A stretch of 30,139 bases of DNA from a virus. A model generated the notes under the pieces. It worked only from the letters and a program-made list of their open reading frames with translations. It searched no databases and was not told where the DNA came from. Position 1 is the first letter of the stretch. Each line of letters begins with the position of its first letter. Below are positions 1 through 30,139 of this stretch, one piece after another. The DNA lies in the IMG/VR virus record IMGVR_UViG_3300046777_000328, positions 1 through 30,139 of that record; one strand, 5' to 3'. Position numbers and translations under genes: made by a program.

Positions 1-1329
1 GATAAGTTTCTCACCTGCTTTAGCATTACCACCGACAATGGAACCAATCTTAGCTGGCCCTGCACCGTATAGGAATGCGTAAATAAACGTCTTGGCTTGA
101 TCCCTTGTTTGAAGCCCCGCAGCTTTCTGATTCTGCGTATGTACATCAGTACCATCCTTCGATGATCCTTCAGTGACCGTCTTAACATAGTTGTCATCCT
201 TCATATAATGTGCAAGCATACGCAGCTCAAGGCCACTAGCGTCACAACCAACCAATACGTTACCGCCTTCCACAGTCCAACACTCTCTACATTCTTTTCC
301 ATAGATGCTACCTGAATTAGGAATCTGTGCCATGTTAGGACTACTGTGTGTCATCCTGCCTGTAACAGCTCCGTTAGTGATAACCTTACCGTGAACTCTA
401 CCGTCCTTACCTACAGCTTCTAACCAGCTTTCAATCTGAGCTACTCGTTTCTGTAGCATCAGGTATTCAGCAATCATCTGAGCTTCAGGAATCTTAGTGA
501 CATTAGCCAGCACTGTCTCATCGACAATAGGTTGACCTTTATCTGTAAACTCCTTAGGCTTCCAACCTAACTCCATCAGCTTCTCTCCGATCTGCTTTCT
601 ACTTCCGGGATTGAAAGTATCAACGGAATCTTTGATGGGCCTTCCATTTGTCTTGTGGAACCTTGGAGTGATGACTGGAGGCCATCGCTCTTGCATCTGT
701 TCATATATTCCTGCCATCTTTCCTTTGATGTCAGCAAGTAAGCAAGTTGTGTATGGTAAGTCAAGCTTAAACCCTGCCCTTTCCTGTTCTGAAATGATTG
801 CAGCTACCTTATGTTCAAGATCAAGGCTTTCTTGTGAAAAGTCTTTCTTAGTGAATTCATCAGTAAGATGCCTATAAAGATTACAAGTGACCTCAACATC
901 CCTAATGCAATAATACTCCAGAAGAGCCATATGAGGAACGTTAAAGCATTCACCTTTGTACTCCTCTTGTCTGTCCATTAACCATTCCCAGATCCTTTTG
1001 TAGTCAACCTTCTTGATCCCGCCCAGTCTCTCTCCCCAAGCGTCTAAGCTGTGACCGTTCTCTATTGAAGGATTTAACAACCTGCTTGCTATCAACGTAT
1101 CGCACACTTGGCTCAAGCGAATCTTCGTAGTCCATAGCCGATTGAGTATCGGAAAATCGAAGCTTATTCCGTTGTGGGCTACTATCAACGTAGTGTCCTT
1201 TAAATACTCCACGAGGCTGTTTGCTGCTTTCCATACGTTAACTTCTCCAGTGTCAATATCCTTAGTGACTACCATCCAGATCGTGTTGTGATCTAATGTT
1301 GTCTCTATGTCTAGAACGATACGCTTCAT
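1..1329 (-). CDS. T7 gp5-like family A DNA polymerase, C-terminus off the left edge
   Basis: Replicative phage DNA polymerase with an N-terminal 3'-5' exonuclease. The first 443 residues are present; motif C and the rest of the fingers and palm lie beyond position 1. Visible exonuclease motifs are DIET (D7, E9), AHNGISFD (N53, D58) and YCIRD (Y140, D144). Polymerase motifs are TGRMTHSSPNMAQIP (323-337), motif A DASGLELR (D363) and motif B RDQAKTFIYAFLYGAG (R409, K413, Y417). Y417 matches T7 Tyr526, the residue that lets the T7 enzyme discriminate poorly against dideoxynucleotides. The ATG at 1329 is chosen because a stop lies four codons upstream; its Shine-Dalgarno is weak, and the start overlaps the upstream gene by 68 nt, so translation is probably coupled. 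T7 gp5 is about 700 aa, so some 200 residues or more are missing. Family assignment is very secure. Confidence 0.96.
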   Translation of the reverse strand, partial: MKRIVLDIETTLDHNTIWMVVTKDIDTGEVNVWKAANSLVEYLKDTTLIVAHNGISFDFPILNRLWTTKIRLSQVCDTLIASRLLNPSIENGHSLDAWGERLGGIKKVDYKRIWEWLMDRQEEYKGECFNVPHMALLEYYCIRDVEVTCNLYRHLTDEFTKKDFSQESLDLEHKVAAIISEQERAGFKLDLPYTTCLLADIKGKMAGIYEQMQERWPPVITPRFHKTNGRPIKDSVDTFNPGSRKQIGEKLMELGWKPKEFTDKGQPIVDETVLANVTKIPEAQMIAEYLMLQKRVAQIESWLEAVGKDGRVHGKVITNGAVTGRMTHSSPNMAQIPNSGSIYGKECRECWTVEGGNVLVGCDASGLELRMLAHYMKDDNYVKTVTEGSSKDGTDVHTQNQKAAGLQTRDQAKTFIYAFLYGAGPAKIGSIVGGNAKAGEKLI

Positions 1330-1444
1330 ATTCAACTTTCAAGTCTTCATAGTGATGGATAAGTAATTGATACTTGTCTTGCAACTCATAGTACTTACTC
1401 TCCAGTTCTAGCATTCTACCTGCTATCTTGTCAAAGTCAATCAT
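1262..1444 (-). CDS. Small predicted coiled-coil protein overlapping the polymerase start
   Basis: A 60-aa protein of unknown function. Residues about 6-45 are rich in Leu, Glu, Lys and Tyr with heptad-like spacing (LELESKYYELQDKYQLL), suggesting a coiled coil; the tail is basic and polar. The start at 1444 is chosen over an upstream in-frame ATG because GAGGAA lies 9 nt before it and the ATG overlaps the TGA of the preceding gene as ATGA. Its last 68 nt overlap the polymerase reading frame. The position suggests a replication-linked accessory role, but no family is recognised. Confidence 0.7.
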   Translation of the reverse strand: MIDFDKIAGRMLELESKYYELQDKYQLLIHHYEDLKVEYEAYRSRHRDNIRSQHDLDGSH

Positions 1445-1686
1445 TTTTTCATTCCTCTGATAGCGGCAGCGCATTGTTCTGCTTCATTGCAAGAATTGTC
1501 ATCTTTGTCAAAAAGACTTTCACACATCTTTGCAGCCTCTTCTAAAACCTGATTTCGTTGTGATACAGAGACAAAGACTTCAAAGTGATAAGGCTGACCC
1601 ATATCTTTTAAGATTTGCTTGCCAAGATTGCTGTGCTTTTCCACCTCGTTAAAGGCTTCTTCTTCCTCGTTTGTCCAGTCAGTCAT
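1441..1686 (-). CDS. Hypothetical acidic protein, 81 aa
   Basis: Unknown function. The N-terminus is strongly acidic (TNEEEEAFNEVEKH), followed by a mixed alpha/beta stretch and a C-terminus with two cysteines, ending CAAAIRGMKK. That ending resembles the C-AxAIR ending of small Burkholderiales phage proteins such as the one at 2991-3203, but this is only a resemblance. The start at 1686 is set by an AGGAGT Shine-Dalgarno; a longer frame extends upstream but lacks such a site. It overlaps the upstream gene by 8 nt and the downstream one by ATGA. Confidence 0.7.
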   Translation of the reverse strand: MTDWTNEEEEAFNEVEKHSNLGKQILKDMGQPYHFEVFVSVSQRNQVLEEAAKMCESLFDKDDNSCNEAEQCAAAIRGMKK

Positions 1687-1939
1687 AGTTTTTACTCCTA
1701 AGTTTAAATTCAATTGAACGACACAACTTTTGATAAAAAACTTTGTCTGGTGCTGGCGTTTCATTAAGCCAAACGTCAAAAATCTCCTCATCCGTCAGCC
1801 CTACCCATGTGCGCTGTGGTTGGAGCGCCTTGAGCGCCTCTCTTGCGGCTTGAAGTGCAACAGTGGTGCTGTAAATTGGTCTTGTCTGCTCAACATGATA
1901 TTCCAATGCGCTAATAAGGTCTTCAATTAGTTGTTTCAT
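1679..1939 (-). CDS. Hypothetical protein with an LTDEEI module, 86 aa
   Basis: Begins MKQLIEDLISALEYHVEQ, preceded by a strong AGGGGGAA Shine-Dalgarno. The first half looks helical (REALKALQPQ). A central QRTWVGLTDEEI segment is shared, at protein and DNA level, with the neighbouring larger gene (QRKPLTDDEV). I associate this PQR-x-LTDEE module with accessory proteins of Burkholderiales genomes and phages. No biochemical role is known to me. It overlaps the upstream gene by 17 nt and the downstream gene by 8 nt. Confidence 0.7.
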   Translation of the reverse strand: MKQLIEDLISALEYHVEQTRPIYSTTVALQAAREALKALQPQRTWVGLTDEEIFDVWLNETPAPDKVFYQKLCRSIEFKLRSKNYD

Positions 1940-2564
1940 ATTCCCCCTTAATGCCGTGTGCGGCTTCGATGGCTCGGGCAAAATCACGCAAACCTTTAGG
2001 TAGTCGTACAGCATATTCATCTATCTTGCTTAACAGTCTTAGCACTTCATCATCCGTCAGCGGCTTGCGCTGTGGTGGGGTATATGCAAAAAACTCAGCA
2101 TAAAGAAGTTCGTCACGCCTACGAATAACAATAGAAACTCCATCTTCAGTTGTATCAGAACCTACAGAAATATCGTTTGCAGACATTGATGCGGCTCGAA
2201 TATGCGCTTTTACTTGTTCGTATGTAAACGATTGTGGTGGATGCGTATAAAGCAAACAGTTTTGAGGCCAATTATCAACCAACCATGTAATGCGCCCTTC
2301 TTCATTCTTTGCCACAGGCTCATCCTTCGCTTCTAGTTCCTCAATGCGTTTAGCCATACGTTGTATTTCTTCAGTCAATACAGCTTGCGTGTCCCAGTCA
2401 GGATTGAATTCATTCGTTTCTAGTGCGGCTTTAATGGCGGTGATGGCGGCTTTCACCTCGTCCTCAGCAAAATATTTGCTTTTAAATCTGGTTCCGGGCC
2501 ACGCTACTTCACAAGTTTTCAACGCCTCCAATGCAATGCGTAACGCAATATCTTTATCGTTCAT
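1923..2564 (-). CDS. Modular accessory protein of betaproteobacterial phage type, 213 aa
   Basis: Unknown function with recognisable modules. The N-terminal helical part (IALRIALEALKTCEVAWPG, DEVKAAITAIKAALE) is followed by a short coiled-coil (EEIQRMAKRIEELEAKDEP), a WLVDNWPQNCLLYTHPPQ segment, and a C-terminal PLTDDEVLRLLSK...FARAIEAAHGIK segment. Pieces like these recur in different orders in small proteins of Burkholderiales and their phages (from memory). Base composition looks more GC-rich than in neighbouring genes, consistent with recent acquisition. It sits in a cluster of accessory genes between helicase and polymerase. The start is preceded by GGGAAA and forms ATGA with the upstream stop. 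Confidence 0.82.
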   Translation of the reverse strand: MNDKDIALRIALEALKTCEVAWPGTRFKSKYFAEDEVKAAITAIKAALETNEFNPDWDTQAVLTEEIQRMAKRIEELEAKDEPVAKNEEGRITWLVDNWPQNCLLYTHPPQSFTYEQVKAHIRAASMSANDISVGSDTTEDGVSIVIRRRDELLYAEFFAYTPPQRKPLTDDEVLRLLSKIDEYAVRLPKGLRDFARAIEAAHGIKGEYETTN

Positions 2565-2851
2565 GATGTCTGTTTCCCTCTATAGTTCAACTCAGTACAT
2601 TCATACACAGGAGCTTCTTTCCAGTTAGGTCGATATGCACTCTTAATAACTGTCCCAACCTTTGAAGTCTCTACACCTTTCTTCTTAGCTCTGTAAGCTC
2701 TCTTGTGCATAGCTTTCTTGTCTTTGTTCTTCAAAGCCCACTCACGATCTCTAAGCCTACGTTGTTCAGCTCTCTGAGCAATAACTTCAGGAGCAACTTT
2801 AAGATCAATCATTCGTTGCATCCACTTAGGAATAGCTTTACTGTTATTCAT
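2561..2851 (-). CDS. Small basic protein, 96 aa, possible nucleic-acid binder
   Basis: Strongly basic, with an Arg/Lys/Gln-rich helical stretch (RAEQRRLRDREWALKNKDKK) followed by MHKRAYRAKKKG, and a C-terminus APVYECTELNYRGKQTS. The composition suggests DNA or RNA binding, but no named domain is visible. GAGG lies 7 nt before the ATG, and both ends form ATGA overlaps with adjacent genes, placing it in the helicase-polymerase operon. Confidence 0.75.
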   Translation of the reverse strand: MNNSKAIPKWMQRMIDLKVAPEVIAQRAEQRRLRDREWALKNKDKKAMHKRAYRAKKKGVETSKVGTVIKSAYRPNWKEAPVYECTELNYRGKQTS

Positions 2852-2994
2852 TTTGCAGCCTCTAAGTACAATCCTACATTACCTAAAGCATAGCCTACAA
2901 AGGCAACACCTAAGCCTACATTACCTTTTAAGAGTAGGTCAATAGCTACAACAGTGTAGACTACTCCTACTACAGCGATTAACCATGCACTCAT
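2848..2994 (-). CDS. Small membrane protein, two predicted TM segments, 48 aa
   Basis: The frame begins MSAWLIAVVGVVYTVVAID and ends GLYLEAAK. Two hydrophobic segments (residues about 3-22 and 26-44) are joined by a short LLKGN turn, giving a hairpin topology. The ATG overlaps the TGA of the upstream gene and the TGA overlaps the next ATG, so it fits exactly into the overlap chain. That is the main support for so short a gene. The function is unknown; an early membrane-acting protein is a guess. Confidence 0.68.
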   Translation of the reverse strand: MSAWLIAVVGVVYTVVAIDLLLKGNVGLGVAFVGYALGNVGLYLEAAK

Positions 2995-3203
2995 TTGTTA
3001 TCCCCTCTTGCTCGGATTGAGTCAGCATAGGATTTCACATCTGGTGCATTACTCAGACTTACTAAGTGTTTTGCACAAGCGTTACGCTCATGTTGTGCTA
3101 TTAACTTTGCAAATCGTTCCAAAAACTCAGGCATACCGCCAAGTCCCTCTGCCCAACCAAGACCTGCCTGTTTAGCCATCTCAATGATTTCATCTTGTGT
3201 CAT
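2991..3203 (-). CDS. HER-motif small protein of Burkholderiales phage type, 70 aa
   Basis: The sequence starts MTQDEIIEMAKQAG, passes through FLERFAKLIAQHERNACA, and ends YADSIRARGDNK. From memory this is a common small protein in phages and prophages of Burkholderiales and relatives, where the pattern is an N-terminal helix, RFAxLIAxHER, and C/YADxIRARG. It is mostly helical with no catalytic motif. It lies directly after the primase-helicase with an ATGA overlap and is followed by another one. Confidence 0.78.
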   Translation of the reverse strand: MTQDEIIEMAKQAGLGWAEGLGGMPEFLERFAKLIAQHERNACAKHLVSLSNAPDVKSYADSIRARGDNK

Positions 3204-4840
3204 AACGTATCCTCCTGCATTTCCAACATACGTCCAGTCTCCATGTCATACTTCAAAGTACACGCTGGGCCTGTATAACCATTGTAACGATTCTTAGCCA
3301 CTGCAATCTTAGTCATGTGTCTCTCATTCTCATCCTCAGCCATGCTATTACGTTCCAATGTAATCACAGCATCTGACAGCTGAGCAATTGAGCCTGAACC
3401 TCTGAGCTGCGACAATGATACTGACTGTCCATCTTCATGTCCTGCATTGCCTTGAGGTCTACGAAGGTGACTTACACAGATCAAAGTGATCTCCAACTCT
3501 TGAACCAGTGTACGAAGCTTCGTCATCATATTGTCAATCACTTTACGCTCGTCACCAAGATCATTACCAGATATAGCAATAGAGATATGATCCAAGAATA
3601 TGACACGACAGTCACAAGCTTTTGCCATATACCTGATCCTATTGGCGATATTATCAATGTCAGTGCTGCCAAAGTGGTCAAACAAATATATACGATTTGT
3701 CCCCAGTGTAGCGTCGAAGGCATCTTTAAGTTCCTGTTCAGTTGTCGGTGTATCAGGTAAGTGCAACAGCTTATTAGCGTGCAACGACATGATACTTCTA
3801 GCTGTCTTACGAGTTGACTCTTCGAGGAATAACCCTCCAATGTTCCACTTCGTAGTGTTCAGAATGTTAAACAAGATCTCACGTAAGAATTGACTCTTAC
3901 CGAGGCCTGAGCCTGCTGTGACTGTGACTAACTCCGATGGACGCATACCGTAGAGAAGCTTATTCAAGCCCTTCCAAGGGTACATAGCCTCAGCCTTAGC
4001 CTCAGGTTTAATCACTTCCTCCCACAGTGAGGCAGCATTGATAATTCCATCAGGAATGTAAACCTCAGCTCTCCACCACTCATTTACAAACTCTTTAGTA
4101 GCCCCAGCAATTAGATAATCACAAGCATCTTTGTAGCCACTCAAATGCTTAACAATCTTAGCCTTCTGTCCGAACAGTTCAGCTACCTCTTTAGAAGCCT
4201 TCTTACCCGGCTCATCAGCATCGAAGCAGATAACAATGTTCTCGAAGCTGTTTAACCATTCATATTGAGCTTTACAGTCCTTTAGAGCAGCTTGAGCACC
4301 ATTCCTGATACTTACTGAAGGCCACTGGCTACCTGTGAGCTGGTATCCTGCCAAGGCATCAAGTTCTCCCTCATAGACGGTGACGTACTTGCCACCTGCG
4401 TGAAAGAGCTGTTGACCGAACAACCTAGCATCTTTGAATGAGCCAAGAATGCTGAAAGTTTTATCTGCCACTCGTCTAACTTTTGAGGCGATAACTGTTC
4501 CGGTATCGTCAGTGTAAGGATAAAAGTGTTGTCCATTGTCTTGTGTTACTCCATATTTCTCACACGTTTGTAATGTAATACCTCTGTCAGGTATTGATTT
4601 AACATTTCCTTTAACTTCTAACATAGGTGATGTTACCTTGGTTGATTTTCTGTTAACTGCATCTTGCTTAACTGTGAAGTCATCATATTCATTCTCATGA
4701 TGTGTTTCATGACAGTTAAAGCAATAGGTGTGGTTGTCATCGTATAAAGCACCTGCGTCTGAGCTGCCACAGTACTCACAGGGTATGTGCTTTACAAACT
4801 TTGACTCAGGTTTCTCTTTGCGTACTACACTAAGCTTCAT
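3200..4840 (-). CDS. T7 gp4-like bifunctional DNA primase-helicase
   Basis: Unwinds the fork and makes RNA primers for the phage polymerase. In order (546-aa numbering): a four-cysteine zinc ribbon (C21, C24, C40, C43); a TOPRIM primase with EGELDA (E157) and FDADEPG (D207, D209); and a RecA-like hexameric helicase with Walker A GSGLGKS (310-316, K315), Walker B VIFLD (D417), CVSHLRRP (453-462 region, H458) and a later AKNRYNG where the arginine finger is expected. Length fits T7 gp4 (566 aa). I prefer the ATG at 4840, with GGAGG at 5-nt spacing. The ATG at 4861 would add seven residues, lacks a good site and overlaps the previous gene more deeply. The stop overlaps the next start (ATGA). Confidence 0.96.
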   Translation of the reverse strand: MKLSVVRKEKPESKFVKHIPCEYCGSSDAGALYDDNHTYCFNCHETHHENEYDDFTVKQDAVNRKSTKVTSPMLEVKGNVKSIPDRGITLQTCEKYGVTQDNGQHFYPYTDDTGTVIASKVRRVADKTFSILGSFKDARLFGQQLFHAGGKYVTVYEGELDALAGYQLTGSQWPSVSIRNGAQAALKDCKAQYEWLNSFENIVICFDADEPGKKASKEVAELFGQKAKIVKHLSGYKDACDYLIAGATKEFVNEWWRAEVYIPDGIINAASLWEEVIKPEAKAEAMYPWKGLNKLLYGMRPSELVTVTAGSGLGKSQFLREILFNILNTTKWNIGGLFLEESTRKTARSIMSLHANKLLHLPDTPTTEQELKDAFDATLGTNRIYLFDHFGSTDIDNIANRIRYMAKACDCRVIFLDHISIAISGNDLGDERKVIDNMMTKLRTLVQELEITLICVSHLRRPQGNAGHEDGQSVSLSQLRGSGSIAQLSDAVITLERNSMAEDENERHMTKIAVAKNRYNGYTGPACTLKYDMETGRMLEMQEDTL

Positions 4841-5075
4841 CACAGCCTCCGTCTGTTTCATTTAGTACCCTTTCCGTGCCAAGGGCACTCCTAAGGCCTT
4901 CAATGGTCTTTAGAGCTGTTTTATCAGGGTATCCATAGTAGATGTCCCCTCTGAGCTGAAAAGCTGTGAAATCCTCTAACATGGACAATGTCTCAGCTAG
5001 AGTCTTAAGGCTTGCATCACCTGAGAGTGTGTTAGACGGGAAAGGCCAAGGCTTTTGTGGGTCAATGTCAGTCAT
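4830..5075 (-). CDS. Hypothetical protein upstream of primase-helicase, 81 aa
   Basis: Unknown. The sequence starts MTDIDPQKPWPFP, has a helical middle (LKTLAETLSMLEDFTAFQL), and ends ETDGGCDEA. It is acidic and probably cytoplasmic. Its end overlaps the primase-helicase start by 11 nt and encodes that gene's GGAGG Shine-Dalgarno, so the two are probably co-translated. Its own ATG shares bases with the TAA of the tiny upstream frame. Confidence 0.7.
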   Translation of the reverse strand: MTDIDPQKPWPFPSNTLSGDASLKTLAETLSMLEDFTAFQLRGDIYYGYPDKTALKTIEGLRSALGTERVLNETDGGCDEA

Positions 5076-5137
5076 TATGGTTTACTCAGTATCAGTTTAA
5101 TCATAGTTACGATGAAGACAAATAAAGCCATCATCAT
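5075..5137 (-). CDS. Possible 20-aa membrane micropeptide
   Basis: A 21-codon frame opening with three consecutive ATGs (5137, 5134, 5131), then a hydrophobic helix ALFVFIVTMIKLIL and a basic SKP end. The first ATG overlaps the upstream TGA (ATGA) and the TAA overlaps the next ATG (TAATG), so the frame exactly bridges two genes. This packing and the TM-like composition are the only support. It could be a chance frame in a coupling spacer. Confidence 0.4.
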   Translation of the reverse strand: MMMALFVFIVTMIKLILSKP

Positions 5138-5334
5138 GATAGTGGATCATCAACGGGTGAGACATAACTATCTTCACCTAAGCGTTTAATAACGACATCA
5201 GTTACATCAGCCATAACTCTGTCACGTCCATTATTCATGATTAAGTCAGCCATACTGTCAATGACAGACCAATACCAACATTCATACTTAACGACATCAA
5301 GCTCACTATTATCGTCAATAAGTTCTATAGACAT
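5134..5334 (-). CDS. Hypothetical acidic protein, 66 aa, first gene of the helicase transcript
   Basis: Begins MSIELIDDNSELDVVKYECWYW and ends SPVDDPLS. It is acidic with no recognised domain. AAAGGA lies upstream of the ATG. It is the first gene after the 185-nt leader holding a candidate sigma-70 promoter and the leader repeat at 5423-5449, so it probably opens the transcript that includes the primase-helicase and polymerase. Confidence 0.7.
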   Translation of the reverse strand: MSIELIDDNSELDVVKYECWYWSVIDSMADLIMNNGRDRVMADVTDVVIKRLGEDSYVSPVDDPLS

Positions 5335-5340
5335 AAATTA

Positions 5341-5519
5341 TCCTTTCAATGGGTTATAGTCTATTTCGTATTATGAAACTTCAGCACTTTAAAGTTACTT
5401 TATAAGTAATTATATAAAGGTACTTTAATAGTGTATTTAACTTCTATGTAACTTCTATGGAACGTCTTAGTTCCTTTGTAGTTACTTTAAAGTAAGGGTA
5501 ACATACTTTGTACAGATTG
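5341..5519 (-). other. Leader region of the helicase/polymerase transcript
   Basis: This gap of about 180 nt is AT-rich and full of short symmetric motifs. On the plus strand there is a 14-nt perfect palindrome TTACTTTAAAGTAA at 5482-5495, ACTTTAAAGT at 5386-5395, and TTACTT-TAT-AAGTAA at 5395-5409. On the minus strand, GGAAC-TAAGAC-GTTCC (5474-5459) can form a hairpin and CATAGAAGTTA occurs twice in tandem (5459-5441). No convincing gene is present. It looks like a regulated 5' leader. Confidence 0.6.
5423..5449 (-). repeat. Leader repeat, copy 1 (26/27 identical to 8933-8959)
   Basis: Read on the minus strand it is ACATAGAAGTTAAA, then T, then ACACTATTAAAG. The copy at 8933-8959 on the plus strand differs only in having G at position 15. 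Both lie in gene-free leaders, downstream of a candidate or consensus sigma-70 promoter, in the direction of transcription. A second shared 15-nt block (TTACTTATAAAGTAA) follows at 5409-5395 here and at 8989-9003 there. Confidence 0.85.
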
Positions 5520-5523
5520 TCAA
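5495..5523 (-). promoter_or_regulatory. Candidate sigma-70 promoter for helicase/polymerase transcript
   Basis: On the minus strand TTGACA (5523-5518) is followed after 17 nt by TACCCT (5500-5495). The -35 is perfect and the spacing ideal. The -10 keeps only the three key positions (T, A and final T). The -35 overlaps the stop codon of the upstream gene. Transcription would start near 5488 and pass through the repeat at 5449-5423. Confidence 0.4.
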
Positions 5524-5756
5524 TAGTCTCCTCTGTCTATACTGTCACCAATGTGACTATCGTTGTCTTCATCTTCTACACTGTCGTCAATGTCATCCTC
5601 AGAGATCAAGTCTCTACGGTCTTTGGTGGGCAGATTAGCATCCATCTGTACAGTTTTAAAGCATTGTTGACAGAGATCAATAAACATACCCGTTAAAGCG
5701 TGCTTACGTGTAGCTTCAAAGTCAGTCAATAGTTTGTCACAGCAAATACATTTCAT
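5520..5756 (-). CDS. Zinc-finger-like protein with acidic tail, 78 aa
   Basis: The N-terminus has paired cysteines CICC (C3, C5, C6) and LCQQC (C29, C32 region), separated by DKLLTDFEATRKHALTG, giving a probable treble-clef or zinc-ribbon fold. The remainder is a very acidic tail (SEDDIDDSVEDEDNDS). Similar short proteins with CxxCxKxLTDFEATRK occur in many T7-like and T4-like phages (from memory). The function is unknown; binding RNA polymerase or DNA is plausible but unsupported. The -35 of the next transcript overlaps its stop. Confidence 0.78.
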   Translation of the reverse strand: MKCICCDKLLTDFEATRKHALTGMFIDLCQQCFKTVQMDANLPTKDRRDLISEDDIDDSVEDEDNDSHIGDSIDRGDY

Positions 5757-5758
5757 TA

Positions 5759-5899
5759 TTATTCCTTTACTTCAATCAACTCAATGTCTTCAGGGTCGTA
5801 ATCTATTGCTGCATACAGCATCTCAATAGCCATGTCTTCATCCCATGCCTCTACCCAAACAATTTCATCTTTGTCTAAACGAAAACAATATTCATTCAT
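5759..5899 (-). CDS. Small acidic protein, 46 aa
   Basis: The frame starts MNEYCFRLDKDEIVWVEAWD and ends IDYDPEDIELIEVKE. It is acidic with probable beta-alpha structure. AGGAAA lies just before the ATG, overlapping the end of the preceding gene. The stop is 2 nt before the next ATG, whose Shine-Dalgarno (AAAGGA) lies inside this frame. No family is recognised. Confidence 0.68.
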   Translation of the reverse strand: MNEYCFRLDKDEIVWVEAWDEDMAIEMLYAAIDYDPEDIELIEVKE

Positions 5900-5902
5900 A
5901 GT

Positions 5903-6109
5903 TTATTTCCTTTTAAAAGGGTTAACTGTACTCCATGCGGCTAAGTGAATAGCCTTCCCATCAGCATCATAACAGAGGCTGTACATTCCATCAATGTGTT
6001 TGAACCATAACAACCCAATATGAGTCTTTATAGGTGTCTCTTTAGGGACATCATACAAAGGTTTTGAGGGTTGTTCAATCCAGTCTTTTAAGTCAATTTC
6101 TGATAACAT
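5903..6109 (-). CDS. Hypothetical protein, 68 aa
   Basis: Begins MLSEIDLKDWIEQPSKPLYD and contains THIGLLWFKHIDGMYSLCYD, which suggests a small beta-rich domain. GAGGA, encoded in the last codons of the upstream gene, lies 8 nt before the ATG, and that stop (TAA) directly precedes the ATG. Unknown early phage protein. Confidence 0.68.
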   Translation of the reverse strand: MLSEIDLKDWIEQPSKPLYDVPKETPIKTHIGLLWFKHIDGMYSLCYDADGKAIHLAAWSTVNPFKRK

Positions 6110-6298
6110 TTATACATCCTCGCTTTCTAAAGTCATTTTAAATGTTAACCCCGCACCCATCGTATGAAAATAATTACGTATAGGTTCTATAATGTTTTTA
6201 ATGTCTGTTTCACCCATTAGACAATCAAAACTAAAGGTTATGATAGGTTCATCGTCTGTCTTAGAAAACCCTTGAATTAAGCCTTTTGTGTAGTACAT
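6110..6298 (-). CDS. Hypothetical protein, 62 aa
   Basis: Starts MYYTKGLIQGFSKTDDEPII and ends with an acidic LESEDV. It is a predicted small alpha/beta protein with a central FDCLMGETDIKNIIEPIRNYF. GAGGT lies upstream of the ATG. It directly abuts the next gene. No family is recognised. Confidence 0.65.
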   Translation of the reverse strand: MYYTKGLIQGFSKTDDEPIITFSFDCLMGETDIKNIIEPIRNYFHTMGAGLTFKMTLESEDV

Positions 6299-6355
6299 GG
6301 CTACCTCGCTATTAAATGTTGAATAAGTCTGCTTAAATAGGCCTTTAAAGCCTTT

Positions 6356-6604
6356 CTAGGTACGTTCTAGATCGTAGTCAATCCCTGCTTGAGTATCTAG
6401 CTCTTTAAGATACTTCTTTCTAGCCTCATATTCTAGGTTTACCCACTGATCGTCTGACAGTACATCATAGACGTTAAAGCCCTCATACAGTACATGGTTA
6501 AACTCTACTGGGTCTCCATATTCATCAATTTCACATGAGACAGAGACACAAGCCCTACTGTCTGACAATAGCGTCTGAAATTCAAATGTTCTAGTGTTGC
6601 TCAT
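6356..6604 (-). CDS. Hypothetical acidic protein, 82 aa
   Basis: Starts MSNTRTFEFQTLLSDSRACV and ends LDTQAGIDYDLERT. The N-terminal half looks beta-rich and the C-terminal half helical (WVNLEYEARKKYLKEL). GGGGGA precedes the ATG. The start overlaps the upstream gene by 14 nt. A 57-nt gap follows in which I see no feature. Unknown early gene. Confidence 0.7.
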   Translation of the reverse strand: MSNTRTFEFQTLLSDSRACVSVSCEIDEYGDPVEFNHVLYEGFNVYDVLSDDQWVNLEYEARKKYLKELDTQAGIDYDLERT

Positions 6605-6839
6605 ACATCCCCCGACCTGTTATTGCAATCATAAACATGTCCGCATGTTCTTGATGTTCTTTGTCTGTCATTGAGTTATAAAAATCTTTTACTTCATCTT
6701 GATATGTCAATAAGAGAAGCTGATAAAACAATGCATGATGATAATCTTCTGCGTGTGCAGATTCAAACATGTGGTAAAGATAAGTATTCACCATCTGCTT
6801 CAAGTAGTACAAGTCTAATGCTTTTGATGATTCATTCAT
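6591..6839 (-). CDS. Hypothetical helical protein, 82 aa
   Basis: Rich in His, Tyr and Leu (YLYHMFESAHAEDYHHALFY), then LLLLTYQDEVKDFYNSM. It is predicted to be all helical. The Shine-Dalgarno AAGGAAA lies in the end of the upstream gene, whose TGA forms ATGA with this start. The function is unknown. Confidence 0.7.
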   Translation of the reverse strand: MNESSKALDLYYLKQMVNTYLYHMFESAHAEDYHHALFYQLLLLTYQDEVKDFYNSMTDKEHQEHADMFMIAITGRGMYEQH

Positions 6840-6988
6840 GGTTTAAGTTTCCTTTGTATGACAAGTTTATAAAGGTTAGCAGGTTGACCCTCTAATGTGT
6901 TGTTATCTGCTAGCCAATCCTGAGCAAATGATAACTTATTAAAGGTTGCAACGACAATGCCTGAGGATATGCTTACAATTTTATACAT
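6836..6988 (-). CDS. Small hypothetical protein, 50 aa
   Basis: Frame MYKIVSISSGIVVATFNKLS to VIQRKLKP; the pattern is a beta-hairpin followed by a helix (FAQDWLADN). AAGGGGA precedes the ATG. It overlaps the upstream gene by 8 nt and the downstream one by ATGA, so it fits the packed operon. No family is recognised. Confidence 0.65.
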   Translation of the reverse strand: MYKIVSISSGIVVATFNKLSFAQDWLADNNTLEGQPANLYKLVIQRKLKP

Positions 6989-7160
6989 CAAGTGTCCCCT
7001 TAATAGGTGTTAGACGCTGTACAGATTGACTTAAAAGCCACTTGTCACCTAATAGACGCACTGAGCGGATCCACTTGCGACGATAATCCCTTCGAACGTG
7101 CTCAGGTACATCGTAAGACTTGAATAGATCACGTGAGTGTTTTAGTAGTTTAGTATTCAT
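6981..7160 (-). CDS. Small basic protein, 59 aa
   Basis: Reads MNTKLLKHSRDLFKSYDVPE, then VRRDYRRKWIRSVRLLGDKW, and ends TPIKGTLDV. It is strongly basic and helical, so nucleic-acid binding is possible. The start forms ATGA with the upstream gene, and the end overlaps the next gene by 8 nt. I recall similar short proteins in T7-like phages but no assigned role. Confidence 0.68.
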   Translation of the reverse strand: MNTKLLKHSRDLFKSYDVPEHVRRDYRRKWIRSVRLLGDKWLLSQSVQRLTPIKGTLDV

Positions 7161-7321
7161 TTATTTATATCCTCTTCGTCAATGTTAAGAATTGCCAATA
7201 TAGCCTTGACTCTATCAGCCGATAAAGTTAGCCACCTAGTTTCTCCACAGTCACTTCTAAGCTTTAGATCTACTGTATCCTCATTGCCTAGCTTTTTGAA
7301 TTCGTGATCGTAATATGTCAT
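7157..7321 (-). CDS. Small hypothetical protein, 54 aa
   Basis: Frame MTYYDHEFKKLGNEDTVDLK to NIDEEDINK. A beta-rich first half is followed by a helix (SADRVKAILAILN) and an acidic end. GGGAAA lies upstream. The stop overlaps the next ATG as ATGA. Unknown function. Confidence 0.66.
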   Translation of the reverse strand: MTYYDHEFKKLGNEDTVDLKLRSDCGETRWLTLSADRVKAILAILNIDEEDINK

Positions 7322-7348
7322 TTTACTGTTTCCCTATATAATGTTAGC

Positions 7349-7663
7349 TCAGGCTGTAACTAGCTTATCGCCTACGTATGTCTTACCTTTTTTAGTGTAT
7401 ACAGCTACACCTAAGGCACGCAAACGGCTCTTAGTGGTCTTTGTAGGCCATTGAGCCAATGTAACTGGGTTATAGTCAACCCTATCCATTGAGTATGTAT
7501 AGGTTGCAATGTGGTGACCGTGTAGATATATCTTAGCGTGCTCAATACGTGCGTGCATAAGTTCGTTTAGTTCTGTCAAGTATTCCACCCGTGAATTGTC
7601 AATAGTGCCTGACTTTTTAGCTTTGATCAGGTTCCAGATTTGTTGTTCAATTTTACGCATCAT
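7349..7663 (-). CDS. Conserved early protein of T7-like phages, 104 aa
   Basis: Starts MMRKIEQQIWNLIKAKKSG. It contains YLHGHHIATYTY, then VTLAQWPTKTTKSRLRALGV and a C-terminal KKGKTYVGDKLVTA. From memory, proteins with MRKIEQQMN at the start and a YLHGNxIA core are widespread in T7-like phages (possibly the DUF8033 group). No biochemical function is known to me. Two adjacent ATGs (7663, 7660) follow AAGGAAA; the second has the better spacing. It is basic and probably binds nucleic acid. Confidence 0.78.
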   Translation of the reverse strand: MMRKIEQQIWNLIKAKKSGTIDNSRVEYLTELNELMHARIEHAKIYLHGHHIATYTYSMDRVDYNPVTLAQWPTKTTKSRLRALGVAVYTKKGKTYVGDKLVTA

Positions 7664-7715
7664 GTTTCCTTAGTAGGTAGGCCGTAGCCTTGGGTTACTG
7701 CGACAGTGCAGTGCA

Positions 7716-7736
7716 TAGCAGTCTGTCACACTGCTA
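7716..7736 (-). other. Stem-loop in early operon spacer
   Basis: TAGCAGT (7716-7722) and ACTGCTA (7730-7736) pair perfectly around a 7-nt loop in the 89-nt gap between two leftward genes. No T-run follows on either strand, so it is not an obvious intrinsic terminator. An mRNA processing or stabilising hairpin is possible. Confidence 0.5.
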
Positions 7737-7752
7737 CACAATAGGCTGTCAC

Positions 7753-7851
7753 TTAGGCGACTAAGATATCGAAGTAGGCTAAGGCTCCGCAGGCCAGTGC
7801 AAGGCCTAGTAGCACAGCTGACAAGATATCATAAATTGTTTCTTTGTTCAT
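7753..7851 (-). CDS. Membrane micropeptide, 32 aa
   Basis: Frame MNKETIYDILSAVLLGLALA followed by CGALAYFDILVA. A short polar N-terminus is followed by one hydrophobic segment of about 20 residues, typical of a single-pass small membrane protein. The start lies 5 nt after the stop of the upstream gene, with GGAG about 10 nt before the ATG. It is second in the early leftward transcript, so it may act on the host membrane early. Unknown function. Confidence 0.55.
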   Translation of the reverse strand: MNKETIYDILSAVLLGLALACGALAYFDILVA

Positions 7852-7856
7852 GGTGG

Positions 7857-8063
7857 TTATACTCCAGCGTGCACATACAGTTGATGATGTGCTTCTACTT
7901 CATCGTCATACTCAGCGATGTATTGAAACTCATAATTATCTATTTTCTTTGCCAGTGCCCAGCCTTTGCGTACACTATCAGATGAATAATATTCAACCTC
8001 TGAAAGAACATAGTCGCCTTCCCTGCTGACAATGTGTCCATATCCAATTTCATTAATAGCCAT
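7857..8063 (-). CDS. First gene of the leftward early operon, 68 aa hypothetical
   Basis: Starts MAINEIGYGHIVSREGDYVL and ends HHQLYVHAGV. It is beta-rich in the first half, with an acidic IAEYDDEVEAHH near the end. AAAGGAC lies upstream of the ATG. It is the promoter-proximal gene of the leftward block, next to the 1.08-kb regulatory and origin region. Its position would suit an early host-takeover function, but no family is recognised. Confidence 0.7.
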   Translation of the reverse strand: MAINEIGYGHIVSREGDYVLSEVEYYSSDSVRKGWALAKKIDNYEFQYIAEYDDEVEAHHQLYVHAGV

Positions 8064-8131
8064 GATGTTATGTCCTTTAGTTAGACACTAGCACTATTGC
8101 TCTTGTCTTGCCCTCTATTATCCAGCTCTAC

Positions 8132-8204
8132 CTTACACGAACCTTACAATCACAATATTTTTATCATCTTTACAAAACTTTACAATACTGTAAGCTTTGT
8201 AAGG
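8132..8204. repeat. CTTACA/TTTACA repeat cluster next to the early operon
   Basis: Four direct copies (CTTACA at 8132 and 8143; CTTTACA at 8168 and 8178) and two inverted copies (TGTAAG at 8189, TGTAAGG at 8198) are spaced 9-11 bp within each pair, about one helical turn. They lie 70-140 bp upstream of the first leftward gene. This is typical of a multi-site operator or iteron array, but no binding protein is identified. Confidence 0.5.
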
Positions 8205-8291
8205 TGATATTGATTTAAACGGCTTTAGAGCGATTATTTCAGTTTTGCATACTTACCCCTTGGAGAAAGTTACTAACACCACAACTACTAC

Positions 8292-8523
8292 TTATCCACA
8301 GTTGTAACTCTTATATAAGACTAAAACCTGTGTATAACTTTGGTTTTGTGGTCACTTATCCACAGCCTTGTGTATAACTTGTGAGTAACTCTTTAGTTAG
8401 GGTTTATACTAGGTAGTGCTTTATAGGTGCTACATTGCCATTCACACTTGGCCTAGTTAGTAAACTACTAGTTAGTCAACTAGATGTGGATAACTTTGTA
8501 GCTTGTGGATAACCTGTGGATAA
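8292..8523. other. DnaA-box cluster, putative replication origin or DnaA sink
   Basis: The perfect bacterial DnaA box TTATCCACA occurs at 8292-8300 and 8356-8364 on the plus strand. It occurs as TGTGGATAA (minus strand) at 8485-8493, 8504-8512 and 8515-8523. Two near-matches TGTGTATAA lie at 8329-8337 and 8369-8377. The plus-strand and minus-strand perfect boxes form opposed groups around a spacer with two CTAGTTAGT direct repeats (8453, 8468) and a CTAGTT-AGTC-AACTAG inverted repeat (8468-8483). Five exact 9-mers in 232 bp cannot be chance. Origin function itself is inferred. Confidence 0.8.
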
Positions 8524-8645
8524 CTTTAGAGTGACTATGTAAGTGAGTACTGACTACAAAGTTACTGGGGGGAGGGGTGACTGCTTAGTGATTACTTTTG
8601 CGGGAGCCTACAAAGTACACAAAAAAGGATAAATAGGACTAAGTA

Positions 8646-8674
8646 GTTATAACTTATAACCAATTGATCTACAA
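8646..8674 (-). promoter_or_regulatory. Weak candidate leftward promoter
   Basis: On the minus strand TTGTAG (8674-8669), a 17-nt spacer, then TATAAC (8651-8646). It would give a long leader (nearly 590 nt) before the first leftward gene and cross the DnaA boxes. It is the best sigma-70-like match I found for the early operon, but it is not strong. Confidence 0.22.
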
Positions 8675-8807
8675 AGAAAAAGTAGAACTATAGAGTACAA
8701 TCTAGACACCCTGAGAAAGGGGAACTTTAAAGGTCTTAAAAGTAGCGTATAAGAATTAGAGTGTAGACTCTAAAGTGAACAAAAAAGTAAAATAAATAAG
8801 AAAAGAC

Positions 8808-8836
8808 TTGACAAATAGACAAAGATAGTGTATAAT
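8808..8836 (+). promoter_or_regulatory. Consensus sigma-70 promoter for the late operon
   Basis: TTGACA (8808-8813), a 17-nt spacer, then TATAAT (8831-8836), with both hexamers exactly consensus. The start point should be near 8843, giving an mRNA leader of about 300 nt before the small terminase gene. A perfect promoter for host RNA polymerase implies strong host-driven transcription of the structural genes unless it is repressed. Confidence 0.85.
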
Positions 8837-8863
8837 ATTCTACATAGGAAATAATTGTGTTTA

Positions 8864-8889
8864 CTAAGAAGCCTGACCCCACTTCTTAG
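8864..8889 (+). other. Stem-loop near the 5' end of the late mRNA
   Basis: CTAAGAAG (8864-8871) and CTTCTTAG (8882-8889) form a perfect 8-bp stem with the 10-nt loop CCTGACCCCA, about 20 nt downstream of the expected transcription start. No T-run follows, so a terminator is unlikely. A 5' mRNA-stabilising or protein-binding hairpin is possible. Confidence 0.55.
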
Positions 8890-8932
8890 GTTGACTGAAA
8901 TGTATAGCGTAAGCGTACACCTTGGAAAGGGA

Positions 8933-8959
8933 ACATAGAAGTTAAAGACACTATTAAAG
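8933..8959 (+). repeat. Leader repeat, copy 2
   Basis: ACATAGAAGTTAAA, then G, then ACACTATTAAAG. It matches the minus-strand copy at 5449-5423 at 26 of 27 positions. It lies in the late mRNA leader about 90 nt after the expected start point and is followed by the shared TTACTTATAAAGTAA block at 8989-9003. Confidence 0.85.
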
Positions 8960-8988
8960 ATAATTATTATAAGTTATTACTGTTAATG

Positions 8989-9088
8989 TTACTTATAAAG
9001 TAATTAATATTAATAATACTATTATAAGTACTTATAATATTTATGTCTATATAACATTTATGTTAATGTCTTAGGTACTTTATAGTAC
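8989..9088. repeat. Chain of AT-rich palindromes before the terminase genes
   Basis: Five consecutive symmetric elements: TTACTT-ATA-AAGTAA (8989-9003); ATTAATATTAAT (8003-equivalent half sites at 9003-9014); a perfect 20-bp palindrome with half-site TATTATAAGT (9020-9039); AACAT-TT-ATGTT (9053-9064); and GTACT-TTAT-AGTAC (9075-9088). The stretch 8940-9070 is almost pure A+T and would melt easily. It could serve as an origin unwinding element, an operator array or a structured mRNA leader. Confidence 0.7.
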
Positions 9089-9145
9089 TCCACTTAAAAG
9101 TCTCCTTCGTGCTGGAAGCACTTCTATAAAGGACAAAGACGAGCA

Positions 9146-9505
9146 ATGACTAAACCAACAGGTAATAAAGTAGGACGTACCTCTAAAAGGGAACTAAAAG
9201 CTATCACTGAAAATCGTAGTGTCGGTAGACCTAAGGGTGATGCAGCTATTATCAATGAGTATAAGCTTAGGATGCTTAACTCACCTAAGAGTGCTAAGGT
9301 TCTAGAAGCTATTTATGATGCAGCTCTTAATGATGAGCATAAGAATCAAGCGGCAGCATGGAAGTTAATTGTCGATAGGATTGTACCTGTCAGTGTGTTT
9401 GAAGCTCAGAAGGCTGGTAATAATACCCCTACTGTGTCGATCAACATAACAGGTTTAACGTCACCTACAATCAGTACTAATAGTGATGAGGTGATAGATG
9501 TCTGA
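9146..9505 (+). CDS. terS: Terminase small subunit
   Basis: Recognises phage DNA and starts packaging with the large subunit. It is 119 aa. The basic N-terminus (KVGRTSKRELKAI, VGRPKGDAAI) is followed by a helical core (KSAKVLEAIYDAALN, NQAAAWKLIVDRIVP), a usual arrangement for small terminases of podoviruses. The C-terminus is Thr/Ser-rich and probably flexible. The assignment rests on size, this pattern and its position directly before the large terminase, which it overlaps by 8 nt. AAAGGA lies upstream. It is the first gene after the late promoter and its 300-nt leader. Confidence 0.82.
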   Translation: MTKPTGNKVGRTSKRELKAITENRSVGRPKGDAAIINEYKLRMLNSPKSAKVLEAIYDAALNDEHKNQAAAWKLIVDRIVPVSVFEAQKAGNNTPTVSINITGLTSPTISTNSDEVIDV

Positions 9506-10757
9506 GTTAAACTTTCAACTGCTTAAGTGGCAGCAGAATGTCTTTAAAGACACCACTCGCTTTAAAGTAGTCGCTGCAGGTCGAAGGTGTGGTAAGTCAA
9601 GACTGTCAGCAGTATCGTTACTGATTGAAGGTCTTAACTGTCCAGACGGGTCAGCTGTGATGTACATAGCACCTACCTTAGGGCAAGCTAGAACAATTAT
9701 GTGGGACTTACTGCACGAGCTAGGTAGACCTGTGATTAAGTCTAGCCATGTAAATAACTTAGAGATTACTCTGATCAACGGTAAGAAGATCTTAGTACGA
9801 GGAGCTGATAATCCCGATTCTCTGCGAGGTGTTTCCTTAATTTACGTAGTGCTGGACGAATGTGCCTTCATAAAAGAGGATGTATGGCAAAAAATCATTC
9901 GAGCTTCACTGTCAGATAAGAAGGGTAGAGCTCTCTTCATCAGTACTCCTTCAGGTCGTAATTGGTTCTACGATACTTTCAATCTAGGACAAGACAACCA
10001 AGATGAAGAGTGGAAGAGCTGGCACTTCACAACGCAGGATAACGAGACTATTGATCCTAAGGAGATTGAGGCTGCAAAGCGTACATTGAGTTCCTTTGCA
10101 TTCAAGCAAGAGTACTTGTCTAGTTTCGATACAGCAGGTGCTGATGTCTTTAAAGAGGAATGGTTTAAGTTAGCTGAAGAACCTCAGTTTGGTAGTTACA
10201 TTGTAGCTATTGACTTAGCAGGTTTTGAAGAGGTAGGTAAGAATGCAGGGGCTTCTAAGAAGAGGCTAGACGAGACAGCTATTGCAGTTGTTAAGTTAGA
10301 AGATAATGGTAACTGGTGGGTACACAAGATCCAGCACGGTAGGTGGGACATCAGAGAGACTGCAGTTAACATCTTGAAAGTGATCAGAGACTTTCAACCT
10401 ACAAGTATAGGTATTGAGCGAGGAGCATTGAAGAATGCTGTGTTGCCATATCTTAATGACTTGATGAGGAAGAATAACATCTATGCTCACATACAGGATT
10501 TAACTCACGGTAACAAGAAGAAAACTGATAGGGTTGTCTGGAGCTTACAAGGTCGTTTAGAGCACGGAAGGATCACCTTCAATGAGGATGAGGACTGGGA
10601 TGAGTTCAGAGATCAATTAGTTATGTTCCCAACAGCCGGTGTACATGATGACTTGGTAGATGCTCTCAGTTACATTGATCAACTTGCTGTAGCTTCATAC
10701 AACGCTGACTACGAAGAAGATGAGTGGGAAGTTTACGATAAGATTGCTGGCTACTAA
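9498..10757 (+). CDS. terL: Terminase large subunit (packaging ATPase and nuclease)
   Basis: Pumps DNA into the prohead at the portal and cuts it. The 419-aa protein has Walker A GRRCGKS (28-34), Walker B VVLDE (D120, E121) and a coupling motif FISTPSGR (148-154). The C-terminal RNase H-like nuclease has VAIDLAG (D239), IGIERG (E307) and HDDLVDAL (D384, D385, D388), the expected acidic triad. The length is normal for a compact podovirus large terminase. It overlaps the small terminase by 8 nt and precedes the portal region, the usual order. Confidence 0.96.
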   Translation: MSELNFQLLKWQQNVFKDTTRFKVVAAGRRCGKSRLSAVSLLIEGLNCPDGSAVMYIAPTLGQARTIMWDLLHELGRPVIKSSHVNNLEITLINGKKILVRGADNPDSLRGVSLIYVVLDECAFIKEDVWQKIIRASLSDKKGRALFISTPSGRNWFYDTFNLGQDNQDEEWKSWHFTTQDNETIDPKEIEAAKRTLSSFAFKQEYLSSFDTAGADVFKEEWFKLAEEPQFGSYIVAIDLAGFEEVGKNAGASKKRLDETAIAVVKLEDNGNWWVHKIQHGRWDIRETAVNILKVIRDFQPTSIGIERGALKNAVLPYLNDLMRKNNIYAHIQDLTHGNKKKTDRVVWSLQGRLEHGRITFNEDEDWDEFRDQLVMFPTAGVHDDLVDALSYIDQLAVASYNADYEEDEWEVYDKIAGY

Positions 10758-10775
10758 GCTTAAGGAACACTAAAG

Positions 10776-11030
10776 ATGACAGTTAAACGAAGTAGTGAAG
10801 AATTTCAAGGTTATAACAAACCTAAGAGAACTCCCGGACATCCAAGTAAGAGTCATGCAGTATTAGCTAAAGAAGGTGAAGAGGTTAAGCTTATTCGCTT
10901 CGGACAGCAAGGTGTTACAGGTAGTCCAGATGGTTCAGCTCGTAATGAATCCTTTAAAGCTCGTCACGCTAAGAACATTGCCAAAGGTAAGATGTCAGCG
11001 GCCTATTGGAGTAACAAAATTAAGTGGTAA
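10776..11030 (+). CDS. DUF6321-like small basic protein
   Basis: 84 aa, strongly basic. It has a HPSKSHAVLAKEG segment, the glycine-rich IRFGQQGVTGSPDGSA and the C-terminal FKARHAKNIAKGKMSAAYWS. From memory this matches the DUF6321 family found near packaging and structural genes of marine and freshwater phages. The role is unknown; a DNA- or capsid-associated protein is plausible. It lies between the large terminase and the portal, 18 nt after the former, preceded by AAGGAAC. Confidence 0.82.
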   Translation: MTVKRSSEEFQGYNKPKRTPGHPSKSHAVLAKEGEEVKLIRFGQQGVTGSPDGSARNESFKARHAKNIAKGKMSAAYWSNKIKW

Positions 11031-11041
11031 CAAGGAATACA

Positions 11042-13069
11042 ATGGCTTTAACTAACAATCAGTTTGACGATAAAGAGAATCATAATACCTCTTTTGATGA
11101 ACCTACGCAGGCTGAGAAGGAACTCACCTCGTGGGTAACTCAGCACATCACTCGCTGGCGTGATCACCGTGATGCTAACTACATGGACTTGTGGTTGGAA
11201 TATGAGCGTGTCTTCCGAGGTATCTGGGCTGCTGAGGATAAGACTCGTGAGTCTGAGCGTTCACGTATTATCTCTCCAGCTACTCAGCAAGCTATTGAGA
11301 CTCGTCACGCTGAGATCATGGAAGCTATCTTCGGTCAAGGTGAATTCTTTGACATTCAAGATGATGTACGTGATGTTGATGGTAATCCTCACGACATTGA
11401 GCAGATTAAAGTTCAACTGCATGAGGACTTTAAGAAGGACAAGATTAAGAAAGCTATTGACCAAATTGAGTTGATGGCTGAGATTTATGGTACAGGTATT
11501 GGTGAGATCATTGTCAAGACTGAGAAGGAATACATTCCTAAGACTCAGGCAATTCCCGGTATTGCTAATGCAGCCGCTATTGGAGTTGAAGAGAAAGATA
11601 GAGTTGCGGTCAAGATTAAACCAGTTAACCCTAAGAATTTCCTTATTGATCCTAATGCTGATTCCGTTGACGATGCTCTTGGTGTTGCTATCGAGAAGTA
11701 CGTATCCATTCACAAGGTTGTGGAGGGGATTGAGCGAGGGATTTATAAGAAGGTCGACATCACCACTGCTTCGGAGGATGAAGATCTAGAGCCTACACAG
11801 GATCTGCAGAACTATCAAGATGATAAGGTTAAGCTGATCACTTACTACGGTCTAGTACCTCGAGAGTACTTAACTGATGGTGAAGAGGAAGTTGAGTACG
11901 AGGAGTTGTTCCCAGAAGGTACTGCAGCTGATGAACACTGTAACCTCGTTGAGGCTATTGTCGTTATCGCTAACGATTCAGTTCTGTTAAAGGCTGAGGC
12001 AAATCCTTACATGATGAAGGATCGTCCAGTCATTGCTTACCAAGACGATACAGTTCCCGGTCGCTTCTGGGGTCGTGGTACAGCTGAGAAGGCCTACAAT
12101 ATGCAGAAAGCTATTGATGGTCAGCTACGTGCTCACATGGACTCATTGGCATTGACTACAGCTCCCATGATTGCCATGGATGCTACACGTCTGCCTCGTG
12201 GTGCTAAGTTTGAGATTAAGCCCGGTAAGGCTATCTTGACCAATGGTGCACCTTCTGAGATCTTGTATCCCTTCAAGTTCGGTCAGACTGATGGCAATGC
12301 AGCTGCAGCAGCGCAGAACTTTGAGCGTATGTTGTTGCAAGCTACAGGCACAGTTGACAGCGCAGGTATGCCATCTAACGTTCCTCGTGACGCAGGCGCT
12401 GGTGGTATGTCTATGGCTATGGCAGGTATCATCAAGAAGTACAAACGTACATTGAGTAACTTCCAAGAAGACTTCATGATTCCGTTCATTAACAAAGCTG
12501 CCTTCCGTTATATGCAGTTTGACAGTGAGCGTTATCCAACAGCTGATATGACATTCGTACCTACAGCTACTTTGGGTATCTTGGCACGAGAGTTTGAACA
12601 ACAACAGATGATTGGATTGTTGCAGACACTAGGCCCTAACACGCCAGTACTGCCATTGATCCTTAAAGGCATCCTCCAGAACAGTTCTCTGTCTAACCGT
12701 GGTGAACTGATGAAGGCTTTGGATCAGATGTCACAGCCTAATCCAGATGCTCAGAAGGCTCAGCAAGAGCAACAGATGGCTCAGATGCAACTTACAGCTG
12801 CTCAAGTGGCAGATCTACAGTCTAAGGCTCAGAAACAACAAGCTGAAGCTCAGAAAACTATGGTTGAAGCTCAGATGATCCCTGAAGAGCATCGAGTTAA
12901 GGTCATCCAAGCTGCTGCAACTAACATTGATCAGAGCAGTGACTTCGATAAACGCTTGAAATTGGCTGACATGATGCTAAAAGAGAAGCAAGTTAACCTG
13001 AAAGCTGCCGATATTTCATCAAATGAGCGTATTGCAAGCCTTCAAATGATGAATAAATCAAATAAATAA
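11042..13069 (+). CDS. Portal (head-to-tail connector) protein
   Basis: Forms the dodecameric ring through which DNA enters and leaves the head. 675 aa. The N-terminal region has WRDHRDANYMDLWLEYERVF and then SERSRIISPATQQAIETRHA, typical of long podovirus portals. The middle has a conserved GRFWGRGTAEKAYNMQKAID stretch. The C-terminal ~120 residues are Gln/Ala-rich coiled coil (QKAQQEQQMAQMQLTAAQV), matching the extended barrel helix of P22-type portals. The ATG at 11042 with AAGGAA upstream is preferred to the in-frame GTG at 11024. The order terminase, portal, scaffold, capsid supports the call. Confidence 0.92.
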   Translation: MALTNNQFDDKENHNTSFDEPTQAEKELTSWVTQHITRWRDHRDANYMDLWLEYERVFRGIWAAEDKTRESERSRIISPATQQAIETRHAEIMEAIFGQGEFFDIQDDVRDVDGNPHDIEQIKVQLHEDFKKDKIKKAIDQIELMAEIYGTGIGEIIVKTEKEYIPKTQAIPGIANAAAIGVEEKDRVAVKIKPVNPKNFLIDPNADSVDDALGVAIEKYVSIHKVVEGIERGIYKKVDITTASEDEDLEPTQDLQNYQDDKVKLITYYGLVPREYLTDGEEEVEYEELFPEGTAADEHCNLVEAIVVIANDSVLLKAEANPYMMKDRPVIAYQDDTVPGRFWGRGTAEKAYNMQKAIDGQLRAHMDSLALTTAPMIAMDATRLPRGAKFEIKPGKAILTNGAPSEILYPFKFGQTDGNAAAAAQNFERMLLQATGTVDSAGMPSNVPRDAGAGGMSMAMAGIIKKYKRTLSNFQEDFMIPFINKAAFRYMQFDSERYPTADMTFVPTATLGILAREFEQQQMIGLLQTLGPNTPVLPLILKGILQNSSLSNRGELMKALDQMSQPNPDAQKAQQEQQMAQMQLTAAQVADLQSKAQKQQAEAQKTMVEAQMIPEEHRVKVIQAAATNIDQSSDFDKRLKLADMMLKEKQVNLKAADISSNERIASLQMMNKSNK

Positions 13070-13078
13070 CAAAAAAGC

Positions 13079-13107
13079 TTGACAAAGTGTTGTTTTTATG
13101 CTACAAT
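13079..13107 (+). promoter_or_regulatory. Sigma-70 promoter inside the late operon
   Basis: TTGACA (13079-13084), 17 nt, then TACAAT (13102-13107), in the 77-nt gap after the portal gene. Transcription should start near 13114, giving a leader of about 33 nt. It would add mRNA for the small proteins, scaffold and capsid, the most abundantly needed products. Confidence 0.75.
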
Positions 13108-13146
13108 AATACTATTGTTTAAGCATTTAATGGAGGGATAAGCCAA

Positions 13147-13377
13147 ATGGCCCCTGATTTACAAAAATATTACGAAGAAACCTTTAATACGATGAGTACT
13201 AAGGGTTGGGAGTACCTCATAGAGGACTTCGAAGAGATTAAGGCTAGTTTAAACGACTTATCAACTGTCACGGACACACAATCTTTATATTTCCGTAAGG
13301 GACAGTTAGATATTCTTGAATTAGTTTTAGGGCGTAAAGCTGTGTGTGAGAAGGTATTTGAGGAATTGCAGGAATGA
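13147..13377 (+). CDS. Conserved phage protein between portal and scaffold, 76 aa
   Basis: Reads APDLQKYYEETFNTMSTKGW, then LIEDFEEIKASLNDLS and SLYFRKGQLDILELVLGRK. It is acidic and all-helical. I recall similar proteins at this position in many podoviruses, with the SLYFRRGQLDIL motif, but no assigned role. GGAGGGA lies well placed before the ATG. It is the first gene behind the internal promoter, and its stop overlaps the next start (ATGA). Confidence 0.78.
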   Translation: MAPDLQKYYEETFNTMSTKGWEYLIEDFEEIKASLNDLSTVTDTQSLYFRKGQLDILELVLGRKAVCEKVFEELQE

Positions 13378-13607
13378 AAAGACTGTACGACTTCAAATGT
13401 CCTAATGATCACATAACTGAATCGCTAGTTGATAGTGATCATACGACAGCCAAGTGCAAAGTATGTAGTAAGGACGCTATCAGGCTCGTTTCAGCTCCAA
13501 GTATCGGTTTAGACCCTCTATCAGGGGATTTTCCCGGTGCTACAGCTAAATGGGCTGCTGTGAGGGCTGATAGGCTCAAGCAGGAACAAAAGAGAGGATC
13601 TGAGTAA
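13374..13607 (+). CDS. Zinc-ribbon protein, FmdB-like, 77 aa
   Basis: Begins MKRLYDFKCPNDHITE, and CKVCSKD follows about 20 residues later, giving a C-x3-H / C-x2-C zinc ribbon like the FmdB-type regulatory zinc ribbons found in many phages. The C-terminus is basic and helical (GATAKWAAVRADRLKQEQK). This fusion of zinc ribbon and AxKWAxxRAxRxKQE tail is common next to portal and scaffold genes. The function is unknown. Translation is coupled to the upstream gene by ATGA. Confidence 0.78.
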   Translation: MKRLYDFKCPNDHITESLVDSDHTTAKCKVCSKDAIRLVSAPSIGLDPLSGDFPGATAKWAAVRADRLKQEQKRGSE

Positions 13608-13674
13608 CATCAGGCAACCCTAGGTTCATAATATAAATATCCTGTAATCCCATGTGGACAGGGAAAGGTTAGGT

Positions 13675-14484
13675 ATGGCTTTAATTGATAATGAGGAACT
13701 AAGCGGTAGCAATAGTGAACTCGATGCTGAGGATTTTAAGCAACAACAGCAACAACAATCCTCAAACGAACAACAAACACCACGAGCTGAACAAGCAGTT
13801 TCTGAGATCCCTGAGAAATACAAGGGGAAGAATCTTGAAGACATTGTTCGTATGCACCAAGAGGCTGAAAAGCTCATTGGACGACAAGCTCAGGAAGTTG
13901 GTGAAGTTAGGCGTTTGGCAGACGAGCTTCTAAAGCAATCATTAGCTCATAATAACGTTAAGACACAACCAAAAGAAGAGATACAACCAGAGGTAGATTT
14001 CTTTGAAGATCCGCAGAGTCACGTTAATCGTGCTGTAGCGAATCATCCTGATGTGTTGGCAGCTAAACAAGCTTCAATGCAACTTAAGCAGATTCAGACA
14101 CAAGCAATGCTCGCTAAGAAGCATCCTGACTTTGCAGATGTTGTACGTGATGGTGAGTTTATTGAGTGGGTTAAAGCTTCTCCAATGAGGCTTAACATCT
14201 ACGCAATGGCTGATGCTCAGTATGACTTTAATGCAGCTGATGAACTGATCTCTACATTCAAACAGATTCGCACATCTAAGACACAACAAACTACTGAAGC
14301 AGGTAACGCTGTTCGCAAACAGAATCTGAAAGCAGCTGGTGTTGATGTCGGTGGAACTGGAGAGTCTTCGAAGAAAGTATATCGACGTACCGACCTTATC
14401 CGGTTACGCATGACTGATCCCGACCGATATGAAGCCTTACAACCAGAAATTATGGCTGCATACTCTGAAGGTCGAGTGAAGTAA
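13675..14484 (+). CDS. Capsid scaffolding protein
   Basis: Internal chaperone for prohead assembly, lost before DNA filling. 269 aa, highly polar. It has a Gln/Asn-rich N-terminus (KQQQQQQSSNEQQ), the PEKYKGKNLEDIVRMHQEAE motif usual in podovirus scaffolds, a long helical coiled region (RQAQEVGEVRRLADELLKQS) and a basic C-terminus expected to touch coat protein. The ATG at 13675 after AAAGGTTAGG is preferred to an upstream in-frame GTG at 13654. It directly precedes the capsid gene. Confidence 0.88.
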   Translation: MALIDNEELSGSNSELDAEDFKQQQQQQSSNEQQTPRAEQAVSEIPEKYKGKNLEDIVRMHQEAEKLIGRQAQEVGEVRRLADELLKQSLAHNNVKTQPKEEIQPEVDFFEDPQSHVNRAVANHPDVLAAKQASMQLKQIQTQAMLAKKHPDFADVVRDGEFIEWVKASPMRLNIYAMADAQYDFNAADELISTFKQIRTSKTQQTTEAGNAVRKQNLKAAGVDVGGTGESSKKVYRRTDLIRLRMTDPDRYEALQPEIMAAYSEGRVK

Positions 14485-14526
14485 ATTCAAACACAAACAA
14501 ACACAAATCATTAGGAGATTTATAAA

Positions 14527-15486
14527 ATGGGCTTAGGTACAAATCACGTAACAACCACCACCGGTGCAACGTTCATTCCAGAAGTATGGAGTGATGAAAT
14601 TGTAGCAGCATACAAGAAAAGCTTGGTAGCTGCTAACCTAGTTAAGAAGATGAGCTTCAAGGGCAAGAAAGGTGACACCGTTCACATTCCAGTGCCTACA
14701 CGTGGTTCTGCTTCTGCTAAGGCAGCTTCAACTCAAGTTACCTTGATTGCAGCTACTGAGTCTGAAGTTACTGTTGCTATCGACAAACACTATGAGTACT
14801 CACGTCTGATTGAAGACATCGTTGAAGCTCAAGCATTGTCTAGCTTGCGTCAGTTCTACACTGATGATGCTGGCTATGCTTTGGGTAAGCAAGTTGATAC
14901 TAACTTGGTTCAATTGGGTCAACAGTTCAACGTGTCTACAGCTGGTGCTGGTAACTTCCGTTATGCTGGTGCTTTCATCGGTGGTGACGGTTCTACCGCT
15001 TTCGACTACACAGCTAACACCAATGCTGGTAACGCCTCAGCTTTGACAGCTGCTGGTATTCGTCGCACTATTCAGCGTCTTGATGACAGCGATGTTCCTA
15101 TGGACAATCGTTTCTTCTTGATCCCTCCTTCAGTGCGTAACACCATCTTGGGCTTGTCTGAGTTTACCACCTTCAACAGCGTTGGTGAAGCCGGCACTGC
15201 TAACAGCATCCGTAACGGTATGATTGGTGACATCTATGGTGTTCCAGTCTATGTTACTACCAATGCTGACTACGCTAACAGCGCTGCTAACGGTTCTGGT
15301 ACTAACATTGGTCGTGTGTGCTTGATGGCTCACAAAGACTCTATGGTGTTGGTTGAGCAAGTTGGTGTCCGTTCACAGACTCAGTACAAACAAGAGTACC
15401 TCGGTACATTGTTCACTGCTGATACTTTGTACGGCTGCGCTGAGTTGCGTAACTACGGTGGCGTTGCCCTCGTGGTTCCAGCTTAA
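14527..15486 (+). CDS. Major capsid protein
   Basis: Builds the icosahedral head. 319 aa. The N-terminal FIPEVWSDEIVAAYKKSLVA, a GDTVHIPVPTRG segment and the later DDSDVPMDNRFFLIPPSV, IGDIYGVPVYVTTN and C-terminal YGCAELRNYGGVALVVPA fit the HK97-fold coat proteins of T7-like and related podoviruses. Codon use appears biased (many GCT, GGT, AAC and CGT), as expected for a highly expressed gene. A strong TTAGGAGAT site precedes the ATG. An intrinsic terminator follows, so capsid mRNA is probably made in excess of downstream genes. Confidence 0.94.
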   Translation: MGLGTNHVTTTTGATFIPEVWSDEIVAAYKKSLVAANLVKKMSFKGKKGDTVHIPVPTRGSASAKAASTQVTLIAATESEVTVAIDKHYEYSRLIEDIVEAQALSSLRQFYTDDAGYALGKQVDTNLVQLGQQFNVSTAGAGNFRYAGAFIGGDGSTAFDYTANTNAGNASALTAAGIRRTIQRLDDSDVPMDNRFFLIPPSVRNTILGLSEFTTFNSVGEAGTANSIRNGMIGDIYGVPVYVTTNADYANSAANGSGTNIGRVCLMAHKDSMVLVEQVGVRSQTQYKQEYLGTLFTADTLYGCAELRNYGGVALVVPA

Positions 15487-15496
15487 TAGCTGAACA

Positions 15497-15532
15497 GGTT
15501 CCCCATACTCAAAAGGTGTGGGGAGCCTTTTT
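15497..15532 (+). terminator. Strong intrinsic terminator after the capsid gene
   Basis: GGTTCCCCATAC (15497-15508) pairs with GTGTGGGGAGCC (15516-15527) over 12 positions (two G-T), with the 7-nt loop TCAAAAG, followed by TTTTT (15528-15532). There is no promoter of similar quality just downstream, so tail genes must depend on read-through or antitermination. Confidence 0.92.
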
Positions 15533-15572
15533 AATGTATTAAACCTAGTACATCAGAAAGGTTAACAATATC

Positions 15573-15776
15573 ATGAAATTTAAATGTAAACAATCAGGTA
15601 ACACAGTTGAATTCTTCCAAGAGCACGAGATTGCTGAGATGCGTAAGCACGAAGGATACACTGAAGTACCCCCAGAAGCTCCTAAACCTGTAACATCATC
15701 AACATCAACGAATAGTAAAAAGGTAGCTAAGAATGAGATCAGTATCAGTGGGGACATTGCTGACGGCAGCAACTAA
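15573..15776 (+). CDS. Small post-capsid protein, 67 aa
   Basis: Begins MKFKCKQSGNTVEFFQEHEI and MRKHEGYTEVPPEAP, then a Thr/Ser/Lys-rich tail. The MKFKCxxSGNTVEF start is familiar from small genes just after podovirus capsid genes (from memory). It may be a head-associated or adaptor-stabilising protein, but its function is not known. AAAGG lies 12 nt before the ATG. Its last 44 nt overlap the next gene in a different frame. Confidence 0.75.
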   Translation: MKFKCKQSGNTVEFFQEHEIAEMRKHEGYTEVPPEAPKPVTSSTSTNSKKVAKNEISISGDIADGSN

Positions 15777-16065
15777 GACTACAATTTATACCGTTCCTAC
15801 TGGCTATTATGCTAAGTGGAATCTTTGTTACGTTGTTAATACGACAGGTAATAATAAAGCTATTGATGCTATCTGGTACGATGCTAGTGCTTCTACTGAG
15901 ATCCATGTACTAGACAACTATGTTTTAAGCCCTACTCAGTTTATTAAGTTTGATGGCGGTGCTTATGTTGTACTTGAAGAGGGTGATCAAGTACGTATGG
16001 AGTCAGAGTCTGGCTCAACAATGAACACTATTAATACATTCGAGTTATACAGAAAAGGTGAGTAA
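15733..16065 (+). CDS. Putative structural protein (beta-sandwich), 110 aa
   Basis: Reads VSVGTLLTAATKTTIYTVPT, then GYYAKWNLCYVVNTTG and FIKFDGGAYVVLEEGDQVRM. The alternating hydrophobic pattern suggests an all-beta jelly-roll or sandwich. Proteins of this type near capsid and tail genes are usually decoration or tail-associated; here this is inference. The start overlaps the previous gene by 44 nt, unusually long for this genome, with AAAAAGG about 10 nt before the ATG. Confidence 0.72.
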   Translation: MRSVSVGTLLTAATKTTIYTVPTGYYAKWNLCYVVNTTGNNKAIDAIWYDASASTEIHVLDNYVLSPTQFIKFDGGAYVVLEEGDQVRMESESGSTMNTINTFELYRKGE

Positions 16066-16070
16066 TTATC

Positions 16071-17711
16071 ATGGCTATTAAACCCACTAATACTTACTTT
16101 ACTGACTTTGAAGACAATGGTTTGTTCAGTGGTGAAGGATCTCTTATAGCTGATATGTTTGTAGATATCGTGCCTGAACTGGCTCCAATGACTACAGCAG
16201 CTGTGACTGCGGCTTCTCAGCCTACTCCTGTAGCTACTCCAGTTGTTCAAGCGCCAGCCAATCCTACAATAGATAACTTGATTCAAGCTTATCAACAACA
16301 AGGAGCTACGACAACAGCAGCCACGAATGAAACTGATGCTGGTACACAGTACAACACAACTCCTAATGATTTAGGCGGTGGTTGGATGGCTTGGGAGAAA
16401 CCTGCTGAAATTACTGGTTATCAAGGTCAAGGTGAAGACGCTACTCCAATTACTGCTAAAGCTGAGTTGGGTGGTTTTAGTCGTAAAGAAGGTGATTACG
16501 TTAACTTCTACGACCTTTCAGGCAACTTAGTTGATCGTCAGAAGTGGAACGAAAGTGCTCTCACATCTGCATGGAATGACTTAGGCCCTGTTGCGATGGC
16601 TGCTCTTACAATGGGCGGCGGTGCTGGTATGTTAGGTAATGCTTTGTTTGGCCTTGAAGGAGCTGCCGCTGCAGCCGCTGGTGGTGCTTTAGGCGGAGGT
16701 GTTAACGCAGCTATTACAGATCAGAATATTTTGCAAGGTGCTTTAAGAGGTGGTTTAAGTAGCGGACTTTCTGAATATCTTAAGCCTGTATCTTCAGCTG
16801 CAGATGCTGACTTAGCTGGTGGTTTGATTCCTGAGTACGGTACTAACACAGCTTATGATCAGTTCATGTCATCTGCTATGACCCCTGAAGCTAGTACAGC
16901 TATTGCAGACCTAATCAACGCCCAGCAGCCTACAGTAACTGTAGCACCTGTAGTTGAAGCCCCTCCAGCTTATTACACACCGCAAATAACTACTCCAAGT
17001 CCTGTTGATTACTCTTTGAGCAATACAACTGCAGTAGCTCCTGAGACTAACATGGGTGGTGCTCAAGGTCTACAGCCCGGTACTGCAGCTAATCTTGCTG
17101 ATATGGGTGGCGGGCAAGGATTGACTATTAACTTAGGTGCTCCTTCAGAGACTTTAGCTGATGCTTTATCTACCTTTGGTGGTGTCAATCCAGCTAATCT
17201 TTCTAGTATGGGAGGAGCTCAAGGTCTAACATACCAGACACCTACAGGCTTGGTAACAGAAACTGCTACATTGCCTACAGGTATTCCTAATGTCTTAGAT
17301 CGTATTCTCAGTGAAGGCGGCATCAATACAGCTACTAACATTGGATCAGGTATCGGAACTGAATTAGCTAATATAAATACTAATGTGCCTACACTTGAGT
17401 CTGTAACACCAACTACTCCAGTTACTCCTGAGAGTAAGAGTTTATTAGATAGTCTAACACCTTCTCAAGCTGCTAGTTTACTTAAAGGTGCTCTAGGTTT
17501 GTTTGGTGCTCTTAGTGCTGGTAAGACTTTGAGCGGTGGGGGTTCTACAGCTCCTAGCGTAGGTGCTTTACCTACACAGGGTATTCCATTGAACAGTCAA
17601 GATTACTTCAACGCTATTCAACAGAACTATAACACTTTGTTACCTACACTGCCTCGTGATGTGGCTACACCTTTGTCACAGTGGTACAACACTCAATATA
17701 CAGGGACTTAA
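16071..17711 (+). CDS. Large Gly/Ala/Thr-rich virion-associated protein, 546 aa
   Basis: Function not recognised. The N-terminal 120 residues are Thr/Ala/Pro-rich linker. A central hydrophobic Gly/Ala region (about 178-225, AALTMGGGAGMLGNALFGLE and GAAAAAAGGALGGGVNAA) could insert into a membrane. Three short repeats MGG(A/G)QGL start at residues 328, 345 and 380. Another hydrophobic segment (LLKGALGLFGALSAGKTLS) lies near residue 470. The low-complexity design and its place between head and fibre genes suggest a tail-tip or ejection protein. AAAGGTGAG, coded by the end of the previous gene, is its ribosome site. Confidence 0.78.
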   Translation: MAIKPTNTYFTDFEDNGLFSGEGSLIADMFVDIVPELAPMTTAAVTAASQPTPVATPVVQAPANPTIDNLIQAYQQQGATTTAATNETDAGTQYNTTPNDLGGGWMAWEKPAEITGYQGQGEDATPITAKAELGGFSRKEGDYVNFYDLSGNLVDRQKWNESALTSAWNDLGPVAMAALTMGGGAGMLGNALFGLEGAAAAAAGGALGGGVNAAITDQNILQGALRGGLSSGLSEYLKPVSSAADADLAGGLIPEYGTNTAYDQFMSSAMTPEASTAIADLINAQQPTVTVAPVVEAPPAYYTPQITTPSPVDYSLSNTTAVAPETNMGGAQGLQPGTAANLADMGGGQGLTINLGAPSETLADALSTFGGVNPANLSSMGGAQGLTYQTPTGLVTETATLPTGIPNVLDRILSEGGINTATNIGSGIGTELANINTNVPTLESVTPTTPVTPESKSLLDSLTPSQAASLLKGALGLFGALSAGKTLSGGGSTAPSVGALPTQGIPLNSQDYFNAIQQNYNTLLPTLPRDVATPLSQWYNTQYTGT

Positions 17712-17714
17712 GTA

Positions 17715-18797
17715 ATGTCTATTTATCGAGGCCCGGGAGGAGCTGGTGATGCTACTAACGATGCTAACAGTCAAGCTGCCTTAGCTGTACAGAAGGCTAG
17801 TGAAGCTACTGCAAGTGCAGCCGCTGCAGCATCATCAGCTACGGCAGCATCTACATCGGCTACAGCAGCAGCTAGCAGTGCATCATCAGCATCTAGTTCA
17901 GCCAGTGCTGCATCTACAAGTGCTTCCAATGCTGCTACGTCTGCCAGTACAGCTACAACGAAGGCTAGTGAGGCTTCTACATCAGCTACTAATGCTGCTT
18001 TATCAGCAACTGACTCAGCTGATAGTGCTACTGAATCTGCATCGTCAGCTAGTGACTCTTCTGACAGTGCTACCGAGGCTGCATCATCAGCTTCTGCAGC
18101 GTCTAGCAGTGCCAGTGCAGCGAGTACTTCAGCTAGCAATGCAAGCACCTCAGCAAGCTCAGCTAGTACTTCAGCCAGCACAGCAACGACTAAAGCTAGT
18201 GAAGCATCTACATCAGCTACCAATGCAGCTTCAAGTGCTACAGCAGCGGCTTCTAGTGCATCTGCAGCGTCTACTAGTGCTTCATCAGCATCCTCTAGTG
18301 CGAGCTCTGCAAGTACTTCAGCTAGTTCTGCGAGTACCTCAGCCAGTACAGCAACTACTAAAGCTTCAGAAGCTGCTACGTCAGCTACCAATGCAGCTAC
18401 ATCAGCTACTAACGCTAGTAACTCAGCAAGTTCAGCTTCATCATCAGCTTCTAGTGCTTCATCATCTGCTAGTGCAGCCTCTACGTCAGCTTCTAATGCT
18501 GCCTCTAGCGCCACTGCAGCGGCTTCAAGTGCTACAGCAGCGGCCTCTAGTGCTACAGCAGCAGCTGCATCAGCTACAGATGCCTCGAATGTGCTATCAA
18601 CTTCTGTGAGGCTTACAGGTGATCAAACTGTAGCTGGTATCAAGACTTTCAGCTCTAACATTGTAGGTTCTATTACAGGCAATGCAGCTACTGTGACTAA
18701 TGGTGTTTACACTACAGGTACTTATTCTAATCCAGCTTGGATTACTTCTTTAGACAGCTCTAAACTAACTGGCTCGATTGCCGGAGGGACATTTTAA
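17715..18797 (+). CDS. Ala/Ser-repeat tail fibre stalk protein, 360 aa
   Basis: After a short MSIYRGPGGAGDATNDAN head, residues about 20-290 consist almost only of Ala, Ser and Thr in degenerate seven-residue units (SASAASTSASNA type) interrupted by TTKASEAS blocks. This resembles the Ala/Ser-rich repeats of lambda-type side tail fibres, which form long trimeric stalks. The C-terminal 75 residues (VRLTGDQTVAGIKTFSSNIV, NAATVTNGVYTTGTY) are a typical fibre tip or adaptor segment. The last codons (GGA GGG ACA TTT) also form the Shine-Dalgarno of the next gene, which starts immediately after TAA. Confidence 0.88.
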   Translation: MSIYRGPGGAGDATNDANSQAALAVQKASEATASAAAAASSATAASTSATAAASSASSASSSASAASTSASNAATSASTATTKASEASTSATNAALSATDSADSATESASSASDSSDSATEAASSASAASSSASAASTSASNASTSASSASTSASTATTKASEASTSATNAASSATAAASSASAASTSASSASSSASSASTSASSASTSASTATTKASEAATSATNAATSATNASNSASSASSSASSASSSASAASTSASNAASSATAAASSATAAASSATAAAASATDASNVLSTSVRLTGDQTVAGIKTFSSNIVGSITGNAATVTNGVYTTGTYSNPAWITSLDSSKLTGSIAGGTF

Positions 18798-20066
18798 ATG
18801 GCAACAACTATTCTGACTAAACGCAGCAACACAGCCTCAGCTGTTCCACTGGCTGCTGATTTAACTAACTCTTCAAGTGGTGCTGAGTTAGCTGTTAACA
18901 CGGCTGATAAGCGACTGTTCACCAAGGACTCAGGTGGTACTGTCGTAGAGCTGGGCATTAATCCATCTTCACTGACCTTGTCTGGGGGCACAGCTAACGG
19001 TATTCCGTACTTGAATGGCTCTAAAGTTGTTACAAGTGGCTCTGTGCTTCAGTTTGATGGTACTAATTTGTTGGTTGGAGCTACGTCTTCTAGTTGGTCT
19101 GCAACAAATCGTAGAACAATTGAAATTAGCGGTACTTCAAGTTCTTTGTTGGGCATGAATGTTGGTGGGTTGACTTCAGGTTATTTGCTACATGATGGAA
19201 GTACTTTAAGTCTTTTCAACAACACCTCTGGTTCTTTGGCTTTTGGTGCTTATGGCTCAGAAGGTATGCGCCTAACCAGCACAGGTCTGGGTATTGGTAC
19301 TACAAGTCCTACTTTTGCCGCTGGTGGTGGAGTGCAAGTAAAAGGTTCTGGATTTACTAGTGTTCGTGTAACAAGTGGCGCATTAACTGGAACAGACTTT
19401 TCACAAGATTCTTCTGGTGGTTATCTGTATGTTCGAGATAACCTGCCGTTAATGTTTGGAACTAACAACACAGAGCGTGCCCGTATAGACTCAAGCGGTC
19501 GCTTTCTAGTTGGTGCAACTTCTACATATTCAAATGCCACTAAAGCAACATTCCAAGGCGTTCAAACAGGCGGTGGTGATGCTGTAGTTGCTATCTATAA
19601 TTCAGAAAGTTCTAGTGGAGATTCTTCTCCTCCTCTTGCGCTTTACAAGGCAATGACCACAACATCATCGTCTGCTCGTTTTGTGCAGTTTTATGCAAAT
19701 GGAGCAGGAACTCCAATGGGTGGTATTGTTGGTAACGGATCATCTAATGTTCAGTTTGCAACTCTTTCTGACATTCGTGAAAAAACAAATATTCAACCAA
19801 TCAGCGGTTCATTAGAGAAAATCAATGCTTTACGTCCTGTTAAATTTGATTGGATTGCTGATGGCTCTCACGTTAACGCAGGTTTTGTTGCACAAGAAGT
19901 TGAGACAGTTTTTCCTGAGTTTGTTGTTGAGAACATGGCAAATGAAGGACAAGAAGCACGAAAAGGTCTTACTGGAGGCATGACAGGTGGCATTGTTGCG
20001 CATCTTGTCAAAGCTATTCAAGAACTTAAAGCAGAATTTGATGCCTACAAAGCATCTCACCCTTAA
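18798..20066 (+). CDS. Tail fibre/spike with C-terminal S74 intramolecular chaperone
   Basis: Probable receptor-binding protein. The 422-aa protein has an N-terminal AELAVNTADKRLFTKDSGGT repeat-type domain, a beta-rich Gly/Ser/Thr middle, and a C-terminal peptidase S74 chaperone of endosialidase (324-422). The chaperone helps trimerise the fibre and then cuts itself off. The catalytic dyad Ser-x4-Lys is present in SDIREKTNI (S324, K329), so cleavage is predicted just before S324. Conserved NALRPVKFDW and GFVAQEVETVFPEFV follow, ending in a helix AIQELKAEFDAYK. Alanine codons from about 19,500 seem to shift from GCT to GCA, suggesting exchange of the tip. Confidence 0.9.
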   Translation: MATTILTKRSNTASAVPLAADLTNSSSGAELAVNTADKRLFTKDSGGTVVELGINPSSLTLSGGTANGIPYLNGSKVVTSGSVLQFDGTNLLVGATSSSWSATNRRTIEISGTSSSLLGMNVGGLTSGYLLHDGSTLSLFNNTSGSLAFGAYGSEGMRLTSTGLGIGTTSPTFAAGGGVQVKGSGFTSVRVTSGALTGTDFSQDSSGGYLYVRDNLPLMFGTNNTERARIDSSGRFLVGATSTYSNATKATFQGVQTGGGDAVVAIYNSESSSGDSSPPLALYKAMTTTSSSARFVQFYANGAGTPMGGIVGNGSSNVQFATLSDIREKTNIQPISGSLEKINALRPVKFDWIADGSHVNAGFVAQEVETVFPEFVVENMANEGQEARKGLTGGMTGGIVAHLVKAIQELKAEFDAYKASHP

Positions 20067-20084
20067 ACTCTAAAGGAAACTAAC

Positions 20085-20378
20085 ATGACTATCACTTGGA
20101 AAATCAACACCCTCGAAAGCAACACAGCAGACGGATTCGTAACTGTTGCTCATTGGCAAGCTACCGCAGTAGATGGAGAACACTCTGCCTCTGCCTACGC
20201 AACAGTCTCATGGGCTGAAGGTACTCCTACAATTCCATATGCCAACCTAACAGAAGCTACAGTCCTTAACTGGGTGTGGGAATCTGTTGACAAGGAAGCT
20301 ACAGAGGCTTCATTGGCTGCTCAGATTGAGTTGCTGAAGAACCCTGTTAAGGCTACTGGTACGCCTTGGAGTGAATGA
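20085..20378 (+). CDS. DUF7936-like phage protein, 97 aa
   Basis: Reads MTITWKINTLESNTADGFVT, then VAHWQATAVDGEHSASAYAT and ASLAAQIELLKNP near the end. From memory this is the DUF7936 family, found close to fibre genes in many phages of aquatic bacteria. It is predicted to be beta-rich then helical. The role is unknown; a fibre-associated or virion protein is likely by position. AAAGGAA precedes the ATG. The stop overlaps the next start (ATGA). Confidence 0.8.
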   Translation: MTITWKINTLESNTADGFVTVAHWQATAVDGEHSASAYATVSWAEGTPTIPYANLTEATVLNWVWESVDKEATEASLAAQIELLKNPVKATGTPWSE

Positions 20379-20614
20379 TTGTGATGACAGATGAAGTCAC
20401 TCACGAACATATCTATAACAGACTATTAGCTGTAGAAGCTAAGGTAGATAGTTTAGACAAGAATACTCAAGAGGTTGTAAAGGCATTCAATGCAGCTGCA
20501 GGTGCTTTTCAAGTTCTTGAGTGGATTGCTAAAGGTGTCAAGCCTCTGATTGTTATAGGTGCTTTCTTCGGAGCTATTTGGTTAGCTCTAGACAATAAAC
20601 TACACGGGAATTAA
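20375..20614 (+). CDS. Small single-TM protein, holin- or XhlA-like, 79 aa
   Basis: An N-terminal amphipathic or coiled segment (IYNRLLAVEAKVDSLDKNTQ, EVVKAFNAAAGAFQVL) is followed by one transmembrane helix (PLIVIGAFFGAIWLAL) and a short polar end. The arrangement resembles XhlA-type or other small accessory lysis proteins, but a structural membrane role is also possible, because the lysis genes proper lie 7 kb downstream. The first ATG (20375) is preferred since it overlaps the upstream stop with GGAG in place; an ATG at 20384 is also possible. Confidence 0.65.
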   Translation: MIVMTDEVTHEHIYNRLLAVEAKVDSLDKNTQEVVKAFNAAAGAFQVLEWIAKGVKPLIVIGAFFGAIWLALDNKLHGN

Positions 20615-20619
20615 AGTAT

Positions 20620-20808
20620 ATGGTAATGCCTACAAGAGGACAGCGTACAGCTAAGAATAAGATGAAGAAAGTAATGGGTGAGTACAAAGAAGGTACTCTC
20701 CACAGTGGCAAGGGTGGCCCTGTAGTTAAATCTAAAGCTCAGGCAGTTGCGATTGCTTTGAGTGAAGCTGATCGAGCTAAGAGAAAAACTGGTAGAAACA
20801 AGAAGTAA
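20620..20808 (+). CDS. DUF6496-like small basic protein, 62 aa
   Basis: Very basic: KKVMGEYKEGTLHSGKGGPV, then SKAQAVAIALSEADRAKRKT. From memory this is the DUF6496 pattern (a VMxEFKxGxLxSG motif followed by SRKQAIAIALSEA), common in phages of aquatic bacteria and some bacterial genomes. It probably binds DNA or RNA; its function is undetermined. Starts at 20620 or 20626 are both possible. Confidence 0.8.
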   Translation: MVMPTRGQRTAKNKMKKVMGEYKEGTLHSGKGGPVVKSKAQAVAIALSEADRAKRKTGRNKK

Positions 20809-20819
20809 AGGAACAATAA

Positions 20820-21470
20820 ATGGCTACGTATTTAGACGTTGTGAACAATGTGCTCAGACGCTTGCGTGAGCCTACTGTTTCCTCAGTTAATGATACTGAT
20901 TATTCAGCTATGTTAGGTGTGTTTATTAACGATGCTAAGCGTGAAGTTGAAGATGCTTACGATTGGAATGCGTTATCGGACACACTGACAGCTACAACTA
21001 CTGAAGATGTCTTTAACTATGTTCTAGTAGGTTCTCGTACTCGTTTCCGTACCATTGATGTATTCAATGAGACTCGAGAACTTGAAATGAGCTACAGACC
21101 TACAACTTGGATGAATAGACAGTTCATCATTGTAGATCAGCAGAAGGGTCAGCCTCAACACTACAACTACAACGGTGTAGATGATAATGGTGATACTCAA
21201 GTTGATGTGTATCCAATTCCAGATGGTGTGTATACATTACGCTTTAACTTGACGATCCCTCAGGCTGATCTGGTTAACGACAATGATCGTATCTTAGTTC
21301 CTGATCATCTAGTAGCTATGTTGGCTCACTCTAAAGCTATTGCTGAGCGAGGTGAGGATTCAGGTGTGTTGTCTTCAGAGGCATATCAGATGTACAGACT
21401 TGCTCTTGCAGATGCTGTTGCTATTGAACGTAACCACTACGATGAAGAGATGACTTGGGATTCAATCTAA
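20820..21470 (+). CDS. T7 gp11-like tail tubular protein A (adaptor/gatekeeper)
   Basis: Forms the ring connecting portal and tail nozzle in podoviruses. 216 aa (T7 gp11 is 196). Starts TYLDVVNNVLRRLREPTVSS, with an alpha-helical DAKREVEDAYDWNALSDTLT region conserved in the family, then beta-rich segments (YVLVGSRTRFRTIDVFNETR) and a C-terminal helical MLAHSKAIAERGEDSG. It sits directly before the nozzle-like gene, the T7 order. AAAGGAA precedes the ATG. Confidence 0.88.
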   Translation: MATYLDVVNNVLRRLREPTVSSVNDTDYSAMLGVFINDAKREVEDAYDWNALSDTLTATTTEDVFNYVLVGSRTRFRTIDVFNETRELEMSYRPTTWMNRQFIIVDQQKGQPQHYNYNGVDDNGDTQVDVYPIPDGVYTLRFNLTIPQADLVNDNDRILVPDHLVAMLAHSKAIAERGEDSGVLSSEAYQMYRLALADAVAIERNHYDEEMTWDSI

Positions 21471-23012
21471 ATGTCTGAACAGCTTCTAACTACAACTATT
21501 CAAGCCCCGGGCTTCATGGGTTTGAACCTTCAGGACTCTTCAGTGAGTCTTGAGAATGGTTACGCCACTGTAGCTACTAACTGTGTTATTGATAAGTTTG
21601 GACGTATTGGTGCTCGTAAAGGTTGGGCTACAGCTCACACAGCATTGGCAGCTCTGACAGGTTACAATGTTAAGTGTATTGGTGAGTTGATTGACAATAC
21701 AGGTAACTCGTACATCCTAGCTACAGGACACAGTAAGCTATTTAAACTGGTAGGGACAACTCTGACTGAGCTGACCTACGGAGGTGGTGGCACAGCTCCT
21801 ACCATTACAGCTGATGATTGGCAGATGGCTCCGTTGAATGGATGTCTATATCTGTATCAAGCTGGACATGATCCTCTAGTGTTCGATCCTGCGGTCAGTA
21901 CAACTACTTATAGACGTATCTCTGAGAAGTCAGGCTACTTAGGAACTGTATCTAGTAACAACTGTGTGATCAGTGCTTATGGTCGTACATGGAGTGCTAA
22001 TAACAGCACAACTAAGAGTACTGTACAGTTCTCAGACTTGTTAGCTGGTCATGTATTGAATACTGGTACATCAGGTACTTTGGATGTATCTCAAGTATGG
22101 CCTGCAGGCTCAGATGAGATTATTGCACTAGCGGCACATAATAACTTCTTGATTATCTTTGGTCGTAGACAGATATTGATTTACGCTAATGCTACAGATC
22201 CTAATAACCTAACATTATCAGATGCTATTACAGGTATTGGATGCTTTGCTAGGGACTCAGTAGCTAAGACAGGTAGTGATATTGTCTTCTTGTCAGATAC
22301 TGGTGTTAGATCTCTGATGCGTACCATCCAAGAGAAGTCCGCTCCAATGCGAGAGCTTAGCTTGAATGTTAAGGATAATCTGATTCAAGACTTAGCTGGT
22401 GAAACTGCTTCAGACATTAAGTCAGTATATTCAGACAAAGATGCCTTCTATCTGTTGTCTTTACCGTCAAGTAATACTGTCTATTGTTTTGATATGCGTG
22501 GACAGTTACCTAATGGGGCTGCTAAGACTACAACGTGGGATAATATCACTCCTACAGCTTTCTTCTATACCCGTAATAAGGATTTATTGCTAGGACAAGA
22601 GAGTTATATTGGAAAATATTCAGAAAACCTTGACAATACCTCCAGTTATAAGTTAAAATATTACACTAATTACTTTGACTTTGGATCCCCTACAGCTTTA
22701 AAGATACTTAAGAAAGTTAATCTTACATTTGTGGGTGGTAATGGAGCTGATGTTATTATTAAGTATGGCTTTGATTACAGCCCCAGTTATGTCTCTAGAG
22801 TTATCCAACTTGGTGACATTACAGTAGCTGAATACGGAGTAGCTGAATATAACATTGGTCAGTATACAGCAGGTGTAGTGTACGACAATAAGAAGATCCA
22901 TGCCAGCGGCTCAGGTAATACAGTACAGATTGGAATGGAAACAGATATAAATGGTTTTGAAATATCCTTACAAAAACTTGATTGCTATGTTAAAGCAGGA
23001 AGGACTCGATAA
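21471..23012 (+). CDS. Tail nozzle protein (tail tubular B-like)
   Basis: Extends the short tail below the adaptor. 513 aa, smaller than T7 gp12 (794) and nearer to compact nozzle or P22 gp10-type proteins. The N-terminal FMGLNLQDSSVSLENGYATV, then NCVIDKFGRIGARKGW is the usual family start. The middle has repeated beta-strand units as in a propeller (EIIALAAHNNFLIIFGRRQI, DIVFLSDTGVRSL). It starts right at the stop of the adaptor gene, and its own stop overlaps the next ATG (TAATG). Confidence 0.85.
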   Translation: MSEQLLTTTIQAPGFMGLNLQDSSVSLENGYATVATNCVIDKFGRIGARKGWATAHTALAALTGYNVKCIGELIDNTGNSYILATGHSKLFKLVGTTLTELTYGGGGTAPTITADDWQMAPLNGCLYLYQAGHDPLVFDPAVSTTTYRRISEKSGYLGTVSSNNCVISAYGRTWSANNSTTKSTVQFSDLLAGHVLNTGTSGTLDVSQVWPAGSDEIIALAAHNNFLIIFGRRQILIYANATDPNNLTLSDAITGIGCFARDSVAKTGSDIVFLSDTGVRSLMRTIQEKSAPMRELSLNVKDNLIQDLAGETASDIKSVYSDKDAFYLLSLPSSNTVYCFDMRGQLPNGAAKTTTWDNITPTAFFYTRNKDLLLGQESYIGKYSENLDNTSSYKLKYYTNYFDFGSPTALKILKKVNLTFVGGNGADVIIKYGFDYSPSYVSRVIQLGDITVAEYGVAEYNIGQYTAGVVYDNKKIHASGSGNTVQIGMETDINGFEISLQKLDCYVKAGRTR

Positions 23013-23242
23013 TGAGTAACTACACCAAAGCAACGGACTTTGCAGCTAAAGATGCCCTATCAACAGGTAATCCTGCAAAGTTAGTTAAAGGCACTGAGAT
23101 TGATACTGAGTTTAGTGCTATTCAATCAGCTGTTAACTCTAAGGCTGATAAAGCTAATCCCTCATTCACAGGAACGTTGACAGTAGTGGATATCACTATG
23201 TCAGGATCATTTACAGGAACATTAGGTGGAGGTACATATTAA
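23012..23242 (+). CDS. Short fibre-like protein, 76 aa
   Basis: Reads MSNYTKATDFAAKDALSTGN, then PAKLVKGTEIDTEFSAIQSA, and SKADKANPSFTGTLTV. The NSKADKxxPxFTG pattern is the same as in many phage fibre proteins, so this looks like a tail fibre adaptor or a reduced fibre. The C-terminal GGGTY codons include GGAGGT, the Shine-Dalgarno for the next gene, whose ATG overlaps this TAA. Confidence 0.78.
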   Translation: MSNYTKATDFAAKDALSTGNPAKLVKGTEIDTEFSAIQSAVNSKADKANPSFTGTLTVVDITMSGSFTGTLGGGTY

Positions 23243-24249
23243 TGGCTGATTGGACAGATTTAATTGGCCCTTTGTTGGGCACTGCAGGTAGTGTATACTC
23301 AGCTAACCAAGCTGCCAATGCTACCACTAACGCTGCTAACCAAGCTGCACAGGCTGCACAGTTCCGCCCTGTAGGTATCACTACAAGGTTTGGTAAGTCA
23401 GGCTTCCAGTATGATCCTGCAACAGGTCAACTCACAGGTGCTGGCTATCAAGTAGCTCCTGATGTTGCAGCTATGCGTGAAGGCTTGATGGGCTTGGCAG
23501 GTACTGGTCTGAGTCAAGCTCAGCAGGCTCAAGCTCAGCAGGCTGGTATCACTCAAGCTGGTCAAGGTCTATTCAACTTAGGTCAGCAGTACGTAGCTCA
23601 GACACCTCAGGGTGCAGCTCAGCAGTTCATGAATCAACAGAGGCAGTTGCTAGCTCCCGGTCGTGAACAACAACTAGCTCAATTGACTAACCAACAACAA
23701 CAGCAAGGTCGTTTAGGCCTAGCTACTGGCGGTACTACAGCAGGTTACACAGCTGGTGGTCAAGGCTTGCAAGCTACTAATCCTCAGATGGCTGCTTACT
23801 ACAATGCCATGGCTCAGCAGGATGCTCAGTTGGCAGGACAGGCTCAACAAGCTGGTCAGCAACAAGTTACATTCGGTCAAGGTTTGTTGTCTAGTGGACT
23901 GGGTTTACAAAACGCTGGTTATGGTCTTCAAAGTGCAGCTTTAGGCCCATACTCAAGCTATATGGCAGGTGCTACAGGCTTAGAGAACCAAGGCTTAAAT
24001 GCTCTGACACAAGGATCAGCTTTGGGATCATCTATTACAGCTGGCTCTACTAATGCAGCTAACATTCAGAACAGAGCAGCTCAGACAGCTATTGAATTAC
24101 AGCTTGCACGTAACAACGCCATTACAGGTGGTCTATCAGATCCTATCAGTCAGTTGATTGGTGGATTGACAGGTTCTACAGCTGCTAAGTCTGCTAATAC
24201 TAATGCTGCTTTGAGTCCTTACTTCACATCTATTGGCTACGGTTCTTAA
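23242..24249 (+). CDS. Gln/Ala/Gly-rich internal virion (ejection) protein candidate, 335 aa
   Basis: Starts MADWTDLIGPLLGTAGSVYS. It then has Ala/Asn/Gln-rich helices (ANATTNAANQAAQAAQ), a GITTRFGKSGFQYDPATGQL motif often seen in podovirus internal proteins, and long Gln-rich stretches (AQQAQAQQAGITQAGQ, LTNQQQQQGR). Position after the tail proteins and composition suggest a DNA-ejection protein, but no enzyme domain is visible. The ribosome site GGAGGT is supplied by the previous gene's end. Confidence 0.75.
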   Translation: MADWTDLIGPLLGTAGSVYSANQAANATTNAANQAAQAAQFRPVGITTRFGKSGFQYDPATGQLTGAGYQVAPDVAAMREGLMGLAGTGLSQAQQAQAQQAGITQAGQGLFNLGQQYVAQTPQGAAQQFMNQQRQLLAPGREQQLAQLTNQQQQQGRLGLATGGTTAGYTAGGQGLQATNPQMAAYYNAMAQQDAQLAGQAQQAGQQQVTFGQGLLSSGLGLQNAGYGLQSAALGPYSSYMAGATGLENQGLNALTQGSALGSSITAGSTNAANIQNRAAQTAIELQLARNNAITGGLSDPISQLIGGLTGSTAAKSANTNAALSPYFTSIGYGS

Positions 24250-24258
24250 GGAGAGATA

Positions 24259-25419
24259 ATGGCTACAGCACCACAAATGGGTTTATTTGGAGGCGTAGGT
24301 ACTCCTGAGGAGATGCAACGAGCAATGGCTGAGCAGAAGGCTATGCAGTTTGCTACTATGTCTCCACAACAACAACTGTCATACAATATCTTTAAGAACA
24401 CTAGCAACCTAGGTCGTGGCTTAGCAGGTGCTATGGGTGTGGATGTACAAGATCCTGCAATGAAGCGAGCTACTATGCTTCGTCAGTTGGCATCACAGTA
24501 TGACACTAATACTCCTGAAGGCTTGCGACAAATGGCTGCAGCTCTTCAAGGTACAGATCCTGAACTAGGCTTCCAGATCTCTCAACGAGCTGATGCTTTG
24601 GAGTTGTCTAAGGCTAAGATTGGCTCTGAGAATGCATTGATTAAGCAACGTGAGCGTGAGAAAGCAGCAGCTGATCCTTTCCAAAAGTTAGTTGAAAAAG
24701 GTGTTTACACTCCTTCTAGTTTAAAGGCCTTCCAAGAAACAGGTGATGTTAGTGACTTGAAGTTTAAAGAATCAGACGCTAAGACAACAGTTGTTAAAGC
24801 TGACGGTAGAACAAAACTAATTAACTCTCAGACTGGTGAAGTTATTGCTGATATTGGTGTTGCAGGTAAGACATTAGAAGAGAGCTTAGGTTCGGGTCTC
24901 AGTAAGCTAGGTGAAGTCATGGTAGGCGCTCAAGCTAAAGCTGCTGGAAGTAAAGGCGGTGAAGTTGTAGGTAAACAGTCTGCTGAGATTCAAGGTAAGT
25001 ATACAGCTATTGAATCTATTGATGATGCTCTTGATATGGTTAAGAAAGGTATTTATGCTGGTGGTTATGGCCCTGCAATGGAAGCCACTGCTAAATACAC
25101 TAAAGGAGCTGTAGGATCTCAAAAGACACTTGAAAATACAGAGCAGTTTAGAGCTTATATTGGTGATGTCGTTATTCCTCGTCTACAAGACTTTGGTGGT
25201 AATGACTCAGTTGAAGAGCTTAAATACTTACGTTCTGTCTTAGCTGGTGATACAACACTTGAGAAGAAATCTATTGAAGGTGTTCTTAAACGTGCTAAGC
25301 AAAAGATTGATGTAGGTATTAAACGAGTACAGGCTCAGCAGGAAGCTGTAACAGGAGGTAAACCTCTGCCTACAGGCCCTATGACTAAACCTATAAAGTG
25401 GTCAGATTTAAGTAATTAA
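24259..25419 (+). CDS. Internal virion / ejection protein candidate, 386 aa
   Basis: Helix-rich. It starts MATAPQMGLFGGVGTPEEMQ, includes MSPQQQLSYNIFKNTSNLGR, GLRQMAAALQGTDPELGFQI and basic coiled parts, then a compact domain from about residue 245 (KYTAIESIDDALDMVKKGIY) to LLP-type ending KPIKWSDLSN. There is no catalytic motif. Helical, Met/Gln-rich proteins placed between nozzle and lysis genes are usually ejected with the DNA in T7-like virions, so this is inferred. AAGGAGAG precedes the ATG. Confidence 0.72.
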   Translation: MATAPQMGLFGGVGTPEEMQRAMAEQKAMQFATMSPQQQLSYNIFKNTSNLGRGLAGAMGVDVQDPAMKRATMLRQLASQYDTNTPEGLRQMAAALQGTDPELGFQISQRADALELSKAKIGSENALIKQREREKAAADPFQKLVEKGVYTPSSLKAFQETGDVSDLKFKESDAKTTVVKADGRTKLINSQTGEVIADIGVAGKTLEESLGSGLSKLGEVMVGAQAKAAGSKGGEVVGKQSAEIQGKYTAIESIDDALDMVKKGIYAGGYGPAMEATAKYTKGAVGSQKTLENTEQFRAYIGDVVIPRLQDFGGNDSVEELKYLRSVLAGDTTLEKKSIEGVLKRAKQKIDVGIKRVQAQQEAVTGGKPLPTGPMTKPIKWSDLSN

Positions 25420-25427
25420 GGAACAAT

Positions 25428-27080
25428 ATGGATATTGAACTCCCAAACGGTAAGATTATTGAAGGTGTTCCTGAAGGTACTTCTAAAGCTGACATTCAAG
25501 CTAAGGCCATTAAAGCTGGCCTAGCTACAGCAGCTGACTTTGGTATTCAGACTCCTAAGCAAGCACTTAGTGGTTTTATGCAAGGTGTTATGGACCCTGT
25601 GTATGGTGCAGGTCAGTTAATGGCTAAAGGAATGCAAGCTGTAGGTTTCTTTCCTGAGCAAGCTAAGGCTTTTGAGCAACGTGTAGTTCCTCAACGTGAA
25701 CAACAGTATTTAGCTCAACGTCAGGCAGCTGGTGAAGAGGGTACAGACTGGGCAAGACTTGGAGGTAATATACTGAGTCCTGCTAACTTGCTTGCAGGAG
25801 GTGCTGTAGGATCTCTGGTTGCTAAACCCTTGGCTCAGGCTGCAGCTATTGGAGCTACTCAGGGAGCTATTGCACCTGTTACCGACACTGAAAACTTTGG
25901 TGAAGAGAAGCTTAAACAGACTGCAGGTGGAGGTGTGTTTGGCGCTGCTGGTGCAGGTTTAGTTAAAGGTGCTGGAAGTGTCTTAAATCCTTTAGCCTCT
26001 AAAGCTGAGCAGACAATGCGTGATCTAGGTGTCAAAATGACTCCCGGACAGATAATGGGCGGTCAAGCTAAAGCATTTGAAGAGTTTGCTGAGAATCTTC
26101 CTTTGGTGGGTTCTTATATATCTAATGCTAAAGAGCGTGGTTTATATTCTTTTAATAAAGGAATCATTAACAAAGCTCTTAAGAAGATTGACGATACCCT
26201 ACCTGAAGATGTTATTGGTCGTGATGCCGTTCAACACGCTAATACAGCAGTCTCCAACAAGTATGATGAAGTACTTGCAAAGATGGACTTTAAGTTAGAT
26301 TTCCCAACTTATACAAACATTCTTAAAGTAACTCGTTCACCTAATCTAGCCAGTGCTCAACAACGTCAAGCTGTAAAAGATATTGTAGATGCAACAGTGT
26401 TTAGTCGTCTACCTAAGGACGGTAAGATTGATGGATCAGCTTATAAAGACATTGAATCTGACTTGCTTAAGAAAGTAATCTCTTACAAGAATAGCTCTAC
26501 AGCAGCTGAGCGAGATATTGGCGATGCTCTTGGTGATGTACTTGATTCAATGAAAAATGCTCTACGTAAGCAGAACCCTGAGCAATCCTCTATTCTAAGA
26601 CGTATTGACAGTGCTTATGGCGATATTGCAGTGATGAAGACAGCAGCAGCTAACTCAGGTGCAGCTAACGGTGTATTCACTCCTAAGCAATATAGCACAG
26701 CCGTTAGACAACGTGATATGTCTAGGAATAAAACAGCCTTTGCAGCAGGTACTGCACGTGGTCAGGATATTTCAGACGCTGGTATTGAAGTGTTAGAGCG
26801 TGATGCTAGATCTACTTTGGAAGGACGTTTAGCTACTCAAGCTTCAGGTTTGATGGCAGCTTTCCAGAACCCCGCTGTAGCTGCAGGTTTATCTGTAGGA
26901 TCTCCAGTGTTGTACTCTGAGAGTGGTATCAAAGCAATGGAAGCATTGTTACGTAGCCGTCCTGATGCAGCTAAGAGGATCGGTCAGATACTCACTTCTA
27001 GGGCTACCAAAGAAGGCAGTATTACAGGTGCTCAAGTTCTTCAAGAGTACAACAGACAAACTAATCCTAGTGGTGAATAA
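25428..27080 (+). CDS. DNA ejection / internal core protein candidate, 550 aa
   Basis: Starts MDIELPNGKIIEGVPEGTSK and ADIQAKAIKAGLA, the small N-terminal motif (xGxxIEGIPEGTTKxxI) common to large podovirus internal proteins. A hydrophobic Gly/Ala region (about 114-180, ILSPANLLAGGAVGSLVAKP, then GGGVFGAAGAGLVKGAGSV) could cross the host membrane. The rest is helical. This fits a pilot protein forming a channel for DNA, by analogy with T7 gp15/gp16 or P22 pilot proteins. It has no lytic transglycosylase motif that I can see. AAGGAA precedes the ATG. Confidence 0.78.
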   Translation: MDIELPNGKIIEGVPEGTSKADIQAKAIKAGLATAADFGIQTPKQALSGFMQGVMDPVYGAGQLMAKGMQAVGFFPEQAKAFEQRVVPQREQQYLAQRQAAGEEGTDWARLGGNILSPANLLAGGAVGSLVAKPLAQAAAIGATQGAIAPVTDTENFGEEKLKQTAGGGVFGAAGAGLVKGAGSVLNPLASKAEQTMRDLGVKMTPGQIMGGQAKAFEEFAENLPLVGSYISNAKERGLYSFNKGIINKALKKIDDTLPEDVIGRDAVQHANTAVSNKYDEVLAKMDFKLDFPTYTNILKVTRSPNLASAQQRQAVKDIVDATVFSRLPKDGKIDGSAYKDIESDLLKKVISYKNSSTAAERDIGDALGDVLDSMKNALRKQNPEQSSILRRIDSAYGDIAVMKTAAANSGAANGVFTPKQYSTAVRQRDMSRNKTAFAAGTARGQDISDAGIEVLERDARSTLEGRLATQASGLMAAFQNPAVAAGLSVGSPVLYSESGIKAMEALLRSRPDAAKRIGQILTSRATKEGSITGAQVLQEYNRQTNPSGE

Positions 27081-27103
27081 TAACTAAATAAAGGACTATA
27101 AAT
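27077..27103 (+). repeat. 27-bp translation-initiation repeat, copy 1
   Basis: Consists of ATAATAACTAAATA then AAGGACTATAAAT and is identical to 27929-27955. It begins in the stop codon region of the upstream gene and contains the AAGGA ribosome site. The ATG of the downstream gene starts at its second-last base (27102). Confidence 0.95.
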
Positions 27104-27596
27104 GATCGACCCCATAGCAGCTCTTGACGGGCTACAAAAAGCAATAGGGATGGTCAAAAAGGCAAGCAAGGTAGCCAACGATATCGGTGGTCTTGCTCCT
27201 ATGATCGGTAAGATGTTCGATGCCAAGAGCGCAGCTACTAAGGCTATGCTCGAGGCTAAGACTAACAAGAAAGGCTCCAACATGGGAGCTGCTCTTCAGA
27301 TTGAGATGGCTTTGGAGCAAGCCAGAGCTTTCGAGGAAGAGCTTAAGATGTTGTTCATGCAGACAGGTAAGATTGATGTATGGAACAAGATCAAGGAACG
27401 TCAAGCTCAGATGGATGCTGACGATGCTAAGGAGATACGTAAGCTTAAGGAACAAGCTAAGCGTGAGAAGGAAGCTGAGGAAGAACAGATGACTTACCTT
27501 ATTGCAGGTCTAGCTGTAGTTCTTCTGTTAACTTTAGTAGCCTTTGGTATGTCTGAGATTGGTGATATGTGTGCTAAAGCTAAGTGTGGACGTTGA
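27102..27596 (+). CDS. Coiled-coil protein with C-terminal TM segment, 164 aa
   Basis: An N-terminal helical part (DGLQKAIGMVKKASKVANDI) is followed by a long charged coiled coil (about 70-128, EEELKMLFMQ, then KERQAQMDADDAKEIRKLKE) and one transmembrane helix (TYLIAGLAVVLLLTLVAFGM, about 131-150) and a short Cys-containing tail. Similar proteins occur before holins in many podoviruses (from memory). A role at the membrane in lysis or ejection is possible. The ribosome site lies in the 27-bp repeat shared with the holin gene. Confidence 0.75.
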   Translation: MIDPIAALDGLQKAIGMVKKASKVANDIGGLAPMIGKMFDAKSAATKAMLEAKTNKKGSNMGAALQIEMALEQARAFEEELKMLFMQTGKIDVWNKIKERQAQMDADDAKEIRKLKEQAKREKEAEEEQMTYLIAGLAVVLLLTLVAFGMSEIGDMCAKAKCGR

Positions 27597-27618
27597 TACT
27601 GGTCGATAGGGCTAACAT

Positions 27619-27768
27619 ATGAACGAGTACCAGAAGACCTTTGACTTAACCTTAAGAATTATTGTCTATGGTTTAGTAGCTATGTACTTCTTAGGCTTCC
27701 TTAAATTTTTACCTAACGATCTAGCTGACAAGATTGTTAACTTATTACTTGGAAAGATAGGTTTATGA
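27619..27768 (+). CDS. Small TM protein of the lysis region, 49 aa
   Basis: Frame MNEYQKTFDLTLRIIVYGLV, then AMYFLGFLKFLPNDLADKIV and a LLLGKIGL end. One clear transmembrane segment (about 12-30) is followed by an amphipathic tail. Its TGA overlaps the next start as ATGA. The ribosome site is weak (AGGG about 8 nt upstream). A holin or antiholin role is a guess from position. Confidence 0.62.
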   Translation: MNEYQKTFDLTLRIIVYGLVAMYFLGFLKFLPNDLADKIVNLLLGKIGL

Positions 27769-27932
27769 GAATTACACCTTATCAGCAAAACGCTAACATG
27801 ATACGTGAGTGTCAACGAGTTATCCATCAACAACATCTTAAAGAGTTTGAAAGACTAAACAGGCAAGCTGAGCTTAAACTTAAACAACCTGTAGATCCTC
27901 TAAAAACACATAAGATTGATGTTTACGTATAA
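27765..27932 (+). CDS. Small soluble basic protein of the lysis region, 55 aa
   Basis: Frame MRITPYQQNANMIRECQRVI, then HQQHLKEFERLNRQAELKLK and a KTHKIDVYV end. It is helical and basic, with no signal peptide or lipobox, so it is not an obvious spanin. Start and upstream stop overlap (ATGA), and its end runs into the second copy of the 27-bp repeat before the holin. Confidence 0.62.
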   Translation: MRITPYQQNANMIRECQRVIHQQHLKEFERLNRQAELKLKQPVDPLKTHKIDVYV

Positions 27933-27955
27933 TAACTAAATAAAGGACTATAAAT
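27929..27955 (+). repeat. 27-bp translation-initiation repeat, copy 2
   Basis: Identical over 27 bp to 27077-27103. Here the next base after the shared AAAT is T instead of G, so the ATG is lost and the downstream gene uses TTG beginning at 27955. Confidence 0.95.
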
Positions 27956-28458
27956 TGTTATCACTATTTTCAACCCTTGGTGGTCTATTAATATCTGGCT
28001 TGCCTAAGTTAATGGATTTCTTCCAGAACAAAGCAGATCAGAAACATGAGCTAGCATTGGCTCAGATGCAAACTGAGAGAGAACTTCAAATGGCTGCTGC
28101 AGGCTTTGCAGCTCAGCAACGCATTGAAGAGATTCGTACAGATCAGATCGCTATGCAGACTGATGCTCAGATGACTGAAGCTGCTCTGAAGCACGATGAG
28201 AAGATCCTAGATAAAGCTAGTCTGTGGGTAGTTAACTTTGTAGGTACTGTACGCCCTGTAGTAACTTATATCTTTGTATTGGAGCTATGTGCTATCAATG
28301 CTTGGATTGCTTACTATATTAGCACACACCCTGAGATTGTTAAAGACATAGATAGCTTGATTGCCATTACAGATGTGCTGTTTAGCTCCGATGAAATGGC
28401 TATGCTAGGTGGTATTATTGGCTTCTGGTTTGGATCACGTAGTTGGGCTAAGAAATGA
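27955..28458 (+). CDS. Holin, 3-TM gene-transfer-release type, TTG start
   Basis: 167 aa. A hydrophobic N-terminus (LFSTLGGLLISGLPKLMDFF) is followed by a long charged helix (HELALAQMQTERELQ, DQIAMQTDAQMTEAAL), two adjacent membrane segments (about 88-122, FVGTVRPVVTYIFVLELCAI) and a C-terminal MLGGIIGFWFGSRSW. This is the pattern of the 3-TM holin family (PF11351, from memory), which permeabilises the inner membrane for the endolysin. The start is TTG at 27955, after the 27-bp repeat with AAGGA; no in-frame ATG precedes the first segment. The endolysin gene overlaps its stop. Confidence 0.85.
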   Translation: MLSLFSTLGGLLISGLPKLMDFFQNKADQKHELALAQMQTERELQMAAAGFAAQQRIEEIRTDQIAMQTDAQMTEAALKHDEKILDKASLWVVNFVGTVRPVVTYIFVLELCAINAWIAYYISTHPEIVKDIDSLIAITDVLFSSDEMAMLGGIIGFWFGSRSWAKK

Positions 28459-28988
28459 AACTGAGCAAAGCTGGCGCTAATCTGATGCACCAGTATGAAG
28501 GATGCAGGAATAAACCTTACCTGTGTCCTGCTCATATATGGACTATTGGTTATGGTCATGTCCTATATCAGGAGCAGATCAGATTACCAATGGTAGCTAA
28601 AGATGGACAGAGTACTACAATTCGTAAAGAGTACCCACTAAAACAGGAGGACAATCGTGTCTGGTCTAAAGAGGAGATCGAGAAACTATTCGCAGATGAT
28701 GTCAGTAGTTTTGAACGTGGTGTTCTTCGACTTGCTCCTGCTCTTGTTAACTATCAAGGGGCATTCGATGCGTGTGTCTCTTTTGCATTCAATGCAGGCT
28801 TGGGAAACTTTCAAAGGTCTACCATTCGTATGAAGATCAACAGAGGTGAGTGGAAAGAAGCTGCTGAAGCTTTCATGCAGTGGACTAAGGGAGGCGGTAG
28901 AGAACTTCCCGGTCTAGTTAAACGAAGGAAGGCTGAAGTAGCTCTATTCCTTAGTAGCTTCCCTGATGAAGACGGTGATAGTGAGTAA
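28455..28988 (+). CDS. Endolysin, GH24 (T4-type) muramidase
   Basis: Cleaves the N-acetylmuramic acid-N-acetylglucosamine bond in peptidoglycan. 177 aa. The GH24 triad Glu-8aa-Asp/Cys-5aa-Thr is present as E15, C24 and T30, within MHQYEGCRNKPYLCPAHIWT, then IGYGH. The second acidic position is Cys, an accepted variant in the family. The C-terminal half has the usual FDACVSFAFNAGLGNFQRST and GLVKRRKAEVALFLSS. There is no signal-anchor N-terminus, so it needs the holin to reach the wall. It starts inside the holin stop (ATGA) and is the last rightward gene before the terminator. Confidence 0.95.
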   Translation: MKLSKAGANLMHQYEGCRNKPYLCPAHIWTIGYGHVLYQEQIRLPMVAKDGQSTTIRKEYPLKQEDNRVWSKEEIEKLFADDVSSFERGVLRLAPALVNYQGAFDACVSFAFNAGLGNFQRSTIRMKINRGEWKEAAEAFMQWTKGGGRELPGLVKRRKAEVALFLSSFPDEDGDSE

Positions 28989-28999
28989 ATAGTAACAGA

Positions 29000-29031
29000 A
29001 AAGCCCCTTAGGAGTGATCCTTTGGGGCTTT
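29000..29031. terminator. Bidirectional intrinsic terminator between convergent operons
   Basis: AAAGCCCC (29000-29007) pairs perfectly with GGGGCTTT (29024-29031), with an inner AGGA/TCCT pairing and a GTGA loop. T-rich ends are present on both strands. It lies between the rightward endolysin and the leftward gene ending at 29057, so it can stop both transcripts. Confidence 0.88.
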
Positions 29032-29056
29032 CTTAGTGGTGCAACCACGGATGTTA

Positions 29057-29212
29057 TCAGTCTAGGATAAACGCTAGAGTAATAAATCCTATGTGTAGAT
29101 AGACAACAGGTACAGGATCGTCTCCCATGTTATCTTGTTCGTCCATGATGTACAGTTGATCAGCTTCTAAGCCAAACACTAGACCAGCTTTAGTTTCAAA
29201 CTCTAGAGTCAT
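29057..29212 (-). CDS. Hypothetical acidic protein, 51 aa, last gene of the leftward operon
   Basis: Frame MTLEFETKAGLVFGLEADQL, then an acidic EQDNMGDDPVP loop and a hydrophobic end VVYLHIGFITLAFILD. The pattern is all-beta. It starts within the stop of the glutaredoxin gene (ATGA) and has GGAAGGAAG about 6-10 nt before the ATG. It ends 25 nt before the terminator. Function unknown. Similar short acidic proteins that follow nucleotide-metabolism genes in phages are common, but none is recognised. Confidence 0.65.
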   Translation of the reverse strand: MTLEFETKAGLVFGLEADQLYIMDEQDNMGDDPVPVVYLHIGFITLAFILD

Positions 29213-29394
29213 TCTACGCTTCCTTCCATAACCATATAAGGTACTGTACGAACTGTAGGAAACATTCTCATGAAGTCTTCCCTTGTGATGTCTTTACCTA
29301 TGTTAATCTCTTTAAAAGGCTTACCCTCTTGTTTAAGAGTAGCCTTCAAAGATACACAAGCTGGACAGTTATCCTTTGTGTAAACTGTAATCAT
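29209..29394 (-). CDS. Small glutaredoxin / NrdH-like redoxin
   Basis: Probably the electron donor for the ribonucleotide reductase encoded just upstream. 61 aa, shorter than typical glutaredoxins (75-85). It shows MITVYTKDNCPACVSLKATL with a CPAC redox pair (C10, C13), and TVPYMV with the conserved cis-proline. The glycine-rich last strand and final helix of standard glutaredoxins are missing. The ATG overlaps the reductase stop (TAATG), so the two are co-translated. Confidence 0.88.
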   Translation of the reverse strand: MITVYTKDNCPACVSLKATLKQEGKPFKEINIGKDITREDFMRMFPTVRTVPYMVMEGSVE

Positions 29395-30139
29395 TAAATT
29401 TCACAGCCTCCTGCAGTACAAGCTAATGTCTGAGAACCTTCAACATTGTCGGTACGTTCAATGAACTTATCCCAATCAATACCTAAAGGCATCTTAGACA
29501 CCATGTCGTGATATTCAAACTCATTGATGGACTCATAAGGTGTCTGGCGATAAGTTCCAGAATCCATAGGCAAGAAGCTCACACCTGTAATCTCATCAAA
29601 GTTATTCCATACCCAAGCTCCAACTTCAGGCCACTCATGCTCATTAACTGAGATAGTGATAGATGGCTTATGCTCTGTATAATGTCTCTGATAGAGCAAC
29701 CACAGACGCAAGTGCTTAATAGCATTCAAGTCTTCACGCAGTACAGCACCTTTCTCAACTCGCATTGGGAAGCTAAACACTGTAGTACTCTCAGGCTTCA
29801 TAACACAAGGCTCAGCTGGGAATCCTTGAGCTTTCAAGAAGTCAGTCAGAGGATCTTTGTTATCAGACCGTACACGACGAATAAAGTACTGACTGTGCTG
29901 AGGATGGATGCCACTAGCAGTGCCTGTAAGCTGAGAGACAGTGCCCTCTGGCTTAATTGCAGTGATGGCAGCACTTCGATTAATACCGATAGCGTCAGCA
30001 AACTCAGCGTTAGTATCAATAGCCACATTCTTCAGTCCTTCCAAGATAGCTGGTAGTTCAGCATTATCAGGGTCATTCAACAATACGTTATCCAAGATAC
30101 CTGTCATTGACACACCCAACAAACGTTCCTCTTCAGTGT
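29394..30139 (-). CDS. nrdJ: Class II (B12-dependent) ribonucleotide reductase, C-terminal part
   Basis: Reduces ribonucleotides to deoxyribonucleotides for phage DNA synthesis. Only the C-terminal ~248 residues are in the window; the N-terminus lies beyond 30139 (reading is open to the edge, TEEERLLGVSMTGILD). Diagnostic segments are IKPEGTVSQLTGTASGIHPQ, then HSQYFIRRVRSD, and GTYRQTPYESINEFEYHDMV. The C-terminus ends ACTAGGCEI with a C-x4-C pair matching the redox-shuttle cysteines of the monomeric adenosylcobalamin-dependent triphosphate reductase (Lactobacillus type). These features favour class II over class I NrdA. A redoxin gene follows directly. Confidence 0.88.
   Translation of the reverse strand, partial: TEEERLLGVSMTGILDNVLLNDPDNAELPAILEGLKNVAIDTNAEFADAIGINRSAAITAIKPEGTVSQLTGTASGIHPQHSQYFIRRVRSDNKDPLTDFLKAQGFPAEPCVMKPESTTVFSFPMRVEKGAVLREDLNAIKHLRLWLLYQRHYTEHKPSITISVNEHEWPEVGAWVWNNFDEITGVSFLPMDSGTYRQTPYESINEFEYHDMVSKMPLGIDWDKFIERTDNVEGSQTLACTAGGCEI

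Follow-up and report, generated by a model that had tools for sequence, protein, structure and literature searches.

A conserved element in both divergent leaders of an uncultured phage group, a candidate RNA signal for transcript elongation

The put sites of phage HK022, through which host RNA polymerase passes terminators unaided by any phage protein, place one hairpin-based RNA element in each leader of two divergent long operons, after host sigma-70 promoters, and the nut sites of phage lambda (boxA plus boxB) act together with the N protein. We describe a comparable arrangement in an IMG/VR virus record (IMGVR_UViG_3300046777_000328), in which the whole 30,139-nucleotide stretch analyzed is called the window. 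From comparative analysis, we tentatively read the motif shared by its two main leaders as a nascent-RNA elongation or antitermination signal, put- or nut-like yet in neither group, a reading that we regard as possible rather than probable.

The motif is a 27-mer, ACATAGAAGTTAAA-K-ACACTATTAAAG, present in exactly two copies that differ only by G or T at K: ACATAGAAGTTAAAGACACTATTAAAG at 8933-8959 on the plus strand and ACATAGAAGTTAAATACACTATTAAAG at 5423-5449 on the minus strand (read 5449-5423). The first-pass annotation had reported this pair and its one mismatch, and the pair holds up, two copies being reached in 0 of 100 dinucleotide shuffles of the window. No third copy was found in the window with up to three mismatches allowed, which bears out the reported absence of the motif at the promoter at 13079. 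Both copies are noncoding, falling between ORFs (5335-5519 and 8064-9145), and, as the annotation had proposed, they lie untranslated and in sense orientation downstream of sigma-70-like promoters; relatives keep both promoters. P_R1 (8808-8836, plus strand), which serves the right, structural operon, reads TTGACA-17-TATAAT (12/12); P_L (5523-5495, minus strand), which serves the left, replication operon, reads TTGACA-17-TACCCT with an extended -10 (TGn). The operons themselves run for about 20 kb rightward and about 11 kb leftward.

This uncultured phage shares the element with dozens of relatives, in which each of the two long divergent mRNAs carries it close to its start. A search of relatives for more copies, set beforehand as a refuting test, found many: 61 IMG/VR loci (partly redundant) carry one motif copy per strand, all pairs pointing outward with their copies 3.1-4.9 kb apart and none of the 61 loci holding a third, and the exact 18-mer core occurs in roughly 90-100 IMG/VR stretches. 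Across the wider clade, it is a core of approximately CATAG-W-AGTTAAA(nACACT), not the full 27 nt, that is conserved in both leaders, and left leaders keep GTTAAATACACTAT almost unchanged, as right leaders do GGGGAACATAG-W-AGTTAAA. Among more distant relatives, sequence common to both leaders is marginal in two (G011 and G013) and not significant in three (G017, L067, and L070). The shared downstream TTACTTATAAAGTAA noted earlier does follow both copies, and occurs in the window only at these two places; beyond it, G005 has TTACTTATAAAGTAA, as does G002 in its right leader, but most relatives lack it, so we regard it as a lineage-specific decoration. Because neither leader significantly matches any of 50,697 phage records (cultured phages gave only weak leader matches, E 0.05-0.6), we found no described counterpart for the element. 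The exact 20-mer is absent from the bacterial and archaeal genome collection that we searched, Rfam release 15 covariance models matched the leaders not even at E up to 1, and we found nothing in the literature directly on point for such a leader element.

The inverted repeats that the annotation had placed upstream of each copy are present (CTAAGAAG/CTTCTTAG at 8864-8889 and GGAAC/GTTCC at 5474-5459 on the minus strand), and comparison with relatives resolves the right leader into two hairpins with compensatory changes followed by the motif. SL1, CTAAGAAG-CCTGACCCCA-CTTCTTAG (8864-8889, plus strand), has an invariant loop and a covarying stem: it is found in roughly 90-100 IMG/VR stretches, 92% of its cells are paired, 3 of 8 pairs have changed on both sides, and its covariation score is higher than that of any of the 500 shuffles or of any slid register. 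SL2, CCTT-GGA-AAGG (8920-8930, plus strand; CCCT-AGT-AGGG in relatives), lies directly 5' of the motif, is set apart from SL1 by a linker that varies in length but is at least 11 nt, and has one pair changed on both sides. Taken as a whole, the right leader is no more stably folded than its shuffles (z about -0.3), and its AT-rich remainder (8955-9065, plus strand, about 18% GC) contains a 20-bp perfect palindrome, TATTATAAGTACTTATAATA. AT-rich palindromes surround both motif copies; genome-wide, palindromes are not above expectation.

The left leader (5492-5423, minus strand) folds with a z of -2.85 in the window, and three of the four relatives folded gave -3.3 to -3.8. Its 5' hairpin (5448-5492, minus strand), in which GTAAC/GTTAC encloses GGAAC/GTTCC, closes before the motif tail. 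CAUAGAAGUU, the 5' third of the motif, closes 5' hairpins of this leader that persist across lineages, being kept despite sequence change and at times taking alternative forms. In predicted folds of 32 unique left leaders, CAUAGAAGUU is partly paired and the AAAUACACUAU tail largely unpaired; an exposed tail is clearly predicted in the left leader only. RNAalifold gave no structure when the left leader was taken as far as the motif; extending it yielded a long-range stem and nothing else. The covariation check for RNA that the annotation had suggested is borne out for SL1, and the left-leader signal is modest, the observed value having been reached in 23/500 and 7/500 shuffles. A common hairpin for both leaders was considered and rejected, since none was found and the left leader has alternative hairpins of its own.

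The evidence favors a transcribed RNA element. There is one motif per long operon, in sense in both, and in relatives the -10 box lies 36-58 nt from the motif core on the left and 89-204 nt on the right, differences that arise by whole-hairpin insertions; so widely varying a distance is easier to reconcile with an RNA than with a DNA site linked to promoter-bound polymerase. Of the two readings offered by the annotation, an RNA signal such as an antitermination site is the better one on sense orientation, hairpins, variable spacing, and host promoters, although these fall short of proof. Under such a scenario, host RNA polymerase would start at P_R1 and P_L, the leader transcript would fold into one or more hairpins whose closing 3' arm CAUAGAAGUU would tend to form, and the remaining AAAUACACUAUUAAAG would be left exposed, with the left leader as the clear case. 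We infer that RNA is the active form and that it acts on elongation, with or without a phage or host protein bound to it, so that the leader would act on the nascent transcript and the same polymerase would elongate through both very long operons. Read-through would include passage of T_cap, a strong intrinsic terminator that follows the capsid gene (15496-15528, plus strand) and is conserved in motif-bearing relatives, much as with HK022 put or with lambda nut and N. The contrast drawn earlier at the capsid genes was also found: the short transcript of the conserved promoter upstream of them, P_R2 (13079-13107, plus strand), lacks the motif and ends at this conserved terminator near 15497.

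Several observations count against an RNA elongation or antitermination signal. T_cap occurs also in some relatives without a recognizable motif, and a strict link between terminator and motif was therefore rejected; the left operon, searched for strong intrinsic terminators, showed none within it, which leaves no obvious need for read-through there. The two leaders, moreover, do not share a hairpin, nor do those of distant relatives share significant sequence. We hold it doubtful that these leaders constitute a new family of cis-acting antitermination RNAs (a hairpin plus the linear tail AGUUAAAUACACU) on both divergent operons of uncultured podoviruses with a T7-like replisome and no RNA polymerase of their own, in which RNA-based antitermination of the host polymerase would replace a phage polymerase. 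Such a family would account for the transcription of ~11- and ~20-kb operons by host polymerase, starting at what are essentially three strong promoters, in a phage that has a T7-like replication set and lacks a phage RNA polymerase.

An unlikely alternative is that the element governs mRNA stability or processing, with a 5'-terminal hairpin and single-stranded tail that shield the long mRNAs or serve as a site for a nuclease or RNA-binding protein. The strongly folded left-leader hairpin does start at the predicted 5' end or close to it, and the two leaders are both long and rich in AU; a stabilizing hairpin, however, needs no invariant linear sequence, yet the two cores are near-invariant, and the right-leader motif lies about 90-200 nt from the -10 box. 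We consider it rather improbable that the motif is instead a DNA operator at which a phage regulator binds downstream of each promoter, delaying or coordinating the two operons. Each genome's own left and right motifs do match better than cross pairs (31/36 comparisons), as a common operator would have it, and the flanking AT-rich palindromes point the same way, but the motif itself is not palindromic, its distance from the promoter varies by >100 bp, and both copies are always in transcript sense. Nor was a recognizable DNA-binding regulator family found among the early or left-arm proteins searched, and an operator would leave the hairpins with compensatory changes unexplained.

Much less probable is a replication or recombination site flanking a putative origin, whether as primer RNA or as an inverted pair for site-specific inversion. 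A DnaA-box cluster at the GC-skew minimum does lie between the outward-facing copies, and the right copy is followed by a stretch of 18% GC. The putative origin is, however, about 0.6 kb from one copy and 3 kb from the other, a very unequal spacing, and because upstream and downstream flank types never swap in about 50 copies, no inversion is seen and an invertible segment was rejected.

The annotation had also proposed that the motif may be a promoter recognized by a phage RNA polymerase whose gene lies outside the window, and had noted a core equal to that of the SP6 promoter. PF00940, the single-subunit RNA polymerase model, has no match in the window record or in 22 relatives, including eight circularly complete ones (complete circular relatives measure 35-39 kb), in a search whose positive control, T7, scored E=9.9e-110. 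In the complete relative G005, the left arm encodes DNA polymerase, exonuclease, endonuclease I, phosphoesterase, and similar proteins, and neither an RNA polymerase nor a sigma factor; the complete G005 has no ORF of a size and kind fitting RNA polymerase. SP6-like GACACTAT stands, by a single base, in only one of the two window copies; in the second, and in almost every copy from relatives, the sequence is TACACTAT, so the SP6 likeness comes down to one base of one copy. Each genome has exactly two motifs and none at its capsid genes, whereas promoters of a T7/SP6-type polymerase would be expected in many copies, one ahead of most middle and late gene blocks. Although the window record is only partial, and CACTAT in the motif resembles the core of T7-like promoters, a phage polymerase promoter is scarcely credible and largely refuted by these data, strong sigma-70 promoters being kept at both sites.

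The comparison with known systems can now be drawn. With T7 and SP6 promoters the motif shares the letters CACTAT, in a phage group with host promoters upstream and no single-subunit RNA polymerase; to the Rfam families it bears no likeness. Like lambda nut, it forms a divergent leader RNA pair that combines a hairpin with a conserved linear stretch; unlike nut, it lacks the boxA-like GCTCTTWA (boxA about CGCTCTTWA) in both leaders, the four matches in the window being at chance level, and identity with nut was rejected on that ground. No N-like protein was identified: an Arg-rich 59-aa early ORF (6981-7160, minus strand) is present, but G002, G004, and G005, three relatives that carry the motif, lack it, and it is a doubtful candidate for an N-like partner. 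The two leaders have no common two-stem put fold: in the right leader SL1 and SL2 are split by their variable linker, the left leader has other hairpins in place of SL1 and SL2, and two adjacent stem-loops per leader, as in put, are not found. The conserved part here is linear sequence, and antitermination is putative. As with put, each divergent long-operon leader carries one sense, hairpin-linked element downstream of a host sigma-70 promoter. Should this element prove to be an antiterminator, a sequence family resembling neither put nor nut would be gained, and with it a compact, portable test system.

The 27-nt leader element (the motif) lies where the first-pass annotation had placed it, once on each strand of the window, at 8933-8959 (+) and 5449-5423 (-), with a single G/T difference and outside the coding sequence in both cases. 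No further copy with three or fewer mismatches was found in the window, and the 27-mer appeared in 0 of 100 dinucleotide shuffles of it. An IMG/VR scan revealed 25 stretches on other contigs matching an exact 23-mer. Further copies, sought in relatives gathered by terminase and primase-helicase scans, were indeed found, one per strand in near-complete records: the right-operon copy reads in the sense of the structural operon and precedes the large terminase gene by ~0.55 kb, and the left-operon copy, sense to the replication operon, lies 4-5 kb upstream of that gene. Across all fetched loci, which are partly redundant, 61 carry one copy per strand, all outward-facing and spaced 3.1-4.9 kb apart, and none carries more than two. 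The 18-mer core occurs in 98 IMG/VR stretches, of which a few lie on long contigs that are probably unrelated. Searches with either leader gave no significant match among isolated phages, and the bacterial and archaeal genome collection does not contain a 20-mer.

By gene content, this uncultured virus record of 30,139 bases is a podovirus-like phage, with an SU10/P22-like portal, a T7-type primase-helicase, a Phage_capsid_2 capsid and a terminase resembling those of many phages. Judged by protein identity, its isolated relatives are distant: the primase reaches at most ~51% identity (to pelagiphage HTVC115P), the capsid ~30-35% (to cyanophages such as A-4L and Pf-WMP3), and the portal, aligned over part of its length, ~22-28% (to HMO-2011-like phages among others). 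End overlap shows eight relatives to be complete circles, and in two of these, G005 and G003, the ORFs form two divergent operons whose ends converge on the opposite side of the circle. Our record ends with two ORFs that look by eye like a glutaredoxin (29209-29394, -) and a ribonucleotide reductase (29394-30122, -), the latter interrupted where the record stops. The window has seven TTATMCACA DnaA boxes, all within a 240-bp intergenic stretch (8292-8523) that coincides with the cumulative GC-skew minimum (~8328); clusters of three to five boxes occupy the equivalent place in relatives G001, G002, G003, G013 and G018, and none does in G005. The stretch may be an origin of the DnaA type in a phage whose replisome is T7-like.

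A scan of the window and of six motif-bearing relatives identified as strong sigma-70-like sites P_R1 (8808-8836, +), P_R2 (13079-13107, +), P_L on the other strand (5523-5495, -) and one at +12 to +15 kb, which in the window lies within an ORF at 22630; a few extra sites each occur in a single genome. In the alignment the right leader is preceded by a conserved TTGACA-17-TATAAT (variants TTGTAA and TACAAT) and the left by a conserved TTGACA-17-TG(C/T)TACCCT. The capsid promoter P_R2 lacks the motif, as the annotation had said. Behind the capsid gene stands a strong intrinsic terminator, T_cap (15496-15528, +), and another sits where both operons converge. P_R2, which is conserved, and T_cap flank the capsid gene block, an arrangement that implies a self-contained capsid transcript.

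The two leaders of the window score 25.0 when matched to each other, and the best shuffle reaches 11.8. Leader pairs also exceed all shuffles in locus L045 (16.0), in the more distant L094 (14.4) and in L063, but in the last through sequence lying outside the motif; scores are marginal for G013 and G011 and fall short of significance for L067, L070 and G017. In 31 of 36 comparisons the own pair of leaders outscored the cross pair, an advantage partly due to common ancestry. This likeness fits a common trans-acting partner, which may be the host polymerase or a protein, without proving one.

The right leader contains two hairpins, SL1 (8864-8889, +) and SL2 (8920-8930, +), the latter directly 5' of the motif. 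SL1 recurs in 88 IMG/VR stretches, among them relatives with a decayed motif; its loop, CCTGACCCCA, is invariant, partly by construction because sequences were gathered by it, and its stem carries compensating changes. In structural alignments built by hand from motif-anchored segments, and so biased toward the proposed pairs, 92% of SL1 cells are paired, three pairs have changed on both sides, and none of 500 shuffles and no slid register reaches the covariation score. Because SL1 precedes the terminase genes, a role as packaging site is also possible. SL2 shifts from CCTT/AAGG to CCCT/AGGG among sequences. An outer helix that ends in GAACATAG is possible, but its only support comes from G-U/Watson-Crick changes on one side, and some sequences break it. 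The right leader also holds a 20-bp perfect palindrome, TATTATAAGTACTTATAATA (9021-9040), of which shorter forms (TATAAGTACTTATA) recur in relatives.

The left leader has a hairpin in nearly every lineage, its closure tending to fall at GAAGTT, just before AAATACACTAT, with stems as varied as GGAAC/GTTCC, GGTAC/GTACC, GATAC/GTATC and CTATGA/TCATAG; covariation is modest, in alignments hand-built with the same bias. Folding z is -2.85 in the window, -3.48, -3.29, -3.81 and -1.66 in four relatives, and -1.8 at the median of 32 unique leaders, across which predicted unpaired probability is ~0.14-0.5 over GAAGTT and climbs to 0.7-0.9 over the tail.

What might the motif do? Antitermination or elongation control is our tentative first choice. 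The motif-bearing right transcript would have to get past T_cap before the tail and lysis genes could be expressed; the P_R2 transcript, by contrast, has no motif and would end there, providing capsid. This scheme is attractive but inferential. Against it, a search for strong terminators inside the left operon found none, and T_cap is also present in relatives without a recognisable motif. An mRNA stability or processing element is rather unlikely. A DNA operator is unlikely: the annotation's proposal of an RNA signal gains from the persistence of hairpins, from compensating changes and from the variable distance between -10 box and motif (36 to 58 nt left, 89 to 204 nt right), which arises because whole hairpins were gained or lost, but the whole right leader folds no better than shuffles. 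We read the element as probably acting as RNA, short of proof. A replication-related role is improbable. The annotation's other suggestion, a promoter for a phage-encoded RNA polymerase, is very unlikely, since PF00940 had no match in the window record and 22 relatives (T7 control, 9.9e-110), and 10 searched left-arm proteins of G005 (among them DNA polymerase A, exonuclease, endonuclease I, SprT-like, phosphoesterase and DUF3310) include neither RNA polymerase nor sigma factor.

Three small proteins are no more than candidate partners. Two of them, encoded at 4830-5075 and 6356-6604, appear in 10/10 motif-clade genomes and 0/8 others, a count from which short, fast-evolving proteins may escape, and a zinc-finger-like protein (5520-5756, -) in 18/18. 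The latter, directly upstream of P_L, has four cysteines and an acidic tail and is possibly a transcription factor.

Membership in the T7/SP6 promoter class, lambda nut or Rfam was rejected. The classical layout of processive antitermination is a pair of divergent operons, each opening with the same sense leader element, put in HK022 and nut in lambda. HK022 put has a two-stem arrangement, which the left leader here does not share, and on the features tested the motif is not put or nut; that it may work like them is the leading hypothesis.

Follow-up and report, generated by a model that had tools for sequence, protein, structure and literature searches.

DnaA boxes lie beside iterons in oriR, the plasmid origin of P1, and the initiator acting on these iterons, RepA, is a product of P1 itself. 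The primary origin of T7 consists of a promoter followed by an AT-rich stretch. In E. coli, the locus datA titrates DnaA by means of a dense box cluster, and DnaA also acts as a transcription factor. Clusters of CtrA sites have been described in pilitropic and flagellotropic phages of Alphaproteobacteria, where binding was shown and "lytic deferment" was proposed (PMC9437464). SdhR, a TCA-cycle regulator of Burkholderiales, belongs to the GntR/HutC family and has the motif TCTTATGTCTTATATAAGACATAAGA (PMC4494728).

The window analysed here, that is, the whole stretch of DNA under study, is a 30.1 kb viral contig (30,139 bases) from a freshwater bacterial virus. Its large intergenic region carries a real, conserved and mobile cis-element, to which a regulatory function may be ascribed. 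Its novelty lies in combining DnaA boxes with what looks like an operator for a regulator of central metabolism.

Genomic layout of the window

The primase-helicase and polymerase are encoded on the minus strand, and the plus strand encodes the terminase, portal, capsid and tail proteins. The noncoding region between them contained no ORF of at least 60 aa in the ORF list. The features of the locus are as follows.

1–1335, minus strand: DNA polymerase, family A-type, running off the contig end (phrog_17, E 2e-114)
3200–4861, minus strand: T7-like primase-helicase (phrog_239, E 6e-187)
8064–9145, no strand: noncoding region, with leftward early/replication genes on one side and rightward packaging/structural genes on the other (ORF list)
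8270–8278, plus strand: decayed DnaA box TTACTAACA, 22 bp before the box at 8292 (alignment)
8292–8300, plus strand: DnaA box TTATCCACA
8292–8337, no strand: composite 46-bp imperfect palindrome made of DnaA box, putative SdhR-operator core and inverted box (inverted repeat I1, 80% complementary)
8309–8320, no strand: palindrome TCTTATATAAGA, putative SdhR-operator core of 12 bp (match to the SdhR motif and host operators)
8329–8337, minus strand: DnaA box TTATACACA
8356–8364, plus strand: DnaA box TTATCCACA, conserved in relatives
8369–8377, minus strand: DnaA box TTATACACA
8485–8493, minus strand: DnaA box TTATCCACA, opening a set of three direct boxes with spacing 19/11
8504–8512, minus strand: DnaA box TTATCCACA
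8515–8523, minus strand: DnaA box TTATCCACA
8808–8836, plus strand: sigma-70 promoter, perfect TTGACA-17-TATAAT, kept in nearly all aligned relatives with any cassette
8950–9065, plus strand: AT-rich stretch 3' of the promoter, candidate strand-opening zone (sequence, alignment)
9498–10757, plus strand: terminase large subunit (phrog_2, E 1e-47), used as anchor for the cassette position in relatives

The phrog matches confirmed the T7-like primase-helicase and polymerase that an earlier sequence-only reading had recognised. No DnaA-family gene was found in the contig, no GntR-family gene was found among 24 related phages, and Rfam and tRNA scans gave no matches. A T7-like RNA polymerase had no match in the 24 relatives, in a search run without a working positive control. 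The right flank, comprising the sigma-70 promoter and the AT-rich stretch, was common to all cassette types; the AT-rich stretch is located approximately 430 bp off the nearest DnaA box and was also present in cassette types without boxes. The sequence GAAGCCTGACCCCACTTCTTAG at 8866–8890, downstream of the promoter, could fold as a short leader hairpin. No consensus leftward promoter adjoining the palindrome was found.

DnaA boxes

Five copies of TTATCCACA and two of TTATACACA were present in the 232 bp between 8292 and 8523. The pattern TTATNCACA occurred seven times in the 30,139-base contig, every time within this segment. Dinucleotide-preserving shuffles of the segment yielded a mean of 0.023 boxes with a maximum of 1 (n = 2000), and those of the whole intergenic region (8064–9145) a mean of 0.078 with a maximum of 2. 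The exact positions and the shuffles confirm that the clustering, which had been read as non-random, is real and far beyond chance. The earlier estimate of one given 9-mer per 131 kb is right under equal base frequencies, and the 11 bp spacing of two minus-strand boxes (8504/8515) was also verified. The 11/19 spacing, counting the box at 8485, recurred in the relatives L022 and L059. Where the window has the decayed box (8270–8278), several relatives and Limnohabitans phage DC31 have an intact TTATCCACA.

Conservation in related genomes had been put forward as a check on this cluster. The number, spacing and orientation of the boxes were indeed kept in many relatives, and the arrangement was retained in the 26 relatives carrying a combined DnaA and SdhR cassette (type I), but it is not fixed across the phage type: most relatives had only three to five boxes, some had none, and the other cassette types lacked the arrangement. 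The boxes are most naturally read as serving host DnaA, because the contig has no DnaA gene of its own; DnaA cannot, however, be strictly required by this replisome, since some relatives with the primase have an SdhR-only cassette or neither site. The CTAGTTAGT repeat, around which the boxes had been described as opposed, was present at 8453 and 8468 and is probably incidental, as it was missing from the aligned relatives.

Box pairs are no rarity among phages: paired boxes of the form TTATCCACA-N13-TTATCCACA were found in at least 120 IMG/VR stretches. Paired boxes resembling window positions 8485–8530 were also seen, with weak E-values, in unrelated phages, some of them near genome ends. These included E. 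coli phage P483 (37.3 kb of 40.8 kb), Klebsiella phage cp31 (position 41–72), Vibrio phage BD1 (47.16 of 47.2 kb), the Lactococcus AM4 group and several Microviridae.

The palindrome between the boxes and the host operator of SdhR

Between the boxes lies a palindrome that the sequence-only reading overlooked; it is conserved to the same degree as they are. The boxes at 8292–8300 (plus) and 8329–8337 (minus) are placed symmetrically around it, and CTTATATAAG lies inside its core at 8310–8319. A text search across the papers covered matched the core to one relevant article, which gives the SdhR motif (PMC4494728). The core looks like that of the SdhR operator, while the full 26-bp site in the window, 8302–8327, is at chance level: compared with the full GTCTTATATAAGAC plus outer half-sites, the window matched at 18/26 bp, no better than shuffled sequence. 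The right half-site of the GTC..GAC type was retained, and the left half-site had C for G, as in 22/26 of the type I relatives. Type II relatives matched the full 26-bp motif at 24/26. The basis for the assignment to SdhR is the invariant core together with these type II matches. The exact host SdhR 20-mer could be found in 85 viral stretches, type II relatives included, where well under one was expected. Host contamination of these contigs was considered and rejected, as none encoded SdhR, SdhA or Mdh.

In Burkholderia and Caballeronia megaplasmids, the SdhR operator had mdh on one side and on the other a GntR-UTRA gene, after which came sdhC, sdhD and sdhA; this host sdhR-sdhCDAB/mdh operator lies in a divergent promoter region. 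The 20-mer was also located approximately 110 bp upstream of acnB and approximately 100 bp upstream of isocitrate lyase. A survey of 72,556 plasmid records showed that good 20-mer matches are nearly confined to Burkholderiales, with the exception of Sinorhizobium mexicanum, where the 20-mer occurred approximately 100 bp from an SdhR homologue. The isolated phages that carry the unit infect Limnohabitans (DC31) and Curvibacter (P26059A), both of the Burkholderiales family Comamonadaceae; the host operators compared are from Burkholderiales megaplasmids, those of Burkholderia and Caballeronia included, and a host of this order is presumed for the contig. Taken together, the element is quite probably a cassette for host DnaA and host SdhR, and both proteins may be predicted to bind it.

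Spread and position of the unit

Among 50,697 phage records, DNA similar to the box-palindrome unit was detected in the 76-kb Limnohabitans phage DC31, at 78% over 94 bp, and a weaker match was obtained in the 84-kb Curvibacter phage P26059A. The window shared one protein of at least 90 aa with each of them, the primase. This was established by direct comparison; clustering the carriers by shared proteins gave one big group. Because only the primase is shared with DC31 and P26059A, the noncoding unit travels between phages almost alone. None of the DnaA or SdhR sites was present in P26059B, a T7-like Curvibacter phage that shares its host with P26059A and encodes an RNA polymerase of its own.

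The pattern TTATCCACA-N6-11-CTTATATAAG was present in at least 120 IMG/VR stretches, and the matches listed amounted to 113 distinct loci, a few of which overlapped earlier ones. A control with a scrambled palindrome of equal composition gave three viral matches. Across 84,980 species genomes (257 Gb of bacteria and archaea) the pattern occurred six times, scattered, and never in Burkholderiales. Core sites boxed on both sides numbered 118 in the viral loci, with gaps of 8–10 bp between box and core. When 80 IMG/VR loci were picked by the primase alone, 34 contained TCTTATATAAGA, with 39 copies in 885 kb against 0.0 in shuffles.

The relatives carried the palindrome at a single place, the divergent region upstream of the terminase. 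It lay 0–2.5 kb upstream of the terminase in 116 of the 121 loci with a terminase homologue (28–97% identity) and 2.4–5.5 kb upstream of the primase in all 97 loci with a primase homologue; many of the loci in these counts were fetched by pattern, with their gene context unselected. The unit was outside any divergent gap in DC31, where it lies at 20.2 kb, and in P26059A, where it lies at 72.3 kb. Nine carriers (L099, L110, L121, L124, L160, L164, L174, L189 and L199) contained 8–11 copies of ACCCACTGGGT, mostly within approximately 2 kb around the DnaA-SdhR unit.

Alternative cassettes at the same site

Among 48 relatives with the primase, the window included, the type I cassette was present in 26. 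Eight carried an SdhR-only cassette with one or more copies, six a DnaA-only cassette with boxes in direct repeat and no palindrome, and the remaining eight other cassettes, some of which were arrays in which GGCAAATATTGCC-like palindromes are spaced by 22 bp. With a core but no boxes in eight relatives, and boxes but no core in six, neither the SdhR core nor the DnaA boxes are essential for the clade. A fourth cassette type (L010, L036, L048, L055 and L058) consisted of three GGCAAATATTGCC-like palindromes approximately 22 bp apart; it stands where 8260–8540 of the window does and has neither DnaA boxes nor the SdhR core. The GGCAAATATTGCC array had exact matches in four viral stretches, and its motif gave no match in the papers searched. 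Such an array is perhaps the operator of another host regulator.

Cassettes at this site are swapped rapidly between relatives. Different cassettes were found beside identical primases, and at least 19 changes of cassette type were required on the primase tree of 48 rows, which is no reduction against shuffled labels (20.6). The small early genes adjoining the cassette partly travel together with its type; a 75-aa gene was found only with type I (15/26). A GP88-family gene (Pfam PF17338) accompanied the SdhR-only cassette in 7/8 loci (L014, L031, L034 and others). No DNA-binding family was found among the cassette-linked early genes, and a cognate phage DNA-binding gene tied to the cassette type was rejected on this ground.

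Replication origin or transcriptional control

The cassette in the divergent intergenic region would be read by two proteins, DnaA and SdhR, which would be those of the host, because the contig has no DnaA gene and the 24 phages no GntR gene. It may represent the regulatory half of a phage replication origin. Host DnaA would assemble on the boxes and help to open the DNA in the nearby promoter and AT-rich stretch, and the ring-shaped primase-helicase and the polymerase of the phage could take over at the opened DNA. SdhR between the boxes would be a gate that responds to the carbon-metabolic state of the host; it might either promote or block the assembly of DnaA. As far as the sequence allows a judgement, this explanation of the element as half of an origin with host DnaA and SdhR has an even chance of being right. 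Origin activity is a further step beyond the identity of the cassette, and one on which our opinion is equally divided.

A skew inflection had been suggested as a sign of the origin, and it failed to serve as one. The GC-skew minimum at 8328 is confounded by the switch in gene direction at the same place. The skew minimum of DC31 was at 35.1 kb, where gene direction changes, and its unit at 20.2 kb; no skew extremum occurred at the unit in DC31 or P26059A, and skew tracked gene direction in all three. GC skew was therefore dropped as evidence. In DC31, iterons of approximately 20 bp follow the unit in a gap of 930 bp where gene direction does not change, a layout that appears origin-like and fits an origin better than a promoter. 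The tandem repeats of approximately 20 bp with TGACTGnACCGnTC that adjoin the unit in this phage (L001, 12140–12330) are iteron-like.

The main rival to the origin reading is transcriptional control only, in which SdhR and DnaA tune an early promoter to host metabolism and replication starts elsewhere. In the host, the SdhR operator serves to control transcription and also occupies a divergent promoter region, and the CtrA sites of Alphaproteobacteria phages (PMC9437464) provide a precedent. Cassettes without any DnaA box exist, and a perfect sigma-70 promoter is available 290–530 bp rightward; however, a consensus leftward promoter adjoining the palindrome is missing, and in DC31 and P26059A the unit sits outside a divergent gap. 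Several boxes with origin-like spacing, together with the DC31 iterons, also suit an origin better, and control of transcription only is possible but rather doubtful. Capture of oriC from the host chromosome, which DnaA boxes with an AT-rich neighbour could suggest, was rejected as highly improbable, as the composite occurred in no Burkholderiales genome among the 84,980 species genomes, a scan with the exact pattern from which a degenerate form of the composite would escape.

Titration would require no fixed symmetric spacing around one operator, and a single operator per genome would make a weak sponge. In that explanation, hundreds of replicated copies sequester DnaA, in the manner of datA, and SdhR, so that host initiation stops and the expression of TCA-cycle genes shifts. 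Seven boxes in 232 bp, and the extra direct boxes in the window, L022 and L059, would suit it; the three to five boxes of most relatives, and their absence in some, would not, and we consider titration improbable. The palindrome could also be read by a phage protein or another host protein, its likeness to SdhR being due to chance. This is unlikely, although the window site is no better than shuffled sequence against the 26-bp motif and the cassette types are linked with small early genes such as the 75-aa gene of type I. Chance is a poor explanation for the exact host 20-mer in type II relatives, and a phage reader is disfavoured by linked genes without a DNA-binding family, by the lack of a GntR gene in the 24 phages, and by a unit common to phages with almost no other shared gene.

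The DnaA and SdhR sites suggest that the virus couples its start-up to the condition of the host. More broadly, and as a tentative proposal that falls somewhat short of an even chance, freshwater Burkholderiales phages may possess an exchangeable "host-state sensor" cassette, always at the same genome site, which gates replication or early transcription. The regulators would be SdhR, DnaA, both, or others (the GGCAAATATTGCC arrays), swapped between near-identical phages. If this is true, it would be the first case of a phage switch linked to central carbon metabolism by a host operator. Widespread lytic phages of abundant freshwater bacteria would then sense the carbon status and replication readiness of the host by means of two host regulators, the phage having no sensor of its own. 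Ecologists observe a correlation between host nutrition and phage growth, and the cassette would offer a concrete molecular path linking the two. The proposal is directly testable with the unit-bearing phages in culture, DC31 on Limnohabitans and P26059A on Curvibacter, with P26059B as a natural control.

Comparison with known systems

The CtrA-site phages are similar in that the phage has no regulator gene, sites of a host regulator are focused in a large intergenic region, and several unrelated lineages carry them; in the window, too, the regulator gene was absent and the sites were concentrated in one intergenic region. The difference is that CtrA is a cell-cycle regulator acting on transcription, with binding shown, whereas here DnaA and a TCA-cycle regulator appear to be paired in one composite element that was read from sequence alone.

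As in oriR of P1, a noncoding putative origin combines boxes for host DnaA with a further kind of site, and DC31 has iterons as well. Here, however, this further site would be an operator for host metabolism, and a gene for an initiator was not recognised. The resemblance to T7 consists of a T7-type primase-helicase and, at 8808–9065, a strong promoter with AT-rich noncoding DNA downstream of it, but the promoter is of the host sigma-70 type and DnaA boxes are added. With datA it shares a dense cluster of DnaA boxes outside oriC, which here have a fixed symmetric arrangement around what looks like the operator of another protein. Finally, the SdhR regulon of Burkholderiales, with operators at sdhR/mdh, acnB and aceA (PMC4494728), has the same 12-bp core, and the 20-mer is identical in type II relatives; the phage element differs from it by its context, its flanking DnaA boxes and the one half-site that is usually altered in the DnaA and SdhR type.
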